DNA of 64,000 nt from Collinsella tanakaei (GTDB taxonomy: Bacteria; Actinomycetota; Coriobacteriia; Coriobacteriales; Coriobacteriaceae), in NCBI RefSeq assembly GCF_030373545.1, contig NZ_JAUDCO010000003.1, forward strand, positions 186,001 to 250,000, given 5' to 3'. The notes below the pieces were generated by a model, which was not told the DNA's origin, did no database searches, and saw only the letters and a list, made by a program, of their open reading frames with translations. Below, in pieces: positions 1-64,000 of the stretch. Made by a program: the position numbers and the translations under genes. Within the stretch, counting starts at the first letter, position 1. Each line of letters starts with the position of its first letter.

Positions 1-1
1 C

Positions 2-307
2 GGCATGGGGCTCGACCGCTCCGTGGCCCTCATCACCGACGGCCGCTTCTCCGGCGCGAGCAAGGGCCCGTGCATCGGCCACGTGAGCCCCGAGGCGGCG
101 GCGGGCGGCCCGATCGCCCTTGTCCAGGAGGGCGACGTCATCGATATCGACATCGAGGCGGGCACGCTTGACGTACGCGTGAGCGACGAAGAGATGGCAG
201 CGAGGCGTGCCGCCTGGCAGCCGCCCGCACCCAAGTACACCACCGGCGTGCTCTCGCGCTACGCGAAGCTCGTCACGAGCGCCGACAAGGGGGCGTACCT
301 CTCATGA
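2..307 (+). CDS. ilvD: Dihydroxy-acid dehydratase, C-terminal end (partial)
   Basis: Only the last 101 codons are inside the window; the gene starts upstream. The product is the Fe-S dehydratase that turns dihydroxyisovalerate into 2-ketoisovalerate (and the isoleucine analogue) in the cytoplasm. The piece contains the family signature [19 protein letters not shown], which is near-diagnostic for the IlvD/Edd superfamily. The context (ilvB, ilvN, ilvC next) points to IlvD and not phosphogluconate dehydratase. The TGA stop overlaps the first possible ilvB ATG as ATGA, so the two are probably translationally coupled. Confidence 0.95.
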
Positions 308-2379
308 CCGACACCACTACCACGGCAGCCGTGCGCGCCGGAAGCCCGCGCACGCCCGACATGCCCGATGACATCCGTCAGCACGTCTGCACCGGCGCCG
401 CCGGCAAGCGCGCCGCGACCGATATGAGCCGCGAGGCGCGCCTCGAGCGCAAGCGCCGCGCCATATCCGGCGAGCCCTTCGGCCCCGGCAGCCATACCGA
501 TAAAGAGGGCAAGACCATGACCGGCGCCCAGGCGATCATCGCCAGCCTCGAGGCGGAAGGCGTCGACACGGTCTTCGGCTATCCCGGCGGCCAGGCCATC
601 AAGATGTACGACGCGCTGTACGACTCCACCAAGATCCGGCACATCCTCGCCCGCCACGAGCAGGGCGCGGTACATGAGGCCGACGGTTACGCGCGCGCCA
701 CCGGCCGCGTGGGCGTGGTGCTCGTCACGAGCGGACCGGGCGCCACCAACACCGTCACCGGCATCGCCACCGCCTATATGGACTCCGTGCCGCTCGTGGT
801 CATCTCCGGCCAGGTGACGCGCGGCGTGATCGGCACCGACGCCTTCCAGGAGGCCGATATCGTGGGCATCACCATGCCGGTGGTCAAGCACAGCTTCCTG
901 CTGCAGTCCAACGACGACCTCACGCGCACGTTCCGTGAGGCGTTCTACATCGCCTCCACAGGACGTCCCGGCCCCGTGCTCATCGACATCCCGAGCGACC
1001 TTGCCGGCGAGGAGATGGTCTTCCACTATCCCGACAAGATCGATATCCCCAGCTACCGTCCCACCTACAAGGGCAACGCCAAGCAGGTCCGCCAGGCCGT
1101 GGAGCTCATCCGCACCTCCACGCGCCCGCTGCTCATGGTCGGCGGCGGCTGCGTGACGAGCCACGCCTGCGACGAGGTGGTCGAGCTCGCCGAGACCATG
1201 CAGATCCCCGTGGTCACCACGCTGATCGGCAAGGCCGCCATCCCCTGCTCCAACCCGCTGAACCTCGGGCCCGTGGGCATGCACGGCTCCAAGTACGCCA
1301 ACATGGCCGTCACGGAGTGCAACCTCATCATCGCCGTTGGCGCGCGCTTCTCCGACCGCGTGACCGGCAAGATCACCGAGTTCGCCCCGCACGCCAAGGT
1401 CATCCACATCGACATCGACCCCGCCGAGATCGGCAAGGTCCGCGACCCGCAGGTGCCCATCGTGGGCGACGCGCGCGCGGTCGTCGCGGCCATCAACGAG
1501 CGCATCGCCAAGACCGGCGCCGAACCGGTGAGTGACGAGTGGGTGAAGACCTGCTACGGGTGGCGCGAGCGCTGGCCGTTCTACACCACCGACTTCGCCG
1601 ACTACCCCGACCGCATCGCGCCCGAGATCGTGCTTGAGCGCCTCTCCGCCAAGCTCGACCCGCACGCGAGCGTCGTGACCACCGAGGTCGGCCAGCACCA
1701 GATGTGGGCGCATCAGCACGTCCACCGCGAGGAGTCCCGCACGTTCATCTCGAGCGGTGGCCTGGGCACCATGGGCTTCGGCTTCCCCGCCGCCATCGGC
1801 GCCAAGATCGGCCGTCCCGACTGCCAGGTCGTCTGCATCGCGGGCGACGGCTCCATCCAGATGAACATCCAGGAGATGGCCACCGCCATCGGCAACGGCG
1901 CCGCCGTGAAGATCCTGCTCATCGACAACAACGCGCTGGGCATGGTGCATCAGTGGCAGCGTCTGTTCTACCGCGAGCGCTACTCGTGCACCGAGTTCAC
2001 CGCCAACCCCGACTTCGTCAAGCTTGCCGAGGCATACGGCTGGACCGCCGAGCGCATCACGCATCCCGACCAGATCGACGACGCCCTCGACCGCATGCTC
2101 GCCTCCGAGATGCCCTACCTGCTCGACGTGGTCATCCCCACCAACCAGACCGTCTACCCGATGGTCGCCCCGGGTGCCGCCATCGACGACATCATCGGCG
2201 CCATCGACGTGACGCTCGGCGGCGTCCGCGTCACCGAGAAGGGCATGAGCCCGGCCGGCGAGCACGCCGGCGCCATCGCCGAGCCCCTGCCCCTGACCGA
2301 CAACGATGCCGACACGCGCATCGCCGGCGCCACCGCCGATGTCGTCGCAGACGAGTCGGCCCAGAAGGGAGGCGAGTGA
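304..2379 (+). CDS. ilvB: Acetolactate synthase large subunit
   Basis: ThDP/FAD enzyme that condenses pyruvate with pyruvate or 2-ketobutyrate, the first common step of branched-chain amino acid synthesis. The catalytic Glu is in the N-terminal segment [18 protein letters not shown], and the ThDP-binding GDGS...NN motif with the following [10 protein letters not shown] is in the C-terminal third. The reading frame from the ATGA overlap with ilvD gives 691 aa. The usual family start ([16 protein letters not shown]) is only reached at residue 72, at an ATG at 517 preceded by GAGGG. The 304 start also has an AAGGGGG ribosome site, so both starts are possible. About 40 residues beyond the usual C-terminus are Ala/Asp-rich. 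It is followed two bases later by ilvN. Confidence 0.96.
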
Positions 2380-2381
2380 GC

Positions 2382-2867
2382 ATGAAGCACATCCTCTCCG
2401 TCCTCGTCGAGAACAAGCCCGGTGTCCTGTCGCGCGTGACCGGCCTGGTATCGCGGCGCGGCTTCAACATCGACTCGCTCACCGTGGCGCCCACCGAGGA
2501 CACCACCATGAGCCGCATGACCATCATCGTCGAGGCTGACGAGGTGGGCTACGAGCAGATCACCAAGCAGCTGCACAAGCTCGTCTCGGTGTACAAGATC
2601 TCCGACCTCACCGATACCGACGCCATCGAGCGCGAGCTCGTGCTGTTCAAGGTCATCGCCACGCCCGACCGCCGTCACGAGATCATCGAGATCGCCAACA
2701 TCTTCCGCGCCAACATCGTCGACGTGGGCAAGAACTCCCTCACGGTGGAGGCGACCGGCACGGCGAGCAAGCTCGACGCCTTGGAAGACCTCTTCCGCGG
2801 CTATGGCATCCGCCAGCTCACCCGCACCGGCAAGATCGCGATGTCCCGCGGCGCAAGCGACAAGTAG
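2382..2867 (+). CDS. ilvN: Acetolactate synthase small (regulatory) subunit
   Basis: Regulatory partner of IlvB that carries valine feedback inhibition and activates the large subunit. The 161-aa product begins MKHILSVLVENKPGVLSRVTGL, a typical ACT domain (residues 1-75), followed by the small-subunit C-terminal domain with the NIFRANIVDVGKNSLTVEATG segment. The chosen ATG has an AAGGGAGG ribosome site 9 bases upstream and lies 2 bases after the ilvB stop. Length is normal for the family. Confidence 0.97.
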   Translation: MKHILSVLVENKPGVLSRVTGLVSRRGFNIDSLTVAPTEDTTMSRMTIIVEADEVGYEQITKQLHKLVSVYKISDLTDTDAIERELVLFKVIATPDRRHEIIEIANIFRANIVDVGKNSLTVEATGTASKLDALEDLFRGYGIRQLTRTGKIAMSRGASDK

Positions 2868-2978
2868 CCTGCCCCGGCACCCGTCGGCCCATCTCCATCC
2901 TGCGTGATGGGTTGAACGGAACACGTCCCCAACCAACCCCTTTCGGTACCAACGGCCACGAAACAAAGGAGAACGACA

Positions 2979-3971
2979 ATGGCTGTGACTATCTACTACG
3001 AGTCCGACTGCGATCCCAAGGTCATCCAGGACAAGAAGATCGCCATCATCGGCTACGGCTCCCAGGGCCACGCCCATGCGCTCAACCTGCTCGACTCGGG
3101 CTGCGACGTGCGCGTCGGCCTGCGCGAGGGCTCCAAGTCCTGGGCCGCCGCCGAGGAGGCCGGCCTCAAGGTGTGCGACATGGACACCGCCGCCGAGGAA
3201 GCCGACATCATCATGATGCTCGTGCCCGATGAGACCCAGCCCAAGGTCTACGAGGAGCACATCAAAGCGCACCTCAAGCCCGGCGACACGCTTGCCTTCG
3301 CCCATGGCTTCAACATCCACTTCGGCTACATCAAGGCTCCCGAGGACGTCAACGTCATCATGTGCGCGCCGAAGGGTCCCGGCCACATCGTGCGCCGCCA
3401 GTTCACCGAGGGCTCCGGCGTGCCCGACCTCGCCTGCGTGGCGCAGGACGCCACCGGCAACGCCTGGGATATCGCGCTCGCCTACTGCTGGGGCGTGGGC
3501 GGTGCACGCTCCGGCATCATCAAGGCCACCTTCAAGGAGGAGACCGAGGAGGACCTCTTCGGTGAGCAGGCCGTGCTGTGCGGCGGCCTGGTTGAGCTCG
3601 TCAAGGCGGGCTTCGAGACCCTCACCGAGGCCGGCTATCCGCCCGAGCTCGCCTACTTCGAGTGCTACCACGAGATGAAGATGATCGTCGACCTCATGTA
3701 CGAGAGCGGCATCCACTTCATGAACTATTCCATCTCCAACACGGCCGAGTACGGCGAGTACTACGCCGGCCCCAAGGTCATCAACGACGAGAGCCGCGCG
3801 GCCATGAAGCAGATCCTCGCCCGCATCCAAGACGGCAGCTTCGCGCAGGAGTTCGTCGACGACTGCAACAACGGCCACAAGTGGCTGCTCGAGCAGCGCG
3901 AGAAGATAAACGAGCACGAGATCGAAAAGACCGGCGAGAAGATCCGCTCCATGTTCTCCTGGATCAAGTAG
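2979..3971 (+). CDS. ilvC: Ketol-acid reductoisomerase
   Basis: Converts acetolactate to dihydroxyisovalerate using NADPH and Mg2+. The 330-aa product is a short class I enzyme. The Rossmann loop is [17 protein letters not shown], followed by an LREGSKSW segment whose Arg/Ser pattern fits NADPH rather than NADH. The metal-binding knot is visible as [19 protein letters not shown] and [11 protein letters not shown]. The gene has its own AAAGGAG site and is separated from ilvN by 111 bp. That gap holds a small hairpin (CCCATC at 2888 with GATGGG at 2906) but no clear promoter, so it is probably transcribed from the ilv operon. Confidence 0.97.
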
Positions 3972-4003
3972 CCTGCAACCACCCCCTTGCGCATCGCGTT
4001 CTC

Positions 4004-4039
4004 GTGGGCCCGCACACCGCTATGGACGTGCGGGCCCAC
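4004..4039 (+). terminator. Hairpin terminator after ilvC
   Basis: Perfect 12-bp inverted repeat GTGGGCCCGCAC / GTGCGGGCCCAC with a 12-base loop, 32 bp after the ilvC stop and 14 bp before the end of the convergent gene at 4053. There is no good T-run on either strand, so it may act as a bidirectional, tail-less hairpin. Confidence 0.6.
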
Positions 4040-4052
4040 GGCTATTCCGACC

Positions 4053-5528
4053 CTACGCGACGGCGGCAAACACCGTGCCAGCCGCCTCCGTCCCCCGCCG
4101 CTCCTCGCTCGCCGCACGAGCCGTTGCAAGCAGCCCAGCGACCGCATGGGCCGATCTGCCTCCATAGCGCCACGACGGCAGCGCGCAGGCGGCTTTCGCC
4201 AGCAGCGAGCAAAGCTCTTCAGCATCGGACGTGAGACGAAAGAGCTCGTATCGCTGCGACCATGCAGCGAAGACCGTAGCGTCGACGCGCGCGGAGCGCC
4301 TGCGAAGCAGCTCGTCGATAACGTCATCGGCAAACTGGTGGTCGCTCTCCCGATCGGGCACATGAGCGTCGAGCCAATCTCTCAGCGCCACGATCTCGGG
4401 CAGACGCTTCTCCCAATCGATGACGTCCATCTCGGCCAAGCTGCTATCGATCTCCAGTCGTCCGAATCGGTCCCAGTACGTCTGATCGGATATCAGACGA
4501 TATGCAGGGGCGCCCCGATCATATTCATCTAAGTGCGGCCCCGAAGCGCCCGGTATCGCCTTCGCCTCGGTCATCCATGGCGTGAACGCCCAGGCGCGCC
4601 GCACCGAATCCCCGTTAGCGGCGCTCAGCCGCTCGAACGTGTCGAGCTCTGCGTCGACCACGATGTTGGAACCGCCGTCACGCCAGGCGCCCCACGGAAC
4701 GAAGGTCACGTCGTAGCGATAATCCCGATACGCCTCGATAAGGGCATCTTCCACCTCATGCTCTTCCGGGCGAAAGCCGAAGAGCTCCTCGCAGCGCGCC
4801 GCAATCTCCGCCAGCGTGACGGCACCGACTAGGTCGGTCATGACCTGCGCGGTGTGCACGATATGGTCATCGCGCCGACGCGTATCCTCAATGGCTGCCA
4901 GATCCAGCCCGCGCGCCATCTCCACGACCTGCGGTGGCATGCCCGCATCGTAGTCCCTTCCCCGTTTGAACAGATTGGTAAACGGGGGCATCGGTGTCAC
5001 GTTGGGACACTCGCTGCGTTTGACATCCCGATACGAAATCGCGGCACCGGGGGTATCCAGCAGCATCTTGAACGTCTCGTACTGCTCGTCGTCACAGGCG
5101 ACAAGCGCCTGCTCGAGAACCTCTCCATGAGCGGGCAGGACAGAGGAGAGCTCGCGCGCCAGATCGACCTTGAGAATCTTTCCCGGCTTTTCGATACCAA
5201 CCCGCGACGCGATGGCGTTGAGCTCGGACTTCGTCGTGGTGAGCAGATATCCTTCCAGATCGGTCGGCGGCTCCTCCTTGATCGCCTGATACGCCGCCCG
5301 GCAGCCGTAGGCGCATCTGAGCGGCTCCCTCCTTCGAGGCGGGCGCTCCTTCTCGTCGTAGCCCCGGTACTGCCCGAGCTCCCAGGCCCTATCCTCTTGC
5401 GAGAGGCCGGCAAGTTCCCCGCGGTGCACCCCGATGGGAAGCTCCCGACCGGTCGGACGGGGCGAATCCAGCGGATCTCCGCCCGCACGCATACAGGAAG
5501 GACGGGTAGTCGTTTGAGCATGGCTCAT
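4053..5528 (-). CDS. Uncharacterised 491-aa protein
   Basis: I do not recognise the family. The frame has a strong AAAGGGGA ribosome site before the ATG at 5528 and keeps the GC-rich third-position bias of a real gene. The product is soluble, charged and mostly predicted helical, with no signal peptide or membrane segment. Residues about 92-130 (YLLTTTKSELNAIASRVGI to the following KVDLAREL) look like a SAP or Rho-N-type helix-extension-helix that might bind nucleic acid; this is inference from pattern. Several Trp/Tyr-rich stretches fill the middle and the C-terminus is Ala-rich. It is convergent with ilvC and stands alone. No known partner is nearby. Confidence 0.8.
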   Translation of the reverse strand: MSHAQTTTRPSCMRAGGDPLDSPRPTGRELPIGVHRGELAGLSQEDRAWELGQYRGYDEKERPPRRREPLRCAYGCRAAYQAIKEEPPTDLEGYLLTTTKSELNAIASRVGIEKPGKILKVDLARELSSVLPAHGEVLEQALVACDDEQYETFKMLLDTPGAAISYRDVKRSECPNVTPMPPFTNLFKRGRDYDAGMPPQVVEMARGLDLAAIEDTRRRDDHIVHTAQVMTDLVGAVTLAEIAARCEELFGFRPEEHEVEDALIEAYRDYRYDVTFVPWGAWRDGGSNIVVDAELDTFERLSAANGDSVRRAWAFTPWMTEAKAIPGASGPHLDEYDRGAPAYRLISDQTYWDRFGRLEIDSSLAEMDVIDWEKRLPEIVALRDWLDAHVPDRESDHQFADDVIDELLRRRSARVDATVFAAWSQRYELFRLTSDAEELCSLLAKAACALPSWRYGGRSAHAVAGLLATARAASEERRGTEAAGTVFAAVA

Positions 5529-5704
5529 GGCGCATCCCCTTTCTCGCGAAACGGATCACAGATTCGACAGACGCGCCGCCGCGCGACCGGTCCCCTTATT
5601 GATAGCGCACCGGTTTATACGGATATCCCAAAGATCCTGACGGTCCTCCGACCCCATTCCACCGCACGACCCCACCGTATCCAACAAGCCGGCAACGCCC
5701 CCGC

Positions 5705-5908
5705 TCAGCCCCGTGAAGCTTTCGCCGCCGCAACGCCGCAGCGGCTGCAAGCACTCCGATCCTCCACAGGAAGCGTTTCGTTTTCCAGGCAATCTACGCA
5801 AACGAGCCCTTGCGCACGCGCGCCTCTTGCAGACGCGCGGGCTTCGGCAGCCGCGCACGACAAGCCGATGCGCCCGCCCCGCCGCGCATCGCGCGCACCC
5901 CGCCCCAT
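5705..5908 (-). CDS. Possible small zinc-ribbon protein
   Basis: A 67-codon frame whose second half reads LVCVDCLENETLP then ACSRCG, a C-x2-C ... C-x2-C arrangement typical of a small treble-clef or zinc ribbon. The first 33 residues are Arg/Ala-rich and look like read-through, so the true start is probably a later GTG or TTG near 5810. No good ribosome site was seen at the ATG. It lies just downstream of the dnaE terminator and upstream of the 491-aa gene. It may be a real small gene or a chance frame. Confidence 0.3.
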   Translation of the reverse strand: MGRGARDARRGGRIGLSCAAAEARASARGARAQGLVCVDCLENETLPVEDRSACSRCGVAAAKASRG

Positions 5909-5912
5909 GGCA

Positions 5913-5949
5913 AAGCCGGCTGCCGCCCCGCCCGGGCGACAGCCGGCTT
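5913..5949 (-). terminator. dnaE terminator
   Basis: Perfect 10-bp stem AAGCCGGCTG / CAGCCGGCTT with a GC-rich loop, 40 bp beyond the dnaE stop on the minus strand. It is followed by a short TTTG on that strand. Confidence 0.6.
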
Positions 5950-5989
5950 GTACGCTGTCGATATGCCAGGACCCGCAAGGCCCGCGAGC

Positions 5990-8900
5990 CTACACCACCG
6001 TCACACGCCCGCGGTTGCCCACGATGCCGCGCACCTCCGCCATAAGCGGGATGGAGCGGGCGTTCACGCGCGTGGGAATCTCGGCGCGCATGGTCTGGCC
6101 GTCACCCTGCTCGATGAACAGCTCGACGCGGTCGCCGCCGGGATTGGTGGCGAGCACGGTGGCCAGACGCGCCATGTTGCTCTGCGAGAAACGCGAGCTC
6201 GGCACCATGATCTCGAAGACCTTGGGGCGGTTGTTCTCCTCGGAGAGCTCGAGCGGCAAGATCTCCTGGGCGATGATCTGGTCACCGCGGTCGCTTCGCT
6301 CCAGCTTGCCGCGCACGCGGATGAAGGCGTCGGACAGCACCGCGCCCGTCTCGGGATCGGTCTCGCCGTACAGGTAGCCCTCGCACTCCTTGTAGGTCTT
6401 GGGAAACACCACGACCGTGGCCTCGCCCTCCATGTCCTCCAGGCGCACGATGGCCATGGGGTCGCCGTTTTTGGTCACGCGCTTGGAGACCTCGGCCACC
6501 ATGCCGGCGAACCAGAACGGCTTGCCCTCGGGGATCTCCTGGTTGATCGTGCCCTCGCCCGCAGGGTTCGCCATCTCGAAACCCGTGTCAATCTGCGACA
6601 GGGAGTACTCGCGCGCCTTGGCGAGCGCGTACTCAAAGGGGCGCAGCGGGTGGTCGGAGACGTAGATGCCCAGCACGTCGCGCTCGGCGGAAAGCTTCAT
6701 GTGGCGGTCCCACTCCTGGCCGTCCGGCTCGGGCACCACGACCTCGAAGCCCGAGCCCTCCACGTCGCCGAACACGTCGAACAGCGACGTCTGGCCCGCG
6801 GCGCGGTCCTTCTGGCGCTTGGTCGCGGCGTCGATGATGTTCTCGGGGTTGTTCTTGTCCACGAAACTCATGAGCTGGCGGCGCGGATAGCCCGTCGAGT
6901 CGAAGGCGCCTGCCTTGATGAGCGCCTCGATGACGCGGCGGTTGGCCTGGGAGGAATCCACGCGGTCCACGAAGTCGTGCAGGTTCTTGAAGGCGCCGCC
7001 GCGCTCGCGCTCGGCGATGATGGCGTCTGCCACACCCTCGCCCACGCCGCGGATGCCGGCCAGACCGAAGCGCACGCCCTCGGAGGTCGCCGTGAACTCG
7101 CGTCCGGACTCGTTGACGTCAGGCGGCAGCACGGGGATGCCGTCATGGCGGCAGGCCGACACGTAGTGCACGATCTTCTCGGTCTTGCCCGTGTAGGAGG
7201 TGAGCACGGCCGCCATGTACTCATGCGGATAGTGGGCCTTCAGCCATGCGGTCTGCATGACCAGGATGGCGTAGCCCGCCGAGTGGGACTTGTTGAACGC
7301 GTAGGACGCGAACTCCAAGACGTCGTCCCAGATCTTCTGCGCCGTCTCGCGCTTGTAGCCGTTCTTCTCGGCGCCGTTCATCCAGTGGTCGTAGATGGTC
7401 TCGTCCTCGCCGTCAGACCAGTTGAAGACCTGCTCGGTGAGCATCTTGATCTTCTTCTTGGCCACGGGCTTGCGGATGCGCGAGTCGGACTCGCCCTTGG
7501 AGAAGCCGCACATCTCGACCGAGATGTTCATGACCTGCTCCTGGTAGACCATGGTGCCGTACGTCTCGCCCAAGATGTCGTCCAGGCGCGGATCGTAGGA
7601 GACGGCGGGCTCCTTGCCGTTCATGCGGTTGATGTAGGACGAGACCATGCCCGCTCCCAGAGGGCCCGGGCGGTACAGGGCGATCAGAGCGACCACGTGC
7701 TTGTACTCGGTGGGCTTCATGTTCTTGATGGTTGCCGTCATGCCGGCGGACTCGATCTGGAACACGCCCGCCGTGTGGCCGGCCTGCATGAGCTCGAAGA
7801 TCTTGGGATCGTCGAAGGGGATGGCGTCCACGTCGATGTCGATGCCGAAGTTCTTCTTGATGTTGGCCTTAGCCTTCGAGATGACCGTGAGCGTGCGCAG
7901 GCCCAGAAAGTCCATCTTGAGCAGGCCCATGTCCGCGACCGTATGGCCTTCGTACTGCGTGATCTCCACGCCGCCCTTGGTGTCGAGCTTGGTGGGCACG
8001 TGCTCGTTGACCGGGTCGCGACAGATGAGCACGGCGCAGGCGTGCACGCCCTCGCCGCGCGTCAGGCCCTCGATGGCAAGTGCGGCGTCGATGATGCGCC
8101 GGGCGTCGTCGTCTTTCTGGTAGGCCTCGGCGAAGTCCGGGTTGTACAGGTCCTCCTTGCCCTCGACGCGGGTGAGCACCTGCTTCAGCTTGACGGACGG
8201 ATCGCTCGAGATCATCTTGGACAGACGCTGACCCATGTAGACCGGATAGTCCAGCACGCGGGCGGCGTCGTTGATGGCCTGCTTGGCCTTGATGGTCGAG
8301 TAGGTGATGACGTGGGTGACCTTCTCGGGGCCATAGAGCTGACGGACGTGCTCGATGACCTCGAGGCGCCGCTCATCGTCGAAGTCCATGTCGATATCGG
8401 GCATCTCGGAGCGCTCGGGCGACAGGAACCTCTCGAACATGAGGCCGTTGGACAGCGGGTCGAACGTGGTGATGTCCATGGCGTAGGCGACCAACGCGCC
8501 CGCGGCCGATCCACGGCCGGGGCCCACGCCGATGCCGTTTTGCTTGGCCCAGCGCACGTACTCGGCCACGATCAGGAAGTAGGCGGCGAAGCCCTTCTCG
8601 CAGATGACCTTGTACTCGTACTCGAAGCGCTCCTGGATGTTGACGCCGCCGATCGTCTGCTCGCGCCAATCCTCGCCGTAGCGCTTCGCCAGGCCCTCCT
8701 CGCACTCGCGGCGGAACTGGCTCTCATGCGTCTCGCCGGGGTCGAGCAGCGGGTAGTTGGGCAGGATGATGCTGTCCCAGTCGAGCTCGACGTTGCACTT
8801 CTCGGCGAGCTCGACCGTGTTGTCGCACGCCTCCGGGCAGTACGGGAACAGGGCGCGCATCTCGTCTTCGGTCTTCATGTAGAACTCGGAGCCCTGCATG

Positions 8901-9796
8901 CGCATGCGGTTGGGGTCGTCGACCTTGGAGTTCATGCCGATGCACATCATGATGTCCTGCACCGGGGCGTCGTCGCGCGTGAGGTAGTGGAAGTCGTTGG
9001 TGGCGATCACCTTCACGCCCACGCGGTTGGCGATGTCGATGAGCTGGCGGTCGAGTTCCTCGTCGGTCATGCCGGAGTCCGTCGTGATGCCGTGCTCCTG
9101 GATCTCGATATAGAAGCTGCCGGGCTCGAACAGGTCGCGGAAGGTCTCGGCCCAGGCGACGGCCGTATCGATGTCGCCGCGGTCGATGCACTTCGGGATG
9201 ATGCCCGCGATACACGCCGAGCTGGCGATCAGGCCCTCGCGATGGCGGCGCAGGTTGTCCAGCGTCACGCGCGGCTTGTAGTAAAAGCCCTGCACGGCCG
9301 CTTCGGACACCGTCTGCATGAGGTTTACGTAGCCGGTCTCGTTGCGGGCGAACAGCACCATGTGGTACAGCTCGGGCTTGCGGTCGCGGGCGAGTGTGTC
9401 GTCGGGCGTGAAGTACACCTCGCAGCCGAAGATCGGCTTGATGACGAGCGGGGGCTTGGTCGCATCGAGGTTGCCCGAGCGGTCCCACTCCTCCATATCC
9501 TTCATGTACTGCGCGTAGCCGCGCGGGTTCTTCTCGGGGTCGGGCTGCTCGAGCTCGTCGCGGCGGCCCTTCTGGAGGAAGGACTTGTCGTGGCTCCAGG
9601 TCTTGTACTCCGGCGTGCCGTGGTTGACGGCATCGCAGGCAAGGCCGAGCTCGGGGACGCCGTACATGTAGCCGTGGTCGGTGATGGCCACGGCGGGCAT
9701 GCCGAGCTCGACGGCGCGATCGACCATGTCGCTGATGCGCGTGGCCCCGTCGAGCATGGAATACTCAGTGTGATTGTGCAGGTGGACAAACGCCAT
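5990..9796 (-). CDS. dnaE: DNA polymerase III subunit alpha
   Basis: Replicative polymerase catalytic subunit of the DnaE1 class, 1268 aa. The N-terminal PHP domain is clear (HLHNHTEYSMLDG at residues 5-17, then AITDHGYMYG). The polymerase core shows GVGPGRGSAAG near residue 424 and PDIDMDFDDERR near residue 467, with the catalytic aspartates. A helix-hairpin-helix (GIRGVGEGVADAI) and a C-terminal OB-fold region follow. The frame is open 54 codons further upstream, but MAFVHLHNHTE at 9796 is the family start and has a GAGGAG site. It is a single-gene unit ending in a hairpin. Confidence 0.97.
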   Translation of the reverse strand: MAFVHLHNHTEYSMLDGATRISDMVDRAVELGMPAVAITDHGYMYGVPELGLACDAVNHGTPEYKTWSHDKSFLQKGRRDELEQPDPEKNPRGYAQYMKDMEEWDRSGNLDATKPPLVIKPIFGCEVYFTPDDTLARDRKPELYHMVLFARNETGYVNLMQTVSEAAVQGFYYKPRVTLDNLRRHREGLIASSACIAGIIPKCIDRGDIDTAVAWAETFRDLFEPGSFYIEIQEHGITTDSGMTDEELDRQLIDIANRVGVKVIATNDFHYLTRDDAPVQDIMMCIGMNSKVDDPNRMRMQGSEFYMKTEDEMRALFPYCPEACDNTVELAEKCNVELDWDSIILPNYPLLDPGETHESQFRRECEEGLAKRYGEDWREQTIGGVNIQERFEYEYKVICEKGFAAYFLIVAEYVRWAKQNGIGVGPGRGSAAGALVAYAMDITTFDPLSNGLMFERFLSPERSEMPDIDMDFDDERRLEVIEHVRQLYGPEKVTHVITYSTIKAKQAINDAARVLDYPVYMGQRLSKMISSDPSVKLKQVLTRVEGKEDLYNPDFAEAYQKDDDARRIIDAALAIEGLTRGEGVHACAVLICRDPVNEHVPTKLDTKGGVEITQYEGHTVADMGLLKMDFLGLRTLTVISKAKANIKKNFGIDIDVDAIPFDDPKIFELMQAGHTAGVFQIESAGMTATIKNMKPTEYKHVVALIALYRPGPLGAGMVSSYINRMNGKEPAVSYDPRLDDILGETYGTMVYQEQVMNISVEMCGFSKGESDSRIRKPVAKKKIKMLTEQVFNWSDGEDETIYDHWMNGAEKNGYKRETAQKIWDDVLEFASYAFNKSHSAGYAILVMQTAWLKAHYPHEYMAAVLTSYTGKTEKIVHYVSACRHDGIPVLPPDVNESGREFTATSEGVRFGLAGIRGVGEGVADAIIAERERGGAFKNLHDFVDRVDSSQANRRVIEALIKAGAFDSTGYPRRQLMSFVDKNNPENIIDAATKRQKDRAAGQTSLFDVFGDVEGSGFEVVVPEPDGQEWDRHMKLSAERDVLGIYVSDHPLRPFEYALAKAREYSLSQIDTGFEMANPAGEGTINQEIPEGKPFWFAGMVAEVSKRVTKNGDPMAIVRLEDMEGEATVVVFPKTYKECEGYLYGETDPETGAVLSDAFIRVRGKLERSDRGDQIIAQEILPLELSEENNRPKVFEIMVPSSRFSQSNMARLATVLATNPGGDRVELFIEQGDGQTMRAEIPTRVNARSIPLMAEVRGIVGNRGRVTVV

Positions 9797-9964
9797 ACGT
9801 GCGATACTCCTCGCCTTCGTCTTGTGCAAGAAGCATTGTACCGCAGCGCGCAGACGCGCCCGCGCCCCTGCGCGGCGGTCGCGCAACACCCACAGGCGCC
9901 CCGCGTTTCGGCGGTCGAGGGAGGACAAGGGGACGCCGACGTCGCTTGTTGCCTGCATAGGACA

Positions 9965-10004
9965 GCAGGCGCGCCCTCCCCTTTCGCGGGAGACGCGCGC
10001 CTGC
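9965..10004 (-). terminator. Terminator of the M81 peptidase gene
   Basis: Ten-bp arms GCAGGCGCGC / GCGCGCCTGC enclose a second CTCCC / GGGAG stem, 45 bp after the stop of the minus-strand gene at 10049. The T-tract is poor. Confidence 0.5.
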
Positions 10005-10048
10005 CGGGTATCGTCAGACTGTTCGCATACAGCGCGTAGGCGCAGGGG

Positions 10049-11506
10049 CTACTCGATGTAGATGAGTTCGTCCATCTGGTCGAGCGGCCACATGGGTCGG
10101 AAGATGCGGCGGAACGGCAGCTTCTCGTAGAGCTGGTCGGTCGGCCCGGGAGTCAGCGCCATGATGTGGAAGGCGGTCTCGGGGATGAGGTAGGTGTCCA
10201 GGTAGCCCATCTTGACCACGACGATGTCGTAATCGTGGAACTCGACGCCGGCGGCGTGGAACTGCTCCATGTGGCCGTACTGCACGTTGTGCGGCATCAC
10301 GAGCACATCGAGGCCCGTGCCGTCGACGTTGACGATATAGCTGGAGCCGACGACCTTCTGCGAGCCGACGGCTGCGTCGCCGACGACGGTGAGCGTACCG
10401 GAGATCTCCACCGGGGCCGAGACCTCGTTCTCGCCGACGCCCAGCGCAAACGAGACGTGCGCGCCCACCGGAAAGCCGCTGAGCAGCTCGCAGGCAGCCG
10501 GATCGTTGACGCCGGCGACCAGCACGCGCTTGCCGCCCAAGTCGTGCGCCAGAAGCTCGCGCAGTATCACGGTGCCGCAGCCCGACGACCCGGCGCCGCA
10601 GTTGTCGCCCGAATCGGTGATGACCGCCGTCTTGCCCTCGAAGGCGACCGCGCGTCGCACCGACTCGGCGGCGTCGCCGTAGTTGCCGCCGAATACGAAC
10701 TCGCCGCGATGGTCCCACGCATAGCGCGCGATGCGGTCGGCGACCTCGGCGCACCAGGCGGCGTCCGCCGGCTCATTGGGCACCACGACCACGGCGGCGC
10801 CGAGCTTATCGTCCTCGTGGCGTAGGTACCCTACGTGGTAGGAAGCGGAGAACACGCGCTCGTCGGTCTCCGCCTCGTCGAGCAGGCGATTGATGGAGCG
10901 CATCGGCTCGTTGGCCGAAACGCTGCGCTCGCCCTCCACGATGATGGGGAGCTTGCGCACGATGGGGTGCATGGGACGGCGATGTCCCATGAGGTCGACG
11001 AGCTTCTCGGCGACGATGCGCCAGGTGTCGACCGTGTCGATATGCGGAGACTCGCGGAAGCAGCGCAGGATGTTCACGCGCGAGGCGAGCTCGGAGGTCA
11101 CGTTGCCGTGGGGGTCGAGCGCGAGCGCGATCGGCATGTGGACGCCCACGATCTCGCGGATGCGGCGCAGAAGGTCGTGCTCACCGGACACGCAATCCAG
11201 GCCGCGCACACCGCTTGCGCCATGGAGCTGCAGGTAGATCGCATCGATCTCGTCAAGATGCGCGCGAAGGTCCTCGATGATGCGCCCGACGATGAACTCG
11301 TAGGCGTCGTGCTCGATCATGCCGCTCGGGTTGATGGCGGCATAGATGGACGGCACGACCTCGATCCCGCGATTCTCGAACACGTCGCGGACGCACATCT
11401 CGTCAAGGCTCTCCTCGCCGTACAGCAGCAGGAAGTCCTCGAGCCTCGCATCGCGCGAGACGTGCTCGTTGCACTCGGCGGTCATATGGGCGGCAAAGAC
11501 CTTCAT
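10049..11506 (-). CDS. M81 family metallopeptidase (MlrC-like)
   Basis: The 485-aa product belongs to the M81/MlrC family, named for microcystin degradation; in most bacteria the substrate is unknown. Family motifs are present: AAHMTAECNEH at the N-terminus, QLHGAS near residue 95, LDPHGNVT near residue 133 and DSGDNCGAGSSGCGT near residue 287. The last of these replaces the common D-x-x-DNPGGG form. No signal peptide, so cytoplasmic. The ATG at 11506 has AAGGAG six bases upstream. It stands alone between dnaE and addA; neighbours give no clue to its substrate. Confidence 0.88.
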   Translation of the reverse strand: MKVFAAHMTAECNEHVSRDARLEDFLLLYGEESLDEMCVRDVFENRGIEVVPSIYAAINPSGMIEHDAYEFIVGRIIEDLRAHLDEIDAIYLQLHGASGVRGLDCVSGEHDLLRRIREIVGVHMPIALALDPHGNVTSELASRVNILRCFRESPHIDTVDTWRIVAEKLVDLMGHRRPMHPIVRKLPIIVEGERSVSANEPMRSINRLLDEAETDERVFSASYHVGYLRHEDDKLGAAVVVVPNEPADAAWCAEVADRIARYAWDHRGEFVFGGNYGDAAESVRRAVAFEGKTAVITDSGDNCGAGSSGCGTVILRELLAHDLGGKRVLVAGVNDPAACELLSGFPVGAHVSFALGVGENEVSAPVEISGTLTVVGDAAVGSQKVVGSSYIVNVDGTGLDVLVMPHNVQYGHMEQFHAAGVEFHDYDIVVVKMGYLDTYLIPETAFHIMALTPGPTDQLYEKLPFRRIFRPMWPLDQMDELIYIE

Positions 11507-11607
11507 GGCGGCTCCTTGCGATCGACATCGTCACTCAAGCCCGCCAGCCTAGCACAAACCATTCGCCAAAATGCATATCGACGGCAAGAACACGTTTGAG
11601 ACACACA

Positions 11608-11644
11608 GCGGTGCGGGTAGCGGTCTCCCCGCTGCCCGCACCGC
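11608..11644 (-). terminator. Terminator after addA
   Basis: A 16-bp stem (arms 11608-11623 and 11629-11644, one G-T pair) with a 5-base loop, starting 10 bp beyond the addA stop on the minus strand. It is a strong hairpin without a clean T-run. Confidence 0.6.
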
Positions 11645-11653
11645 CTCGAAACC

Positions 11654-14600
11654 CTAGAGGTCGTAGGTCACAACCTGCGGCTGCGTCGGATCGTCCGCAT
11701 CGGGCACCTCGACGCGGACAAACGCGAGGCGCACGCGCGCAAAGCCGGCCCGATGCAGCACATCTGCATAGACGCGCGCCTGGAGCGCATGCTTGTCCTG
11801 CAGCTGAGAGGGCGTCTCCTGCGGGCTGCCGCCGGTCTTGTAATCGATCACCAACGCCTCGCCGGGGCGTGCGGGATCGGTCGCGAGCGCGTCGATCGCG
11901 CCCTCGGCAAACGTCCCGAACCGTTCCCGGACCTCGTCGTCATCCATGCCCAGCGAGAAGAAGGGCACCTCGGCGCGCACGCAGGGCCACGACCTCAGCT
12001 CGGCACGCATCCGCGACGCCTCCCAGCGCCGCAGCGCCGCGTCGAGCCGGGCGCGCTGCGCCTCGCTTGTGCCCCAATAGCGCGCCTGCGCATCGATGCG
12101 CTCGGTCGGCACGCGTTCGGCGCCGGTCTCGATCAGCCACTGCGCCGCGGCGTGGAACGCCGAGCCCAAAGCCGTCGGGTCCTCCCCGGGCTCGCCGACA
12201 GGCGCCGGATCGGACGCCTCGATCACGTCGAGCACCTCCGACGCCGCCGCCCCTGCCGCAGCGGTCCCATCCGCCGCGGCCGGCGCCGTCTCGGCACGCA
12301 GGGAGCTCACCTGCGCCTCGCCGTCCTGTCCCCGTGCACAGGCGCGGTCCTCCCCTTCTTCGTGAAGGGCAGCGGACATCGACGAGTAGCTGTACGCATC
12401 GCGAGCGGGCCGCTCGGCGGGCGCCACGGCGTAGTCGACGGGCTTCGGCCAGACCAGGGTGAAGCTGTCAGGGCCCTCGGCGGACGCGTCCGCCGGAGCG
12501 GCGCTTTGCCCCACCTCGACGTTGGCGGGATACTCCACGCCCGCGAACATGAAGTCGCGACATGCGATGAGCTCGTAGTCGCCGGGTTTCGTGCCTTCGA
12601 ACACGAGCCGATCCGCATCGAGGCGCCGGCCCTCATCGGGCAGAATCCGCTCGAGCACCGACCGCGTCAGGTCGCACTCGTCGTCAAACGTGAGCTCCGG
12701 CTTCCCCCTCGTCCCCACGCCGGCGTCCATCGCCAGGATGAGCACCTCGCGGGCGCGCGTCATGGCCACGTACAGCAGGCGGGCACGCTCCTCGAGCTCA
12801 CGACATAGGGACTCCTCGCGCATGGACACGAACGCCTCGGCAGCCGAGCCGGTGGCGCAGACCTCGTCGAGGGTATCGGGCGCAAGCCAGGTGCCGTACA
12901 GTTTGCGGAAGCGCTCCTCGACCTTCGTGTCGGTGATATGGCGCCCGTCCGCCAGCACCGTGCCCGGCAGCCGGGCGGGCAACGCCACCGCCTCGACGCC
13001 CGCGCGCGAGCGGCGCGTCTGGAAGCGGTCGGCGCTGCGCTTGACCGTGAAGCAGTCAGCGACCGCGACGACGGGGAACTCCAGACCCTTCGACGCGTGC
13101 ACGGTCATGATGCGCACGGCGCCGGTCCCCCGCTCGTTTAAGGCGCCCGGAGCCTGCTTGGCGGCCAGCGCCGCATCGAAGGCGCGCGCGATGCCGCGCG
13201 GAGCGTTGCCGACCTCGGCCTGCGCCTCGTCGATCAGATCGAGCGCCTTCAGGACGTTCGCGGCGACGGCGCGTCCCTCGGGCCCGCGCTCGGCCAGGCG
13301 CACCATCCATCCCGACGCGCGCACAACCTCGCGCACGATGTCGGCGACAGGATCGCGGCCGACGCGCGCCAGGGCCGCGCGCAGCACGGCGCGCGCCCGT
13401 TCGACGAGCGCGAGTCCCTCCAGGCCCGGCGCGTCGTCGTCGCTCATCAGCCCCGCATCGAGGTTGCGGCGGCGCGTCTCGCCCGTCGCGGGGTCGTAGG
13501 CGGTCGCAAGCGCCAAGAGTTCCTTCGCGCCGAGCGCGAACAGCGGAGATGTCAGCAGCGGCGCCAAGCCCTGGGCAGCGTCGGCGGGGTTCGCGAGCGT
13601 CCACACGAGCGCGCGCACGGCAGCCACCTCGGGGGTCGACGAGAACACGGAACCTCCCGCGATCACGCAGTCGAGTCCCTGCGCGCGAATGGCCTCGGCG
13701 TACACGCCCGCCTGCGTCATGGCGCCCAGCAGCAGCACCATGTCGCCCGCGGGCTGGCCGGCATCGGCGAGCGCTCGGAAGCGCGCGGCGATGGCGGCGG
13801 CCTTCATCTCGGTGCGCTCGGCGCGCACCCCGCCCACGACAAGCAGCGCCTGGCGGCGCGACGCCGGCGCGACGAGTGCGTCGGTGCGCTCGTCATGGGG
13901 CACAAGGTCAAGAAAGCCGCGCATGAGGCCGCCGTGCTCGCCGTCAAAGACGCGGGCGACGTAGTCCAAGATCTCGGCATGGCTGCGGAAGTTTTTCACC
14001 AGGCGCACGATCTTGCCAGCGGCAGCGGCATCGGCGCCGGCTGCTGCCGGGGTCGCCATGCTCTGCTCCTGCCGGCGGAACACCTCCACCTCCGCTCCGC
14101 GGAAACGGTAGATGGACTGCTGCGCGTCGCCCACGGTGCACAGGCGGCGCCCGCCGTCCGTGAGAAAGCCGATGAGGTCGACCTGCTGCTGGTCGGTATC
14201 CTGGAACTCGTCGATCATCACCATTCGGAACCGGTCGGCGTACGCCGCGCGGATGGCGGGCCGATCGCGCAGGGCGAGATAGGTCAGGCGCAGCAGATCG
14301 TTGTTGTCGAGCACCGACGCCTCGCGCTTGAGCGCGCGGTACTCGGCCTCGACGTCGCGCGCGAGCGCCATGAGGGAATCGAGGGCGTCGGATCCACACG
14401 CGAGCAGGGCGCAGATAAAGGTGTTGGCGACGTCGGCGCGCAACAGGTCGAGCTGCTCTTTGGGCAGCGCCTTGCTCGGCCGCGGGATGTCGCAGCTCAT
14501 CATGCAGCGCACCGCGTCGCCCACCGTGCGCTCGCTTGCCAGGTAGGCGTCGATGGCCGCCATCGCGTCGCGGGCGATCTGCGCGGCCTTGGGGCTTGCG

Positions 14601-15256
14601 TCCAGGCACGCACGGTACGCATCGGCAAGCGACGCCACCGCATCGGTCCCGCGATGCAGATGCACGCCGTCCATGCCGTCAGGCAGGGTGCACACAAGCT
14701 CGAGCAGGCGCCGGACGATGCCCTCGACGCTTGTGGAGGCCGCACGCGCGGCAGGGCCGCCCTCGGCCTTGAGCGGATACCAGGCGAGCAGGGCGGAAAG
14801 CTCGCCGGCTGCATCCCCGCCGTCGTCGGCGCGTGCGAGCACCCGCTCGATCGCGGCGCCGATGAGCTCGTCGGTGTCCTCGACGATGCCGAACTCGGGA
14901 TCGATCCCCAGCTCGAGCGCATGCGCCCTGAGGATGCGGGCGCACATGCCGTGGATCGTCGAGATCCACGCGTCGTCGACGGACAGCGCGGCGCGCTCCA
15001 TGCCCGCCTCGATGAGCGCGGCGCGCACGCGCTCGCGAATCTCCGCGGCGGCATCCCGGGTGAACGTGATGGCGAGCACCTGGTCGAGGCTCGACAGATA
15101 CGGGCCCGAATCGTCGGAGAGCGCCCACAGGATGCGCCGCGTGAGCGTAAACGTCTTGCCCGATCCCGCGCCTGCGGATACGAACAGCGGACCGTCGAGC
15201 GTGGTGACGATCTCGCGCTGCTGCGGCATGAGCGATGAGAGGTCCATGTCCGTCAC
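11654..15256 (-). CDS. addA: UvrD-family helicase-nuclease AddA
   Basis: Large subunit of the AddAB complex that unwinds and resects DNA double-strand ends for RecA loading. Helicase motifs are visible: SAGAGSGKTFTLTRR at residue 27, MIDEFQDTDQQQVDL near 347, GDAQQSIYRFRG just after, and MTVHASKGLEFPVVAV near 720. A C-terminal PD-(D/E)xK nuclease is marked by ALVIDYKTGGSP near residue 1135. The start is a GTG at 15256 overlapping the addB TGA as GTGA, with GAAGGGA upstream; an in-frame ATG at 15247 is the alternative. The overlap implies coupled translation with addB. Confidence 0.92.
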   Translation of the reverse strand: MTDMDLSSLMPQQREIVTTLDGPLFVSAGAGSGKTFTLTRRILWALSDDSGPYLSSLDQVLAITFTRDAAAEIRERVRAALIEAGMERAALSVDDAWISTIHGMCARILRAHALELGIDPEFGIVEDTDELIGAAIERVLARADDGGDAAGELSALLAWYPLKAEGGPAARAASTSVEGIVRRLLELVCTLPDGMDGVHLHRGTDAVASLADAYRACLDASPKAAQIARDAMAAIDAYLASERTVGDAVRCMMSCDIPRPSKALPKEQLDLLRADVANTFICALLACGSDALDSLMALARDVEAEYRALKREASVLDNNDLLRLTYLALRDRPAIRAAYADRFRMVMIDEFQDTDQQQVDLIGFLTDGGRRLCTVGDAQQSIYRFRGAEVEVFRRQEQSMATPAAAGADAAAAGKIVRLVKNFRSHAEILDYVARVFDGEHGGLMRGFLDLVPHDERTDALVAPASRRQALLVVGGVRAERTEMKAAAIAARFRALADAGQPAGDMVLLLGAMTQAGVYAEAIRAQGLDCVIAGGSVFSSTPEVAAVRALVWTLANPADAAQGLAPLLTSPLFALGAKELLALATAYDPATGETRRRNLDAGLMSDDDAPGLEGLALVERARAVLRAALARVGRDPVADIVREVVRASGWMVRLAERGPEGRAVAANVLKALDLIDEAQAEVGNAPRGIARAFDAALAAKQAPGALNERGTGAVRIMTVHASKGLEFPVVAVADCFTVKRSADRFQTRRSRAGVEAVALPARLPGTVLADGRHITDTKVEERFRKLYGTWLAPDTLDEVCATGSAAEAFVSMREESLCRELEERARLLYVAMTRAREVLILAMDAGVGTRGKPELTFDDECDLTRSVLERILPDEGRRLDADRLVFEGTKPGDYELIACRDFMFAGVEYPANVEVGQSAAPADASAEGPDSFTLVWPKPVDYAVAPAERPARDAYSYSSMSAALHEEGEDRACARGQDGEAQVSSLRAETAPAAADGTAAAGAAASEVLDVIEASDPAPVGEPGEDPTALGSAFHAAAQWLIETGAERVPTERIDAQARYWGTSEAQRARLDAALRRWEASRMRAELRSWPCVRAEVPFFSLGMDDDEVRERFGTFAEGAIDALATDPARPGEALVIDYKTGGSPQETPSQLQDKHALQARVYADVLHRAGFARVRLAFVRVEVPDADDPTQPQVVTYDL

Positions 15257-18222
15257 GCGTCCCTTCGTTCGAATCCGATCGGATGGTTGTGCACGCAGCT
15301 GGGACGCTGCTCGGCAGAAGCGGCGACCTTGCCGGAGGCGAGGTCGGCCAGGCGCATCGCGATCGAGCCCTCCACGCGGTCAAGCAGCTCGGTGAAACCC
15401 ATAGTGCCCCCTGCGCGCTCGCCGGGAAAGCCGTCGCGCAGACCGGGTACGCGCCCGTCATCAGGCTCGACCTCGGCGAGCTCGTCGGCCACGGCGCCGC
15501 GCATGGCCACCTTGCCCTTCGTGGCGAAGTAGAGCGCGCCGCGGACGTCTAGACCGAGCGAGCGACGCAGCGCCTGGGCGTAGATGAGGGTCTGCGTATG
15601 CTCCGGGAGCCACCGCGGATCGTCCGCGGCGACCTCGCCGGTCTTCTTGTTGGGAACCGTCGGGTCGGCGAGCTTGAACGGCGTCACGTCCGAGCGGTGC
15701 TTGTAATCGATGACCACGGCGCGGCCGGCGGCGTCGACGTCGACGCGGTCGATGCGCCCGCCGAGCGGGTAGCCGGCGTAGGCAACCCCCAGCCCGTTGA
15801 AGGAGTACTCGAGGTAGGCGGGGGCGAACGGCGCGAGCGCGCCCGCCTCGTAGCGCACCACCTTCCTCAACTGGGGCAGGATGTCGTCGATCTGCCGCTC
15901 CTCGCCAGCGCTCAGCGCCACGAGCGGCGCCGAGCTCGCCGTCTTGCCGCGGGCGTGCTCGGCGCGCACCTCGGCGAACACCTCGTCGAGCAGGTTGAGC
16001 GAGGAAGCGAGGTTCTCGGGCGTCACGCGGCGCGCGCCGTCGGACGCCAGGCGCTCGTGGAAGCGGTCCATGACGTCGTGCACGAAGTTGCCCTTCTCCA
16101 TGTTGGAGAAGCCAGCATCGATGACGGCGGGGCGCACGCGCGAGGACATGAACCAGCACAGCGGGCACGACGAGTACATCTCGATCTGCGACGCCGAGAA
16201 CTGACGCGGCTCGAGCGCCCCCTCCTCGGTGCGACGCATGAGCACCATGTAGCGGGCGGCCGCCTCGTCGAGCTGCTGGGGAGGCAGGCAGGCGATGCGC
16301 TCCGCCGACCAGGAACCGGTGCCGGCGGGGTCGAAATCGCCCGCGACGTCCTGCTCGCCCTCGCGCGCGATCGAGGCCCCCTCGCCGAGCGCGGCGACGA
16401 GCTCGGTCCAGATCGCAGCGGGATAGCGGTCCTTGGCCTGCCGGTCGTGGGTGACACGGGCGAGCACGCACGACCGCGCCGCCGCGCGGGCGCGGCCCAC
16501 GAGGTCGCGGACGCGAGCGATGGGCTCGAGCGCAAGCGTCGGCGCGCCGAGGAGGTCTGCCAGGGACGCACGCGCCCCTTCGTCATGGGAGAGCGGATAG
16601 TTCGCGACTTCCACGTCGGCCAGGAGCATGAAGTCGACCGAGCCGCACGGCAGCGCCGCGGCGTCGGCGAGCGTCATGAAAGACACCTCGACGGCCGTGC
16701 CCTCGTCCACAGGTGACGCGCTCGCGCGCTCACGCGAGACGACGCACAGGCCGTCGAGGGACTCCACGGCACTCGCCTGCGATACGCCGAGGGCGCGCGC
16801 CTCGTCGGCGACGACCTCGAGCGCACGGCGCGCCATCGCGCGCTCGCACGTCACGCGACAGGTTCCCGCCACGGAGCCAAGCGATGCGGCGGGCAGCGCC
16901 TCGAGCACCTCGAGCATCGCCTTGATGGCCGAGACCGGCCGATCTTGCCACAGGAAGCGCACGACGTCGGCGCAGACGGCGGGGACGCGGGCAAACGGAT
17001 GGCCGTCGGCAAGCTTGCGGCGCGCCGCGGCGGTGCGCGACTGGACGCTTTGCAGCTCGCGCAGAACGCCCTGGACGCCCAGGGAGCGCGTCGCGCGCAC
17101 CTTCTTGTCAAACGAGCGCGCGAGAAGCGCGTCCGCGCCCGACAGCGGCGAATAGAGCCAGTCGGTGAGCTCGGGAGCAGGCCACCATTCCAGCGCCGAC
17201 CCCGTCTGCTCCTCGTCCGCGCGCATGCGCGCGACGAGGTCCGCCAAGGCGCGCAGCTGCCGGCCGAACGCCGTCTGACCGAACCGCACGAACCGGGTGA
17301 GCTCAAAGGGGATGCCGCGCGCGGCGAGATAGGGCGCAAGCGCATCCGCCAGCTCGCTCGCATGTGCCGAAGCGACCACCGCGCTGCGCGCACCGTCCGC
17401 ACCGGCGCGCGCGATCGCGTCGGCATACGCGCGGGACCGGGCATGGGGGCCGAAGACCTCCAAAAACGTCGGGGTAGCACACGGAGCAGCGGGGCGCCCG
17501 TCGACGCATTCCTCGATGGCGACGTCGCAGCCAAGGTTCGCAAACGCCGCGGCAAGCTCATCGCTCCATGCGGCCTGTTCGCCGGCGAGCAGCACCACGG
17601 CCTCCCCCGCGACGGCGATGGAGGCGAGCAACCGCATCAGATAGGCGGGCAGCGTCGTGATACCGCGCAGTACGACGAAGCGCGCGCAGGCGACCGGTGA
17701 GGCGGCGAGCGCTTCGGCCAACGTGGCCGCCGCGCACGAGGGTTCGGTAAGCCCGCGGCCCGCCAGGGCGTCGGCGTACCGGCGAAGACAGGCCAGCACG
17801 GATGCCGCCGCCCCATCCGAGGCGCCAGGCGCCGCCGAGGCGCCAGCGTAGGGCAAAAGATCGCGCGCCATGGCGGCGAGCAGCCGCACCGTGCCGGGGT
17901 TCGCGCGCAGGGGCGCCAGATCTTCCGGTGCGCTCGTGTGCACGAGCTCGGCCATGACGAGCTGGCGCTGGACGCCTGAGCACAGATGGCTGCCGTCGCC
18001 GAGCAGCTCCCACAGGCTCTCGATCCACGCCGGCACGACGGCGGCGTCGACGCCCACGCCCACGCCGGCGCGCGCGAGGCTGCGCCGCACCTGATCGCGC
18101 TCGGCCAGCGAGGGCGCAAGCAGCGTGCACCGCCCCCATTGGGAGACGCCCCGACGGATCAGGTCGAGTTCGGCATCGCCCGGGACGACGCCCGGGCGCG
18201 TCTTCACGATTCGTACCGACAT
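15253..18222 (-). CDS. addB: AddB-like PD-(D/E)xK nuclease subunit
   Basis: A 989-aa partner of AddA, expressed first in the pair. The C-terminal nuclease shows FSASQIEMYSSCPLCWF near residue 674 and the catalytic VVIDYKHRSD near residue 836. The N-terminal half is a degenerate helicase-like fold; I see no intact Walker A, unlike the Bacillus AddB. The family normally ends in a four-cysteine Fe-S cluster. Here the C-terminus reads SCVHNHPIGFERR with a single Cys, so the cluster looks lost. The ATG at 18222 has GGGAGGG upstream. Identification rests on the nuclease motifs and on the overlap with addA. Confidence 0.85.
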   Translation of the reverse strand: MSVRIVKTRPGVVPGDAELDLIRRGVSQWGRCTLLAPSLAERDQVRRSLARAGVGVGVDAAVVPAWIESLWELLGDGSHLCSGVQRQLVMAELVHTSAPEDLAPLRANPGTVRLLAAMARDLLPYAGASAAPGASDGAAASVLACLRRYADALAGRGLTEPSCAAATLAEALAASPVACARFVVLRGITTLPAYLMRLLASIAVAGEAVVLLAGEQAAWSDELAAAFANLGCDVAIEECVDGRPAAPCATPTFLEVFGPHARSRAYADAIARAGADGARSAVVASAHASELADALAPYLAARGIPFELTRFVRFGQTAFGRQLRALADLVARMRADEEQTGSALEWWPAPELTDWLYSPLSGADALLARSFDKKVRATRSLGVQGVLRELQSVQSRTAAARRKLADGHPFARVPAVCADVVRFLWQDRPVSAIKAMLEVLEALPAASLGSVAGTCRVTCERAMARRALEVVADEARALGVSQASAVESLDGLCVVSRERASASPVDEGTAVEVSFMTLADAAALPCGSVDFMLLADVEVANYPLSHDEGARASLADLLGAPTLALEPIARVRDLVGRARAAARSCVLARVTHDRQAKDRYPAAIWTELVAALGEGASIAREGEQDVAGDFDPAGTGSWSAERIACLPPQQLDEAAARYMVLMRRTEEGALEPRQFSASQIEMYSSCPLCWFMSSRVRPAVIDAGFSNMEKGNFVHDVMDRFHERLASDGARRVTPENLASSLNLLDEVFAEVRAEHARGKTASSAPLVALSAGEERQIDDILPQLRKVVRYEAGALAPFAPAYLEYSFNGLGVAYAGYPLGGRIDRVDVDAAGRAVVIDYKHRSDVTPFKLADPTVPNKKTGEVAADDPRWLPEHTQTLIYAQALRRSLGLDVRGALYFATKGKVAMRGAVADELAEVEPDDGRVPGLRDGFPGERAGGTMGFTELLDRVEGSIAMRLADLASGKVAASAEQRPSCVHNHPIGFERRDA

Positions 18223-18323
18223 GGCCCTCCCACGGATCGACTTCGTATAGATTCGCTTGCACCTATCCTACACGCCCGCACGGACACGCAGCGCGCCGCT
18301 TGCGCCAAAACGCTCAGGCGCGA

Positions 18324-18369
18324 CACAAGAAGAGGCGCCCTGCACCGACGATGGGATGCAGGACGCCTC
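18324..18369 (-). terminator. Terminator of the TrpR-like gene
   Basis: Stem GAGGCG-x-CCTGCA / TGCAGG-x-CGCCTC with a 12-base loop. On the minus strand it is followed by TTCTTGTG, 23 bp after the stop at 18392. Confidence 0.7.
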
Positions 18370-18391
18370 GTTGCCATCTTCGCTGCGGCCG

Positions 18392-18703
18392 CTACGTCCG
18401 GCCGCGCTCCTGGTCCTCGAGCTTGATGAGGACGCGACGATACCCGCCGTGCTCGCCGTTGAGCGCCTTGGACACACGGCTCACCGTGGTGGACGACGCG
18501 CCGGTCCGCGCCTGGACCTCAACGTAGGGCTCACCCTCGTCGAGGAAGCGGGCAACCTGAAGGCGCTGCCCGAAATCGCAGATCTCGCGCGGCGTGCACA
18601 GGTCGGTCAGAAAGGCCCGCACATCGTCCTCGTCATCGAGCAGCAGCATCGCGCGCACGAGCTGCTGGACGTCGCTTCGCTCATACATCTTTTCGATATT
18701 CAT
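18392..18703 (-). CDS. YerC/YecD-type TrpR-like DNA-binding protein
   Basis: A 103-aa helical regulator of the TrpR superfamily. The C-terminal half carries the helix-turn-helix YVEVQARTGASSTTVSRVSKAL, and the N-terminal half (DLCTPREICDFGQRLQVARFL) matches the YerC/YecD subgroup. The tryptophan-binding residues of true TrpR are not evident. I chose the ATG at 18703 because MNIEKMYERSDVQQLVRAM begins the conserved part; the frame is open 54 codons further up through AT-rich non-conserved DNA. The start has no strong ribosome site. Target genes cannot be read from the sequence. Confidence 0.85.
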   Translation of the reverse strand: MNIEKMYERSDVQQLVRAMLLLDDEDDVRAFLTDLCTPREICDFGQRLQVARFLDEGEPYVEVQARTGASSTTVSRVSKALNGEHGGYRRVLIKLEDQERGRT

Positions 18704-18888
18704 ACGGATACGGCACCGCCAAATTAGCTCATATCGGCTCGGATTGATACTGGCATACGCGTATTGGGGGCTCAAAATATCCAACACCCGACAAGACACG
18801 GCCACGTGATGCAGTGTATCACACCACCGCGCTAAAGTATCGCGGTATCCGGCGGCGAGCGGCACCGCGACCCTTGGCGGGCGGCGGT

Positions 18889-19941
18889 CTATCGCCGCGG
18901 CTGCACGGAGGCGTGCACGCGGCCGGCAAGCCCGCTCGTCCAGCTGAGGCGTCCGCGGTCGTCGACGATCAGCGCCTCGATGCCGCTGACCCCCTCGGCA
19001 AACGCCAGGGCCTCCTGTGCCCCCAGCATGAACAGGGTCGTCGAATAGCCGTCGCAGTCGAGCGAGCGGTCGGCCACGACGGTCGCGCTCGCCACGTCGC
19101 TTTGCGCCGGCATGCCGCTCGCAGGGTCCAGGATGTGATGGTAGACCCTGCCGCCTTTGACGAAGCTCCGCTCGCGCGCCCCGCTCGTGACCACCGAGCC
19201 GTCCACGACGTCGACCACCGCGCAGAAGCGCGCCGCATCGAAGGGGTCGGCGATCCCGGTTCTCCAGGGTAGCGGCGCCGCCCCCGCGTCGTCGGCGCGC
19301 GGAGGGCGTCCGCCGCGCAGCATCACGTTGCCGCCGAGATTCAACGCGAAGCAGCCCACGCCCGCCCGCTCCAGCAGCGCCGCGAGGTCGTCGGCGATAT
19401 AGCCCTTCGCGATGCCTCCGAGGTCAAGGACGGTTTCGGGGTCTCCGATCGCCAAGGTCGGTGCTGTGCCCGGCGGGCTCACCTCGACAAGTCGATAGTC
19501 GACATGCGGCAGGGCGCGCGCGAGCGCGAGCGCCGTCGGGACGCGACCGGCGTGGAAGTCCCATAGCGACGTCACCGTGCCCATGGTGATATCGAACAGG
19601 CCTCGGCTCCGCTCGCAATACCCGAGCGCCAGCCGGACCACCTCGGCGGTCTCGGGCGCCACCGGCACCGGACGCGGCGCCGCGCGATGGGCTCGGGCGA
19701 TGTCGGACTCGGGGCGGGTGCGCGAAAGGATGCCCTCGAAATACGCGCACCGCATCCGGCATGTCGCGAGCGCGGCGTCGAGCGCGGCGGGCGAGACGTC
19801 AGCGTCCGGGCGCGCCGGCGCCGGGTAGACCCGCAGGCGCACCTCGGTGTCAAACGCCGTGAACGCGAGCTCGCGCCCGCCGTCCGAACACCCCACGGGC
19901 GCGGGCGGTCTGGGTTTTTGATGACTCATCCCGTCTCGCAC
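18889..19941 (-). CDS. apbE: FAD:protein FMN transferase (ApbE)
   Basis: Transfers FMN from FAD onto Thr/Ser of flavoproteins, such as Rnf/Nqr subunits or extracellular flavoproteins. Motifs seen: SRTRPESDIARAH, DITMGTVTSLWDF, VLDLGGIAKGYIADDL, NLGGNV, and GRVYHHILDPASGMPAQSD with the Mg-binding region. About 350 aa, normal length. No signal peptide or lipobox is visible, unlike many ApbE proteins, so it probably acts inside the cell. The start is uncertain: a GTG at 19941 has AAAAGGGG six bases away and is preferred over the ATG at 19929 and a TTG at 19947. Confidence 0.9.
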   Translation of the reverse strand: MRDGMSHQKPRPPAPVGCSDGGRELAFTAFDTEVRLRVYPAPARPDADVSPAALDAALATCRMRCAYFEGILSRTRPESDIARAHRAAPRPVPVAPETAEVVRLALGYCERSRGLFDITMGTVTSLWDFHAGRVPTALALARALPHVDYRLVEVSPPGTAPTLAIGDPETVLDLGGIAKGYIADDLAALLERAGVGCFALNLGGNVMLRGGRPPRADDAGAAPLPWRTGIADPFDAARFCAVVDVVDGSVVTSGARERSFVKGGRVYHHILDPASGMPAQSDVASATVVADRSLDCDGYSTTLFMLGAQEALAFAEGVSGIEALIVDDRGRLSWTSGLAGRVHASVQPRR

Positions 19942-20032
19942 CGGCAACCCCTTTTCGCATGGCTCACAATCTTCTCACCCATGATACGCCCCGCTTCGCG
20001 GCGGCAGGCCCCCAGAAAGGCGGTCGGCGCCC

Positions 20033-20407
20033 ATGCGCTTCATCCTCAATTGGCTGCTCATTTCCATCGCCATATCCATCGCGGCCTACATCGTGCCGGG
20101 TATCGAGCCCTTCGGGCAGGCGGATCCCTGGCTGTGCTTCGCGTTTGTCGGGCTGTTTCTCGGCCTGGTCAACGCACTCGTCAAGCCCCTGCTCACCATC
20201 GTGTCCCTTCCGGTGACCATCCTGACGCTCGGCGTGTTTCAGCTGGTCATCAACGGGCTCATGCTCGAGCTTGCGAGCTGGTTCTCCCTGAACCTGCTCG
20301 GAGCGGGCATCGCGATCGATGGCTTTTGGGCAGCGTTTTTCGGTGCGATCGTCATCAGCATCGTCGGAGGCATCCTCAACATGGTGACGCAGGACGCGCA
20401 GGCGTAA
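20033..20407 (+). CDS. Phage-holin-4-like small membrane protein
   Basis: A 124-aa, four-helix membrane protein matching the widespread YvlD / phage holin family 4 pattern (LVNALVKPLLTIVSLPVTILTLGVFQLVINGLML region). Despite the family name these chromosomal proteins are not lysis proteins as far as is known; the role is uncertain and some respond to envelope stress. Ribosome site AGAAAGG lies 12 bases before the ATG. It is a lone plus-strand gene whose end is 12 bp from the convergent rrf2 gene, with no terminator between. Confidence 0.87.
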   Translation: MRFILNWLLISIAISIAAYIVPGIEPFGQADPWLCFAFVGLFLGLVNALVKPLLTIVSLPVTILTLGVFQLVINGLMLELASWFSLNLLGAGIAIDGFWAAFFGAIVISIVGGILNMVTQDAQA

Positions 20408-20419
20408 GGGACCCAGGTC

Positions 20420-20845
20420 CTAGAGGCAGTCGATCCCTCGGGGCGAGGCGGCCAGGTCCGCCAGGGTCACGCCGTCCAGATAGCGGGAGATGAGCCCATC
20501 GAGCTCGGTCCACATGTGGATGGTCGGGCACTCGGGTGCGCGCTCGCACCCAGTCTTGCCGCCCTCCAGGCACGACACCGGGGCGAGTCCGCCCTCGGTC
20601 AGGCGCAGAATCTCGCCGACCGTGTAATCCTCGACGGGCCGGGTGAGACGGTAGCCGCCGCGCTTGCCGCGCATGCCGGTGAGCATATCGTTGCGCACGA
20701 GCGTCGACAGGATATTCTCCAGGTATTTCTCGGATACGCCCTGGCGCTCGGCGATCTCCTTGAGGGGTATGCGACCGTCCGCTTGGTGCTCGGCAAGATC
20801 GATCATGACGCGCAGGGCGTAGCGGCCTTTCGTCGATACCAGCAT
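20420..20845 (-). CDS. Rrf2 family transcriptional regulator with three cysteines
   Basis: A 141-aa winged-helix regulator. The N-terminal MLVSTKGRYALRVMIDLAEH and the recognition helix region (GVSEKYLENILSTL, then GMRGKRGGYRLTR) are typical Rrf2. A cysteine cluster C-x7-C-x5-C (SCLEGGKTGCERAPEC) suggests an IscR/NsrR-like Fe-S sensor rather than the Cys-free CymR. It is divergent from cysK-mnmA, so it may control sulfur or cluster supply there and itself. The ATG at 20845 has AGGGGGAG upstream. Confidence 0.92.
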   Translation of the reverse strand: MLVSTKGRYALRVMIDLAEHQADGRIPLKEIAERQGVSEKYLENILSTLVRNDMLTGMRGKRGGYRLTRPVEDYTVGEILRLTEGGLAPVSCLEGGKTGCERAPECPTIHMWTELDGLISRYLDGVTLADLAASPRGIDCL

Positions 20846-20878
20846 GCTATCTCCCCCTCTCGACGACATTGCTCCATC

Positions 20879-20908
20879 AGCATACCAAATACCTTTATAT
20901 AACGTGAA
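20879..20908 (-). promoter_or_regulatory. Promoter of the rrf2 gene
   Basis: On the minus strand, TTCACG (20908-20903), an 18-base spacer and TATGCT (20884-20879), in an AT-rich patch 34 bp upstream of the start. The surrounding A/T-rich half-palindromes are where an Rrf2 operator would be expected, but I cannot define one. Confidence 0.5.
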
Positions 20909-21012
20909 CCGAATAGTAGGGGTCTTTTTATTCCATAGAGCCGCGCACCTGCGGAACCTGTGACGACGGTGCGCGCGATAGCGCGGCGCGGGCGCGCGGC
21001 GTGCGCCCGCCG

Positions 21013-21018
21013 TATAAT
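21013..21018 (+). promoter_or_regulatory. -10 box of the cysK-mnmA promoter
   Basis: A consensus TATAAT stands alone in a GC-rich stretch, 36 bp before the cysK ATG. No -35 consensus is visible, which suggests that an activator is needed or that regulation is exerted by the divergent Rrf2 protein. Confidence 0.6.
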
Positions 21019-21053
21019 CGGGGTGCATGCAACCCGTCTGCCAAGGAGCGTCC

Positions 21054-21992
21054 ATGAGCGCCATCAACACCTCGATCGACCAGCTGATCGGCAACACTCC
21101 CCTGCTCGAGCTCACCGGCATCGAGCGCGAGCTGGGCCTCGGCGCGCGCGTCGTCGCCAAGCTCGAATACTTCAACCCCGCCGGTTCGGCCAAGGACCGC
21201 GTCGCCCGGCGCATCCTCGATGACGCCGAGGCCGCGGGCACCATCCGGCCGCACGCCGGCTGCACCATCATCGAGCCCACGAGCGGCAACACCGGTATCG
21301 GCCTCGCCGCCCTGGCCGCCGCCCGCGGCTACCGCCTCATCATCACCATGCCCGACTCCATGAGCCCCGAGCGCCGCAAGCTCATGGAGGGCTACGGCGC
21401 CGAGGTCATCCTCACGCCCGGCGCGCAGGGCATGGCGGGCGCTATACGCCGCGCCGAGGAGCTCTCCCGCGAAATCGACGGCAGCATCATCGCCGGCCAG
21501 TTCACCAATCCCGCGAACCCCGCCGCCCACGAGGCGACGACCGGCCCGGAGATCTGGCGCGACACCGACGGGGACGTCGACGTCTTCGTCGCAGGCGCCG
21601 GCACGGGCGGCACGATCACCGGCGTCGGACGCTACCTGCGCACCAAGCGCCCCGACATACGCATCGTCGCCGTCGAGCCCGCCGGCTCCCCGGTGCTGTC
21701 CGGCGGCGAGGCCGGACAGCACGCCATCCAGGGCATCGGCGCGGGCTTCGTGCCCAAGGTGCTCGACACCGGCGTGTACGACGAGGTCGTCCCCGTGACG
21801 GACGAGGACGCGCTCGCCTGCGCCCGCCTCATCGCCCGCACCGAGGGCGTGCTCGTCGGCATCTCGTCGGGCGCCGCCGCATGGGCCGCGATCGAGCTCG
21901 CCAAGATGCCGCAGTACGCCGGCAAGATGATCGTCGTGCTGCTGCCCGACACCGGAGAGCGCTACCTGTCGAGCGCCCTGTTCGCCGAGTAG
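21054..21992 (+). CDS. cysK: Cysteine synthase (O-acetylserine sulfhydrylase)
   Basis: PLP enzyme that makes cysteine from O-acetylserine and sulfide. The PLP lysine is in [11 protein letters not shown]; the substrate loop is [12 protein letters not shown] and the phosphate-binding loop is [15 protein letters not shown]. The product is 312 aa, of normal length. The start at 21054 has AAGGAG 6 bases upstream and begins [20 protein letters not shown], the conserved N-terminus. It is followed after 7 bp by mnmA, which links cysteine supply to tRNA thiolation. Confidence 0.96.
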
Positions 21993-21999
21993 GCGCGAC

Positions 22000-23142
22000 G
22001 TGACGGCAAGAAGGCGCGTGCTCGTCGCCATGAGCGGCGGCGTCGATTCGAGCGTGACGGCATACCTGCTCAAACAGCAGGGCTACGACTGCGTCGGCGC
22101 CACGATGCTTCTGCACGACGACCCGGCGGCGGACGATGCGGACACCGGCACCTGCGGGTCGTCGCGCGACGCCGACGATGCCGCGAGCGTGGCGCACGCG
22201 CTCGGCTTTCCACACCACGTCCTCGATTTGCGCGCGACCTTCGAGCGCTGCGTGGTGGACAAGTTCGTGCGCACCTACGAGGCGGGCCGCACCCCCAACC
22301 CCTGCTGCGACTGCAACCGCTACCTCAAGTTCGGGGCGCTGCTCGACCACGCCCGCGAGCTCGGGTGCGACTTCGTGGCGACCGGGCACTACGCGCAGGT
22401 CGTGCCGCCCGCGCAGCCGGACGGGGCATGGCGGCTCGTCAAGGGCGCCGATGCCGCCAAGGAGCAAAGCTACGTGCTCTATGCGCTCACCCAACGGCAT
22501 CTGGCGCACGTGCTGCTGCCGCTCGGGTCCCTTACCAAAGACCGCGACGTGCGCCGCATCGCGCGCGAGCAGGGCTTCGTCAGCGCCGAGAAGCCCGACA
22601 GCCAGGGAATCTGCTTCGTGCCGGGAAACGACTTCGCCTCGTTCATCGAACGCCGCCACGGGCGCCCGCTGCCGGAAGGCGACGTCGTCGACACGCACGG
22701 CGCCGTGCTCGGACACCACCGGGGCGCGCTGCGCTACACCATCGGCCAGCGCAAGGGCTTAGGCGTCGCCGCCGCGCACCCGCTGTACGTATGCGCCATC
22801 GATATCGGGCGCAACACGGTGACGCTCGGCTCCGTCGACGACCTGATGGCAGACGAGCTCGTCGCCGACGACTGGGTCTGGAGCGCGCCGGCAGCCGCGA
22901 TGGAGGAGCGCCTGCGCGACGCCGGGGACGCCGGCATCGCGGTCGGCGCCAAGATCCGCTATCACCAGCCCGATCAGGCAGCGCGCCTCTCGTTCGCCGA
23001 TGCCGGCGCAGGCGCGGACGGCGGGGTCCGCGTGCGCTTCGAGACGCCCCAGCGCGGCATCGCACCCGGCCAGGCCGTCGTCGTCTACGACGGCGACACG
23101 GTCCTCGGCGGCGGCACGGTCCGCCACGCGGACTCACGATAG
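22000..23142 (+). CDS. mnmA: tRNA-specific 2-thiouridylase
   Basis: Makes 2-thiouridine at the wobble position of Lys, Glu and Gln tRNAs, taking sulfur from a cysteine desulfurase relay. The P-loop VLVAMSGGVDSSVTAYLL, the first catalytic Cys region RTPNPCCDCNRYLKF and the second Cys SQGICFVPG are present. The 380 aa include the C-terminal barrel domain. The start is a GTG at 22000, 7 bp after cysK with only a weak GTAGG site, so translation is probably coupled. No cysteine desulfurase gene is next to it here, although that is the usual partner. Confidence 0.95.
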   Translation: MTARRRVLVAMSGGVDSSVTAYLLKQQGYDCVGATMLLHDDPAADDADTGTCGSSRDADDAASVAHALGFPHHVLDLRATFERCVVDKFVRTYEAGRTPNPCCDCNRYLKFGALLDHARELGCDFVATGHYAQVVPPAQPDGAWRLVKGADAAKEQSYVLYALTQRHLAHVLLPLGSLTKDRDVRRIAREQGFVSAEKPDSQGICFVPGNDFASFIERRHGRPLPEGDVVDTHGAVLGHHRGALRYTIGQRKGLGVAAAHPLYVCAIDIGRNTVTLGSVDDLMADELVADDWVWSAPAAAMEERLRDAGDAGIAVGAKIRYHQPDQAARLSFADAGAGADGGVRVRFETPQRGIAPGQAVVVYDGDTVLGGGTVRHADSR

Positions 23143-23160
23143 CAAGCCCTCGAACGCACA

Positions 23161-23193
23161 AGGGGCGACCCGCCCGGTCGGCAGGTCGCCCCT
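23161..23193. terminator. Shared terminator between mnmA and fucO
   Basis: Perfect 10-bp stem AGGGGCGACC / GGTCGCCCCT with a 13-base loop, between convergent genes. On the minus strand it is followed by TTGTGCG, so it may serve fucO better than mnmA. Confidence 0.65.
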
Positions 23194-23217
23194 CGCAACG
23201 AGACCGTTGGGCGCTCG

Positions 23218-24378
23218 TTACTTCATGATCTTGCGGAACAGCTCCACGACGGTGGCGTGATCGGCGTCGCGCGGGTTGCCCGGGTAGCAGGCGTCGGCCA
23301 GCGCGTCGTCGGCGATCTGGTCGAGCTCGTCCTCGGTGATGGCCTCGCAGACGGTCGGGATGTCGACGTCGGCAGACAGCTGGCGCACCGCGGCGATGGC
23401 GGCGTCGGCGGCCTCGTCGGTCGTCATGCCGGTGGTGTCAACGCCCATGGCGACGGCGACGTCGGCCAGGCGCTCGGCCACGACGGGCTTGTTGAACTCC
23501 ATCGCGATCGGCAGCAGCATGGCGCAGGCCACGCCGTGCGGGGTGTCATAGTGAGCGGACAGGGTGTGCGCCATGGCGTGGTCGATGCCCAGGCCGACGT
23601 TGGAGAAGCCCATGCCGGCGATGTACTGGGCGAGCGCCATGCCCTCGCGGCCGCTCCCCGGCTGACCGCTCTTGGCCTCGGCCACGGCGTCGCGCAGGTT
23701 CTTGGCGATGAGCTCGATGGCCTTCAGGTGGAACATGTCGGTGAGCTCCCAGGCGCCGCGGGTGGTGTAGCCCTCGATGGCGTGGGTCAGCGCGTCCATA
23801 CCGGTCGAGGCGGTGAGGCCGGCGGGCATGGTGGCCATCATCTCGGGGTCGACGACCGCGACCTCGGGGGCGTCGTTGGTGTCGACGCACACGAACTTGC
23901 GGACCTTCTCGACGTCGGTGATGACGTAGTTGATGGTGACCTCGGCCGCGGTGCCGGCGGTGGTGGGCACGGCGATGGTGAACACGGCGTGGTTCTTCGT
24001 GGGGGCGACGCCCTCGAGCGAGCGCACGTCGGCGAACTCGGGGTTGTTGATGATGATGCCTATGGCCTTGGCGGTGTCCATCGCGGAGCCGCCGCCGATG
24101 GTCACGATGGAATCGGCCTCGGCGGCCTTAAAGGCCTCGACGCCGTCCTGGACGTTCTTGATCGTGGGGTTGGGCTTGATCTCGGAGTACATGCTCCAAG
24201 CGATGCCGGCCTCGTCGAGCAGGTCGGTGACCTTGGCGGCGACGCCGAACTTGACCAGGTCGGGATCGGCGCAGACAAAGACCTTCTTGAAGCCGCGGCG
24301 GCTGATCTCGCCGGGGATCTCCTTGATGGCGCCGGCGCCATGATAGGAGATGGTGTTCAAAACGATGCGATTGGCCAT
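23218..24378 (-). CDS. fucO: Iron-dependent alcohol dehydrogenase, lactaldehyde reductase type
   Basis: Class III Fe-ADH that reduces L-lactaldehyde to 1,2-propanediol with NADH, the fermentative end of fucose and rhamnose breakdown. Cofactor loop GGGSAMDTAKA; metal ligands in GMDALTHAIEGY and GIDHAMAHTLSAHYDTPHG match the FucO Asp/His set. 386 aa, full length. I chose the ATG at 24378 (MANRIVLNTISYHG) with AAAGGAAGG upstream; the frame runs 28 codons further without conservation. The next gene on the same strand is a rhamnose mutarotase, which supports the deoxysugar assignment over other Fe-ADHs. Confidence 0.92.
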   Translation of the reverse strand: MANRIVLNTISYHGAGAIKEIPGEISRRGFKKVFVCADPDLVKFGVAAKVTDLLDEAGIAWSMYSEIKPNPTIKNVQDGVEAFKAAEADSIVTIGGGSAMDTAKAIGIIINNPEFADVRSLEGVAPTKNHAVFTIAVPTTAGTAAEVTINYVITDVEKVRKFVCVDTNDAPEVAVVDPEMMATMPAGLTASTGMDALTHAIEGYTTRGAWELTDMFHLKAIELIAKNLRDAVAEAKSGQPGSGREGMALAQYIAGMGFSNVGLGIDHAMAHTLSAHYDTPHGVACAMLLPIAMEFNKPVVAERLADVAVAMGVDTTGMTTDEAADAAIAAVRQLSADVDIPTVCEAITEDELDQIADDALADACYPGNPRDADHATVVELFRKIMK

Positions 24379-24423
24379 GATTGCCTTCCTTTCCACACGG
24401 GGCACGGCCCCGCAAACACGGGA

Positions 24424-24454
24424 ATGCGCCGCGCGAGTCGCGTGCGCGGCGCAT
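24424..24454 (-). other. Hairpin in the fucO leader
   Basis: Perfect 11-bp arms ATGCGCCGCGC / GCGCGGCGCAT with a 9-base loop, 46 bp upstream of the fucO ATG. It lies downstream of an AT-rich patch (24465-24480). It could be a terminator for rhaM, an attenuator, or an operator. Confidence 0.5.
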
Positions 24455-24657
24455 CCTCTCAAACTATCGATATTTTATGCCCGCATGCGGACACCGTAAG
24501 CGGTCGAACCGGTCACCGAATCGGATTCACCGCCATCTAGCTGGCGGTTCGACGTAGACGGTAGGTATCGTTCGGCGAACGGCCCCACCCTTCCGGCAGC
24601 CGCCCGGACGTCGATGCGGACACATCCGCCGGCAACGGGCGACAACCCGCAGGAAGC

Positions 24658-24984
24658 CTACTCCAGGTGGTAGAGCTCCTCCATGAACTCCCAGTCGCCG
24701 TCCTCGCCGAAGGGCTTCATGTTCGGGCCGACGGCGGCCCACCACTCCTGCGTCCGCGGGTCGGCGGCCATCTTGGCCATGTCGGCCTCGTAGTCGTCGC
24801 CGGTGTACTCGTAGTACGAGAACAGCAGGCCGTCGTAGTAGTAGATCGAGTAGTTTTGCAGGTTGCAGGCCTTGATCATCTCGTTGACGCCCTCGAACGG
24901 CGCCGCATGGTAGGCCTTGTACTGGCGGTAGCCCTCCTCGCCGTTCGTGCGCGAGATCGAACCGAACCGTTGAATCTTACCCAT
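24658..24984 (-). CDS. rhaM: L-rhamnose mutarotase (RhaM/YiiL family)
   Basis: A 108-aa dimeric alpha/beta-barrel protein interconverting sugar anomers, usually of L-rhamnose (some members act on L-fucose). Conserved residues seen: the YHAAPFEGVNEMI segment with the catalytic His, NYSIYYYDGLLFSYYEY, and DPRTQEWWAAV. The start at 24984 has GAGGAGG six bases upstream; the frame is open 24 codons further with no family match. It lies 279 bp upstream of fucO on the same strand. Other rhamnose or fucose genes (isomerase, kinase, aldolase) are not in the window. Confidence 0.9.
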   Translation of the reverse strand: MGKIQRFGSISRTNGEEGYRQYKAYHAAPFEGVNEMIKACNLQNYSIYYYDGLLFSYYEYTGDDYEADMAKMAADPRTQEWWAAVGPNMKPFGEDGDWEFMEELYHLE

Positions 24985-25068
24985 AGCAACCTCCTCAGCT
25001 AGGTCTTTTCCCATGATACGTCTACGCGTGCCGACCCGTCGGCGCGGCGCCGGCACGCGTCGGCAACC

Positions 25069-26466
25069 CTACGAGCAGTAGCGCCAGTCGGGATCGGTAA
25101 GGGCGCGGGCGAGGCCCAGGCCCATCGGCAAGAACAGGATGATCATGACCGCACGGATGATCCACTCCATAGCGTCGATCGTGTCGAAGACGCCCATGTA
25201 GTAGACCGCGCGGTACATGTACAGGCCCGGCACCATGATGACGATGGAGGGCACGGTGATGGAGATGCGCGGAAACGCCGTCTTGGTCGCCGCGGCCGAC
25301 GCCATGAGGCCGGCGCAGGTGGCGCCCACGAACGCCGCCGCCTCCGGGGGCATCGCCGCGAAGTCGACCAGCGACAGGCGCAGCGTGTTGGCGAGCGCGC
25401 CCACGACGCCGGCGGTCGCCGCCATCTCGAGCGTCGAGTTGAACATCATGGAGAACCCGAAGACGCCCACGAAACTCGCGACCAGGCGCAAGGCGAGCTG
25501 AACGGGAGCGGAGAGGCCCTGCGCGGAGAACTCGTCGGGCGAAAGCTCGACCATCATCGCCACGAGCCATGCCACGAGCGTGGCCACGACGATGACCGCC
25601 ACGGCGTAGGCGAGGCGCTCGAGGCCGGAGCGGAAATCGAGCTTGGCGATGTCCAGACCGCTCGTGATGAGCGGAAAGCCAGGGATCACGAAGAGCATGG
25701 CACCGATGTAGCCGGCCTCGTGCTCAAGCGCCCCGGGCACGACGAGCGACAGCAGCGACAGGCAGCCGAGGTACGCCAGGCACGCGATGGCGACCGAGGC
25801 GCCGATGCACACGAAGTGCGTGAGCCTGCGGTCGAGCATGATGCGGCGCGTGAAGTTTCCCAGGCCGGCGCCCACGAACGCGCAGCCCATCTCGATGGGG
25901 CCACCGCCGAGCAGAAACACGAACGCCGCGCAGGCGGCCGCCGACGCCAGACCGACCGCCCAGGGAGCGTAGTTGCCGGGTGTGTGCTCGATGGCATCCA
26001 TGCGGTCGTGGAACTCGCGCACGGTGAAGGTGTCGCCGCGCTTCTGCACCTCGCGCGTGAACTGCTCCATGAGGCGGATGCGCTCGGTGTTGACACCCGT
26101 CGTGTGCAGCGAGATCACCTCGGAGAAGCTCGTGTGCCCGTCGATGCACGTGCACTCGATCGTGGTGAGGCTCACCGCCGCCGAGATGGTGACGCCCAGC
26201 ACGCCGGCGATCTTGTTCATGCAGTCCCGCACGCGCCAGCTGCCCGTGCCGCCCGCGAGCAGCAGCAGGCCCGCGCGACAGATGATGGACGACTTGTCGT
26301 CGAGGTCGGCATCGACGGCGAGCATGTCGTCGCAATCGGTCACCTCGTGCCACGGCACGGCCATGTGGTTGCGATGCCGCACGCGCGCACGGTGCGCGTG
26401 GGGCAGATGGGCATGGGAGAGCGCCTCGCGAATCCCGTCGACGGCGCTTGTGTGCTCGTGGTCCAT
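25069..26466 (-). CDS. ThrE-type threonine/serine exporter family protein
   Basis: A 465-aa inner-membrane protein with the two fused ThrE domains: a cytoplasmic N-terminal domain (IICRAGLLLLAGGTGSWR, then GVTISAAVSLTTIECTC) followed by about ten membrane segments in two groups. Such proteins export Thr/Ser or related small molecules; the substrate here is inferred from family only. The ATG at 26466 with AGGAG seven bases upstream is preferred over the GTG-type extension to 26481. A long perfect palindrome lies just upstream, so expression is probably controlled there. Confidence 0.85.
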   Translation of the reverse strand: MDHEHTSAVDGIREALSHAHLPHAHRARVRHRNHMAVPWHEVTDCDDMLAVDADLDDKSSIICRAGLLLLAGGTGSWRVRDCMNKIAGVLGVTISAAVSLTTIECTCIDGHTSFSEVISLHTTGVNTERIRLMEQFTREVQKRGDTFTVREFHDRMDAIEHTPGNYAPWAVGLASAAACAAFVFLLGGGPIEMGCAFVGAGLGNFTRRIMLDRRLTHFVCIGASVAIACLAYLGCLSLLSLVVPGALEHEAGYIGAMLFVIPGFPLITSGLDIAKLDFRSGLERLAYAVAVIVVATLVAWLVAMMVELSPDEFSAQGLSAPVQLALRLVASFVGVFGFSMMFNSTLEMAATAGVVGALANTLRLSLVDFAAMPPEAAAFVGATCAGLMASAAATKTAFPRISITVPSIVIMVPGLYMYRAVYYMGVFDTIDAMEWIIRAVMIILFLPMGLGLARALTDPDWRYCS

Positions 26467-26485
26467 GGGACGACTCCTCATGATC

Positions 26486-26519
26486 GGCGGACCGGTACCC
26501 TCTAGTGTACCGGTCCGCC
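26486..26519. promoter_or_regulatory. 13-bp-arm palindrome between thrE-like gene and ygiQ
   Basis: Arms GGCGGACCGGTAC / GTACCGGTCCGCC with an 8-base centre (CCTCTAGT), 20 bp upstream of the ThrE-type start. No T-run follows it on either strand and both flanking genes point away. It is more likely a large operator or leader hairpin than a terminator. Confidence 0.55.
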
Positions 26520-26613
26520 CCCGCGATGTGCCCGAACAAGGCGTTTGTTTTCGCGCACCCGTGTAGATGTGGACCCGGCGCGCTCGGGCAGAGCCGATGC
26601 GAGCTCATCCGCG

Positions 26614-26619
26614 TATACT
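26614..26619 (+). promoter_or_regulatory. -10 box of the ygiQ promoter
   Basis: TATACT 39 bp upstream of the ygiQ ATG, with no recognisable -35 element 17 bases before it. Confidence 0.45.
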
Positions 26620-26658
26620 TACTCAGCGACGAGCACGACGACCGCACAAGGAGGCCCC

Positions 26659-28662
26659 ATGGCAGACCGTTCGCAGTTCCTCCCGGTGAATCGCGCCGAC
26701 ATGGACGAGCGCGGCTGGGACGCCTGCGATTTCGTATACGTGTGCGGCGACGCCTACGTCGACCACCCCTCGTTCGGCATGGCCATCATCACCCGCATGC
26801 TCGAGGCGCACGGCTACCGCGTCGGCGTCATCTGCCAGCCCGATTGGCGCGACCCGGCAAGCATCGCCGTGCTCGGCGAGCCGCGGCTGGGCTTCCTTGT
26901 GTCCGCGGGCAACATGGACTCCATGGTCAACCACTACTCCGTGACCAAGCACCGCCGCCGCACCGATGCCTACACCCCCGGCGGACGCGCGGGCGCGCGC
27001 CCCAACCACGCCGCCGCGGTCTACGGCAATCTCATCCGACGCACGTTCAAGCGCACCCCCATCATCCTCGGCGGCATCGAGGCGAGCCTGCGCCGCCTTG
27101 CGCACTACGACTACTGGTCCGACGGCCTCAAACGCTCCATCCTGCTCGACGCCGGCGCGGACCTCGTCATCTACGGCATGGGCGAGCATGCGATCGTCGA
27201 GGTCGCCGATGCGCTTGCCGCCGGTCTGCCCATCGAGCAGGTCACCTACGTGCCCGGAACCGTCTATCGCACGAGCGGCGAGAACGCGCTCGCCGAGGTC
27301 TACGACTACGAGCTGCTCCCCTCGTGGGACGAGCTTTCCGCCGACCGTCTCGCCTATGCGCGGAGCTTTGCCGTCCAGTACCGCAACATGGACCCCATTA
27401 CGGGCGGACGCCTGGTCGAGCCCTATCCGCACGGCGTCTACGTGGTGCAAAACCCGCCGGCGGCACCCTTGACGACCGAGGAGATGGATGCGGTCTACGA
27501 GCTGCCCTATGCGCGCGCCTGGCATCCCGACTACGACGAGGCGGGCGGCGTGCCGGCCTTCTCGGAGGTCAAGTTCTCCCTATCGTCCAACCGCGGGTGC
27601 TTCGGCGAGTGCTCGTTTTGCGCGCTGACGTTCCATCAGGGTCGCATGCTGCAGGTTCGCAGCCGTGAGAGCATCGTGCGCGAAGCCGAGATGCTCACGC
27701 ACGATCCCGATTTCAAGGGCTACATCAACGACGTGGGCGGCCCGACCGCTAACTTCTTCCGTCCCGCCTGCGACAAGCAGCGCGAGCACGGCGTGTGCGC
27801 AAACCGGCGCTGCCTATGGCCGAGCGTCTGCAAGAACATGGTGGTCGACGAGGACGGCTACGCGGACCTCTTGCGCGAGCTGCGCGGGCTTCCCGGCGTC
27901 AAGAAGGTTTTCGTGCGCAGCGGCATCCGCTTCGACTACGCGATGGCCGACCCGTCCGACCGCTTCCTGGAGGAGCTCGTGCGCCATCACGTGAGCGGCC
28001 AGCTGCGCCTGGCGCCCGAGCACGTGAGCGATACGGTGCTGGCCATCATGGGCAAGCCGAGCCGCGCGGTATACGACGCGTTCTGCAAGCGCTTCCGCGA
28101 GCTGTCCGCGCGCTGCGGCCTCGAGCAGTACGTGGTCCCCTACCTGATCAGCAGCCATCCCGGCTCCACGATGAAAGAGGCGGTGGAACTCGCAGAAGCC
28201 GTGCGCGACATGGGCTACATGCCCGAGCAGGTGCAGGACTTCTACCCCACCCCCTCGACGATGTCGACCTGCATGTACTACACCGGCGTAGACCCGCGCA
28301 CCATGGAGCCCGTCTACGTCGCGCGCGACCCCCACGAGAAGGCGATGCAGCGCGCGCTCATCCAGTATCGCAAGCCCGAGAACTACAAGCTCGTGCGCGA
28401 GGCGCTCGAGCGGGCAGGCCGCCGCGACCTGATCGGCTACGACAAGCACTGCCTGATTCGACCTGTACCGCCGCGCGGCGGTACAGGCGCGCGCAAGGGA
28501 TCCGGCAGCAAGCAGGTCCACGCGGGCAAGACGACACACGGTGCCCCGTCGCCCAAGGGCGGCAAGAAGGCGCTCAGCCATGGCGCCAGCGGCTCGGCGC
28601 CCCATGCGCGCAACCGCGCCGCCCAGGGCCGCGAAGGCGCCCGTGGCAATCGCCGCCGTTAA
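26659..28662 (+). CDS. ygiQ: YgiQ family radical SAM protein
   Basis: A 667-aa radical SAM enzyme of the UPF0313/YgiQ family, whose reaction is not established. The 4Fe-4S motif is RGCFGECSFCALTFHQG. An N-terminal B12-like fold (VIYGMGEHAIVEVADAL region) and the C-terminal domain containing RKPENYKLVREALERAGR are typical. Another Cys pair sits in ANRRCLWPSVCKNMV. The last 60 residues are Gly/Lys/Arg-rich and disordered, perhaps RNA-binding. The ATG at 26659 has CAAGGAGG upstream; the frame opens 38 codons earlier without similarity. The tail is encoded in part by a perfect palindrome at 28462. Confidence 0.92.
   Translation: MADRSQFLPVNRADMDERGWDACDFVYVCGDAYVDHPSFGMAIITRMLEAHGYRVGVICQPDWRDPASIAVLGEPRLGFLVSAGNMDSMVNHYSVTKHRRRTDAYTPGGRAGARPNHAAAVYGNLIRRTFKRTPIILGGIEASLRRLAHYDYWSDGLKRSILLDAGADLVIYGMGEHAIVEVADALAAGLPIEQVTYVPGTVYRTSGENALAEVYDYELLPSWDELSADRLAYARSFAVQYRNMDPITGGRLVEPYPHGVYVVQNPPAAPLTTEEMDAVYELPYARAWHPDYDEAGGVPAFSEVKFSLSSNRGCFGECSFCALTFHQGRMLQVRSRESIVREAEMLTHDPDFKGYINDVGGPTANFFRPACDKQREHGVCANRRCLWPSVCKNMVVDEDGYADLLRELRGLPGVKKVFVRSGIRFDYAMADPSDRFLEELVRHHVSGQLRLAPEHVSDTVLAIMGKPSRAVYDAFCKRFRELSARCGLEQYVVPYLISSHPGSTMKEAVELAEAVRDMGYMPEQVQDFYPTPSTMSTCMYYTGVDPRTMEPVYVARDPHEKAMQRALIQYRKPENYKLVREALERAGRRDLIGYDKHCLIRPVPPRGGTGARKGSGSKQVHAGKTTHGAPSPKGGKKALSHGASGSAPHARNRAAQGREGARGNRRR
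28462..28487. repeat. Perfect 26-bp palindrome inside ygiQ
   Basis: CCTGTACCGCCGC followed directly by its reverse complement. It codes for PVPPRGGTG at the junction between the conserved enzyme and its disordered tail. Palindromes inserted in coding tails occur in other bacteria; I saw no second copy in this window. Confidence 0.6.
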
Positions 28663-29003
28663 AGCGGGTGAACTTGGCTCGGGCGAACTCGTCTCGGACG
28701 TTTTTCGCATCTCGCGCGCTGAAATAACACCGGAGTATATTTCGCCTGTCCGGCTCGGGGCATCCGCTTCCCCGGGATGCACTACTCCCGTTTAGGGGAC
28801 GGTTTTGCGTGCCCCTGGCGAGTACAAGCAAAACGTCCGAGCTCTCTACCTGCTCATTCCTTGGGCCGTAAGATACCGCTACGCGCACGGTGCCCGCAAA
28901 ACCGTCCCCTAAACGGGGGTTTCGGCGTTTCACCGCTCAGTACGGCGCCGCCGCGCTACATCGTGCCGGCGAAACGTACGCCTCAGCGGTCATCCTGCGT
29001 CTG
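28663..29003. other. 341-bp gap dominated by an inverted repeat
   Basis: Convergent region between ygiQ and the CPBP gene. It contains small stems (GAAATA/TATTTC at 28720-28742; GCATCC/GGATGC at 28770-28790) and the long inverted repeat described separately. No open frame with a ribosome site was found. Confidence 0.6.
28787..28917. repeat. 131-bp element with 23-nt perfect inverted arms
   Basis: The left arm 28787-28809 and right arm 28895-28917 are exact reverse complements (CCCGTTTAGGGGACGG with TTTTGCG at the inner end), with 85 bp between. There is no transposase frame inside. The architecture is that of a MITE or paired REP element. Confidence 0.7.
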
Positions 29004-30245
29004 TCAGGCTGACTTGCCGATGGCCGCGGCGGGGCGCGATGCGAACCAGAACAGCCAGATGCCCAACGCCACCAGGCTCACGGCCGCCATGACGGCAAAG
29101 ACCACGCCGCCGATCTCAAGGGCGCTCGCGAGCACCGCGACGAAATACGAGGAGAAGTTGACGACCAGGTGCAGCCCGATGTTGTACGCGAGCCCGCCGG
29201 TGCGCCAGGCGACCCAACCCAAGACGGCACCGAGTACGAACGCATAAAGCCCCTGGACCAGGTTGAGGTGCAGGATGCCGAAGAGCAGCGCCTGGAAGAG
29301 GTTGGCCATCCAGAAGCTCGCCGAGGGCACCGCCGGAAAGCTCGGCATGGGCGTGCCGGTAGCCTTGCGCCACGAGCGGTCCTGCCAGCGCGCGGCATAG
29401 CTGGGGCAGAGCATGCGCAGGGCAAACTCGAAGATCACGCCGCGACAGGCGAGCTCCTCGGTCACCGGTGCGCCGATCGCCAGGATGATGACGGACAGGA
29501 CCGAGAACTCACTCGTGACGCCATCGTTCATAAGATCGGTGTACTCGGTCTGCAGATCGGGCGCGAGCGGCAGCAAAAACGTCAGCGCATAGCTGATGGC
29601 AAGCTGGAGCCCTACGCCCAATATGACGATGGCGACGATGCGCAGGGCGACCATGCCCGCGGTTGTCGACGCGCGTCCGCGCATCGACTCGACAAACGAC
29701 ACGGGCCGCAGGTGCAGCCACCACGGCAAGAAGATCGCAAGGCACCCCAGCTGCGCGGCGAGCATGAGCGGTCCCATGATGGCATTCGTAACGGCATCGA
29801 CGCCAGCGGTCGGATCGATGATGGCGTAGCCGATCGTCAGCACGATCGCGCCGACAAAGCTTATGAGCATCTGCGCGGCGAGCACTGAGATGAACGCTCC
29901 CAGCGCGGCAGCGAGCCAGCCCGCACGCCCCTTGGCAGGCGATTGCGGCTGCATCGAGGGCCGCGGCGGCAGAGCGGGCATCTGGGCACCGGGCGCCCAA
30001 GCATATGGTGCCGCGCCGGGCACCTGGCCGTAGATAGGCGTCTGGCCGTAGGCTGCCTGAGAGGTCGCCGCCGCGGGGGCAGGCGCGCATGTCGGCGCGA
30101 CAGCGGGCTGACCGGGCGCGGGAACGTCCGCTCCCGCAGGATTCTGATAGGACGCTCCTGCGGCTTCGGGACCGCTGGACGGGCTCGCATATCCCGCGTC
30201 GGTCGCATAGGGGCTGCCGTAGGAGCGCCGGTTCATGTCGTTCAT
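29004..30245 (-). CDS. CPBP family intramembrane metalloprotease (CAAX-protease-like)
   Basis: A 413-aa membrane protein. Residues 1-105 are a Pro/Ala/Gln/Gly-rich cytoplasmic tail. About eight membrane segments then hold the Abi/CPBP motifs: PVTEELACRG (EExxxR) near residue 263, FGILHLN (FxxxH) near 325 and HLVVNF (HxxxN) near 360. Relatives cleave prenylated proteins or act in bacteriocin self-immunity; the substrate here is unknown. The ATG at 30245 has GAGGTGAG upstream and overlaps the stop of a RelB/DinJ-like gene as ATGA, so the two are translated together. Confidence 0.9.
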   Translation of the reverse strand: MNDMNRRSYGSPYATDAGYASPSSGPEAAGASYQNPAGADVPAPGQPAVAPTCAPAPAAATSQAAYGQTPIYGQVPGAAPYAWAPGAQMPALPPRPSMQPQSPAKGRAGWLAAALGAFISVLAAQMLISFVGAIVLTIGYAIIDPTAGVDAVTNAIMGPLMLAAQLGCLAIFLPWWLHLRPVSFVESMRGRASTTAGMVALRIVAIVILGVGLQLAISYALTFLLPLAPDLQTEYTDLMNDGVTSEFSVLSVIILAIGAPVTEELACRGVIFEFALRMLCPSYAARWQDRSWRKATGTPMPSFPAVPSASFWMANLFQALLFGILHLNLVQGLYAFVLGAVLGWVAWRTGGLAYNIGLHLVVNFSSYFVAVLASALEIGGVVFAVMAAVSLVALGIWLFWFASRPAAAIGKSA

Positions 30246-30460
30246 GATCTCACCTCGGGTGCAGTATCCCCCGACGCCATGATCCCAAACGCTCCGTTCG
30301 GCGAGATATCAAACGGAAACGTGCCGCATCGGTTAAAGGCGGCGATGAACATGCGGATGGCGTTGGACGGGGTGGTGCCCACCTGCTGGGTCGCCGCCGC
30401 GAAGGCTGCCTTCTCCTCGGGCAGGACCTTCGCGACGACCGGGGTCATACGTTCTGCCAT
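30242..30460 (-). CDS. RelB/DinJ-like antitoxin-type protein
   Basis: A 72-aa ribbon-helix-helix type protein. The pattern MTPVVAKVLPEEKAAF, then VGTTPSNAIRMFIAAF and GTFPFD, matches the RelB/DinJ antitoxin core (TPSxAIRMF and PFD are the recognisable marks). No RelE/YafQ toxin gene is adjacent. The downstream overlapping partner is instead a CPBP protease. The ATG at 30460 has a GAGGA site; six codons further up the frame has another ATG without a better site. It may autoregulate the promoter just upstream. Confidence 0.8.
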   Translation of the reverse strand: MAERMTPVVAKVLPEEKAAFAAATQQVGTTPSNAIRMFIAAFNRCGTFPFDISPNGAFGIMASGDTAPEVRS

Positions 30461-30571
30461 GACTGGTCCTCGGTGCATGTTGGTGGCTCGTTTGCCGCGT
30501 GCTCGCGCGCGGCGTGCTGCGTTTCTGCGGTGGTGGTATTACTTAGTATTCCTTCGTTATACCCCACCGGC

Positions 30572-30599
30572 AGTATAGCAGATATGCACCGCGCGCAAA
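30572..30599 (-). promoter_or_regulatory. Promoter of the relB-like/CPBP operon
   Basis: Minus strand: TTTGCG (30599-30594), 16-base spacer, TATACT (30577-30572). Downstream AT-rich sequence with the repeats GTATAAC and GGAATACTAAGTAATAC could hold the RelB-type operator. Confidence 0.5.
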
Positions 30600-30610
30600 C
30601 GCGGACAGAC

Positions 30611-30645
30611 AAAAAAAGAGCGAGGGAATCCACGCCCTCGCTCTT
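30611..30645 (-). terminator. Strong terminator of the DEAD-box gene
   Basis: Stem AAGAGCGAGGG / CCCTCGCTCTT with an 8-base loop, followed on the minus strand by seven T residues, 20 bp beyond the helicase stop. A textbook intrinsic terminator. Confidence 0.92.
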
Positions 30646-30665
30646 ATCTGGATCAAGCCTGGTAC

Positions 30666-32519
<1,854 letters not shown>

Positions 32520-32821
32520 GAAAGCAAAGTCCATTCCAAACGGCGCGATGAAGGTCGCGCCGCATTTGTCGATTCTGTCGCGTTGCATACGGCGGTTCGC
32601 GCAAGATGGCGTTGTTCGCGCGCGATGGAGCAGGTTCCGCCGCGGAAAAGTATACGGACGCAACCGATAAACCCTGTGGGAATGACGTGGACACACCCGA
32701 ATACCACGAAATCAGGAGCGACAAGATGGTGCCGGGTTCAAACTTGTCGCAACAAGTTTGCGACAAATTTGAACCCGGCCCCTTCTTGTCACCCGACAAG
32801 TTTGTACCTGGCACCATCTTG
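32520..32821. other. Leader of the DEAD-box gene plus repeat array
   Basis: The part 32520-32719 is the probable 5' leader of the helicase, with a TATACT -10 at 32654-32649 (minus strand) and no clear -35. Long leaders are common for cold-shock helicases. The part from 32720 is occupied by palindromic repeats. Confidence 0.5.
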
Positions 32822-32823
32822 TC
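32720..32823. repeat. Array of three copies of a 30-nt palindromic unit
   Basis: Copy 1 at 32720-32749 runs forward, copy 2 at 32761-32790 and copy 3 at 32794-32823 run in reverse. The unit starts GACAAGATGGTGCC and ends CAAACTTGTCG, so it is itself bordered by GACAAG/CTTGTC. Copies 1 and 2 pair as a hairpin with three mismatches over 31 nt. Copy 3 is identical to the first copy at 33165. The stop codon of the zinc-ribbon gene overlaps the end of copy 3, so the array may also act as its terminator. Confidence 0.85.
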
Positions 32824-33079
32824 AGGAAACGCGCTCCACGAGCTTGGGGCTGGCGAACCAGTCCACGTGACCGCACGTCGCGCAGATGAGCGTCACCGCC
32901 GAGTCGCTCGCCCACTCGAGGCCTATGAACGAGCCCGCACGCCCATCAAGCAGCGCGGAGCTCTCGAAGAAGCGCTTGCCGCCGCAGTGAGGACATGTCA
33001 CCGCATGACCGGCGACCTCGTAGCGCTCCCCGGATTCATCGCCGTTCAGCGCCTTGGAAAACTCCGAAAAGAACCCCAT
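32822..33079 (-). CDS. Small zinc-ribbon protein
   Basis: An 85-aa protein with two C-x2-C pairs (TCPHCGGKRFF and LICATCGHVDWF) that would form one zinc ribbon. The first 30 residues (GFFSEFSKALNGDESG) may be a short amphipathic helix. No enzyme domain. Relatives are widespread small proteins of unknown role. The ATG at 33079 has AAAGGTG seven bases upstream; the frame opens six codons earlier. The gene is flanked on both sides by copies of the same 30-nt palindromic repeat, as if carried or isolated by them. Confidence 0.8.
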   Translation of the reverse strand: MGFFSEFSKALNGDESGERYEVAGHAVTCPHCGGKRFFESSALLDGRAGSFIGLEWASDSAVTLICATCGHVDWFASPKLVERVS

Positions 33080-33164
33080 GGAACACCTTTCTTCCACCGC
33101 GCGGGCACATGTCCCGCTTATACCCGATGCCGGAATACCAGAAACGTCCTCTTAGACAAGAGAC

Positions 33165-33224
33165 GACAAGATGGTGCCAGGTACAAACTTGTCGCGACAA
33201 GTTTATACCTGGCACCATCTTGTC
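33165..33224. repeat. 60-nt near-perfect palindrome of the same repeat family
   Basis: Two 30-nt units head to head (33165-33194 and 33195-33224), differing at one position. The first half is identical to copy 3 of the array at 32794. Its end lies 3 bp before the -35 box of the copA promoter. Confidence 0.88.
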
Positions 33225-33227
33225 GGG

Positions 33228-33256
33228 TTGACACCCCCGGGGGGTGGGGGTACTCT
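33228..33256 (+). promoter_or_regulatory. copA promoter with overlapping CsoR-type operator
   Basis: TTGACA (33228-33233), a 17-base spacer and TACTCT (33251-33256). The spacer itself is CCCCCGGGGGGTGGGGG, a G/C-tract pseudo-palindrome ending in GTAC like known CsoR sites. Repressor bound there would cover the promoter and be released by Cu(I). The csoR gene is the third gene of the operon, giving autoregulation. Confidence 0.85.
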
Positions 33257-33285
33257 GCAGACAACAGCGAAGGAAAGGAGCCGCC

Positions 33286-35613
33286 ATGGCTCATGAGAAA
33301 TTCGACGTCGGCGGCATGACCTGCGCCGCCTGCCAAGCGCATGTGGACAAGGCCGTCTGCAGCCTTAACGGCGTGACGGACGTCTCGGTGAACCTGCTCT
33401 CCGGATCCATGACCGTGGACTATGACGAAACCCAGCTGAGCGCCGACGACATCTGCGCCGCCGTCGACCGCGCCGGCTACTCGGCCGCCCCGGTCGCATC
33501 GGCCGCCCCGGGCACCGCGACCGCCGGCCCTGGCGCCGCCCACCACGAGAGCCCCACGAAGAAACTCGAGGCGACCGCCGACGCCATGAAGACGCGCCTG
33601 ATCGTCTCGATCGTCTTCCTCATCCCCTTGTTCTACATCGGCATGGGCCACATGCTGGGCTGGCCGCTGCCGAGCGTCTTCACCGACCACATCCATGCCA
33701 TGACGCTCGCGCTCACCATGTTCGTGCTCCTGCTGCCCATCCTGTACATGAACCGCGCGTACTTCATCAACGGCTTCAAGTCGCTCGCGCATCGCGCTCC
33801 CACCATGGATGCGCTCATCGCCATCGGCGCCGCGGCGAGCGTCGCATGGTCGGTCTACGCCATGTTCGTCATGGCCGACCAGCTTGCCTACGGCGATGTG
33901 CACGGCGCGGCCGCAACCGCCATGGACAACCTGTATCTGGAGAGCGCCGGAACCATCCTCACGCTCGTGACGGTCGGCAAGTACCTGGAGACCCGCTCTA
34001 AATCCAAGACGGGATCTGCCATCGAGGCGCTCATCGACCTCGCGCCCAAGACGGCGTGCGTCGTCGCCGCGGACGGCAGCGAGCAGACCGTCGATGTCGA
34101 CGCCATCCAGGTGGGCCAAACCGTGCGCGTGCGCCCGGGCGAGTCGGTGCCCGTCGACGGCGTCGTACTCGAGGGCACGTCCGCCATCGACGAGAGCGCA
34201 CTCACCGGTGAGTCCATCCCGCAGGAGAAGAACCCCGGCGACACCGTGCACGCCGCGACCATCAACCGCACCGGCTCGTTTACCTTCCGCGCGACCCGTG
34301 TGGGCTCCGACACGAGCCTCGCCAAGATCATCCAGCTCGTGGAGGACGCCAACGCCACGAAGGCCCCCATCTCGCGCCTGGCTGACAAGGTCGCCGCGGT
34401 CTTCGTGCCCGCCGTGCTGCTCATCGCGCTCGTCACGTTTATCGTCTGGATGGTCCTGACCGGCGACGTCAACGAGGCGCTCACCGCCGGCGTCGCCGTC
34501 GTGGTCATCAGCTGCCCGTGCGCGCTCGGTCTCGCCACGCCCGTGGCAATCATGGTCGGCACCGGCAAGGGTGCCGAGATGGGCGTGCTGTTCAAGAGCG
34601 CCGAGGCCCTCGAGACCCTGCACAAGGTGGATACGGTCGTGCTGGACAAGACCGGCACGGTCACGCAGGGGCGCCCCGCCGTGACCGACATCCTGCCCGC
34701 CGAGCGCGCCGATGGTCGCGCCATGAGCGAGAAGCAGCTGCTCAAACTTGCCTCTGCCCTCGAGAAATCAAGCGAGCACCCCCTCGCCGAGGCGATCATG
34801 GCCGCAGCGGACGAACGGGGCATCGTCGCGCGCCCGGTGGCCGACTTCGCCGCCGTTCCCGGTCGCGGCGTCACCGCCCGCGAGGGCGCGAACCCCATCG
34901 CCGCGGGCAACGCGCAGCTCATGGCGGAGCTGGGCATCGAAATCGACCGCGCGCAGCTCGAGGCGTTCGCGCGCGAGGGCAAAACGCCGCTGTTCTTCGC
35001 CAAAAACGGCGAACTCGCCGGCACGATCGCCGTGGCCGACGAGATCAAGCCCACCAGCCCCGCCGCCATCGAGGCACTCGGGCGCCTCGGCGTGCGCGCG
35101 GTCATGCTCACCGGCGACAACCGAATGACGGCCGACGCCATCGCCCGGCGCGTGGGACTCGCCGATGTCGTCGCGGACGTCATGCCCGCCGACAAGGAGC
35201 GCCACGTGCGCGACCTGCAGGACGCGGGTCACGTGGTCGCCATGGTGGGCGACGGCATCAACGACTCCCCCGCGCTCGCCCGCGCCGACGTCGGCCTGGC
35301 CATCGGCGCCGGCGCCGACGTTGCCAAGGAGGGCGCCGACGTCGTCCTCATGCACAGCGACCTGCTCGACGTCGCCCGCGCCATCGAGCTGTCGCGCGCG
35401 GTCATCCGCAACATCAAGCAGGACCTGTTCTGGGCGCTGTTCTACAACAGCCTGGGCATCCCCCTTGCCGCCGGCGTGCTGTACCCGGTACTCGGCTGGC
35501 AGCTCTCGCCCATGTTCGGCGCCGCTGCCATGAGCCTGTCGAGCGTATGCGTGGTGAGCAATGCCCTTCGCCTGCGCGGTTTTCGCCCCAAGACGACCGA
35601 TATGGGAAACTAG
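33286..35613 (+). CDS. copA: Cu(I)-exporting P1B-type ATPase
   Basis: A 775-aa inner-membrane copper pump. One N-terminal heavy-metal domain has GGMTCAACQAHV (Cys13, Cys16). The transmembrane metal site is SCPCALGLATPVA near residue 410, the phosphorylation motif DKTGTVTQG near 454, the actuator loop DESALTGESIPQ, the SSEHPLAEAI histidine loop, and the hinge GDGINDSPALA near 654. The CPC plus C-terminal YN/MSSxxV segments point to Cu(I). The ATG at 33286 has AAAGGAG upstream. It heads a copA-copZ-csoR operon. Confidence 0.96.
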   Translation: MAHEKFDVGGMTCAACQAHVDKAVCSLNGVTDVSVNLLSGSMTVDYDETQLSADDICAAVDRAGYSAAPVASAAPGTATAGPGAAHHESPTKKLEATADAMKTRLIVSIVFLIPLFYIGMGHMLGWPLPSVFTDHIHAMTLALTMFVLLLPILYMNRAYFINGFKSLAHRAPTMDALIAIGAAASVAWSVYAMFVMADQLAYGDVHGAAATAMDNLYLESAGTILTLVTVGKYLETRSKSKTGSAIEALIDLAPKTACVVAADGSEQTVDVDAIQVGQTVRVRPGESVPVDGVVLEGTSAIDESALTGESIPQEKNPGDTVHAATINRTGSFTFRATRVGSDTSLAKIIQLVEDANATKAPISRLADKVAAVFVPAVLLIALVTFIVWMVLTGDVNEALTAGVAVVVISCPCALGLATPVAIMVGTGKGAEMGVLFKSAEALETLHKVDTVVLDKTGTVTQGRPAVTDILPAERADGRAMSEKQLLKLASALEKSSEHPLAEAIMAAADERGIVARPVADFAAVPGRGVTAREGANPIAAGNAQLMAELGIEIDRAQLEAFAREGKTPLFFAKNGELAGTIAVADEIKPTSPAAIEALGRLGVRAVMLTGDNRMTADAIARRVGLADVVADVMPADKERHVRDLQDAGHVVAMVGDGINDSPALARADVGLAIGAGADVAKEGADVVLMHSDLLDVARAIELSRAVIRNIKQDLFWALFYNSLGIPLAAGVLYPVLGWQLSPMFGAAAMSLSSVCVVSNALRLRGFRPKTTDMGN

Positions 35614-35649
35614 GAGCACACGATGCTCCCACAGGAAAGGAGACATACC

Positions 35650-35871
35650 ATGAACTACACCATCAAGACCGAGGGCCTGCACTGCGGCCACTGCGACGCC
35701 GCCGTCGAGAGCGCGCTGTTGAACGTCGCGGGCGTGACCGACGCGGACGCCGATCACGAGGTCAACGTCGTGGAGGTCGCATGCGATGACACCGTGACCC
35801 CCGAGCAGCTCACCGCCGCCGTCGAGGGCGCGGGCGACAGCTTCAAGGTCATCGAGATCAAGGTCGCGTAG
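35650..35871 (+). CDS. copZ: CopZ-like copper chaperone
   Basis: A 73-aa ferredoxin-fold heavy-metal-binding protein that would hand Cu(I) to CopA. The metal loop reads GLHCGHCDAAVESAL, with the common Met-Thr before the first Cys replaced by Leu-His. The start at 35650 has AAAGGAG upstream, 36 bp after copA. The csoR gene begins 5 bp after its stop. Confidence 0.93.
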   Translation: MNYTIKTEGLHCGHCDAAVESALLNVAGVTDADADHEVNVVEVACDDTVTPEQLTAAVEGAGDSFKVIEIKVA

Positions 35872-35876
35872 CCGCC

Positions 35877-36149
35877 ATGATGGCAGATCACGAGCGCATC
35901 ACGCGCCTGCTCAAGACCGCCCGCGGACAGATCGACGGCATCCTGCGCATGGTGGAGGACGATCGCTACTGCATCGACATCTCCACGCAGCTCATGGCCA
36001 CCGAATCGCTGCTTGCCCGCATCAACGCCGACGTGCTCAAAGCGCATGTCGAGGGCTGTGTGCGCACAGCGATGGAGACGGGCGACGAGGTCGAGCAGGA
36101 CGCCAAGCTCGCCGAGATCGAGATGGTCATCGAAAAGCTTGCCAAGTGA
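35877..36149 (+). CDS. csoR: CsoR family copper-sensing repressor
   Basis: A 90-aa four-helix DNA-binding repressor without a classic HTH. The Cu(I) ligands Cys-His-Cys are present: Cys in DDRYCIDIS and His and Cys in LKAHVEGCVR. N-terminal ERITRLLKTARGQIDGILRMV is the family signature. It probably represses its own operon at the G/C-tract operator at 33234-33253. It starts 5 bp after copZ; MM at the start leaves two possible initiation codons. Confidence 0.95.
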   Translation: MMADHERITRLLKTARGQIDGILRMVEDDRYCIDISTQLMATESLLARINADVLKAHVEGCVRTAMETGDEVEQDAKLAEIEMVIEKLAK

Positions 36150-36333
36150 AGGATGCGTGCCGACGGAATCGCGGCTGCCTCAACAGCTCTTTGCAACGCG
36201 GGCGCGAACGCGCCGACGGCGGTACGTTTTTCCGAAAACTTGTGGCTCTCCCGTCCTCGGCTATACGCAGCGCGCAGGAAACGGGTAAAATGCTGCCTGT
36301 TCGACTGACTGCTTAGAATCGAGGCTAGTGGCT

Positions 36334-36798
36334 ATGAACGATTTCATGAACGGCCGCCGTGGCGTGGACGAGTTGACCACCACCCTGGGCGGCGCGAGCA
36401 TGGTGCTCGCGCTCATCGGGTCGATCTTCTCCATCTCCTGGCTCGGCTGGATCGCGCTCGTCGCGGTTATCGTCGCGCTCCTTCGCGCGTTCTCGACCAA
36501 CGTCGCCGCCCGCGAGCGCGAGAACGACGCGTTTCGCGATCTGCTCGCCAAGACGCCGCTCGCCGGCAGCATGCGCGGCTCCGGCCCCCGCGCCTCCTAC
36601 CCGCAGGATGCTGCGGCTCCCGGCGCCTCCAGCTTTGACCGCAAGAAGCGCACCGCACAGACCATGTGGGAGAACCGCAAGACCACGATGTACTTCAAGT
36701 GCAAGAACTGCGGCCAGCTCCTGTCGGTGCCCCGCGGCAAGGGCCGCATCCGCGTCACCTGCCCCAAGTGCGGCACGAAGGTCGAGAAGCGCTCGTAA
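36334..36798 (+). CDS. Membrane-anchored zinc-ribbon protein
   Basis: A 154-aa protein with two adjacent membrane segments (about residues 20-55), a charged linker, and a C-terminal zinc ribbon FKCKNCGQLL ... VTCPKCGTKVEKRS. This arrangement is common in Actinobacteria and the role is unknown. The ATG at 36334 follows GAGG by 9 bases; a GTG two codons earlier is less well placed. A TAGAAT at 36314-36319 may be its -10 box. A strong intrinsic terminator follows, so it is a single-gene unit. Confidence 0.82.
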   Translation: MNDFMNGRRGVDELTTTLGGASMVLALIGSIFSISWLGWIALVAVIVALLRAFSTNVAARERENDAFRDLLAKTPLAGSMRGSGPRASYPQDAAAPGASSFDRKKRTAQTMWENRKTTMYFKCKNCGQLLSVPRGKGRIRVTCPKCGTKVEKRS

Positions 36799-36833
36799 GG
36801 CGCCTTTGGCGACAACATTGTCCGATGTTTTGG

Positions 36834-36862
36834 CGGGCGCCTTCGGGCGCCCGTTTTTTATT
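36834..36862 (+). terminator. Intrinsic terminator
   Basis: Stem CGGGCGC / GCGCCCG with the stable loop CTTCGG, then TTTTTTATTC. It ends the membrane zinc-ribbon gene 35 bp after its stop. Confidence 0.95.
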
Positions 36863-36943
36863 CAATTCAGGGACGGTCGTATGCACGTTTCAGGGGTCGA
36901 AAAAACGGCTGGCGGCTCGTGATGGCGATTGTGGTCACGAGAG

Positions 36944-37011
36944 CACGATTCCTGTCGCCTGCAGCCGCCGACGGCTACCATACGGACACGATTCCTGTCG
37001 CCTGCAGCCGC
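36944..37011. repeat. 25-nt direct repeat, two copies 43 nt apart
   Basis: Copies at 36944-36968 and 36987-37011 are identical (CACGATTCCTGTCGCCTGCA, then GCCGC). Spacer of 18 nt. Only two units, no palindromy in the unit, no cas genes, so not a CRISPR. Confidence 0.85.
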
Positions 37012-37214
37012 TAGTGCCGGGTTCACCGCACTCCGAACGGACCCACAGCGCCCCTCTCCCCAGCAGAAACGCTCGGATTGCCATGGATGCGGCGCGAAAC
37101 CGCAGTCCCTTCGCCGCGAGGCGGCGTACATAGCGGAAGCGCGCACCGTGCCCTCGACAGTAAACGTTCGCCGATGACCAGATGCGCGATCCCCAACGCC
37201 TTCCAACCCGTTTT

Positions 37215-37257
37215 CGGGCGGCGTACAGCGCCGCCCGCCCGTCTGGACGGGCGGGCG
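37215..37257 (-). terminator. Tandem GC-rich hairpins after the PHP gene
   Basis: A 12-bp perfect stem CGCCCGCCCGTC / GACGGGCGGGCG (37232-37257) and an overlapping second stem (37215-37237) follow the PHP gene stop at once on the minus strand. No T-run. Confidence 0.55.
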
Positions 37258-37258
37258 A

Positions 37259-38101
37259 CTAGTCGGCAATCGGCATTGCCTCCCACGAGCCGTCGGCGCG
37301 GGGCACCTCGACGGTGCGGTAGCCCACGCGCGCGGCATGGTCATACGCCCTCGCGATGCCGTCGCAGATATCGCCCGGCGCATGGCCGTCGGATCCCACC
37401 GTGATGGGCACGCCCGCGCGCAAAAACCGCTCGAGCAGGCCCTGCGCCGGATAGTAGTCCCCCACGCCCTTGCGCCAGCCTGCCGTCGAGAGCTCGACGC
37501 GCTTGCCGGTATCGCGCGCGCAGGCAACCATCTCGTCCCAGAGCGGGCGCAGGTCGATCGTCGGCGCGAAGCCCTCGTTGGCAAAGCGCATCGCCAAATC
37601 GGGATGTGCCATCGTGTCGAACAGGTCGCATGCGCAGGCGCGGCACCACGTGTCGACGTAGCGGCGCCACACCTCATCGGTCCCGAGCTCGCGCCAGATG
37701 CGCTGATCGCTCGCGTCGTCGATCCACGCGCCGCCCTCGATGGGGCCCAACCAGTGCACGCTGCCCAGGCGCACCTGCGCGCCCGCGCTCCAGCGGCGGA
37801 TGTTCTCCTCGCAGCCTTCGTACCAGTCGCACTCAAAGCCATAGAGGTACTCGAGCTCGGGATGGGCAGCCGCCGCCTCGTCGAAAGCCTGCCGATGCGC
37901 GGCGAGCTCGTCTTCGATCACCTGCACCTCACCGGCAGGATCCATGGCATGCGGCAAGGTGAGATGGTCCGTGGCGACCATCACCGCACACCCCGCCTTC
38001 ACGGCAGCGTCAGCATTCTGCAGAAACGTGCCGACGCCGTCGGAAAACCGCGTGTGCGTATGAGTGTCGACGATGGAGCGGGCGGGCAGCGGACGCATCA
38101 T
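37259..38101 (-). CDS. PHP-domain phosphatase, histidinol-phosphatase (HisK) type
   Basis: A 280-aa metal-dependent phosphoesterase. Metal ligands of the PHP fold are visible in order: DTHTHTRFSDG, ATDHLTLP, GFECDWYEG, GSVHWL, DTMAHPDL and GSDGHAPGDIC. The closest named relatives are HisK/HisJ-type histidinol phosphatases, but no his gene is near. It is downstream of another PHP gene and an ABC importer operon on the same strand, 103 bp away. It may therefore act on an imported phosphate ester instead. The start at 38101 follows GAGG by five bases. Confidence 0.85.
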   Translation of the reverse strand: MMRPLPARSIVDTHTHTRFSDGVGTFLQNADAAVKAGCAVMVATDHLTLPHAMDPAGEVQVIEDELAAHRQAFDEAAAAHPELEYLYGFECDWYEGCEENIRRWSAGAQVRLGSVHWLGPIEGGAWIDDASDQRIWRELGTDEVWRRYVDTWCRACACDLFDTMAHPDLAMRFANEGFAPTIDLRPLWDEMVACARDTGKRVELSTAGWRKGVGDYYPAQGLLERFLRAGVPITVGSDGHAPGDICDGIARAYDHAARVGYRTVEVPRADGSWEAMPIAD

Positions 38102-38204
38102 GGGAACCTCGATTCAAAGAAACGCGCGCCGCAGCAGGGCATCTGACCACAGTGCCCGTGCGGCACGCGACATCGCAATCACGACGATTGTACCGTGTGA
38201 CCAG

Positions 38205-39188
38205 CTAGCGAAGAGCGTTGGTCCAAGCGGTCTTCCCGGACGCATCGGTGCATTCGAGCCGGACATACGACTCGCATCCGGACAGCTTGAACTCGGCGTG
38301 CTCGATTGCATCCCCGGCCGGCGCGATCACGGTGCGGTTGCCGCCGATGGGACCGCCCGCCACCATGGTCACGCGTTCGCACGGACTGCAATCGACCCAC
38401 AGGACGCCCTCGCGAACGCCAAATCCCTCAATCGCGGGACCGCTGGACGAATAGTACTCCCCCGCCATCAGAGCGCGGACGATCGCATCGCGGGTAAGCG
38501 ATTCGGCGCACACGACGACCCATCCTCCGAACACGTCATCGAAGTCAACAACATGGTGACTATCGTCGGATGCGATACCGCCCACCGCCACGCCGCGACG
38601 CAGCAGCAGGTCCCAGTACACGGTGTCGGCCCCGTCGCCGCCTTCGTTCACGGTGTCGTAGTTGAACACCTCGATGCCGAAGATGCCGTCAAGGCCCAAG
38701 ACGTCCTCGGGCTCGATCCGGCTCCAGATAGGATGGTTGTACATCACGGCGCAGCCGCGACGCGTCAGCTCGTCGCGCAGCGCACGCGCGACGGACAGCC
38801 CGTCCCATCCGCCATGGCACACGAGGGGCTCCAGGCGCTCCATGTGCTCAAAACGCGCTGGCGCAGCCGCGATCATCTCGTCGGTTCCCAGGATGCCATG
38901 CATGTGATGGCAGCGCATCCGGGCGCGCCGGTCGCACGAGTCATCCGCAAACAGATACGCCGACGCCTCAATGCCGGGCAGCACGATGAAATCCTCGCTG
39001 TCGAACTCCCCCGAAAGGTCCGTGAACACGTCGTGCTCGGACAGGCACAGGAACTGATAGCCGTGCGCCCGAAAATCGGCAACCACCTCGGCAGGCGTCA
39101 GACGTCCATCCGAATTGGTGGAGTGCGCATGCAGGTTGCCCTTATAGCGGCCCGTGCCCTGAGGCAGGCCGATCTGGTCGTCGATCAT
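38205..39188 (-). CDS. PHP-domain phosphoesterase
   Basis: A 327-aa protein with a PHP domain of the PolX/YciV-like class: NLHAHSTNSDGRLTP, FLCLSEHDVFTD, LPGIEAS, VMYNHPIWSR and IASDDSHH supply the metal ligands. The C-terminal 80 residues (SGPAIEGFGV onward) look like a small beta domain often fused to PHP phosphoesterases. No signal peptide. The GAGGAGC ribosome site supports the ATG at 39188. It lies 76 bp after the ABC ATPase gene, separated by a hairpin, so it is likely the fifth gene of the importer operon and processes the imported compound. Confidence 0.85.
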   Translation of the reverse strand: MIDDQIGLPQGTGRYKGNLHAHSTNSDGRLTPAEVVADFRAHGYQFLCLSEHDVFTDLSGEFDSEDFIVLPGIEASAYLFADDSCDRRARMRCHHMHGILGTDEMIAAAPARFEHMERLEPLVCHGGWDGLSVARALRDELTRRGCAVMYNHPIWSRIEPEDVLGLDGIFGIEVFNYDTVNEGGDGADTVYWDLLLRRGVAVGGIASDDSHHVVDFDDVFGGWVVVCAESLTRDAIVRALMAGEYYSSSGPAIEGFGVREGVLWVDCSPCERVTMVAGGPIGGNRTVIAPAGDAIEHAEFKLSGCESYVRLECTDASGKTAWTNALR

Positions 39189-39207
39189 AGTTGCTCCTCA
39201 TCGACAA

Positions 39208-39242
39208 GCGCCCGCCCGGACAAAAGCCGTCCCGGCGGGCGC
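39208..39242 (-). other. Intercistronic hairpin between ABC ATPase and PHP genes
   Basis: Nine-bp perfect stem GCGCCCGCC / GGCGGGCGC with a 17-base loop in the 76-bp gap. It may stabilise the upstream mRNA or reduce read-through. Confidence 0.55.
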
Positions 39243-39264
39243 GAAGGATACGGTCGTCTGCCGG

Positions 39265-40308
39265 CTACGCAGCCGTCCGTGCGCCGACAGCCTCCATGGG
39301 GATGCGCAGGCAGTCGTGCTTGGGAAGCGCGACGAAAACGCGGTCGCCGTCGTCGAACAGATGGAAGCTGCGGAACAGCGTGTCGACGCGGAACTCCACG
39401 CCCGACGCGTCAAGCGTGTAGCGCAAGACGTTGCCGCGAGGCACGTTGCGCACCACCGTCGCCTCGACGACGTAAGCCGCGTCGTCGACCAGCGGCTCGG
39501 CGGAAACGGCGATGGTCTCAGGGCGAATCGCCACCATGTGCCCGTCGTCGACCGTATCGCCCGTGAGCGCGCGGAACTCATCGGCGGTCAGGAGGTTGTA
39601 GCTGCCGATGAAGCTCGCCGCGAACTCCGAGACGGGATTCGTGTAGACCTGCACCGGGCTGCCCGCCTGCTCGATGCGACCGGCGTGGAACAGCTGAATC
39701 ACATCGGACATGACCATGGCCTCGTCCTGATCGTGGGTGACGAAGATCGTCGTCAGTCCCAGCTCCTGCTGGATCTCGCGGATACGGCTCTGCAGGGCGC
39801 GGCGCAGCTTGGCGTCGATGGCCGACAGCGGCTCGTCGAGCAGCAGGACATCGGGCTCGGTCACGATCGAGCGCGCGAGGGCAGCGCGCTGCTGCTGGCC
39901 GCCGGACAGGTTCGCCGGATAGGAGCGCTCCTTGCCGGTGAGCTCGACCATCGCGATGGCATCGGCGACCTTCTTCTCGATGACGTCGGGCGCCACCTTT
40001 TTCATCTTGAGGCCGAAGGCGATGTTTTGCTCCACCGTCATGTTGGGAAACAGGCTGTACTGCTGGAAGACCATGCCGATGTTGCGCTTGGACGCCGGCA
40101 CGTCGGTGATGTCGCGACCGTTGAGGATGATCTTGCCCTCGCTGACCTGCTCCAGACCGGACAGGCAGCGCAGCAGCGTGGATTTGCCGCATCCCGAGGG
40201 GCCGAGCAGCGTCACCAGATCGCCCTGCTCGATACCGAAATCGATATGGTCGAGGACGGTGTTGTCGCCGAAGCGCTTCACCACGTTTTTGAACTCGATG
40301 TAGGACAT
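39265..40308 (-). CDS. ABC importer ATPase (PotA/FbpC-like)
   Basis: A 347-aa ATPase of the spermidine/iron/phosphonate importer class. Walker A LLGPSGCGKSTLL, Q-loop MVFQQYSLFPNMTV, signature LSGGQQQRAALARS, Walker B DVLLLDEPLSAID, and the switch His in FVTHDQDEA. Residues 240-347 form the TOBE regulatory domain. The downstream end is Ala-rich. It lies 4 bp after the second permease gene. The substrate is not defined by the ATPase. Confidence 0.93.
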   Translation of the reverse strand: MSYIEFKNVVKRFGDNTVLDHIDFGIEQGDLVTLLGPSGCGKSTLLRCLSGLEQVSEGKIILNGRDITDVPASKRNIGMVFQQYSLFPNMTVEQNIAFGLKMKKVAPDVIEKKVADAIAMVELTGKERSYPANLSGGQQQRAALARSIVTEPDVLLLDEPLSAIDAKLRRALQSRIREIQQELGLTTIFVTHDQDEAMVMSDVIQLFHAGRIEQAGSPVQVYTNPVSEFAASFIGSYNLLTADEFRALTGDTVDDGHMVAIRPETIAVSAEPLVDDAAYVVEATVVRNVPRGNVLRYTLDASGVEFRVDTLFRSFHLFDDGDRVFVALPKHDCLRIPMEAVGARTAA

Positions 40309-40312
40309 CGCA

Positions 40313-41137
40313 TTACTCCTTCTCGGTTTTCCGTGCGCTGCTCTGCAGCTTGAGGACCAAGGCGGTCACCGCACCCACCACCAGGAAGATGATGACGACG
40401 ATGGCGCTCGAAAGACCGCTCGATTTATCCATATTGGCCTGCAGGAACACCTGGATGTTCTGATAGTTGGTGCCCGCGATGTTGTTGGCGAGCACGAAGT
40501 CGCCGAAGACGATGCTTTGGGCAAGCAGACTCGAGACGAGGATGCCCGAGACGATATTGGGCAGGACCACCTGCACGTAGGCGCGAAAGCGGCTGCATCC
40601 GAGCATCTCGGCCGCCTGGATGAGCATCTCGGCGTCGATGGCGTTGAGCGCGTTGCGGATACCCTGGTAGATATAGGGCAGCACGAGGATGGTGTAAGCG
40701 CCGAACAGCATCACCATGCGGTTGGACAGGACGGTTCCCGTCCCCGTGTACAGGGAGATGATGCCGATGGACAAGATCACGCCCTGCAGCGCGTAGGGGA
40801 TCATGCACACGAACTGCATGACGTTGCCGAGCTTGCGATTGATCGCGACGACCACGTACATCGCAAGCAGCAGCAACGCAATCGTGATGACGACGCTCAC
40901 CAAGCACAGCACGAGCGTGCGGCCGATGGAAGCCCAAAAGGTCGCGTTGCTGAACAGCTCGATGTAGTTGCGAAGGGTGAATCCCGAAGGAAGGATGTCG
41001 GTCCACTCCACAAACAGCGAGTAGATAAACGTGACGGCAAACGGAACCAGCAGATACAGGCCCACGACGGCAAGGAAGATCTTGGCGCCAAGCGAAGTCT
41101 TCTTGCCGCGCGGCGCGCTTTTGGAATGGGCACTCAT
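40313..41137 (-). CDS. ABC importer permease (PotC-like)
   Basis: A 274-aa inner-membrane subunit with six helices and the cytoplasmic EAA loop IQAAEMLGCSRFRAYVQVVLPNI that docks the ATPase. N-terminal 20 residues are basic and cytoplasmic. Its ATG overlaps the stop of the upstream permease gene as ATGA, so the two permeases are translationally coupled. Confidence 0.92.
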   Translation of the reverse strand: MSAHSKSAPRGKKTSLGAKIFLAVVGLYLLVPFAVTFIYSLFVEWTDILPSGFTLRNYIELFSNATFWASIGRTLVLCLVSVVITIALLLLAMYVVVAINRKLGNVMQFVCMIPYALQGVILSIGIISLYTGTGTVLSNRMVMLFGAYTILVLPYIYQGIRNALNAIDAEMLIQAAEMLGCSRFRAYVQVVLPNIVSGILVSSLLAQSIVFGDFVLANNIAGTNYQNIQVFLQANMDKSSGLSSAIVVIIFLVVGAVTALVLKLQSSARKTEKE

Positions 41138-42024
41138 ACGATCTCACGACCTTTCGCGGCGCGCTTGGTGAAGTGGTTGTTGATGAGCGTGCATGCGACC
41201 ATGAGCAGGATGAGCACGACGGCAAGGGCGCTGCCCGTCGCGGCATCCACCTGAACGTCACCTTTGAACTTCGAGGTGATCTGCAGGGGCAGCAGGGCGA
41301 AGTTGTTCATGACGAGCGCGTAGGCGGTCGCATAGGCGGCGAGCGCGTTTGAGAACAGCACGGACAGCGTGCCCAGGATGGAGGGCATGAGGTTCGGGAT
41401 GACGATCTTGAACCAGTAATCGATCGGCGTCGCCTTGAGGATGATCGCCGCCTCGCGCCACTCCTTGCGGATGCCGGAAAACGCAGGCAGAAGCAGCAGG
41501 GTCGCCAACGGGATCTGGAAGTAGATATACAGGATCACAAGGCCCTGGCTGCCATACAGATCGAAGTCCGCCAGAAAGGGAATGCCCCAGGTGCGCCCCA
41601 TGATGGTAAGCACGCCGGAGTTGCCCATGAGCACCATGAAGGCGAAGGCGAGCGGCACGCCGGAGAAGTTCGACATCATGTTGAGGATGAGCGTGAAGAC
41701 GCCCCGCACGCGCTCGCTCGACTCGTAGGCGAAGCGTGCGGCGAGGAACGCCACCACGATGCCGACGACGGCGGACAGCAGGCTGATCCAGACGCTGTTC
41801 CAAATGGACTGCTGATACAGCGGCGTCGTGAAGATCTTGATGAAGTTCTCGAGACCAGGTGCGCCGGATTCCTTGCCGATCAGGCTGTCGATCAGAATCT
41901 GCGCCAAAGGCAAGAACTCGTAGGCGATGACCACGAGCGCAAACGGGATGAGCGCGGCGTATCCGAGCCACATGCGACGCTTCGTCGCCTTGGCCGGGGA
42001 GCTCGCGGATGAGGATGTCGCCAT
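41134..42024 (-). CDS. ABC importer permease (PotB-like)
   Basis: A 296-aa six-helix permease with an EAA loop (EWREAAIILKATPIDYWFKI, then VIPNL). Long periplasmic loop between helices 1 and 2 (GKESGAPGLENFIKIF). Start at 42024 (MATSSSASSPAKATK) with an ideal AAAGGAGG site; the frame opens six codons earlier. It follows the binding-protein gene by 88 bp that contains a hairpin. Confidence 0.92.
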   Translation of the reverse strand: MATSSSASSPAKATKRRMWLGYAALIPFALVVIAYEFLPLAQILIDSLIGKESGAPGLENFIKIFTTPLYQQSIWNSVWISLLSAVVGIVVAFLAARFAYESSERVRGVFTLILNMMSNFSGVPLAFAFMVLMGNSGVLTIMGRTWGIPFLADFDLYGSQGLVILYIYFQIPLATLLLLPAFSGIRKEWREAAIILKATPIDYWFKIVIPNLMPSILGTLSVLFSNALAAYATAYALVMNNFALLPLQITSKFKGDVQVDAATGSALAVVLILLMVACTLINNHFTKRAAKGREIV

Positions 42025-42050
42025 GTTCGACCTCCTTTGCAAACAAGACG

Positions 42051-42091
42051 CCGTGACGCGGGGCAGCTGGCGCAGCCGCTCCGCGTCACGG
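42051..42091 (-). other. Intercistronic hairpin after the binding-protein gene
   Basis: Eleven-bp perfect stem CCGTGACGCGG / CCGCGTCACGG with a 19-base loop, between the binding-protein stop and the first permease start. Such hairpins usually let the binding protein be made in excess over the permeases. Confidence 0.65.
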
Positions 42092-42112
42092 ACAGGAAGG
42101 GACGTTGGATGA

Positions 42113-43270
42113 TTAGCCGATCATCGGGATGATGTTCTCCTGATACCAGGTGATGAGCTCTGCGCAGACATCGGTCCACTTGTCGTTGTCGACATCCACG
42201 ACGTTGTCGCCGTAGGCGGAATCATCGAGATGGAGGGCCTTGACGTCCTCGGGCAGCTCGACGTCGCGGATCGGCGTCGCGAAGCCGCGGGCAAGGTTGA
42301 TCTGGCCCTCGTCGGACAGGATGTACTCGCGGGCCAGGCACGCGGCAGCCGGATGCGGCGCGTACTTGTTGATGATGGTGCAGTAGCCCGAGCGCACGCT
42401 GGCGTCCTGCGGAATCGTCACCGTGAAGGAGGCGTCCGGATTGTTCTCGAGAATCTGGGCACGATAGTTCATGGTGTTGTAGTCCCAGTGCAGGGCGACT
42501 GCGATCTCGCCGCTCTCGAGGCGCGCGATGGAGGGGTCGCCGGTGTCGAGGCGACCGGCCTCGGCGAGCTGGGTCAAGAAGTCGTAGGCGGGCTGCATAT
42601 CGTCGATGCCTCCGCCCAGCGCATACGCGGCAGCGAGTACGGCGTACTGCGAGGAGGCGCCGGCGACGACGTCGCCGATGGTCACCTTGTAGTCGCCATC
42701 GAGGATATCCTGGTAGCTCGTGGGCGCGTTGGGAACCTGCTCGTCGTTGGCGATGAAGGACATGGTGCCGTAGTAGCCGACCACCCAGTCGCCGTCATCG
42801 TCCTTCGCCCAATCGGGGATCTCATCCCAGTAGCTGGTCTTGTACTTGAGGGTGACACCCTCCTCCTCGGCGGTCGGGCCCCACTGCTGGCCCACATCGC
42901 CGATGTCCTTGGTGCCGTCAGTTCCCTCCTGCTTGAACATGGCGATCTCCTCGGCGGAGGACATGTCCTGGTCGGTATGGGCGATGCCGTACTCGGCCTC
43001 GAGGTCCTCCCAGGTCTCGACCCAGTTTGCCCAGGTGTCGGGCATGCCGACGGAATTGACCTCGCCCTCCTCCTGCGCCTGCGCGATGATCTCGTCGAGC
43101 GACATGCTGTTGTAGTCGACTTCCTCGACGGGCTCGCCGCCCTCGCTGCAGCCGGTCAGGCCGATGCTCGCCGTGGCGGCAAGCCCGGCGGCACCCGCCA
43201 GCATCGCAAAGAACTGCCTACGGGACATGCCGCGCTCGATCGCCGCACGAACAACCATGTTCCTATCCAT
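42113..43270 (-). CDS. ABC importer substrate-binding lipoprotein, Tat-type signal
   Basis: A 385-aa extracellular solute-binding protein of the PotD/AfuA-like class. The N-terminus has a twin-arginine motif MSRRQFFAML (residues 14-23), a hydrophobic stretch, and the lipobox GLTGC with Cys about residue 40. Export as a folded Tat lipoprotein is therefore likely. The mature part is acidic and shows the two-lobed family pattern (VVGYYGTMSFIANDEQVP). The ligand cannot be read from sequence; spermidine, iron chelates, phosphonates and phosphodiesters are all bound by relatives. First gene of the operon, preceded by a promoter and a LacI-type palindrome. Confidence 0.9.
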   Translation of the reverse strand: MDRNMVVRAAIERGMSRRQFFAMLAGAAGLAATASIGLTGCSEGGEPVEEVDYNSMSLDEIIAQAQEEGEVNSVGMPDTWANWVETWEDLEAEYGIAHTDQDMSSAEEIAMFKQEGTDGTKDIGDVGQQWGPTAEEEGVTLKYKTSYWDEIPDWAKDDDGDWVVGYYGTMSFIANDEQVPNAPTSYQDILDGDYKVTIGDVVAGASSQYAVLAAAYALGGGIDDMQPAYDFLTQLAEAGRLDTGDPSIARLESGEIAVALHWDYNTMNYRAQILENNPDASFTVTIPQDASVRSGYCTIINKYAPHPAAACLAREYILSDEGQINLARGFATPIRDVELPEDVKALHLDDSAYGDNVVDVDNDKWTDVCAELITWYQENIIPMIG

Positions 43271-43392
43271 GGATGCTCTCCAATCTCCTCTTCGTGGAAA
43301 ACCGTTTGCGCAGCGGATTATTCCAACAGCTTCGATGGAGTTTTCCGAGCTAGACGTCGTACTCGAAATCCGCCGCGCGCAAAACCTCGGTC

Positions 43393-43398
43393 ACTATA
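43393..43398 (-). promoter_or_regulatory. -10 box of the ABC importer operon
   Basis: TATAGT on the minus strand, 123 bp before the binding-protein start. No -35 consensus 17 bases upstream. The long leader has no recognised riboswitch. Confidence 0.45.
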
Positions 43399-43460
43399 GC
43401 GAGCCGGCAGCGCGTGCGGGCGCATGGGACGCCATCCTTTGCACGGGCCTGACAGGTTTT

Positions 43461-43474
43461 GCGTAAGCGCTTAC
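43461..43474 (-). promoter_or_regulatory. LacI/CcpA-type operator palindrome
   Basis: GTAAGCGCTTAC (43463-43474) is a perfect palindrome with the central CG flanked as in LacI-family and cre sites; the minus strand reads TGTAAGCGCTTACGC. It lies about 65 bp upstream of the -10 box. No LacI-type gene is in the window. Confidence 0.6.
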
Positions 43475-43550
43475 ATCCTCTCAGCGTCTCTTGATAAACC
43501 CGGTACGATGCACTTACGAAAACGCCCTCGGTGCGCGGCGGAGCGGCATG

Positions 43551-43589
43551 AAAAAACGGCTCCCGCATCACTCGGATGCAGGAGCCGTT
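43551..43589 (-). terminator. Intrinsic terminator of the Bax-inhibitor-like gene
   Basis: A 15-bp stem (arms 43555-43569 and 43575-43589, one wobble) followed by six T residues on the minus strand, 53 bp after the stop. Confidence 0.92.
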
Positions 43590-43641
43590 CCGCATACTCG
43601 CTTATGTATCGGCAAGGACGGCCGTCCTCGCCGCAACCAGC

Positions 43642-44331
43642 CTAGCGGTTATCGCTCACGATGCGCAGCAGACGGATGAACACGTTCACGATGTCCAAAA
43701 ACAGGTTGCACGCCATGAAGACGGCATTGGGAACGGTGGGCGCCATCGTGGCTGCCGTGTGCATGTCGTAGCCGATGAAGCCGCAGAACACGACCACGAC
43801 CGCGATGTCCAGCCAAGTCTGGTCCACGCCCATGAGCAGCATGATGAACTGCACGACGATGAGCGCGAGCAGGCTCACGCTCAAGACGCCCGCGATGCGC
43901 TGGAACACGTGCGGGAACGCAAGGCCGAGCGCGCCGAACACGGCGGTGATGCCCGCTGTCGCGATGAAGGCGGTGTTGATGGTCGGCAGGTCGTATGCCA
44001 TGACCGTCATGGAGAGCATGAGGCCGAAGGTGCAGATGAACAGCGCAAAGCCCGCCAGCGAGCGCGCGACGGACTGGCGCTTGACCGCGCTGCTCATGAG
44101 CAGGATGCCCGCGATGGTGCCGGCAAACGAGCCGATCAGGTACAGCAGGCTGTTGCGCGCCACCCACATCATGAAGGCGGGCGTGGAGACGATGTTGACG
44201 CCCAGGCTCATCACGCAGAAGCCGCCGAAGATGAGGCCGGCGATGATGAGGTTGTAGGCGCGCGGGCTGATGGGGCGGGCGGAGCGCTCCTCTGCCCTGA
44301 TCGGAGAGACATCTCGCTGGATCTCGTTCAT
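43642..44331 (-). CDS. Bax inhibitor-1/YccA family membrane protein
   Basis: A 229-aa protein with seven membrane segments and the family C-terminal pattern VVVFCGFIGYDMHTA followed by NLFLDIVNVFIRLLRIV. Relatives such as YetJ leak Ca2+ and YccA modulates the FtsH protease; which applies here is unknown. The N-terminal 25 residues are charged and cytoplasmic. The ATG at 44331 has AAAGGAT upstream. Single-gene unit ended by a strong terminator. Confidence 0.92.
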   Translation of the reverse strand: MNEIQRDVSPIRAEERSARPISPRAYNLIIAGLIFGGFCVMSLGVNIVSTPAFMMWVARNSLLYLIGSFAGTIAGILLMSSAVKRQSVARSLAGFALFICTFGLMLSMTVMAYDLPTINTAFIATAGITAVFGALGLAFPHVFQRIAGVLSVSLLALIVVQFIMLLMGVDQTWLDIAVVVVFCGFIGYDMHTAATMAPTVPNAVFMACNLFLDIVNVFIRLLRIVSDNR

Positions 44332-44454
44332 GGCGATCCTTTCACTCGAAGGTGCTCACATTGTACCCGTGTCCGACGATTCCGCAGTTAGAAAGCGGAA
44401 GAGATTTCCGCATCGGCAACACAGGCGCACAAGGGGGGGCTTGGCCCCGTATGA

Positions 44455-44492
44455 CAAGCGGACCCCGCGCACGATCGCACGGGGTCCGCTTG
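44455..44492 (-). terminator. Hairpin after the rubredoxin gene
   Basis: Perfect 13-bp stem CAAGCGGACCCCG / CGGGGTCCGCTTG with a 12-base loop, 32 bp beyond the rubredoxin stop. No T-run on the minus strand. Confidence 0.6.
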
Positions 44493-44523
44493 ATGCAAGC
44501 GCTATCGGTTCGGTTGGAGTAGG

Positions 44524-44664
44524 TTACTCCTCGACGAGCTCAAACTGATCGGGGCCGACGCCGCAGACGGGGCAGACGTAGTCCTCGGGCAGCTCAGGCG
44601 TGTCGACCTCGACCTCGTAGCCGCACACGACGCACACGAACTTATACTTCTTCTCGTCAGCCAT
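44524..44664 (-). CDS. Rubredoxin-like protein (46 aa)
   Basis: A small iron protein missed by length cut-offs. It reads [20 protein letters not shown] and then [17 protein letters not shown]: two C-x2-C-G loops that hold a single Fe in rubredoxins. It lacks the usual Asp/Gly-rich middle of classical rubredoxin (46 aa against about 52), so it is a short form. GAAAGGATG lies upstream of the ATG. The gene upstream on the same strand, 138 bp away, is a flavin reductase whose end matches the region that precedes a rubredoxin domain in high-molecular-weight rubredoxins. Likely role: electron transfer to an oxygen- or peroxide-reducing partner. Confidence 0.92.
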
Positions 44665-44699
44665 GATGACATCCTTTCGTAGGCGATGAACATATGGCT

Positions 44700-44705
44700 A
44701 GTATA
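44700..44705 (-). promoter_or_regulatory. -10 box upstream of the rubredoxin gene
   Basis: TATACT on the minus strand, 35 bp before the start, in an AT-rich gap. The best -35 candidate is a weak TTAGAT 15 bases upstream. Confidence 0.45.
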
Positions 44706-44802
44706 TCCAGCTCGCGCGAAATCTAACCGACGATTCCGCCAGCGCAGATTCTTCGCAATTAGGACACATTCTCAATAGTTACAACCGCTCCGCCATCGCG
44801 CG

Positions 44803-45306
44803 CTATCCCTGATAGCTCGATGCCTTCGGCGGGGTCTTGCCCTTGAGCGTCGCGTGGTAGTAGGCATAGGTGAGCGGCTCTTCATCCGAAAGCCGCTGAG
44901 CATCGACCACGTCGCCGATAAACAGCAGGTGGGTACCCGCGTCCACCGTCTCAACCACGCGGCACGCGAACAGCGCGCAGGCGTGCTCGGGCGAATACGG
45001 GCTGCCAACCGCCGAGGTCTCGCAGCCGTATTTCTCGAACTTGTCGAAGTTCGCACTCGTGCGGAACCCGAAGTTGCCGATATAGGGCATGTCCGCCGTC
45101 TTGTCGATCGCGGTCACCGTGAACGCGCCGGCGCGTTCGATCACGCCCGTCGTGACGTTGTCCTTGTGCACGGCGACCATGAGCCGCGGCGGGGTGGCGG
45201 TCACCTGCGTTGCGGTGTTGATGACGCAGCCCGCACGCTGGCCGTCCGCCTCGGCCGAGACGACATACAGCCCGTAGCTCATCGAGAAAAAGGCGGTCAT
45301 ATCCAT
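44803..45306 (-). CDS. Flavin reductase-like FMN-binding protein
   Basis: A 167-aa split-barrel flavoprotein. It starts MDMTAFFSMSYGLYVVSAE and has the FMN-binding INTATQVTATPPRLMVAVHK and NFGFRTSANFDKF segments. The C-terminus KGKTPPKASSYQG is the sequence that joins the flavin domain to rubredoxin in Hrb-type NADH:rubredoxin oxidoreductases. Here it stops, and rubredoxin is a separate downstream gene. Probable role: passing electrons from NAD(P)H to rubredoxin for oxygen defence. AAGGAAGGGATTCCC precedes the ATG at 45306. Confidence 0.9.
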   Translation of the reverse strand: MDMTAFFSMSYGLYVVSAEADGQRAGCVINTATQVTATPPRLMVAVHKDNVTTGVIERAGAFTVTAIDKTADMPYIGNFGFRTSANFDKFEKYGCETSAVGSPYSPEHACALFACRVVETVDAGTHLLFIGDVVDAQRLSDEEPLTYAYYHATLKGKTPPKASSYQG

Positions 45307-45398
45307 GGGAATCCCTTCCTTAAAATGAATACTGCTGCCCTTATACCCGCTTGCTGCCGGCGAAGCGAGGCGCGCGGAATCACAATCTCTACCGAGCT

Positions 45399-46298
45399 TC
45401 AGGGCGCGAGCTTGTCCCGATATGTCGAGAGCGCCTTGAGCGCATCGTCTTCGGAAAGGCCGGTCAGTTGCAGATCGGCGATATAGGCCTCGAAGATCGA
45501 CAGCGCCGTGTCCCCCTCCGCGCTCGCAGGGCCCGGATCCGCTCCCCACGCGAGCAGCTGATCGATGGCGTCTTCCGTCTGCGCAAGACAGGCCGCCTCG
45601 TCCCCGTCATAGGCGTCCCAATACCCCTCGAACGCGCCCGTGCACGCCCACATGAGGGGCGTCCAGCCGGTATCCTCGTCCTGGATGTTGATATCCGCAC
45701 CGCGCTCGATCAGCGCCTGCACGGCGTCGAGCTCGGCGTTGCCCTCCTCGCACACCCACAGCAGCGGGTATTGGGAGCGGTAGGCCTCGCCTGAGATATC
45801 GGTGCGATCGAGCGGTGCATTCACATCGATGGGGTGCCCGAGCCCGTCGAGCTCGTCGAGCAGCGGCCCCACGCATCGCGCGGAGCGGTACTCGAAGGCG
45901 AGCGCAAGCAGGTTCTCGGGCGTGTCGCCCTGCGCGTCGTCGAAGGCAAACGTGGTCGCCGTCAAGCAGCGCGCGAGCTCGTCGGGATTATCGTGCCGCA
46001 CCGCCTCGCACGCATCGTTGTAGTTGGCCGTGGTGTAATCCACCGCAAACGGCACGATAACCTGCGTGAGCGAAAACGCGAGCACGGGAATGCTGACGGC
46101 GTACAGCACGATGGGGATGGCGATGAGCGCGCCGAGCTTCTTGCCCGCGGCGCGCCTGCGGGGCGTGCGCACGGCGAAGACGATCGTCAGGGTGACCGCC
46201 ACGAGAAAGAGCCCGAGGGCGCCCAAGAACGCGATGAGAAACGCAGCGCCCATTGCGAGCAGCGCTCCCAGCAAAACGAGAACCGAGCATCCTCCCAT
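45399..46298 (-). CDS. Membrane-anchored ankyrin-repeat protein
   Basis: A 299-aa protein. Two or three hydrophobic segments fill the first 80 residues, with a basic loop (RTPRRRAAGKK). The C-terminal part holds two or three ankyrin repeats, the clearest being RGADINIQDEDTGWTPLMWA. Function unknown; such repeats bind proteins. It starts 23 bp after smpB, at the ATG at 46298, with AAGGAG 11 bases upstream; a GTG at 46310 is possible. Probably the last gene of the rnr-smpB transcript. Confidence 0.82.
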   Translation of the reverse strand: MGGCSVLVLLGALLAMGAAFLIAFLGALGLFLVAVTLTIVFAVRTPRRRAAGKKLGALIAIPIVLYAVSIPVLAFSLTQVIVPFAVDYTTANYNDACEAVRHDNPDELARCLTATTFAFDDAQGDTPENLLALAFEYRSARCVGPLLDELDGLGHPIDVNAPLDRTDISGEAYRSQYPLLWVCEEGNAELDAVQALIERGADINIQDEDTGWTPLMWACTGAFEGYWDAYDGDEAACLAQTEDAIDQLLAWGADPGPASAEGDTALSIFEAYIADLQLTGLSEDDALKALSTYRDKLAP

Positions 46299-46320
46299 AG
46301 GGCATCGCACTCCTTGGTGT

Positions 46321-46791
46321 CTAGCGACTGCGCTGCTTGAGAGCGCGGTCGATCTCGCGCTGGACGTCGCGCTTGGCCATGTCCTCGCGCTTGTCGTAGA
46401 GCTTCTTGCCGCGACCGAGGCCCAAGGTGAGCTTCACGCGGCCGTTGTCGTCGAAGTACAGCTCGAGCGGCACGAGTGCGTAGCCGCGGTTGCGCAGCTT
46501 GGCGTCGAGGTAGTTAATCTGCTTGCGGTGGAGCAGCAGCTTGCGCCGACGGTCCGGGTCGCGGTTGAAGATCGAGCCATGGCTATAGGGGTGGATGTGC
46601 ACGCCCACCAGCCAGCACTCGCCGCCGCGGATGAGGGCGAAGGTGTCGGTGATCTGGCAGGCGCGCTCGCGCAGGCTGCGGACCTCGGTGCCGGCGAGCA
46701 CGATGCCGCACTCGAAGGTCTCCTCGATGAAGTACTCGTGATGCGCAGAGCGGTTCTTGGCGATGGTCTTGCGCTCCTTGCGGCTAGGCAT
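46321..46791 (-). CDS. smpB: SsrA-binding protein
   Basis: Binds tmRNA and delivers it to stalled ribosomes for trans-translation. The 156-aa product has the conserved RSAHHEYFIEETFECGIVLAGTEVRSLR and GRGKKLYDKRE segments and the basic C-terminal tail that enters the mRNA channel. It overlaps the upstream TPR-like gene by 8 bp. The rnr gene is one gene further upstream, the usual company. The tmRNA gene ssrA is not in this window. Confidence 0.96.
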   Translation of the reverse strand: MPSRKERKTIAKNRSAHHEYFIEETFECGIVLAGTEVRSLRERACQITDTFALIRGGECWLVGVHIHPYSHGSIFNRDPDRRRKLLLHRKQINYLDAKLRNRGYALVPLELYFDDNGRVKLTLGLGRGKKLYDKREDMAKRDVQREIDRALKQRSR

Positions 46792-47680
46792 GCTCGGCCT
46801 CCCCCGCTGCAGGACCCGCTTCGGCGCCGTCGGCGCGCTCCGCCGCGAGCTCGGCGTCAGACTCGCGGATGAGCTTGACGAGCGCGCGGCACGCCTCGTC
46901 GCCGATCAGGCCGCGCGCGCGGACCGTCAGCTGCGTCGCCTCGTTGCGATCCCCCGCCGCCGCGGCGTCAGAGGCGCACATAAGCAGGCAGATCGCGATC
47001 TCGGCGGACGGGGTGGCGTCCACGCCCTGCGCCGCGAGCTCGGAGACGGCCTCCTCGTCGGTGGCCTCGGCCGCTTCGGGGCGCTCGGACGCCAGACGCT
47101 CGGCAAGCGCCTCCACGCGCGCGTCATGCGGCGCCAGGCGCTGCGCGGTGCGCGCGCAGCCCGATGCGGCGAGCGCGTTGTGCGCGTCGAGGAAGAACTC
47201 TCCCAGGTTCGCGTAGGCGCGCGCGGCGGAGCGCGCATCGCTTGCGCGCTCGATGACCGAATGGCTGAGCGCCGCCCACTCCTGCGTATCGTCGAGCGCG
47301 CGGAAGAGCTCCGCCAGATCCAGACGATAGGCGCAGTTCATGGGATTCCAGCGCACGGCCTGGGAGAGCGCATTGCGCGCGCTCACGTAGTCCTGCTGGC
47401 AGATGTAGGCGAAGGCGAGCGCCGAATAGAGGCGGTCGAAGGGCACCTCGACCTGCACGAGCGTGCGCGGATCGCGCTCGATGCGACGGTACGCCAGACG
47501 CTCGAACGCATCGGCGAAGCTGAAGTACTGCACCTCATCGGTGGTCTTGCACTCCGCGTCGATATACTCCTCCGCCTGCTCGACAAGGCGCTCGAGCAGC
47601 GGCGTGGCCGACGCGAGGTCGCCTGCGGCCAGGTACGCCTCGGCCTGCTCGATATCCATCTCCGAAATAGGTAGGTCCAC
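46784..47680 (-). CDS. TPR-like protein between rnr and smpB
   Basis: A 298-aa all-helical, acidic protein with TPR-type pairs (AEAYLAAGDLASATPLLERLV; YICQQDYVSARNALSQAVRWNP; SAARAYANLGEFFLDAHNALAA). No enzyme motif. The start is taken as the GTG at 47680, which has a perfect AGGAGG five bases upstream; the ATG at 47659 is next. It overlaps smpB by 8 bp and follows rnr by 28 bp, so it is made together with the trans-translation proteins. A scaffold role in ribosome rescue is only an inference from position. Confidence 0.8.
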   Translation of the reverse strand: MDLPISEMDIEQAEAYLAAGDLASATPLLERLVEQAEEYIDAECKTTDEVQYFSFADAFERLAYRRIERDPRTLVQVEVPFDRLYSALAFAYICQQDYVSARNALSQAVRWNPMNCAYRLDLAELFRALDDTQEWAALSHSVIERASDARSAARAYANLGEFFLDAHNALAASGCARTAQRLAPHDARVEALAERLASERPEAAEATDEEAVSELAAQGVDATPSAEIAICLLMCASDAAAAGDRNEATQLTVRARGLIGDEACRALVKLIRESDAELAAERADGAEAGPAAGEAEHA

Positions 47681-47708
47681 GATTCCTCCTGTTGGGTTCG
47701 CTGAGCTA

Positions 47709-49799
47709 TCAGTGTAGCGCACGGCTTGCGTGGATGAGCCTGAAATCGACATGCCCTCGCACGGGATTCGCCCCGATGACCTCGACGACGACCCGCGTCC
47801 CCAGCGCGAGGGTGCGGCCCGTGGCGGTACCCGTCAGCTGCAGCAGGTCCTCGTCGAGGTCCCACCACTCGTTGCCGCCCAGCTCGCTCATGCGCACCAG
47901 GCCCTCCGCACCCGTATCGTCCAGGCGCACGAAGGCGCCCATGGTGTCGATCCACGAAACGCAGCCGGCGAAGCGCTCCCCTATGCGCCGCGCATAGTAC
48001 TGGGCGACCTTCACCTTCTGGGACGCGTGGGCTGCGGCGTCGGCCGTGCGCTCCGCAGCGCTCGACTGCCGGCAGAGCTGCGGCAGAATGCGCACGAGCG
48101 CCTGGTCACCGGATCCGACGAGCGCGCCTGCGCGCTCGCGGGCGCGCGGGCGCCCGAGCCGCTCCAGCGCCAGCTGGTACTTGAGCGCGCGGTGCACGAG
48201 CAGGTCGGGATAGCGCCTGATCGGGCTCGTGAAGTGACAGTACGCGCCGGCGCCGAGCGCATAGTGCCCCGCGTTGTGCGGGCGGTACACCGCGCGCTGC
48301 ATGGCGCGCAGCAGCAGCGCGTTGACCAGGGGCGCAAACCCCGTATCGTGGCTCGCAACCACCGCCTGCTCGATGGCGGAGGGGTCGCCCGCCCGGATTC
48401 CCGCGGCCACCGCGCGATCGATCGCCCCGATGCCTGCGAGTGTCTTGGCGGCCGCCGAGAGCTCGTCGGGCGATGGCGCCTCGTGCACGCGATACGCCGC
48501 GTCCAGGCCGCGGTCGGCAAGCCAGCCGGCGACGCATTCGTTTGCCAGCAGCATGGCCTCCTCGACAAGCGACGTCGCCCTCGTGCGCTCGCGCGTCACG
48601 ATGCGCTCGGGCAGGCCCGTCTCGTCGAGCAGGGCATGGACCTCGACCGTCTCGAAATCAATCGACCCGCGCCGCCGCCTGATCTCGCGCCTGGCCTGCG
48701 CCAGGGCGTCGGCATCGCGCAAAAACGCCGGAAGGTCGACGCCGCATCGCGACGCGCGCTCGCACGCCGCACGGGCGCGCTCGGCATCGTCCGCGCGTGC
48801 ATCGTCGATACCGTCCGCAAGCAGGACATCGACCGCATCGTAATCGGTGCGCACGCGCGAACGAATGACGCTCGGATAGGCCGTATGGCCGCGCACCCGC
48901 CCGCGACGGTCAAGTTCGATATCTACTGTGAACGCCAGACGATCTACGTCCGGCTTAAGCGAGCACAGCTCGCACGACAGCTCCTCGGGAAGCATCGGCA
49001 GCACGCGATCGGCCAGGTAGACCGACGTGGCGCGACGGCGCGCCTCCAGATCCACATGCGACTCCCACGGCACGTAGTGGGAGACGTCGGCGATATGGAC
49101 GCCGAGTTTCCAGCCGCCCTCAGGCGTCCGCTCCACCGAGATGGCATCATCGAAGTCGCGCGCGTCAATCGGGTCGATCGTGATCGCGAATCGCTCGCGG
49201 ATGTCGCGCCGCAGCGGATCGGCAAGGGCCGCATCGATATCCAACGCATAGCCGCGCGCCTCGTCGACCGCCGCCCGCGGATAGCCGTCCGCCAGGTCGT
49301 AGCGCGCCATGACGCACTGGATTCCCAGATCGGGAGCATCGGAGCTGCCGATACGACGCTCGATCGTCACGACGCCGGACTCGTAGCGCGTAGGATAGCT
49401 CACGATGCGCGCGCTCACGATGTCGCCCGGCTGCACCCCGCAGGCCGCCGCCGAACCGTCGCGCGGCAGCACGAAGAAGTCCTGGCGCACACGCGTGTCG
49501 AGGGGGCGCACGACCCCGAGCGGGCCGGCGACGTCATAGGTGCCCACGAGCACCTCGGTCACGCGCGAGACCGTGCTCTCGACCACGGCCCGCATCTGAC
49601 CGCCCGGTCCGCGATGCAGGCTGAACGTCACGGTGTCGCCGTTCATCGCCTCGCGGACCCCGCGCTGCGTCAGCCGAAACTCACCTTCCGACGACTCGAC
49701 GAACGCGCCGGTATCGGTGATGCGCACGGTGCCGGTCAATCGCCCCGTATGCCGCGAGCGCGTCGGACGACGCGCACCGCCTTTGCGTTTGCGCCCCAT
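47709..49799 (-). CDS. rnr: Ribonuclease R
   Basis: A 696-aa 3'-5' exoribonuclease. Catalytic aspartates are in TIDPIDARDFDDAISVE near residue 208, followed by GVHIADVSHYVP. The RNB domain continues through ATSVYLADRVLPMLPEEL and CHFTSPIRRYPDL. An N-terminal cold-shock domain and a C-terminal S1 domain flank it. The start at 49799 (MGRKRKGGARRPTRS) has GGGAGG upstream; the basic N-terminus is typical. It works with SmpB/tmRNA to degrade faulty mRNAs, consistent with the shared transcript. Confidence 0.95.
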   Translation of the reverse strand: MGRKRKGGARRPTRSRHTGRLTGTVRITDTGAFVESSEGEFRLTQRGVREAMNGDTVTFSLHRGPGGQMRAVVESTVSRVTEVLVGTYDVAGPLGVVRPLDTRVRQDFFVLPRDGSAAACGVQPGDIVSARIVSYPTRYESGVVTIERRIGSSDAPDLGIQCVMARYDLADGYPRAAVDEARGYALDIDAALADPLRRDIRERFAITIDPIDARDFDDAISVERTPEGGWKLGVHIADVSHYVPWESHVDLEARRRATSVYLADRVLPMLPEELSCELCSLKPDVDRLAFTVDIELDRRGRVRGHTAYPSVIRSRVRTDYDAVDVLLADGIDDARADDAERARAACERASRCGVDLPAFLRDADALAQARREIRRRRGSIDFETVEVHALLDETGLPERIVTRERTRATSLVEEAMLLANECVAGWLADRGLDAAYRVHEAPSPDELSAAAKTLAGIGAIDRAVAAGIRAGDPSAIEQAVVASHDTGFAPLVNALLLRAMQRAVYRPHNAGHYALGAGAYCHFTSPIRRYPDLLVHRALKYQLALERLGRPRARERAGALVGSGDQALVRILPQLCRQSSAAERTADAAAHASQKVKVAQYYARRIGERFAGCVSWIDTMGAFVRLDDTGAEGLVRMSELGGNEWWDLDEDLLQLTGTATGRTLALGTRVVVEVIGANPVRGHVDFRLIHASRALH

Positions 49800-49883
49800 G
49801 GCACCTCCCTTTTCGTTTCTTGTGTTCGTATACCCTTGCGTCCGAGCGCATAACAAGTGCTGCAGCGCGGACGCGCTTGCGTC

Positions 49884-49919
49884 AAAAAAGCGCCGAGCCG
49901 CCCGCAGGCGACCCGGCGC
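49884..49919 (-). terminator. Intrinsic terminator of ftsEX
   Basis: A 13-bp stem with two G-T pairs (arms 49890-49902 and 49907-49919), followed by six T residues on the minus strand, 24 bp after the ftsX stop. Confidence 0.92.
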
Positions 49920-49942
49920 ATCAGGCCCTATCGGAGATGCCG

Positions 49943-50890
49943 CTACACCTTGAGGTAGCGGCCCATGGCGATGGCGGAGCCGAACAGACCGATCACGATG
50001 CCCACGATCACGAGGGCGGCGTAGGTCATGAGATACATCTCGATCGGCAGGGCGAACGAGATGAACGAGACGGCGTTCTGGATCGCCGGGATGCCGAAGT
50101 TGCGAATCAGCTCCAGTGCGCCGATGGCGAGCAGCGCGCCCAGGATGGACTGCATGACGCCCTCGGTGATGAACGGCCCGCGGATGAAGCTGTTGGAGGC
50201 GCCGACCAGGCGCATGATGCCGATTTCGCGGCGGCGCGCTGTGATGGACAGGCGGATGGTGTTGTTGATGAAGATGAAGGCGATGAAAGTCAGCAGACCG
50301 ACGAGCACGACCGCGGCGATGCGGATGTAGGTGGTCACCTGGAACAGGCGGCCGACCTCCTCCTGGCCGTACAGCACGCTCGCGTTCACGTCACCGTCGA
50401 CGTCATCGACATCGGGGTCCTCGTCATCGACGATCTCGCGGAAGTCCGGGTCCTCCTTGATGCGCTCAGCGGTGGACTGGACCTGCGAGGGATCGTTCAT
50501 CTCGATGACGAAGGAGCGGGGCAGCGGGTTCTCGCCGTCGAGGGCGGCCAGCGTCGCCTCGGCGTTGTTCGAGATGTTGCCGGTGTAGTCGGCCAGCGCG
50601 TCCTCCTTGGTCTTGAAGTCGACGCTGCTGACGTTCTCCCAGCTCTCGAGCTTGTCGCGGAACGCCTCGATCTGCTCGTCCGTGGCGTCGTCAGAGATGA
50701 AGGCGTTGATGGTGACCTGCTGCTCCACCGTGCCGATCACGGAGTTCACCAGAGCGGAGCCCATGATGAACAGGCCGATGATGAACAGGGACAAGAAGAT
50801 CGTGATGACGGCGCCGAGCGAGGTTCCCAGGTTGCGGAAGAAGTGACTGCCCGCCTCGCGCAGCGAATATCCAAAGTTACTAGGCGCCAT
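49943..50890 (-). CDS. ftsX: Cell-division permease-like protein FtsX
   Basis: A 315-aa membrane protein with four helices, one near residue 30-50 and three in the C-terminal third, and a large extracytoplasmic domain between them. N-terminal NFGYSLREAGSHFFRNLGTS and the RREIGIMRLVGASNSFIRGPF segment are FtsX hallmarks. With FtsE it activates peptidoglycan hydrolases at division. The ATG at 50890 overlaps the end of ftsE by 11 bp. Confidence 0.95.
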   Translation of the reverse strand: MAPSNFGYSLREAGSHFFRNLGTSLGAVITIFLSLFIIGLFIMGSALVNSVIGTVEQQVTINAFISDDATDEQIEAFRDKLESWENVSSVDFKTKEDALADYTGNISNNAEATLAALDGENPLPRSFVIEMNDPSQVQSTAERIKEDPDFREIVDDEDPDVDDVDGDVNASVLYGQEEVGRLFQVTTYIRIAAVVLVGLLTFIAFIFINNTIRLSITARRREIGIMRLVGASNSFIRGPFITEGVMQSILGALLAIGALELIRNFGIPAIQNAVSFISFALPIEMYLMTYAALVIVGIVIGLFGSAIAMGRYLKV

Positions 50891-52040
50891 AGCTGCCGTA
50901 ACCTCCCCTCTCCTGGTCGCGAACGACATGACCGGCCTCGAGCGCGATGACGCGGCGGTGCATGGAGTCGACCATCTCGCGGTCGTGCGTGGCGACGACG
51001 ACCGTCGTACCGGTGCGGTTGATGCGCTCGAGAAGCTTCATGATGCCCAGCGAGATCGCCGGGTCGAGGTTGCCCGTGGGCTCGTCGCAGATGAGCAGCG
51101 GCGGACGGTTGACCATCGCGCGCGCCACGGCGACGCGCTGCTGCTCGCCGCCGGAGAGCTGATCGGGATAGGAGTCCATCTGGTCGGCGAGGCCGACGAG
51201 GCGCAGCACCTCGGGGACCTGGCTGCGGATGACCGCGCGGGGCTTGCCGATGCACTCGAGCGCGAAGGCGACGTTCTCGTAGGCGGTCTTGTTGGGCAGC
51301 AGCTTGAAGTCCTGGAACACCGTGCCGATCTGGCGGCGCAGGAACGGCACCTTGCGGTTCTTGATGCGCATGAGGTCCTGACCGGCGACGAGCACGCGAC
51401 CGGACGTCGGCTTGACGTCGCGGACCATGGTGGACAGCAGCGTGGTCTTGCCGGATCCGGAGTGGCCGACGAGGAACACGAACTCACCGGGGTAGATCTC
51501 GAGGTTCACGTCGTCGAGCGCGGGCTTGTTGGGCTGCGCGGCGTAGATCTTGGTGAGGTGCTCCATCAGGATGACGGGCTCGACACCTGCCTCGCGGGCC
51601 ATCTTCTTACGCGACTCGCCGACCGGCGCGAACACCGACGTGAAGTCGGGGCTCTGCAGCGCGGAGTCGACGTCGGCGATCTGGCGCTGCTCGGTGGCGT
51701 CCGTCGAGGGCACCGCCGGGCCGGCCTGCGTCATGAACACCCCGGTCGGGGCGGGCGCGGGCGGCTGGTCGGGCGACGGGATGTTTGCCAGCGGCGTCGA
51801 TGCGGCAGCGGGCGCAGGGGGATCCATGGGATCGGGAACCTGCATCGCGCCCACCTGGTCGAGCGACGGATTGTATGCAAAGGGATCGGATGCGGTCTGC
51901 GCGTTCACGGGCGCAGGTGCCTGCGCGAACAGGTCTTCTCCACCGGTTGAAGCCAAGGGGTCGGATGCGTACTGCGCATCGGACGCCATCGGCTGCGGAG
52001 CAGCCTGCTCGTCACTGGGCTTACGGAAGTGGTTACCCAC
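50880..52040 (-). CDS. ftsE: Cell-division ATPase FtsE with long N-terminal extension
   Basis: The ATPase proper begins near residue 155 (VILMEHLTKIYAAQPNKPAL) and is complete: Walker A VGHSGSGKTTLL, Q-loop VFQDFKLLPNKTAYENVA, signature LSGGEQQRVAVARAM, Walker B LLICDEPTGNLDP, and VVVATHDREMV. The first 150 residues are an acidic, Pro/Ala/Gln-rich, probably disordered tail absent from typical 220-230 aa FtsE. The start is a GTG at 52040 with AAGGAG six bases upstream, in frame without stops, so the tail seems genuine. An internal start near residue 145 cannot be ruled out. Confidence 0.94.
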   Translation of the reverse strand: MGNHFRKPSDEQAAPQPMASDAQYASDPLASTGGEDLFAQAPAPVNAQTASDPFAYNPSLDQVGAMQVPDPMDPPAPAAASTPLANIPSPDQPPAPAPTGVFMTQAGPAVPSTDATEQRQIADVDSALQSPDFTSVFAPVGESRKKMAREAGVEPVILMEHLTKIYAAQPNKPALDDVNLEIYPGEFVFLVGHSGSGKTTLLSTMVRDVKPTSGRVLVAGQDLMRIKNRKVPFLRRQIGTVFQDFKLLPNKTAYENVAFALECIGKPRAVIRSQVPEVLRLVGLADQMDSYPDQLSGGEQQRVAVARAMVNRPPLLICDEPTGNLDPAISLGIMKLLERINRTGTTVVVATHDREMVDSMHRRVIALEAGHVVRDQERGGYGSYGA

Positions 52041-52183
52041 TATAAGCTCCTTCGTGTCGTGCGTTTGAACTACATAGACTCCGATATTCTATCAGTGAAT
52101 GCCCCTATGCACAGAGTTTGCACGACCGGCATGCATGGACGTCCCCCGATAGCGCGCAAAAGATGCATCGAACGCAGACGGCA

Positions 52184-52220
52184 GACGGCACCCGCCACGC
52201 GTGCTGCAGCGGGTGCCGTC
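52184..52220 (-). terminator. Hairpin after the Cro/C1-type regulator
   Basis: Perfect 12-bp stem GACGGCACCCGC / GCGGGTGCCGTC with a 13-base loop, 41 bp after the regulator stop on the minus strand. Weak tail. Confidence 0.55.
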
Positions 52221-52260
52221 AGGGCATGCGGTATTGCATTGTGACGGAGGACGGGACGGA

Positions 52261-52512
52261 CTACTTGTCGTCCTCGGGCAGCGAGCCGAACGCCTCGATG
52301 TACTCGTCGTTGTCCATCCAGTCGATGATGTCGCCGGGCTTGCAGTGAAGCGCCTCGCACATCGCGGTCAGCGTGGAGAAGCGGATGCCCTTCAGGCGAC
52401 CGGTCTTGATGCGGGAGACGTTGACCGGGGAGATCCCGATCTTCTGGGCGAGCTCGAGCGAGGACATTTTGCGGTCGGCCATCATGCGGTCGAGTCTCAT
52501 GACGATAGGCAC
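52261..52512 (-). CDS. Cro/C1-type helix-turn-helix regulator
   Basis: An 83-aa protein made almost entirely of an XRE/Cro HTH domain: MSSLELAQKIGISPVNVSRI then LKGIRFSTLTAMCEALHCKPGDII. Small regulators of this YozG-like class are often encoded right after a DUF2975 membrane protein, as here (11-bp gap). The start is a GTG at 52512 with AAGGTGG upstream. Last gene of the radical SAM-peptide cluster as read on the strand. It may control the cluster or respond to its product. Confidence 0.88.
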   Translation of the reverse strand: MPIVMRLDRMMADRKMSSLELAQKIGISPVNVSRIKTGRLKGIRFSTLTAMCEALHCKPGDIIDWMDNDEYIEAFGSLPEDDK

Positions 52513-52523
52513 GTGATACCACC

Positions 52524-53045
52524 TTAGACGATGCTGTCAGAATCCTTCTTTAGCATTCTACCGTATTCGAATACCCCTGCAAGTGCAAAGAACATTGCAG
52601 CAAACATTAACAATTGGAGGTCGATTTCTGGATGAACGGCTGCAGGTTGGAACCATGAAACCGGACTGCCGAGCGAATCGACTGTGGGGGCAATTAATCT
52701 GACTAAGAACATGCATAGGTTCAAGAACGCCAGGGAGATTAATCGCTCGCTCTGGTCGCGTGTAAATATCTCGCTGTTCTTGCCAATATCCCAGATAAAG
52801 TGACTGAAAAGCCAGGCTATCGCTGCAGTCAAAACGGCATTGAAGAGCGTAAATGTGAGATATTGGCAATTTGCCAGAGAAATGCTCTCCCCCATCACCC
52901 CTGGAAGCGCGCATAGCGCCGCCGTCGTCGATAAAACGGCAGCAAAGATAGAAAGGGCGCCAACGATTTTTGTGCCCCACATGATTACAAGGAGCTGCCG
53001 AGGTTTGGGTACAAGTGGAACATGCTGCTTTAGCCTGCGTTTCAT
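52524..53045 (-). CDS. DUF2975-like membrane protein
   Basis: A 173-aa protein with four membrane segments (about residues 22-45, 60-82, 105-125 and 140-162), resembling the DUF2975 family that pairs with XRE regulators in Firmicutes and Actinobacteria. Function unknown. Base composition is strikingly lower in G+C than the neighbours: by hand count 27 and 28 of 60 bases in the two lines 52681-52800. This suggests transfer. The ATG at 53045 has only a weak GGGGG site. It lies 24 bp after the small peptide gene. Confidence 0.78.
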   Translation of the reverse strand: MKRRLKQHVPLVPKPRQLLVIMWGTKIVGALSIFAAVLSTTAALCALPGVMGESISLANCQYLTFTLFNAVLTAAIAWLFSHFIWDIGKNSEIFTRDQSERLISLAFLNLCMFLVRLIAPTVDSLGSPVSWFQPAAVHPEIDLQLLMFAAMFFALAGVFEYGRMLKKDSDSIV

Positions 53046-53069
53046 CCGAGACCCCCGTCACCTGCTTAC

Positions 53070-53147
53070 TTAGTAGCCAATCCTTATTCCGAAAACATCA
53101 AAGCACAGATCGCGGCTATCGGGCTTTTTCTCAATCGCAAACAGCAT
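53070..53147 (-). CDS. Candidate RiPP precursor peptide (25 aa)
   Basis: A 25-codon frame right after a SPASM radical SAM gene. The peptide begins MLFAIEKKPDSRDLC and ends VFGIRIGY, with one Cys, several aromatic residues, and Gly-Tyr at the C-terminus. The ATG at 53147 has AGAAAGG nine bases upstream. An earlier ATG at 53156 overlaps the radical SAM stop as ATGA and would add MIA. Precursors of mycofactocin also end in a Tyr that the maturase attacks, but no sequence relation is claimed. It is AT-richer than the maturase gene. No leader cleavage site is apparent. Confidence 0.6.
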   Translation of the reverse strand: MLFAIEKKPDSRDLCFDVFGIRIGY

Positions 53148-53152
53148 GGCAA

Positions 53153-54394
53153 TCATCCTTTCTGGGATGCGAGGGCCGACACGAACGCGTCGACCGCCTT
53201 CTCGAGTGCCCGGTCGTAATAGGCGCAGTAGGGATCCGCAGCGTCCAAGCGACCGGTTGCACGGTAAGCGCGCGCTCGACAACCACCTCCGCACAGGTAG
53301 CGCTTACCGCACGATGAGCATGTCGCTATCGTATCGACCGCCGGCAGGTCGAACGAGCGCAAGGCGGCGCACACATCCTCGGCGGCATCGACGAACGCGT
53401 CGCCGAGCCGATAGTCCCGAGCATGCAGCATATGGCAGGGGTAGATCGATCCATCCGACGCGACGCTGACGCCCTTCCGCCCCGCTCCGCACGAGGTGCG
53501 GGCGGCAAGGGCCGACGCGGCATCGAAGCGCCCGTCGTAGTCGACACCCTCCGCGGACGCACCGACCGCAAAAAGGGCATCGGCAAGGCAGCCAAGACAG
53601 GCGTCGTCCGGCCACAGGTCCCCGATCTCTGCGCGCGAACCGCTCAGCAGACTGAAGCTGACCGTCGCGTCCAGCGAACGGGCAAGCTCGACATACGCCG
53701 CGACGTCGGCAGCGTTTTTCGCATGCAGCGTAGGAAGGATGTGCGGTCGGATACCCGCTCGCGCGATGGCGCGAACCGCTTCGACAAGCCGGTCGAACAG
53801 CTGCTCCTGGCGCACATAGGCGCAGGCTTTCACCGAGGTCCCGTCAAACGAGACCGAGACGACGTCCATCAGTCCCGCCAGCTCATCCAAGCGCTCAGGG
53901 GTGCACAGCGTTCCGTTGGTGAGCACCGCCACCGAGGTGATGCCCGCATCGCGAGCCGCGCGGACGACGGCGGGAAGGTCGCGGCGCGCAAAGGGCTCGC
54001 CGCCCGATATCACCAGGCGCTCGACGCCCAGCTCGGCCAAAAGGACCACCGCGTGCTCGAGCTGGGCGCACGTCGGGTCCAGCGCACGGTTGCGGTTGGC
54101 GTCGCTCGAATAGCACCCCGTGCACGACAGGTTGCAAGTATTGGTCACATGGAGATAGGCCGACGAAAGCCGGGGCTGTGCCGCGGCGGCAGCGAAGAAC
54201 CCTTGTGCGGAGAGGTATTCGACCAGTGGGGCACATGATGGCGGAATCTCTGCTGGTGCCACATCGCGCCGCATCAGCTCGACGCACAGGGCATCGCCCT
54301 CAGGCGTGAGGCCGACGATGCAGCCCGTCGCCACGTTTCCCACCACGGGGATTCCACCCAGATCAAAGCGCGCAACCGATGCGTTGAATCTCAT
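53153..54394 (-). CDS. SPASM-domain radical SAM peptide maturase
   Basis: A 413-aa radical SAM enzyme. Cys87, Cys91 and Cys94 (TNTCNLSCTGCYSSDANR) bind the catalytic cluster; ISGGEPFARRDL is the SAM glycine motif. The C-terminal SPASM region has seven Cys (302, 320, 359, 362, 368, 372, 390) for two extra Fe-S clusters. Residues 1-75 resemble a PqqD/RRE peptide-binding domain. Such enzymes install C-C or thioether links in small peptides; the peptide frame just downstream is the obvious substrate. No anaerobic sulfatase is near, which argues against a sulfatase-maturase role. ATG at 54394 with a CGGAGATTGG leader. Confidence 0.9.
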   Translation of the reverse strand: MRFNASVARFDLGGIPVVGNVATGCIVGLTPEGDALCVELMRRDVAPAEIPPSCAPLVEYLSAQGFFAAAAAQPRLSSAYLHVTNTCNLSCTGCYSSDANRNRALDPTCAQLEHAVVLLAELGVERLVISGGEPFARRDLPAVVRAARDAGITSVAVLTNGTLCTPERLDELAGLMDVVSVSFDGTSVKACAYVRQEQLFDRLVEAVRAIARAGIRPHILPTLHAKNAADVAAYVELARSLDATVSFSLLSGSRAEIGDLWPDDACLGCLADALFAVGASAEGVDYDGRFDAASALAARTSCGAGRKGVSVASDGSIYPCHMLHARDYRLGDAFVDAAEDVCAALRSFDLPAVDTIATCSSCGKRYLCGGGCRARAYRATGRLDAADPYCAYYDRALEKAVDAFVSALASQKG

Positions 54395-54427
54395 GGCGCA
54401 TCCAATCTCCGCGTTAAACTAGATGTC

Positions 54428-54456
54428 ATTATACATATCGTCAGAAATTGGATGTA
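54428..54456 (-). promoter_or_regulatory. Promoter of the radical SAM-peptide cluster
   Basis: TATAAT on the minus strand (54433-54428), 34 bp before the gene, in an AT-rich island. The -35 position holds TACATC (54456-54451), which is one arm of an inverted pair GATGTA/TACATC at 54451-54472. A regulator bound there would overlap the promoter. Confidence 0.65.
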
Positions 54457-54487
54457 TACGGTAATTTACATCAGGGGTACGCGGCGG

Positions 54488-55858
54488 CTACTCCTGCAGG
54501 CGGACAAGCACGCCGGCGACCGTCATCGTCTCGTCGCTCGGCGAGCCGAACAAAAACGGCTCCTCGGTATAGTCGATCGAAAGCGAGACGACCAGGTTTC
54601 CGTCGAGCCCCACGACACCGGTGATCGACGCCGTGCCCGCACCGCCCGTGCTCGTGCCCTCGCCGGCAAACGTATACGACTGCCCGTCGCCCTGACGATA
54701 GGCGGCCGCGTCGTCGGTCGGCTCCGCGGGGGCGAGCGTGCACTGGAGCGTTCCACTCACCGAAGCGGCGCCGAAACCCGGGGTCGATGCGCGGTACTCG
54801 ATGGCAAACGTGCCCGATTGCTCATCAAACCCCAACAGCGTGACGTCCGTCAGCGCGCCCGTGTCGCCGTCGCCCGGCGCATATGCACCCTCGAGAGCCG
54901 CCGCGTCGTAGGTGACCGTCCGCTCGGATGCGCCCTCGGAGCGCGCCCACGCCGTTCCGTCAAAGGTATAGGTGTAGGGCGTCGATACCGTGCTTGCGGC
55001 AAACCAGAGGTCAAACGTGCGCTCGGCGGTATAGGTGCACGTTTGCGCAGCGGCATCGAAGGCCGGATCGAATCCGTCCGGGAACTCGTCGTCAACCGTC
55101 ACGCCGGCGATCGCCCGCGTGGTCGCAGAGGACGCGACGACCGCACCCGACCAGCCGGAATCGGTGGCGGGCGCGTTTTTCAGCTCGGAATAGCGGGCCC
55201 TCTCAGATGACCGGGCAAGCTTGATCGTCGCGTTCACCTCGGAGGAGAAGCTTTCGTTTTCGAGCCGGGCCGTCACATCGGCAATGGAGGACCCGTCGTC
55301 GTCTGTCTGAACCGAAACGACCTGAACGTCCTCGAGGGCATACGGTGAGGGCTCGACGTAATCGTCGGATGCGAAGCCGTCCATAAACGACGTGTCCGCC
55401 TCGAGCACCTGGGTGACGACGGTCGCGTCCACGCGCGTCAGCGACGAGATGCCCCACCATGCCGCAAGACCGATCAGCACGAGCGCGACGGCGGCGCCGG
55501 CGGCGATCAGGACGCGACGGCGCGGAAAGCGCGGGGCGTCGGGCAGCGCGGCATTCTCCGACGTCTCGGTCGATGTCGTTGCCGTCTGCTGGGCTGCGAC
55601 GCGCAGGCTCGCCGGCATCTCCTGCGTGCCGCCGGAGCGCGTCGCCTCGGTGAGCACCGCGGTCGTGGCAGCCGGCATGAGCAGGGTCTCCATGGCCTGG
55701 TCGCGCTCGCGCATGTCCTGGACGGCAAGCGCGGCGCGCTCGCATGCGTCGGCAAACGAGGGAGTGCCCGTCTCAGGCGTCGCGGGCGTCGCGGTCACCG
55801 CTTGCGTATCGGCAGCATCGACGGGAGCCGACGCGTCCTCGCGCTGCATATCGCTCAT
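54488..55858 (-). CDS. Single-pass membrane protein of unknown function
   Basis: A 456-aa protein with an acidic, disordered cytoplasmic N-terminus (about 110 residues), a basic stop-transfer RFPRRRVL, one membrane helix (about 115-138), and a 320-residue extracellular part. The outer part is Thr/Ser/Asp-rich and mostly beta, with no Cys pair apart from two isolated Cys and no cell-wall sorting signal. Repeats of the type DATVVTQVLEADTSF to YVEP suggest a surface domain built like those of other actinobacterial hypothetical proteins. The ATG at 55858 has GGGGGTTG upstream. I do not recognise a family. Confidence 0.78.
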   Translation of the reverse strand: MSDMQREDASAPVDAADTQAVTATPATPETGTPSFADACERAALAVQDMRERDQAMETLLMPAATTAVLTEATRSGGTQEMPASLRVAAQQTATTSTETSENAALPDAPRFPRRRVLIAAGAAVALVLIGLAAWWGISSLTRVDATVVTQVLEADTSFMDGFASDDYVEPSPYALEDVQVVSVQTDDDGSSIADVTARLENESFSSEVNATIKLARSSERARYSELKNAPATDSGWSGAVVASSATTRAIAGVTVDDEFPDGFDPAFDAAAQTCTYTAERTFDLWFAASTVSTPYTYTFDGTAWARSEGASERTVTYDAAALEGAYAPGDGDTGALTDVTLLGFDEQSGTFAIEYRASTPGFGAASVSGTLQCTLAPAEPTDDAAAYRQGDGQSYTFAGEGTSTGGAGTASITGVVGLDGNLVVSLSIDYTEEPFLFGSPSDETMTVAGVLVRLQE

Positions 55859-55983
55859 GAATCAACCCCCGTTGTCGCTTGATACCGGAATCGTTGGCCA
55901 TCACGGCCGACAAAAGTGTACCCCATGGCGGGGCCGTGCCGCCCGCACCCCGCGAAAACGCGCCATGCGGTTGAGGCAAGCAG

Positions 55984-56023
55984 AAAGAACCGGGCGTCGC
56001 GGCGCAAGGCCACAACGCCCGGT
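55984..56023 (-). terminator. Terminator of the transketolase genes
   Basis: Nine-bp stem ACCGGGCGT / ACGCCCGGT with a 17-base loop, followed on the minus strand by TCTTTCTGCTT, 27 bp after the stop at 56050. Confidence 0.75.
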
Positions 56024-56049
56024 CATGCGCAGCCGATATCCCGATGGCG

Positions 56050-56991
56050 CTACGCCACGAACTCCTTGACGGCAGCCGCAACGCTCTCGGCGTCCAGGCC
56101 GTACTTGTGGAGCAGGTCGACGGCGGGGCCGGACTCGCCGAACACGTCGTTCACGCCGACCTTCTTGACGGGGACGGGGTGCTTCTCGGCAAGCGCCGCG
56201 CAGACGGCGTCGCCCAGGCCGCCGATCACCGAGTGCTCCTCGCAGGTGACGACGCGGCCCGTCTTCTTGGCGCTCTCGACGATGATATCCTCGTCGAGCG
56301 GCTTGATGGTGTGGATGTTGATGACCTCGGCGTCGATGCCCTGCGCAGCCAGGGTCTCGGCGGCCTCGAGCGCGGCCTGGACCATGAGGCCGCACGCGAC
56401 GATGGTCACGTCTTTGCCCTCGCGCAGCTTGATGCCGCGGCCGATCTTGAACTCGTAGCCGTCGCTATCGTTGATGACCGGCACGGCCAGGCGGCCGAAG
56501 CGCATGTACACGGGTCCGTCGAACTCGTAGGCGGCACGCACGGCGGCCTTTGCCTCGACGTCGTCGGACGGGACGATGACCGTCATGCCTGGAATGGCGC
56601 GCATGAGGGCGATGTCCTCGCAGCACTGGTGCGTGGCGCCGTCCTCGCCGACCGAGATGCCGGCGTGCGTGGCACCGATCTTGACGTTAAGGTGCGGGTA
56701 GCCGACGGAGTTGCGCACCTGCTCGAACGCGCGACCGGCGGCAAACATCGCGAAGGTGCTCGCAAAGGCGACGCGCCCGGTGGTGGCGATGCCGGCGGCA
56801 AGGCCCATCAGGTTGGACTCGGCGATGCCGGCGTCAAAGAAACGGTCGGGATAGGCCGCCTTGAACTTGCCGGTCTGGGTCGCCGCCGCAAGGTCGGCAT
56901 CCAGGACGACGAAGTCGTCGTGCTCGGCGCCCAGCTCGACGAGAGCCTCGCCGTAGCTCTGGCGCGTTGCGATCTTCTTCACGTCAGCCAT
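56050..56991 (-). CDS. Transketolase, C-terminal subunit
   Basis: A 313-aa protein matching the pyrimidine-binding and C-terminal domains of transketolase/DXS-like enzymes. The catalytic Glu is in FFDAGIAESNLMGLAAG; the FASTFAMFAAGRAFEQVRNSV and THAGISVGEDGATHQ segments and the C-terminal TCEEHSVIGGLG are conserved. It forms an enzyme only with the N-terminal subunit encoded just upstream. The reaction, transfer of two-carbon units in the non-oxidative pentose phosphate path, is inferred from family. Start 3 bp after the preceding stop. Confidence 0.92.
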   Translation of the reverse strand: MADVKKIATRQSYGEALVELGAEHDDFVVLDADLAAATQTGKFKAAYPDRFFDAGIAESNLMGLAAGIATTGRVAFASTFAMFAAGRAFEQVRNSVGYPHLNVKIGATHAGISVGEDGATHQCCEDIALMRAIPGMTVIVPSDDVEAKAAVRAAYEFDGPVYMRFGRLAVPVINDSDGYEFKIGRGIKLREGKDVTIVACGLMVQAALEAAETLAAQGIDAEVINIHTIKPLDEDIIVESAKKTGRVVTCEEHSVIGGLGDAVCAALAEKHPVPVKKVGVNDVFGESGPAVDLLHKYGLDAESVAAAVKEFVA

Positions 56992-56994
56992 GCT

Positions 56995-57816
56995 TTACGC
57001 CTCCTTCGCGAGCTCGGCCAGAGCCTGCTCGAACTGCTCGTCGTTGGGCGCCTTGCCGTGCCATCCGACGTTGTTCTCCATGAAGGAGACGCCCTTGCCC
57101 TTCACGGTCTCGGCCACGATGCACACGGGCTGCCCCTTCACCTCGCGGGCCGCGTCGAAGGCGGCGCGGATCTGCGCCATGTCGTTGCCGTCGGCGAGCT
57201 CGATCACGTGGAACTTGAAGGCGCGGAACTTGTCGGCGATGGGCATCGCGGAGTTGACCTCCTCGATGGTGCCGTCGATCTGCAGGCCGTTGTGGTCCAC
57301 GATCAGGCAGAGGTTGTCCAGCGCGTGGTTGCCGGCAAACATCGCGGCTTCCCAGACCTGACCCTCCTCGATCTCGCCGTCGCCGAGCAGGCAGTAGGTG
57401 CGATAGCTATCGCCCCAGTGCTTGGCGGCAAGCGCCATGCCCACGGCGGCGGAGATGCCCTGGCCGAGAGAGCCCGTGGACATGTCCACGCCCGGCGTGT
57501 CGTTCATGTTGGGGTGGCCCTGCAGGTGGCTGCCGATGTGACGGAGGGTCTCGAGGTCGGACTTGGGGAAGTAGCCGCGCTCGGCGAGCACCGAGTACAG
57601 CGCGGGGGCGCAGTGGCCCTTGGAGAGCACGAAGCGATCGCGGCCGGCGGCATGCGGATCTGCCGGGTCGACGTTCATCTCCTCGAAGTACAGATAGGTG
57701 ATGATGTCCGCAGCTCCCAGGGAGCCGCCCGGATGGCCGGACTTGGCGGCGTGGACAGCCGTCACGATCCCGCGACGGACCTCGTTGGCAACCTTTTTGA
57801 GCTCGTCGTCGCTCAT
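56995..57816 (-). CDS. Transketolase, N-terminal subunit
   Basis: A 273-aa ThDP-binding half of a split transketolase. SGHPGGSLGAADIITYLYF, VLSKGHCAPALYSVLAERG and GDGEIEEGQVWEAAMFAGNH then VDHNGLQIDG (ThDP motif) are all present. Two-gene transketolases are common in archaea and anaerobes. ATG at 57816 with AAAGGAGG upstream; the frame extends 51 codons further without similarity. First gene of the two-gene unit. Confidence 0.93.
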   Translation of the reverse strand: MSDDELKKVANEVRRGIVTAVHAAKSGHPGGSLGAADIITYLYFEEMNVDPADPHAAGRDRFVLSKGHCAPALYSVLAERGYFPKSDLETLRHIGSHLQGHPNMNDTPGVDMSTGSLGQGISAAVGMALAAKHWGDSYRTYCLLGDGEIEEGQVWEAAMFAGNHALDNLCLIVDHNGLQIDGTIEEVNSAMPIADKFRAFKFHVIELADGNDMAQIRAAFDAAREVKGQPVCIVAETVKGKGVSFMENNVGWHGKAPNDEQFEQALAELAKEA

Positions 57817-58011
57817 GGTGCCTCCTTTCGTGGGCGTGCGCGGGGGCATGCCCTCCCCCGCGTCACATAGACCATGCAACGGCACCGTTCGGGTGCCGAC
57901 CTCGACCGTTCGGAGCGTGTCGGCGCTCCGCCCGCAGGCACTTTCACCATACCACACGCAGCTGTTCACCTCGTGCGCTTTCGCGTAACGGAGTCAAAGC
58001 GGCCACGAGCG

Positions 58012-58105
58012 TCCCGCCGGTCGCGCGCCGGCAGGGTCCTGAGCGATTCCGCAGGCCGAAGGCCGAGGACCAGCGAAGGATCCTACCGGCGCGCGACCGG
58101 CGGGA
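58012..58105. repeat. 94-bp palindromic element carrying the 47-nt core repeat
   Basis: Outer arms of 20 nt are perfect (58012-58031 with 58086-58105) and pairing continues inward for 9 more positions with one mismatch. The interior contains a smaller GGTCCT/AGGACC stem around GGCCGAAGGCC. Bases 58033-58079 are identical, in reverse orientation, to 63333-63379. Confidence 0.85.
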
Positions 58106-58124
58106 GCACATCCGATACGACAAT

Positions 58125-58167
58125 GGGGCGCGCCGCCCTGCCATGATGCGGCAGGGCGGCGCGCCCC
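58125..58167 (-). terminator. Terminator of the secA-prfB-yitT unit
   Basis: Perfect 18-bp stem (58125-58142 with 58150-58167), 7-base loop, 37 bp after the YitT stop on the minus strand. Followed by ATTGTCGTAT, not a clean T-run. Confidence 0.7.
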
Positions 58168-58203
58168 CGTGGTATCACGTGAATATCGGGCAATCGTCGC
58201 CGA

Positions 58204-59094
58204 TCAGTCGCCGAGCTCCTTGAAGCCCTCGCCGATCGCCTCGGTGACGTCGCTGAAGAACATGATGGCCTCGGGGTCGTGCTCGGCCACGATCGTCTTT
58301 AGAATCGACACCTCGCGGCGGTCGAGGATGATCATGAGCATCGGGCGGCTCTTGCCGCTCCACACGCCACGCGCGGCGAGCTCGGTCACGCCGCGGCCCA
58401 TCTCGTACATCACGTCGTCGGCGATCTCGGCATGGCGCTCGGAGATGACGTAGGCGGCGCGGCGGCGGTCGGTGCCGTCGACGACGCGGTCGACCACGAT
58501 ACCCATCAGCACCATGGCGAGCGCGGCGTACAGGGCGTTCTCGACGGAGAACACCGGCGCGCTCGCGGCGCACACCGCGACGTCGATCGCCATGACGGTC
58601 GAGCCGACCGGCAGCGAGGTCTTGCGCGAGATGATCTGAGCGATGGTGTCCGACCCGCCGGTGTTGACGCCGCAGCGAAACACCAAGCCGTATCCCAAGC
58701 CGGATATGATGCCGCCCCACAGGGCGCACAGCATGAGGTCGCTCTCGTCGAAGGGAACGATGAAGGGCGCGAACAGGTCGGTGAAGAAGCCGAACAGAAC
58801 GAAGCCCGTGATGGTCTGCACCGCATAGCGGGCGCCGCCCGTGCGCACGACGAACAGCAGCAAGACGGCGTTCATGACGATGGTCTGGATACCGACGGGC
58901 AGGTTCACGCCCGCACGGCGCCCCAGCTCGGCGATGATGGTGGCAAGACCGGTCAGGCCGCCGGCCGCCAGGCCCTGCGGGACCATGAACATGTCGACGG
59001 CGAACGCGGCGATGGCGCATCCGGCGGCGACAAGCGGCAGGTCGCGGAAGAACCGCGACCGTATGATGCCCTGGATATCGATACGCTTCGGCAT
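58204..59094 (-). CDS. YitT family membrane protein
   Basis: A 296-aa protein with about five membrane segments and the family glycine patterns GLAAGGLTGLATIIAE and FRCGVNTGGSDTIAQIIS, followed by a cytoplasmic DUF2179 domain (RPMLMIILDRREVSILKTI; DPEAIMFFSDVTEAIGEGF). Function unknown; a transport role is suspected. I chose the ATG at 59094 because GAGGAG lies five bases upstream; a GTG at 59106 is also in frame. Third gene after secA and prfB, 64 bp downstream. Confidence 0.9.
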   Translation of the reverse strand: MPKRIDIQGIIRSRFFRDLPLVAAGCAIAAFAVDMFMVPQGLAAGGLTGLATIIAELGRRAGVNLPVGIQTIVMNAVLLLFVVRTGGARYAVQTITGFVLFGFFTDLFAPFIVPFDESDLMLCALWGGIISGLGYGLVFRCGVNTGGSDTIAQIISRKTSLPVGSTVMAIDVAVCAASAPVFSVENALYAALAMVLMGIVVDRVVDGTDRRRAAYVISERHAEIADDVMYEMGRGVTELAARGVWSGKSRPMLMIILDRREVSILKTIVAEHDPEAIMFFSDVTEAIGEGFKELGD

Positions 59095-59158
59095 AGCACT
59101 CCTCACCCCTCGTCGGCCGTCAGCTCGCGCCGAAGCGCCGCGCCGAAGATATCGACCG

Positions 59159-60276
59159 CTATTCGTTTCCTGTCGCCCAGCGATGATACCCCACGATGAA
59201 GCGATCGAGGTCGCCGTCCTCGAGGACCGAGTCGACGTCGCCGGTCTCCACGCCGGTCCGCAGATCCTTCACCATCTGGTAGGGATACAGCACGTAGCTG
59301 CGGATCTGGTTGCCGAAACCGATGTCGGTCTTGGGCCCGCGGATCTCGTCGAGCTGGTCGGCACGCTTCTGCAGCTCCAGCTCGTAGAGGCGCGCCTTCA
59401 GGATCTGCATGCACGCCGCCTTGTTCTGGATCTGGCTGCGCTCGTTTTGGCAGGTCACGACGATACCGGTCGGCAGGTGCGTCACGCGCACGGCCGAGTC
59501 GGTGGTGTTGACCCCCTGACCGCCCGGACCGCTCGCGTGGTAGACGTCCACGCGGATGTCGTCGGGCGCGACCTCGATCTCGATGTCGTCGGGCAGCACG
59601 GGAATGACCTCGACGCCGGCAAACGTCGTCTGGCGGCGCTTCTTGGCATCGGTCGGCGAGATGCGCACCAGGCGGTGCACGCCCGCCTCGGCGCGCAGCA
59701 TGCCGAAGGCGTTTTTGCCCTCGACGGTAAAGGTCGCGCGGTCGATGCCGATGACCTCGGCCGCCGGGCAGTCGTTGACCGTGACCTTCCAGCCGCGGCG
59801 CTCGCAGTACTTCATGTACATCTTGAACAGCATGAAGGTCCAGTCCTGGGCCTCCAGGCCTCCCTGGCCGGGCTTGATGGTCACGATGGCGTCGCCGTGG
59901 TCGAACTCGCCGGTGAACCACGACGAGAGCTCGAGCTCGTCGATGCGGGCGGCAAGGGCGGAGGCGGTGGCGGTGGCCTCCCCCATCAGCTCCTCGTCCC
60001 CGTCCATCTCGGCGGCGAGCTCGAGGGCGGCCCGGGCATCGTCAAGCTCGCCGCGGGCGTCGTCGACGGACGCCACGTCGTCGCGGGCGGCGGAGAGCTC
60101 GGCCATGGTGGCGCGCGCCGCGTCGGCGTTATCCCAGAAGCCGGGCGCCGCGCTCTCGCGCTCAAGCTCCGCCACGCGGCCGCGCTTCTCCTCGACATGC
60201 AGGTAGGCGGCCACCTCGTCCAAGCGAGCGCCGAGCGCGTCGAGTCCCTCAGGGGTAATCTGCTCGTGCTGCTCCA

Positions 60277-60277
<1 letters not shown>
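59159..60277 (-). CDS. prfB: Peptide chain release factor 2
   Basis: Recognises UGA and UAA stop codons and triggers peptide release. The GGQ motif is at residues 252-254 (HASGPGGQGVNTTDSAVR). The 372-aa frame is continuous: the region YLHVEEKRGR, where many RF2 genes have a programmed frameshift at an internal UGA, contains no stop. The stop-codon-reading tripeptide, normally SPF in RF2, reads SPT here (residues 207-209). The ATG overlaps the secA stop by one base (TAATG), so translation is coupled. Confidence 0.95.
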
Positions 60278-63177
<2,900 letters not shown>

Positions 63178-63332
63178 AGGTTATTCCTTCTCGTATCTCG
63201 AGCACGCGGCGAGCGTGCAGACACAGCCGACGTCTACTCTAGCCAATCGGAGTTTTAGTTATGCGCAGGTTGCGTGCAGACACAGGGAAACCACGGCGGG
63301 GGCCGTGCCCGCCGGCCGCGCGCGGGCAGGGC

Positions 63333-63379
63333 CCTTCGCTGGTCCTCGGCCTTCGGCCTGCGGAATCGCTCAGGACCCT
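63333..63379 (+). repeat. Second copy of the 47-nt core repeat
   Basis: Identical over 47 nt to the reverse complement of 58033-58079 (begins CCTTCGCTGGTCCTCGG, ends CTCAGGACCCT). The flanking arms differ from those of the first copy, so the core and its arms seem to evolve separately. Confidence 0.88.
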
Positions 63380-63451
63380 ACCCGCCCACGACCTTCGACC
63401 CCCACCGATGAGTTTTGGCGGGGGTCGGGGTCGAAGCTCTCCTGCCGCAAT

Positions 63452-63523
63452 GATGTGACGGGCGTGAGGGGGCGGTGCGGATGCGCTGCGCGCCCCGCCC
63501 CGCCCCCTCACGCCCGTCACATC
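63452..63523. repeat. Inverted repeat with 24-nt perfect arms
   Basis: Arms 63452-63475 and 63500-63523 (GATGTGACGGGCGTGAGG, then GGGCGG, and its reverse complement) with a 24-base loop. It lies 33 bp upstream of a -10 box for the plus-strand gene. No T-run on either side. Confidence 0.85.
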
Positions 63524-63555
63524 TGCGGACGCTGTTCGTCGGCATGTTTGGGTAG

Positions 63556-63561
63556 TATGAT
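63556..63561 (+). promoter_or_regulatory. -10 box of the last gene
   Basis: TATGAT 28 bp upstream of the ATG at 63589; the -35 position reads TGTTCG, a weak match. Confidence 0.45.
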
Positions 63562-63588
63562 CGCAAGCAACCAGGACAGGAGGGGTTT

Positions 63589-64000
63589 ATGCGGGAGATG
63601 AGATTGCGCAAGCGTGCGGTGACCGACGCCGGCGAGGTTCGTCGAATCATTGAGGATTGTCAGGTGCTTCGACTTGGCCTGATCGATGAGGAGGGCATGT
63701 TCATCGTGCCGGTCAACTTTGGATATGCCTGGGATGAAAAGACGGGCCTTCCCCGCTTTTATGTGCATTCGGCGCGAGAAGGGCGCAAGGCCGAGGCTGT
63801 GTTGGCAGGAGGAGCGGATGGCGCCGCTGCTGCGTTTGAGCTTGACGTGGATGGCGGGAATATCGTGGGCGATTACTCGTGCGCGTACTCGCGGGCGTAT
63901 GCGAGCGTCATGGGATGCGGGCGCGTGCGCGAGGTTGTGGACGATGCGGAGCGCGAGAAAGGGTTGCGCCTGCTCATGGCGCATGCGGCGCCCGGGGCAC
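63589..64000 (+). CDS. Pyridoxamine 5'-phosphate oxidase-like (NimA-type) protein, partial
   Basis: The first 137 codons are present and the gene runs off the window end. The product is a flavin-binding split barrel: MREMRLRKRAVTDAGEVRRI then CQVLRLGLIDEEGMFIVPVNFGY, and FYVHSAREGRKAEAV, with the later GRVREVVDDAEREKGLRLLM. This is the pattern of NimA-related proteins, which include nitroimidazole reductases; most are of unknown substrate. The start follows AGGAGGGG. It is somewhat less GC-biased than its neighbours in the third position. Confidence 0.88.
   Translation, partial: MREMRLRKRAVTDAGEVRRIIEDCQVLRLGLIDEEGMFIVPVNFGYAWDEKTGLPRFYVHSAREGRKAEAVLAGGADGAAAAFELDVDGGNIVGDYSCAYSRAYASVMGCGRVREVVDDAEREKGLRLLMAHAAPGA

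Follow-up and report, generated by a model that had tools for sequence, protein, structure and literature searches.

Does the 25-codon frame that follows a SPASM radical SAM maturase gene in Collinsella tanakaei encode a peptide, is that peptide the substrate of the maturase, and what might be made from it? The locus is on the minus strand of a 64,000-nucleotide stretch of contig NZ_JAUDCO010000003.1, referred to here as the window, and has the following features.

53153..54394, minus strand: radical SAM/SPASM peptide maturase, 413 aa, ATG start (open reading frame, profile matches, homologue alignment and structural comparison)
54206..54394, minus strand: RRE/PqqD-like N-terminal element of the maturase, residues 1-63 (predicted fold)
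54113..54136, minus strand: CxxxCxxC SAM-cluster motif, residues 87-94 (invariant in 82 homologues)
53225..53491, minus strand: SPASM region, residues 302-390, with seven invariant cysteines (Pfam match and homologue alignment)
53157..53163, minus strand: ribosome-binding site AGAAAGG of the peptide gene (sequence; Shine-Dalgarno-like sites before 79 of 80 peptides)
53070..53147, minus strand: putative precursor peptide gene, MLFAIEKKPDSRDLCFDVFGIRIGY plus stop, 25 aa (homologues and substitution pattern)
52524..53045, minus strand: DUF2975-like multi-pass membrane protein, 173 aa (homologues at the equivalent position; relatives match DUF2975, the window copy has no Pfam match)
52261..52512, minus strand: HTH_26 (Cro/CI type) regulator, 83 aa, GTG start (PF13443, E=7.5e-21; homologues at the equivalent position)

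The peptide frame runs from an ATG at 53147 to a stop codon ending at 53070. A sequence-only reading of this DNA had described it as overlapping or abutting the maturase gene, with its start either in an ATGA at 53156 or at the ATG at 53147. The frame abuts the maturase gene, the ATG lying 5 nt beyond the maturase stop, and does not overlap it. Homologues begin at the same MLF, which makes the ATG at 53147 the likely start; the ATGA start, which would yield a product beginning MIAMLF, was ruled out as the likely start on the same ground. The ribosome-binding site previously proposed before the frame is AGAAAGG (53163-53157), and its spacing to the ATG is suitable.

Homologous maturase loci were collected from Coriobacteriia and Bacillota, giving a set of 82. 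A peptide of the same family, here called the MLF family, was present in 76 of them, mostly just downstream of the maturase. Three of the six peptide-negative loci (L011, L078 and L111) run off contig ends, with the first 12 peptide residues still visible at L011, and a fourth (L116) has a peptide copy in place that carries a one-base frameshift, with LCVIIGGILIGF in the next frame. The sole genuine absences among the 82 are L095 and L103, which have no peptide nearby. When the 25-aa sequence was searched alone against 60 relatives, as the sequence-only reading had proposed for homologues of the maturase in other Coriobacteriia, matches were found directly 3' of three other Collinsella maturases (genomes G016, G035 and G028), and the first 12 residues were found at a contig end beside a fourth (G023). 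A strict motif search returned 52 matches in the 35 kb just downstream of maturases, none within maturase gene bodies (102 kb searched) and a single one in the 152 kb further downstream, so the proximity of peptide and maturase is far beyond chance; 8 further matches fell in 2 kb upstream, where peptide-first loci place the peptide. In independent close pairs, third codon positions take 97 of 165 substitutions (p=2e-11). By these comparisons the 25-aa frame is a genuine gene. The sequence-only reading had named homologous maturases without a nearby peptide, and a frame without codon-level conservation, as the outcomes that would count against it; the co-occurrence and the third-position bias described above are the opposite of both.

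Family members share the pattern MLF-x(n)-C-φ-x-φ-G-x(n)-(C)-φ-x-φ-G-φ and are mostly 21-38 aa long. The peptides of L120, L122 and L137 reach 51-64 aa owing to a long C-terminal tail beyond the second C-φ-x-φ-G unit; this tail may be a follower segment that is removed later. The first Cys is found in every intact family peptide. Two-Cys members include MLFYSDVDPKAICYPIGFNGSCFAIGI from Paraeggerthella and MLFATKKTEAKPNCVSVGFYVCVSYGKDW from Lysinibacillus. The Collinsella and Olsenella-like peptides keep the first Cys and have Gly, Pro, Arg or another residue at the position of the second, as in CVEIFGIIIGT and in CFDVFGIRIGY of the window. Conservation of the FGIRIGY end, which the sequence-only reading had suggested looking for, takes the form of the φ-x-φ-G-φ pattern. 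Scans of five peptides with NCBIfam and Pfam gave no matches. Collinsella stercoris (G028) carries two divergent cassettes (L083 and L089) with different one-Cys peptides.

The MLF start is present in all peptides except those of two near-identical loci, which begin MQF from a GTG. Formylated Met-Leu-Phe is the classic ligand of formyl-peptide receptors. The MLF start is also conserved in soil Bacillales, which argues that it is kept through the maturase and not through a host.

The SAM-cluster cysteines of the maturase are C87, C91 and C94 and the SPASM cysteines are C302, C320, C359, C362, C368, C372 and C390. All ten, as picked out in the sequence-only reading, were recovered and are invariant across the 82 homologues, and the Pfam Radical_SAM and SPASM models both match above their gathering scores, placing the enzyme in the SPASM radical SAM class. 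The best NCBIfam model is StsB, the streptosactin maturase (NF045574, 124.5 bits), but the window maturase falls below the cut-off of every family listed: 625 for StsB, 265 for mycofactocin (TIGR03962, 87.1 bits), 381 for PQQ (TIGR02109, 85 bits) and 425 for the SCIFF maturase (TIGR03974, 60.8 bits). The top models for the Lysinibacillus homologue are CbpB (TIGR04163, 110.5 bits, cut-off 375) and PapB (NF047865, 109.1 bits, cut-off 340). PADLOC matches to viperin were rejected, being confined to the shared radical SAM core.

The structural model of the window maturase (pLDDT 93.9, pTM 0.91) has a predicted β-β-β-α-α N-terminus of RRE-like form, with strands at residues 7-12, 15-20 and 25-28 and helices at 31-42 and 52-63, all at high pLDDT. 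The closest solved structures are CteB (5why, E=1.1e-18, TM about 0.6) and SuiB, with SkfB near behind; these three are RiPP maturases. ChlB, anSME and PqqE are further near structures. The match to the RRE-bearing CteB extends over the full length. The PqqD-like N-terminus of the sequence-only reading thus stands as a predicted fold and does not stand as a profile match, Pfam PqqD giving no match to this region. The model supports its assignment as an RRE-like, putatively leader-binding element. At L121 a natural read-through joins maturase and peptide; an AF2 model of this fusion, with the TAG taken as Q, has a predicted four-residue strand at MLFC, at a pLDDT too low (below 50) to count as evidence.

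Peptide type and maturase phylogeny proved to be closely related. One group of the maturase tree (support 96/99) contains all 25 one-Cys peptides and no two-Cys peptide, and the one-/two-Cys label changes 4 times on the tree, compared with 21-25 times when shuffled, the extra changes being caused by loci scored as peptide-less. Tracking of this kind would be expected of an enzyme and its substrate.

Gene order indicates that the unit in Coriobacteriia is a four-gene cassette of maturase, peptide, DUF2975-like membrane protein and HTH_26 regulator, usually in that order. A minority of loci (L093, L098, L100, L110, L115, L118 and L136) have the order peptide, DUF2975-like, HTH, maturase, and in both orders the peptide is directly upstream of the DUF2975-like gene. 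The HTH_26 assignment of the window regulator is secure (PF13443, 74.6 bits against a gathering score of 22). The window membrane protein has no Pfam match, and its DUF2975-like label rests on relatives: against a gathering score of 27 for PF11188, the Lysinibacillus relative scores 35.4 bits, and in four Coriobacteriia relatives DUF2975 is the best match at 16.8-19.1 bits. Pairwise comparison across 55 loci gave median identities of 42% (maturase), 20% (membrane protein) and 51% (HTH protein). The DUF2975-like protein diverges fastest, which would suit a protein that follows changes in its ligand but may simply reflect weak constraint. The sequence-only reading had recognised no protease or exporter beside the peptide, and we likewise recognised no leader peptidase or dedicated exporter in the Coriobacteriia cassette; it had not mentioned the DUF2975/HTH_26 partners, the conserved Cys or the transporter-linked relatives in Bacillota. 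In those relatives (L019-L025), and also at L117, the peptide, often in two copies, is followed by ABC transporter genes, and DUF2975 and HTH genes are also found upstream at L020 and L021. L117 (G290) is a Coriobacteriia locus of the Bacillota type, with two tandem MLF peptides and then ABC transporter genes, without DUF2975/HTH.

Of 398 Coriobacteriia genomes sampled, 67 (about 17%) encode the maturase, as do 13 of 67 genomes of the family sample. The system is rare in Bacillota, with the maturase in 3 of 399 genomes of the Lysinibacillus class and 2 of 391 of the Paraclostridium class, query genomes included. Searches of plasmids and viral contigs revealed no copy. Upstream of the cassette in the window is a gene for a 456-aa protein (54488-55858, minus strand) that contains a hydrophobic segment and matches no Pfam family above threshold; its homologues occur in 11 of 41 Collinsella genomes, some of them adjoining the cassette or its empty site. 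Between this gene and ftsE, several Collinsella species have the full cassette, G018 and G036 have a DUF2975-HTH pair without maturase or peptide (L157 and L159), and G013 has nothing, the flanking genes being about 220 bp apart. The HTH proteins of L157 and L159 are about 90% identical to that of the window and the membrane proteins only about 30%. L095 (G213) and L103 (G378) have kept maturase and HTH and lack the peptide and the DUF2975-like gene, which may represent either decay or a peptide encoded elsewhere in the genome.

Several characterized systems were compared with this one. Streptosactin is the small product of a SPASM sactisynthase and has two un-nested rings, Cys25-Ser28 and Cys31-Gly34 (PMC8172795). 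Its system (GggA/GggB, StsB family; GGG subfamily of the streptococcal RaS-RiPPs) supplies the best NCBIfam match of the window maturase, and its rings resemble the two un-nested C-φ-x-φ-G units of the two-Cys members, for which streptosactin is, by analogy, the nearest chemical precedent. However, its rings are of the CxxG/S type whereas CxxxG spacing would apply here, its cluster encodes a protease of its own and regulators other than DUF2975/HTH_26, and the score of the window maturase is far under the StsB cut-off. The SCIFF/ranthipeptide enzyme CteB, whose chemistry is thioether formation, shares the RRE, radical SAM and SPASM architecture as the closest solved structure, but where SCIFF precursors have six cysteines in about 45 residues, the peptides here are 21-38 residues long and in most cases have one core cysteine or two. 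CbpB and PapB are likewise peptide-modifying SPASM enzymes, but the Lysinibacillus homologue is far under both cut-offs and the peptides match no NCBIfam or Pfam model. Thuricin Z/huazacin was rejected as a counterpart of the Bacillota peptides, as it has four thioethers and a two-maturase cluster (PMC8172795).

We consider it probable that the locus as a whole is a four-gene RiPP cassette in which the 25-aa precursor is modified by the maturase. Within that reading, the peptide is very likely the substrate of the maturase, as the sequence-only reading had proposed and as both the co-occurrence in 76 of 82 loci and the codon-level conservation support. The N-terminal, MLF-containing segment would be the leader, recognised by the RRE-like N-terminus of the enzyme, which would then introduce a crosslink in the C-terminal part, CFDVFGIRIGY. 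The reaction that we favour, with rather less confidence, would join Cys15 through a thioether to a carbon of a residue further along the peptide, with Gly20 and Gly24 as candidates and an expected mass change of -2 Da. Two un-nested rings would form in two-Cys relatives (C-φ-x-φ-G ... C-φ-x-φ-G). The short hydrophobic product would probably be freed by housekeeping protease and export functions and act at the membrane, where the DUF2975-like protein may bind or neutralise it while the HTH_26 protein controls the operon.

This division of labour is modelled on the membrane protein SdpI, which confers protection from the SDP toxin and whose own repressor is encoded alongside it (PMC6818787). 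The B. subtilis SDP toxin with SdpR/SdpI is alike in wiring only: a hydrophobic peptide, a protective membrane protein and a co-encoded repressor. No radical SAM enzyme is known to take part in SDP production. By this analogy a role of the DUF2975/HTH pair in immunity or sensing is plausible, although we would put it at slightly below an even chance.

Some observations do not sit easily with the main reading. They are the lack of a leader peptidase or exporter in the Coriobacteriia cassette, the two loci with maturase and HTH and neither peptide nor DUF2975, and a pLDDT below 50 for the peptide part of the L121 fusion model. The residue four after the Cys varies in one-Cys peptides, and the acceptor is therefore not evident. 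No shared operator was found when one was looked for upstream of the Collinsella maturases. The DUF2975/HTH pair is, in addition, not exclusive to the pathway, because such pairs stand alone in L157 and L159.

The peptide could be a non-toxic signal that controls its own operon via DUF2975 and HTH_26, and we regard this as unlikely though the strongest of the alternatives. Its constant linkage to a membrane protein and a regulator in Coriobacteriia, at loci without classical bacteriocin export genes, would suit a signal; however, no operator or target genes were identified, and in Bacillota the peptides accompany ABC transporter genes, often without DUF2975/HTH, in a bacteriocin-like arrangement. 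The modification itself could also be something other than a Cys thioether: the φ-x-φ-G-φ end might be epimerised, or crosslinked through carbon-carbon or other bonds, and the Cys might have another role. Peptides without the second Cys still have this end, and other bonds are formed by SPASM enzymes, among them SuiB, to which the window maturase is structurally close. Against this are the first Cys of every intact family peptide and the thioethers formed by the nearest NCBIfam and PDB matches, StsB and CteB, and we judge the proposal a little less likely again. That the maturase acts on another protein, and that the peptide is a separate membrane-active, toxin-like molecule neutralised by DUF2975, is highly improbable: the peptide-free maturases of L095 and L103 would fit, but peptide and maturase are jointly lost in L157 and L159, are linked in Bacillota with no DUF2975 nearby, and co-vary in type. 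Least probable of all is that the short frame serves as a coupling ORF through which translation of the membrane protein gene behind it is set, with a peptide sequence of minor importance that is no maturase substrate. Its position directly before the DUF2975-like gene in Coriobacteriia might suggest this, but MLF, Cys and Gly are conserved at the amino-acid level with third-position bias, peptide type matches the maturase tree, and Bacillota loci pair peptide and maturase away from any DUF2975 gene.

Searches of paper texts for the peptide strings found none, and the radical SAM and sactipeptide literature on Coriobacteriia taxa, searched mostly in papers available without subscription, held nothing on the MLF family. 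PMC7738495 concerns SCIFF peptides. The MLF precursor family is apparently undescribed in the literature searched. Radical-SAM RiPPs are already known; the precursor family and its DUF2975/HTH_26 partnership appear to be new. Precursors of mostly 21-38 aa are easily missed by gene callers.

One-Cys and two-Cys putative substrates on a single enzyme tree form a natural panel with which the specificity of ring formation becomes testable, and the conserved coupling to DUF2975-like and HTH_26 proteins offers a testable function for two uncharacterised families. More speculatively, and as a proposal that we think unlikely to hold in full, the cassettes may represent a new RiPP class of gut Coriobacteriia, whose tiny MLF peptides would each carry one or two small rings, un-nested and formed on C-φ-x-φ-G units, and would be sensed at the membrane by a DUF2975 protein controlling an HTH_26 regulator. 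Collinsella, Olsenella, Eggerthella and Paraeggerthella are common gut Coriobacteriia, and if the membrane-sensing reading is true, the peptides would be the first ligand for DUF2975/HTH_26 pairs, for which we found no assigned function.
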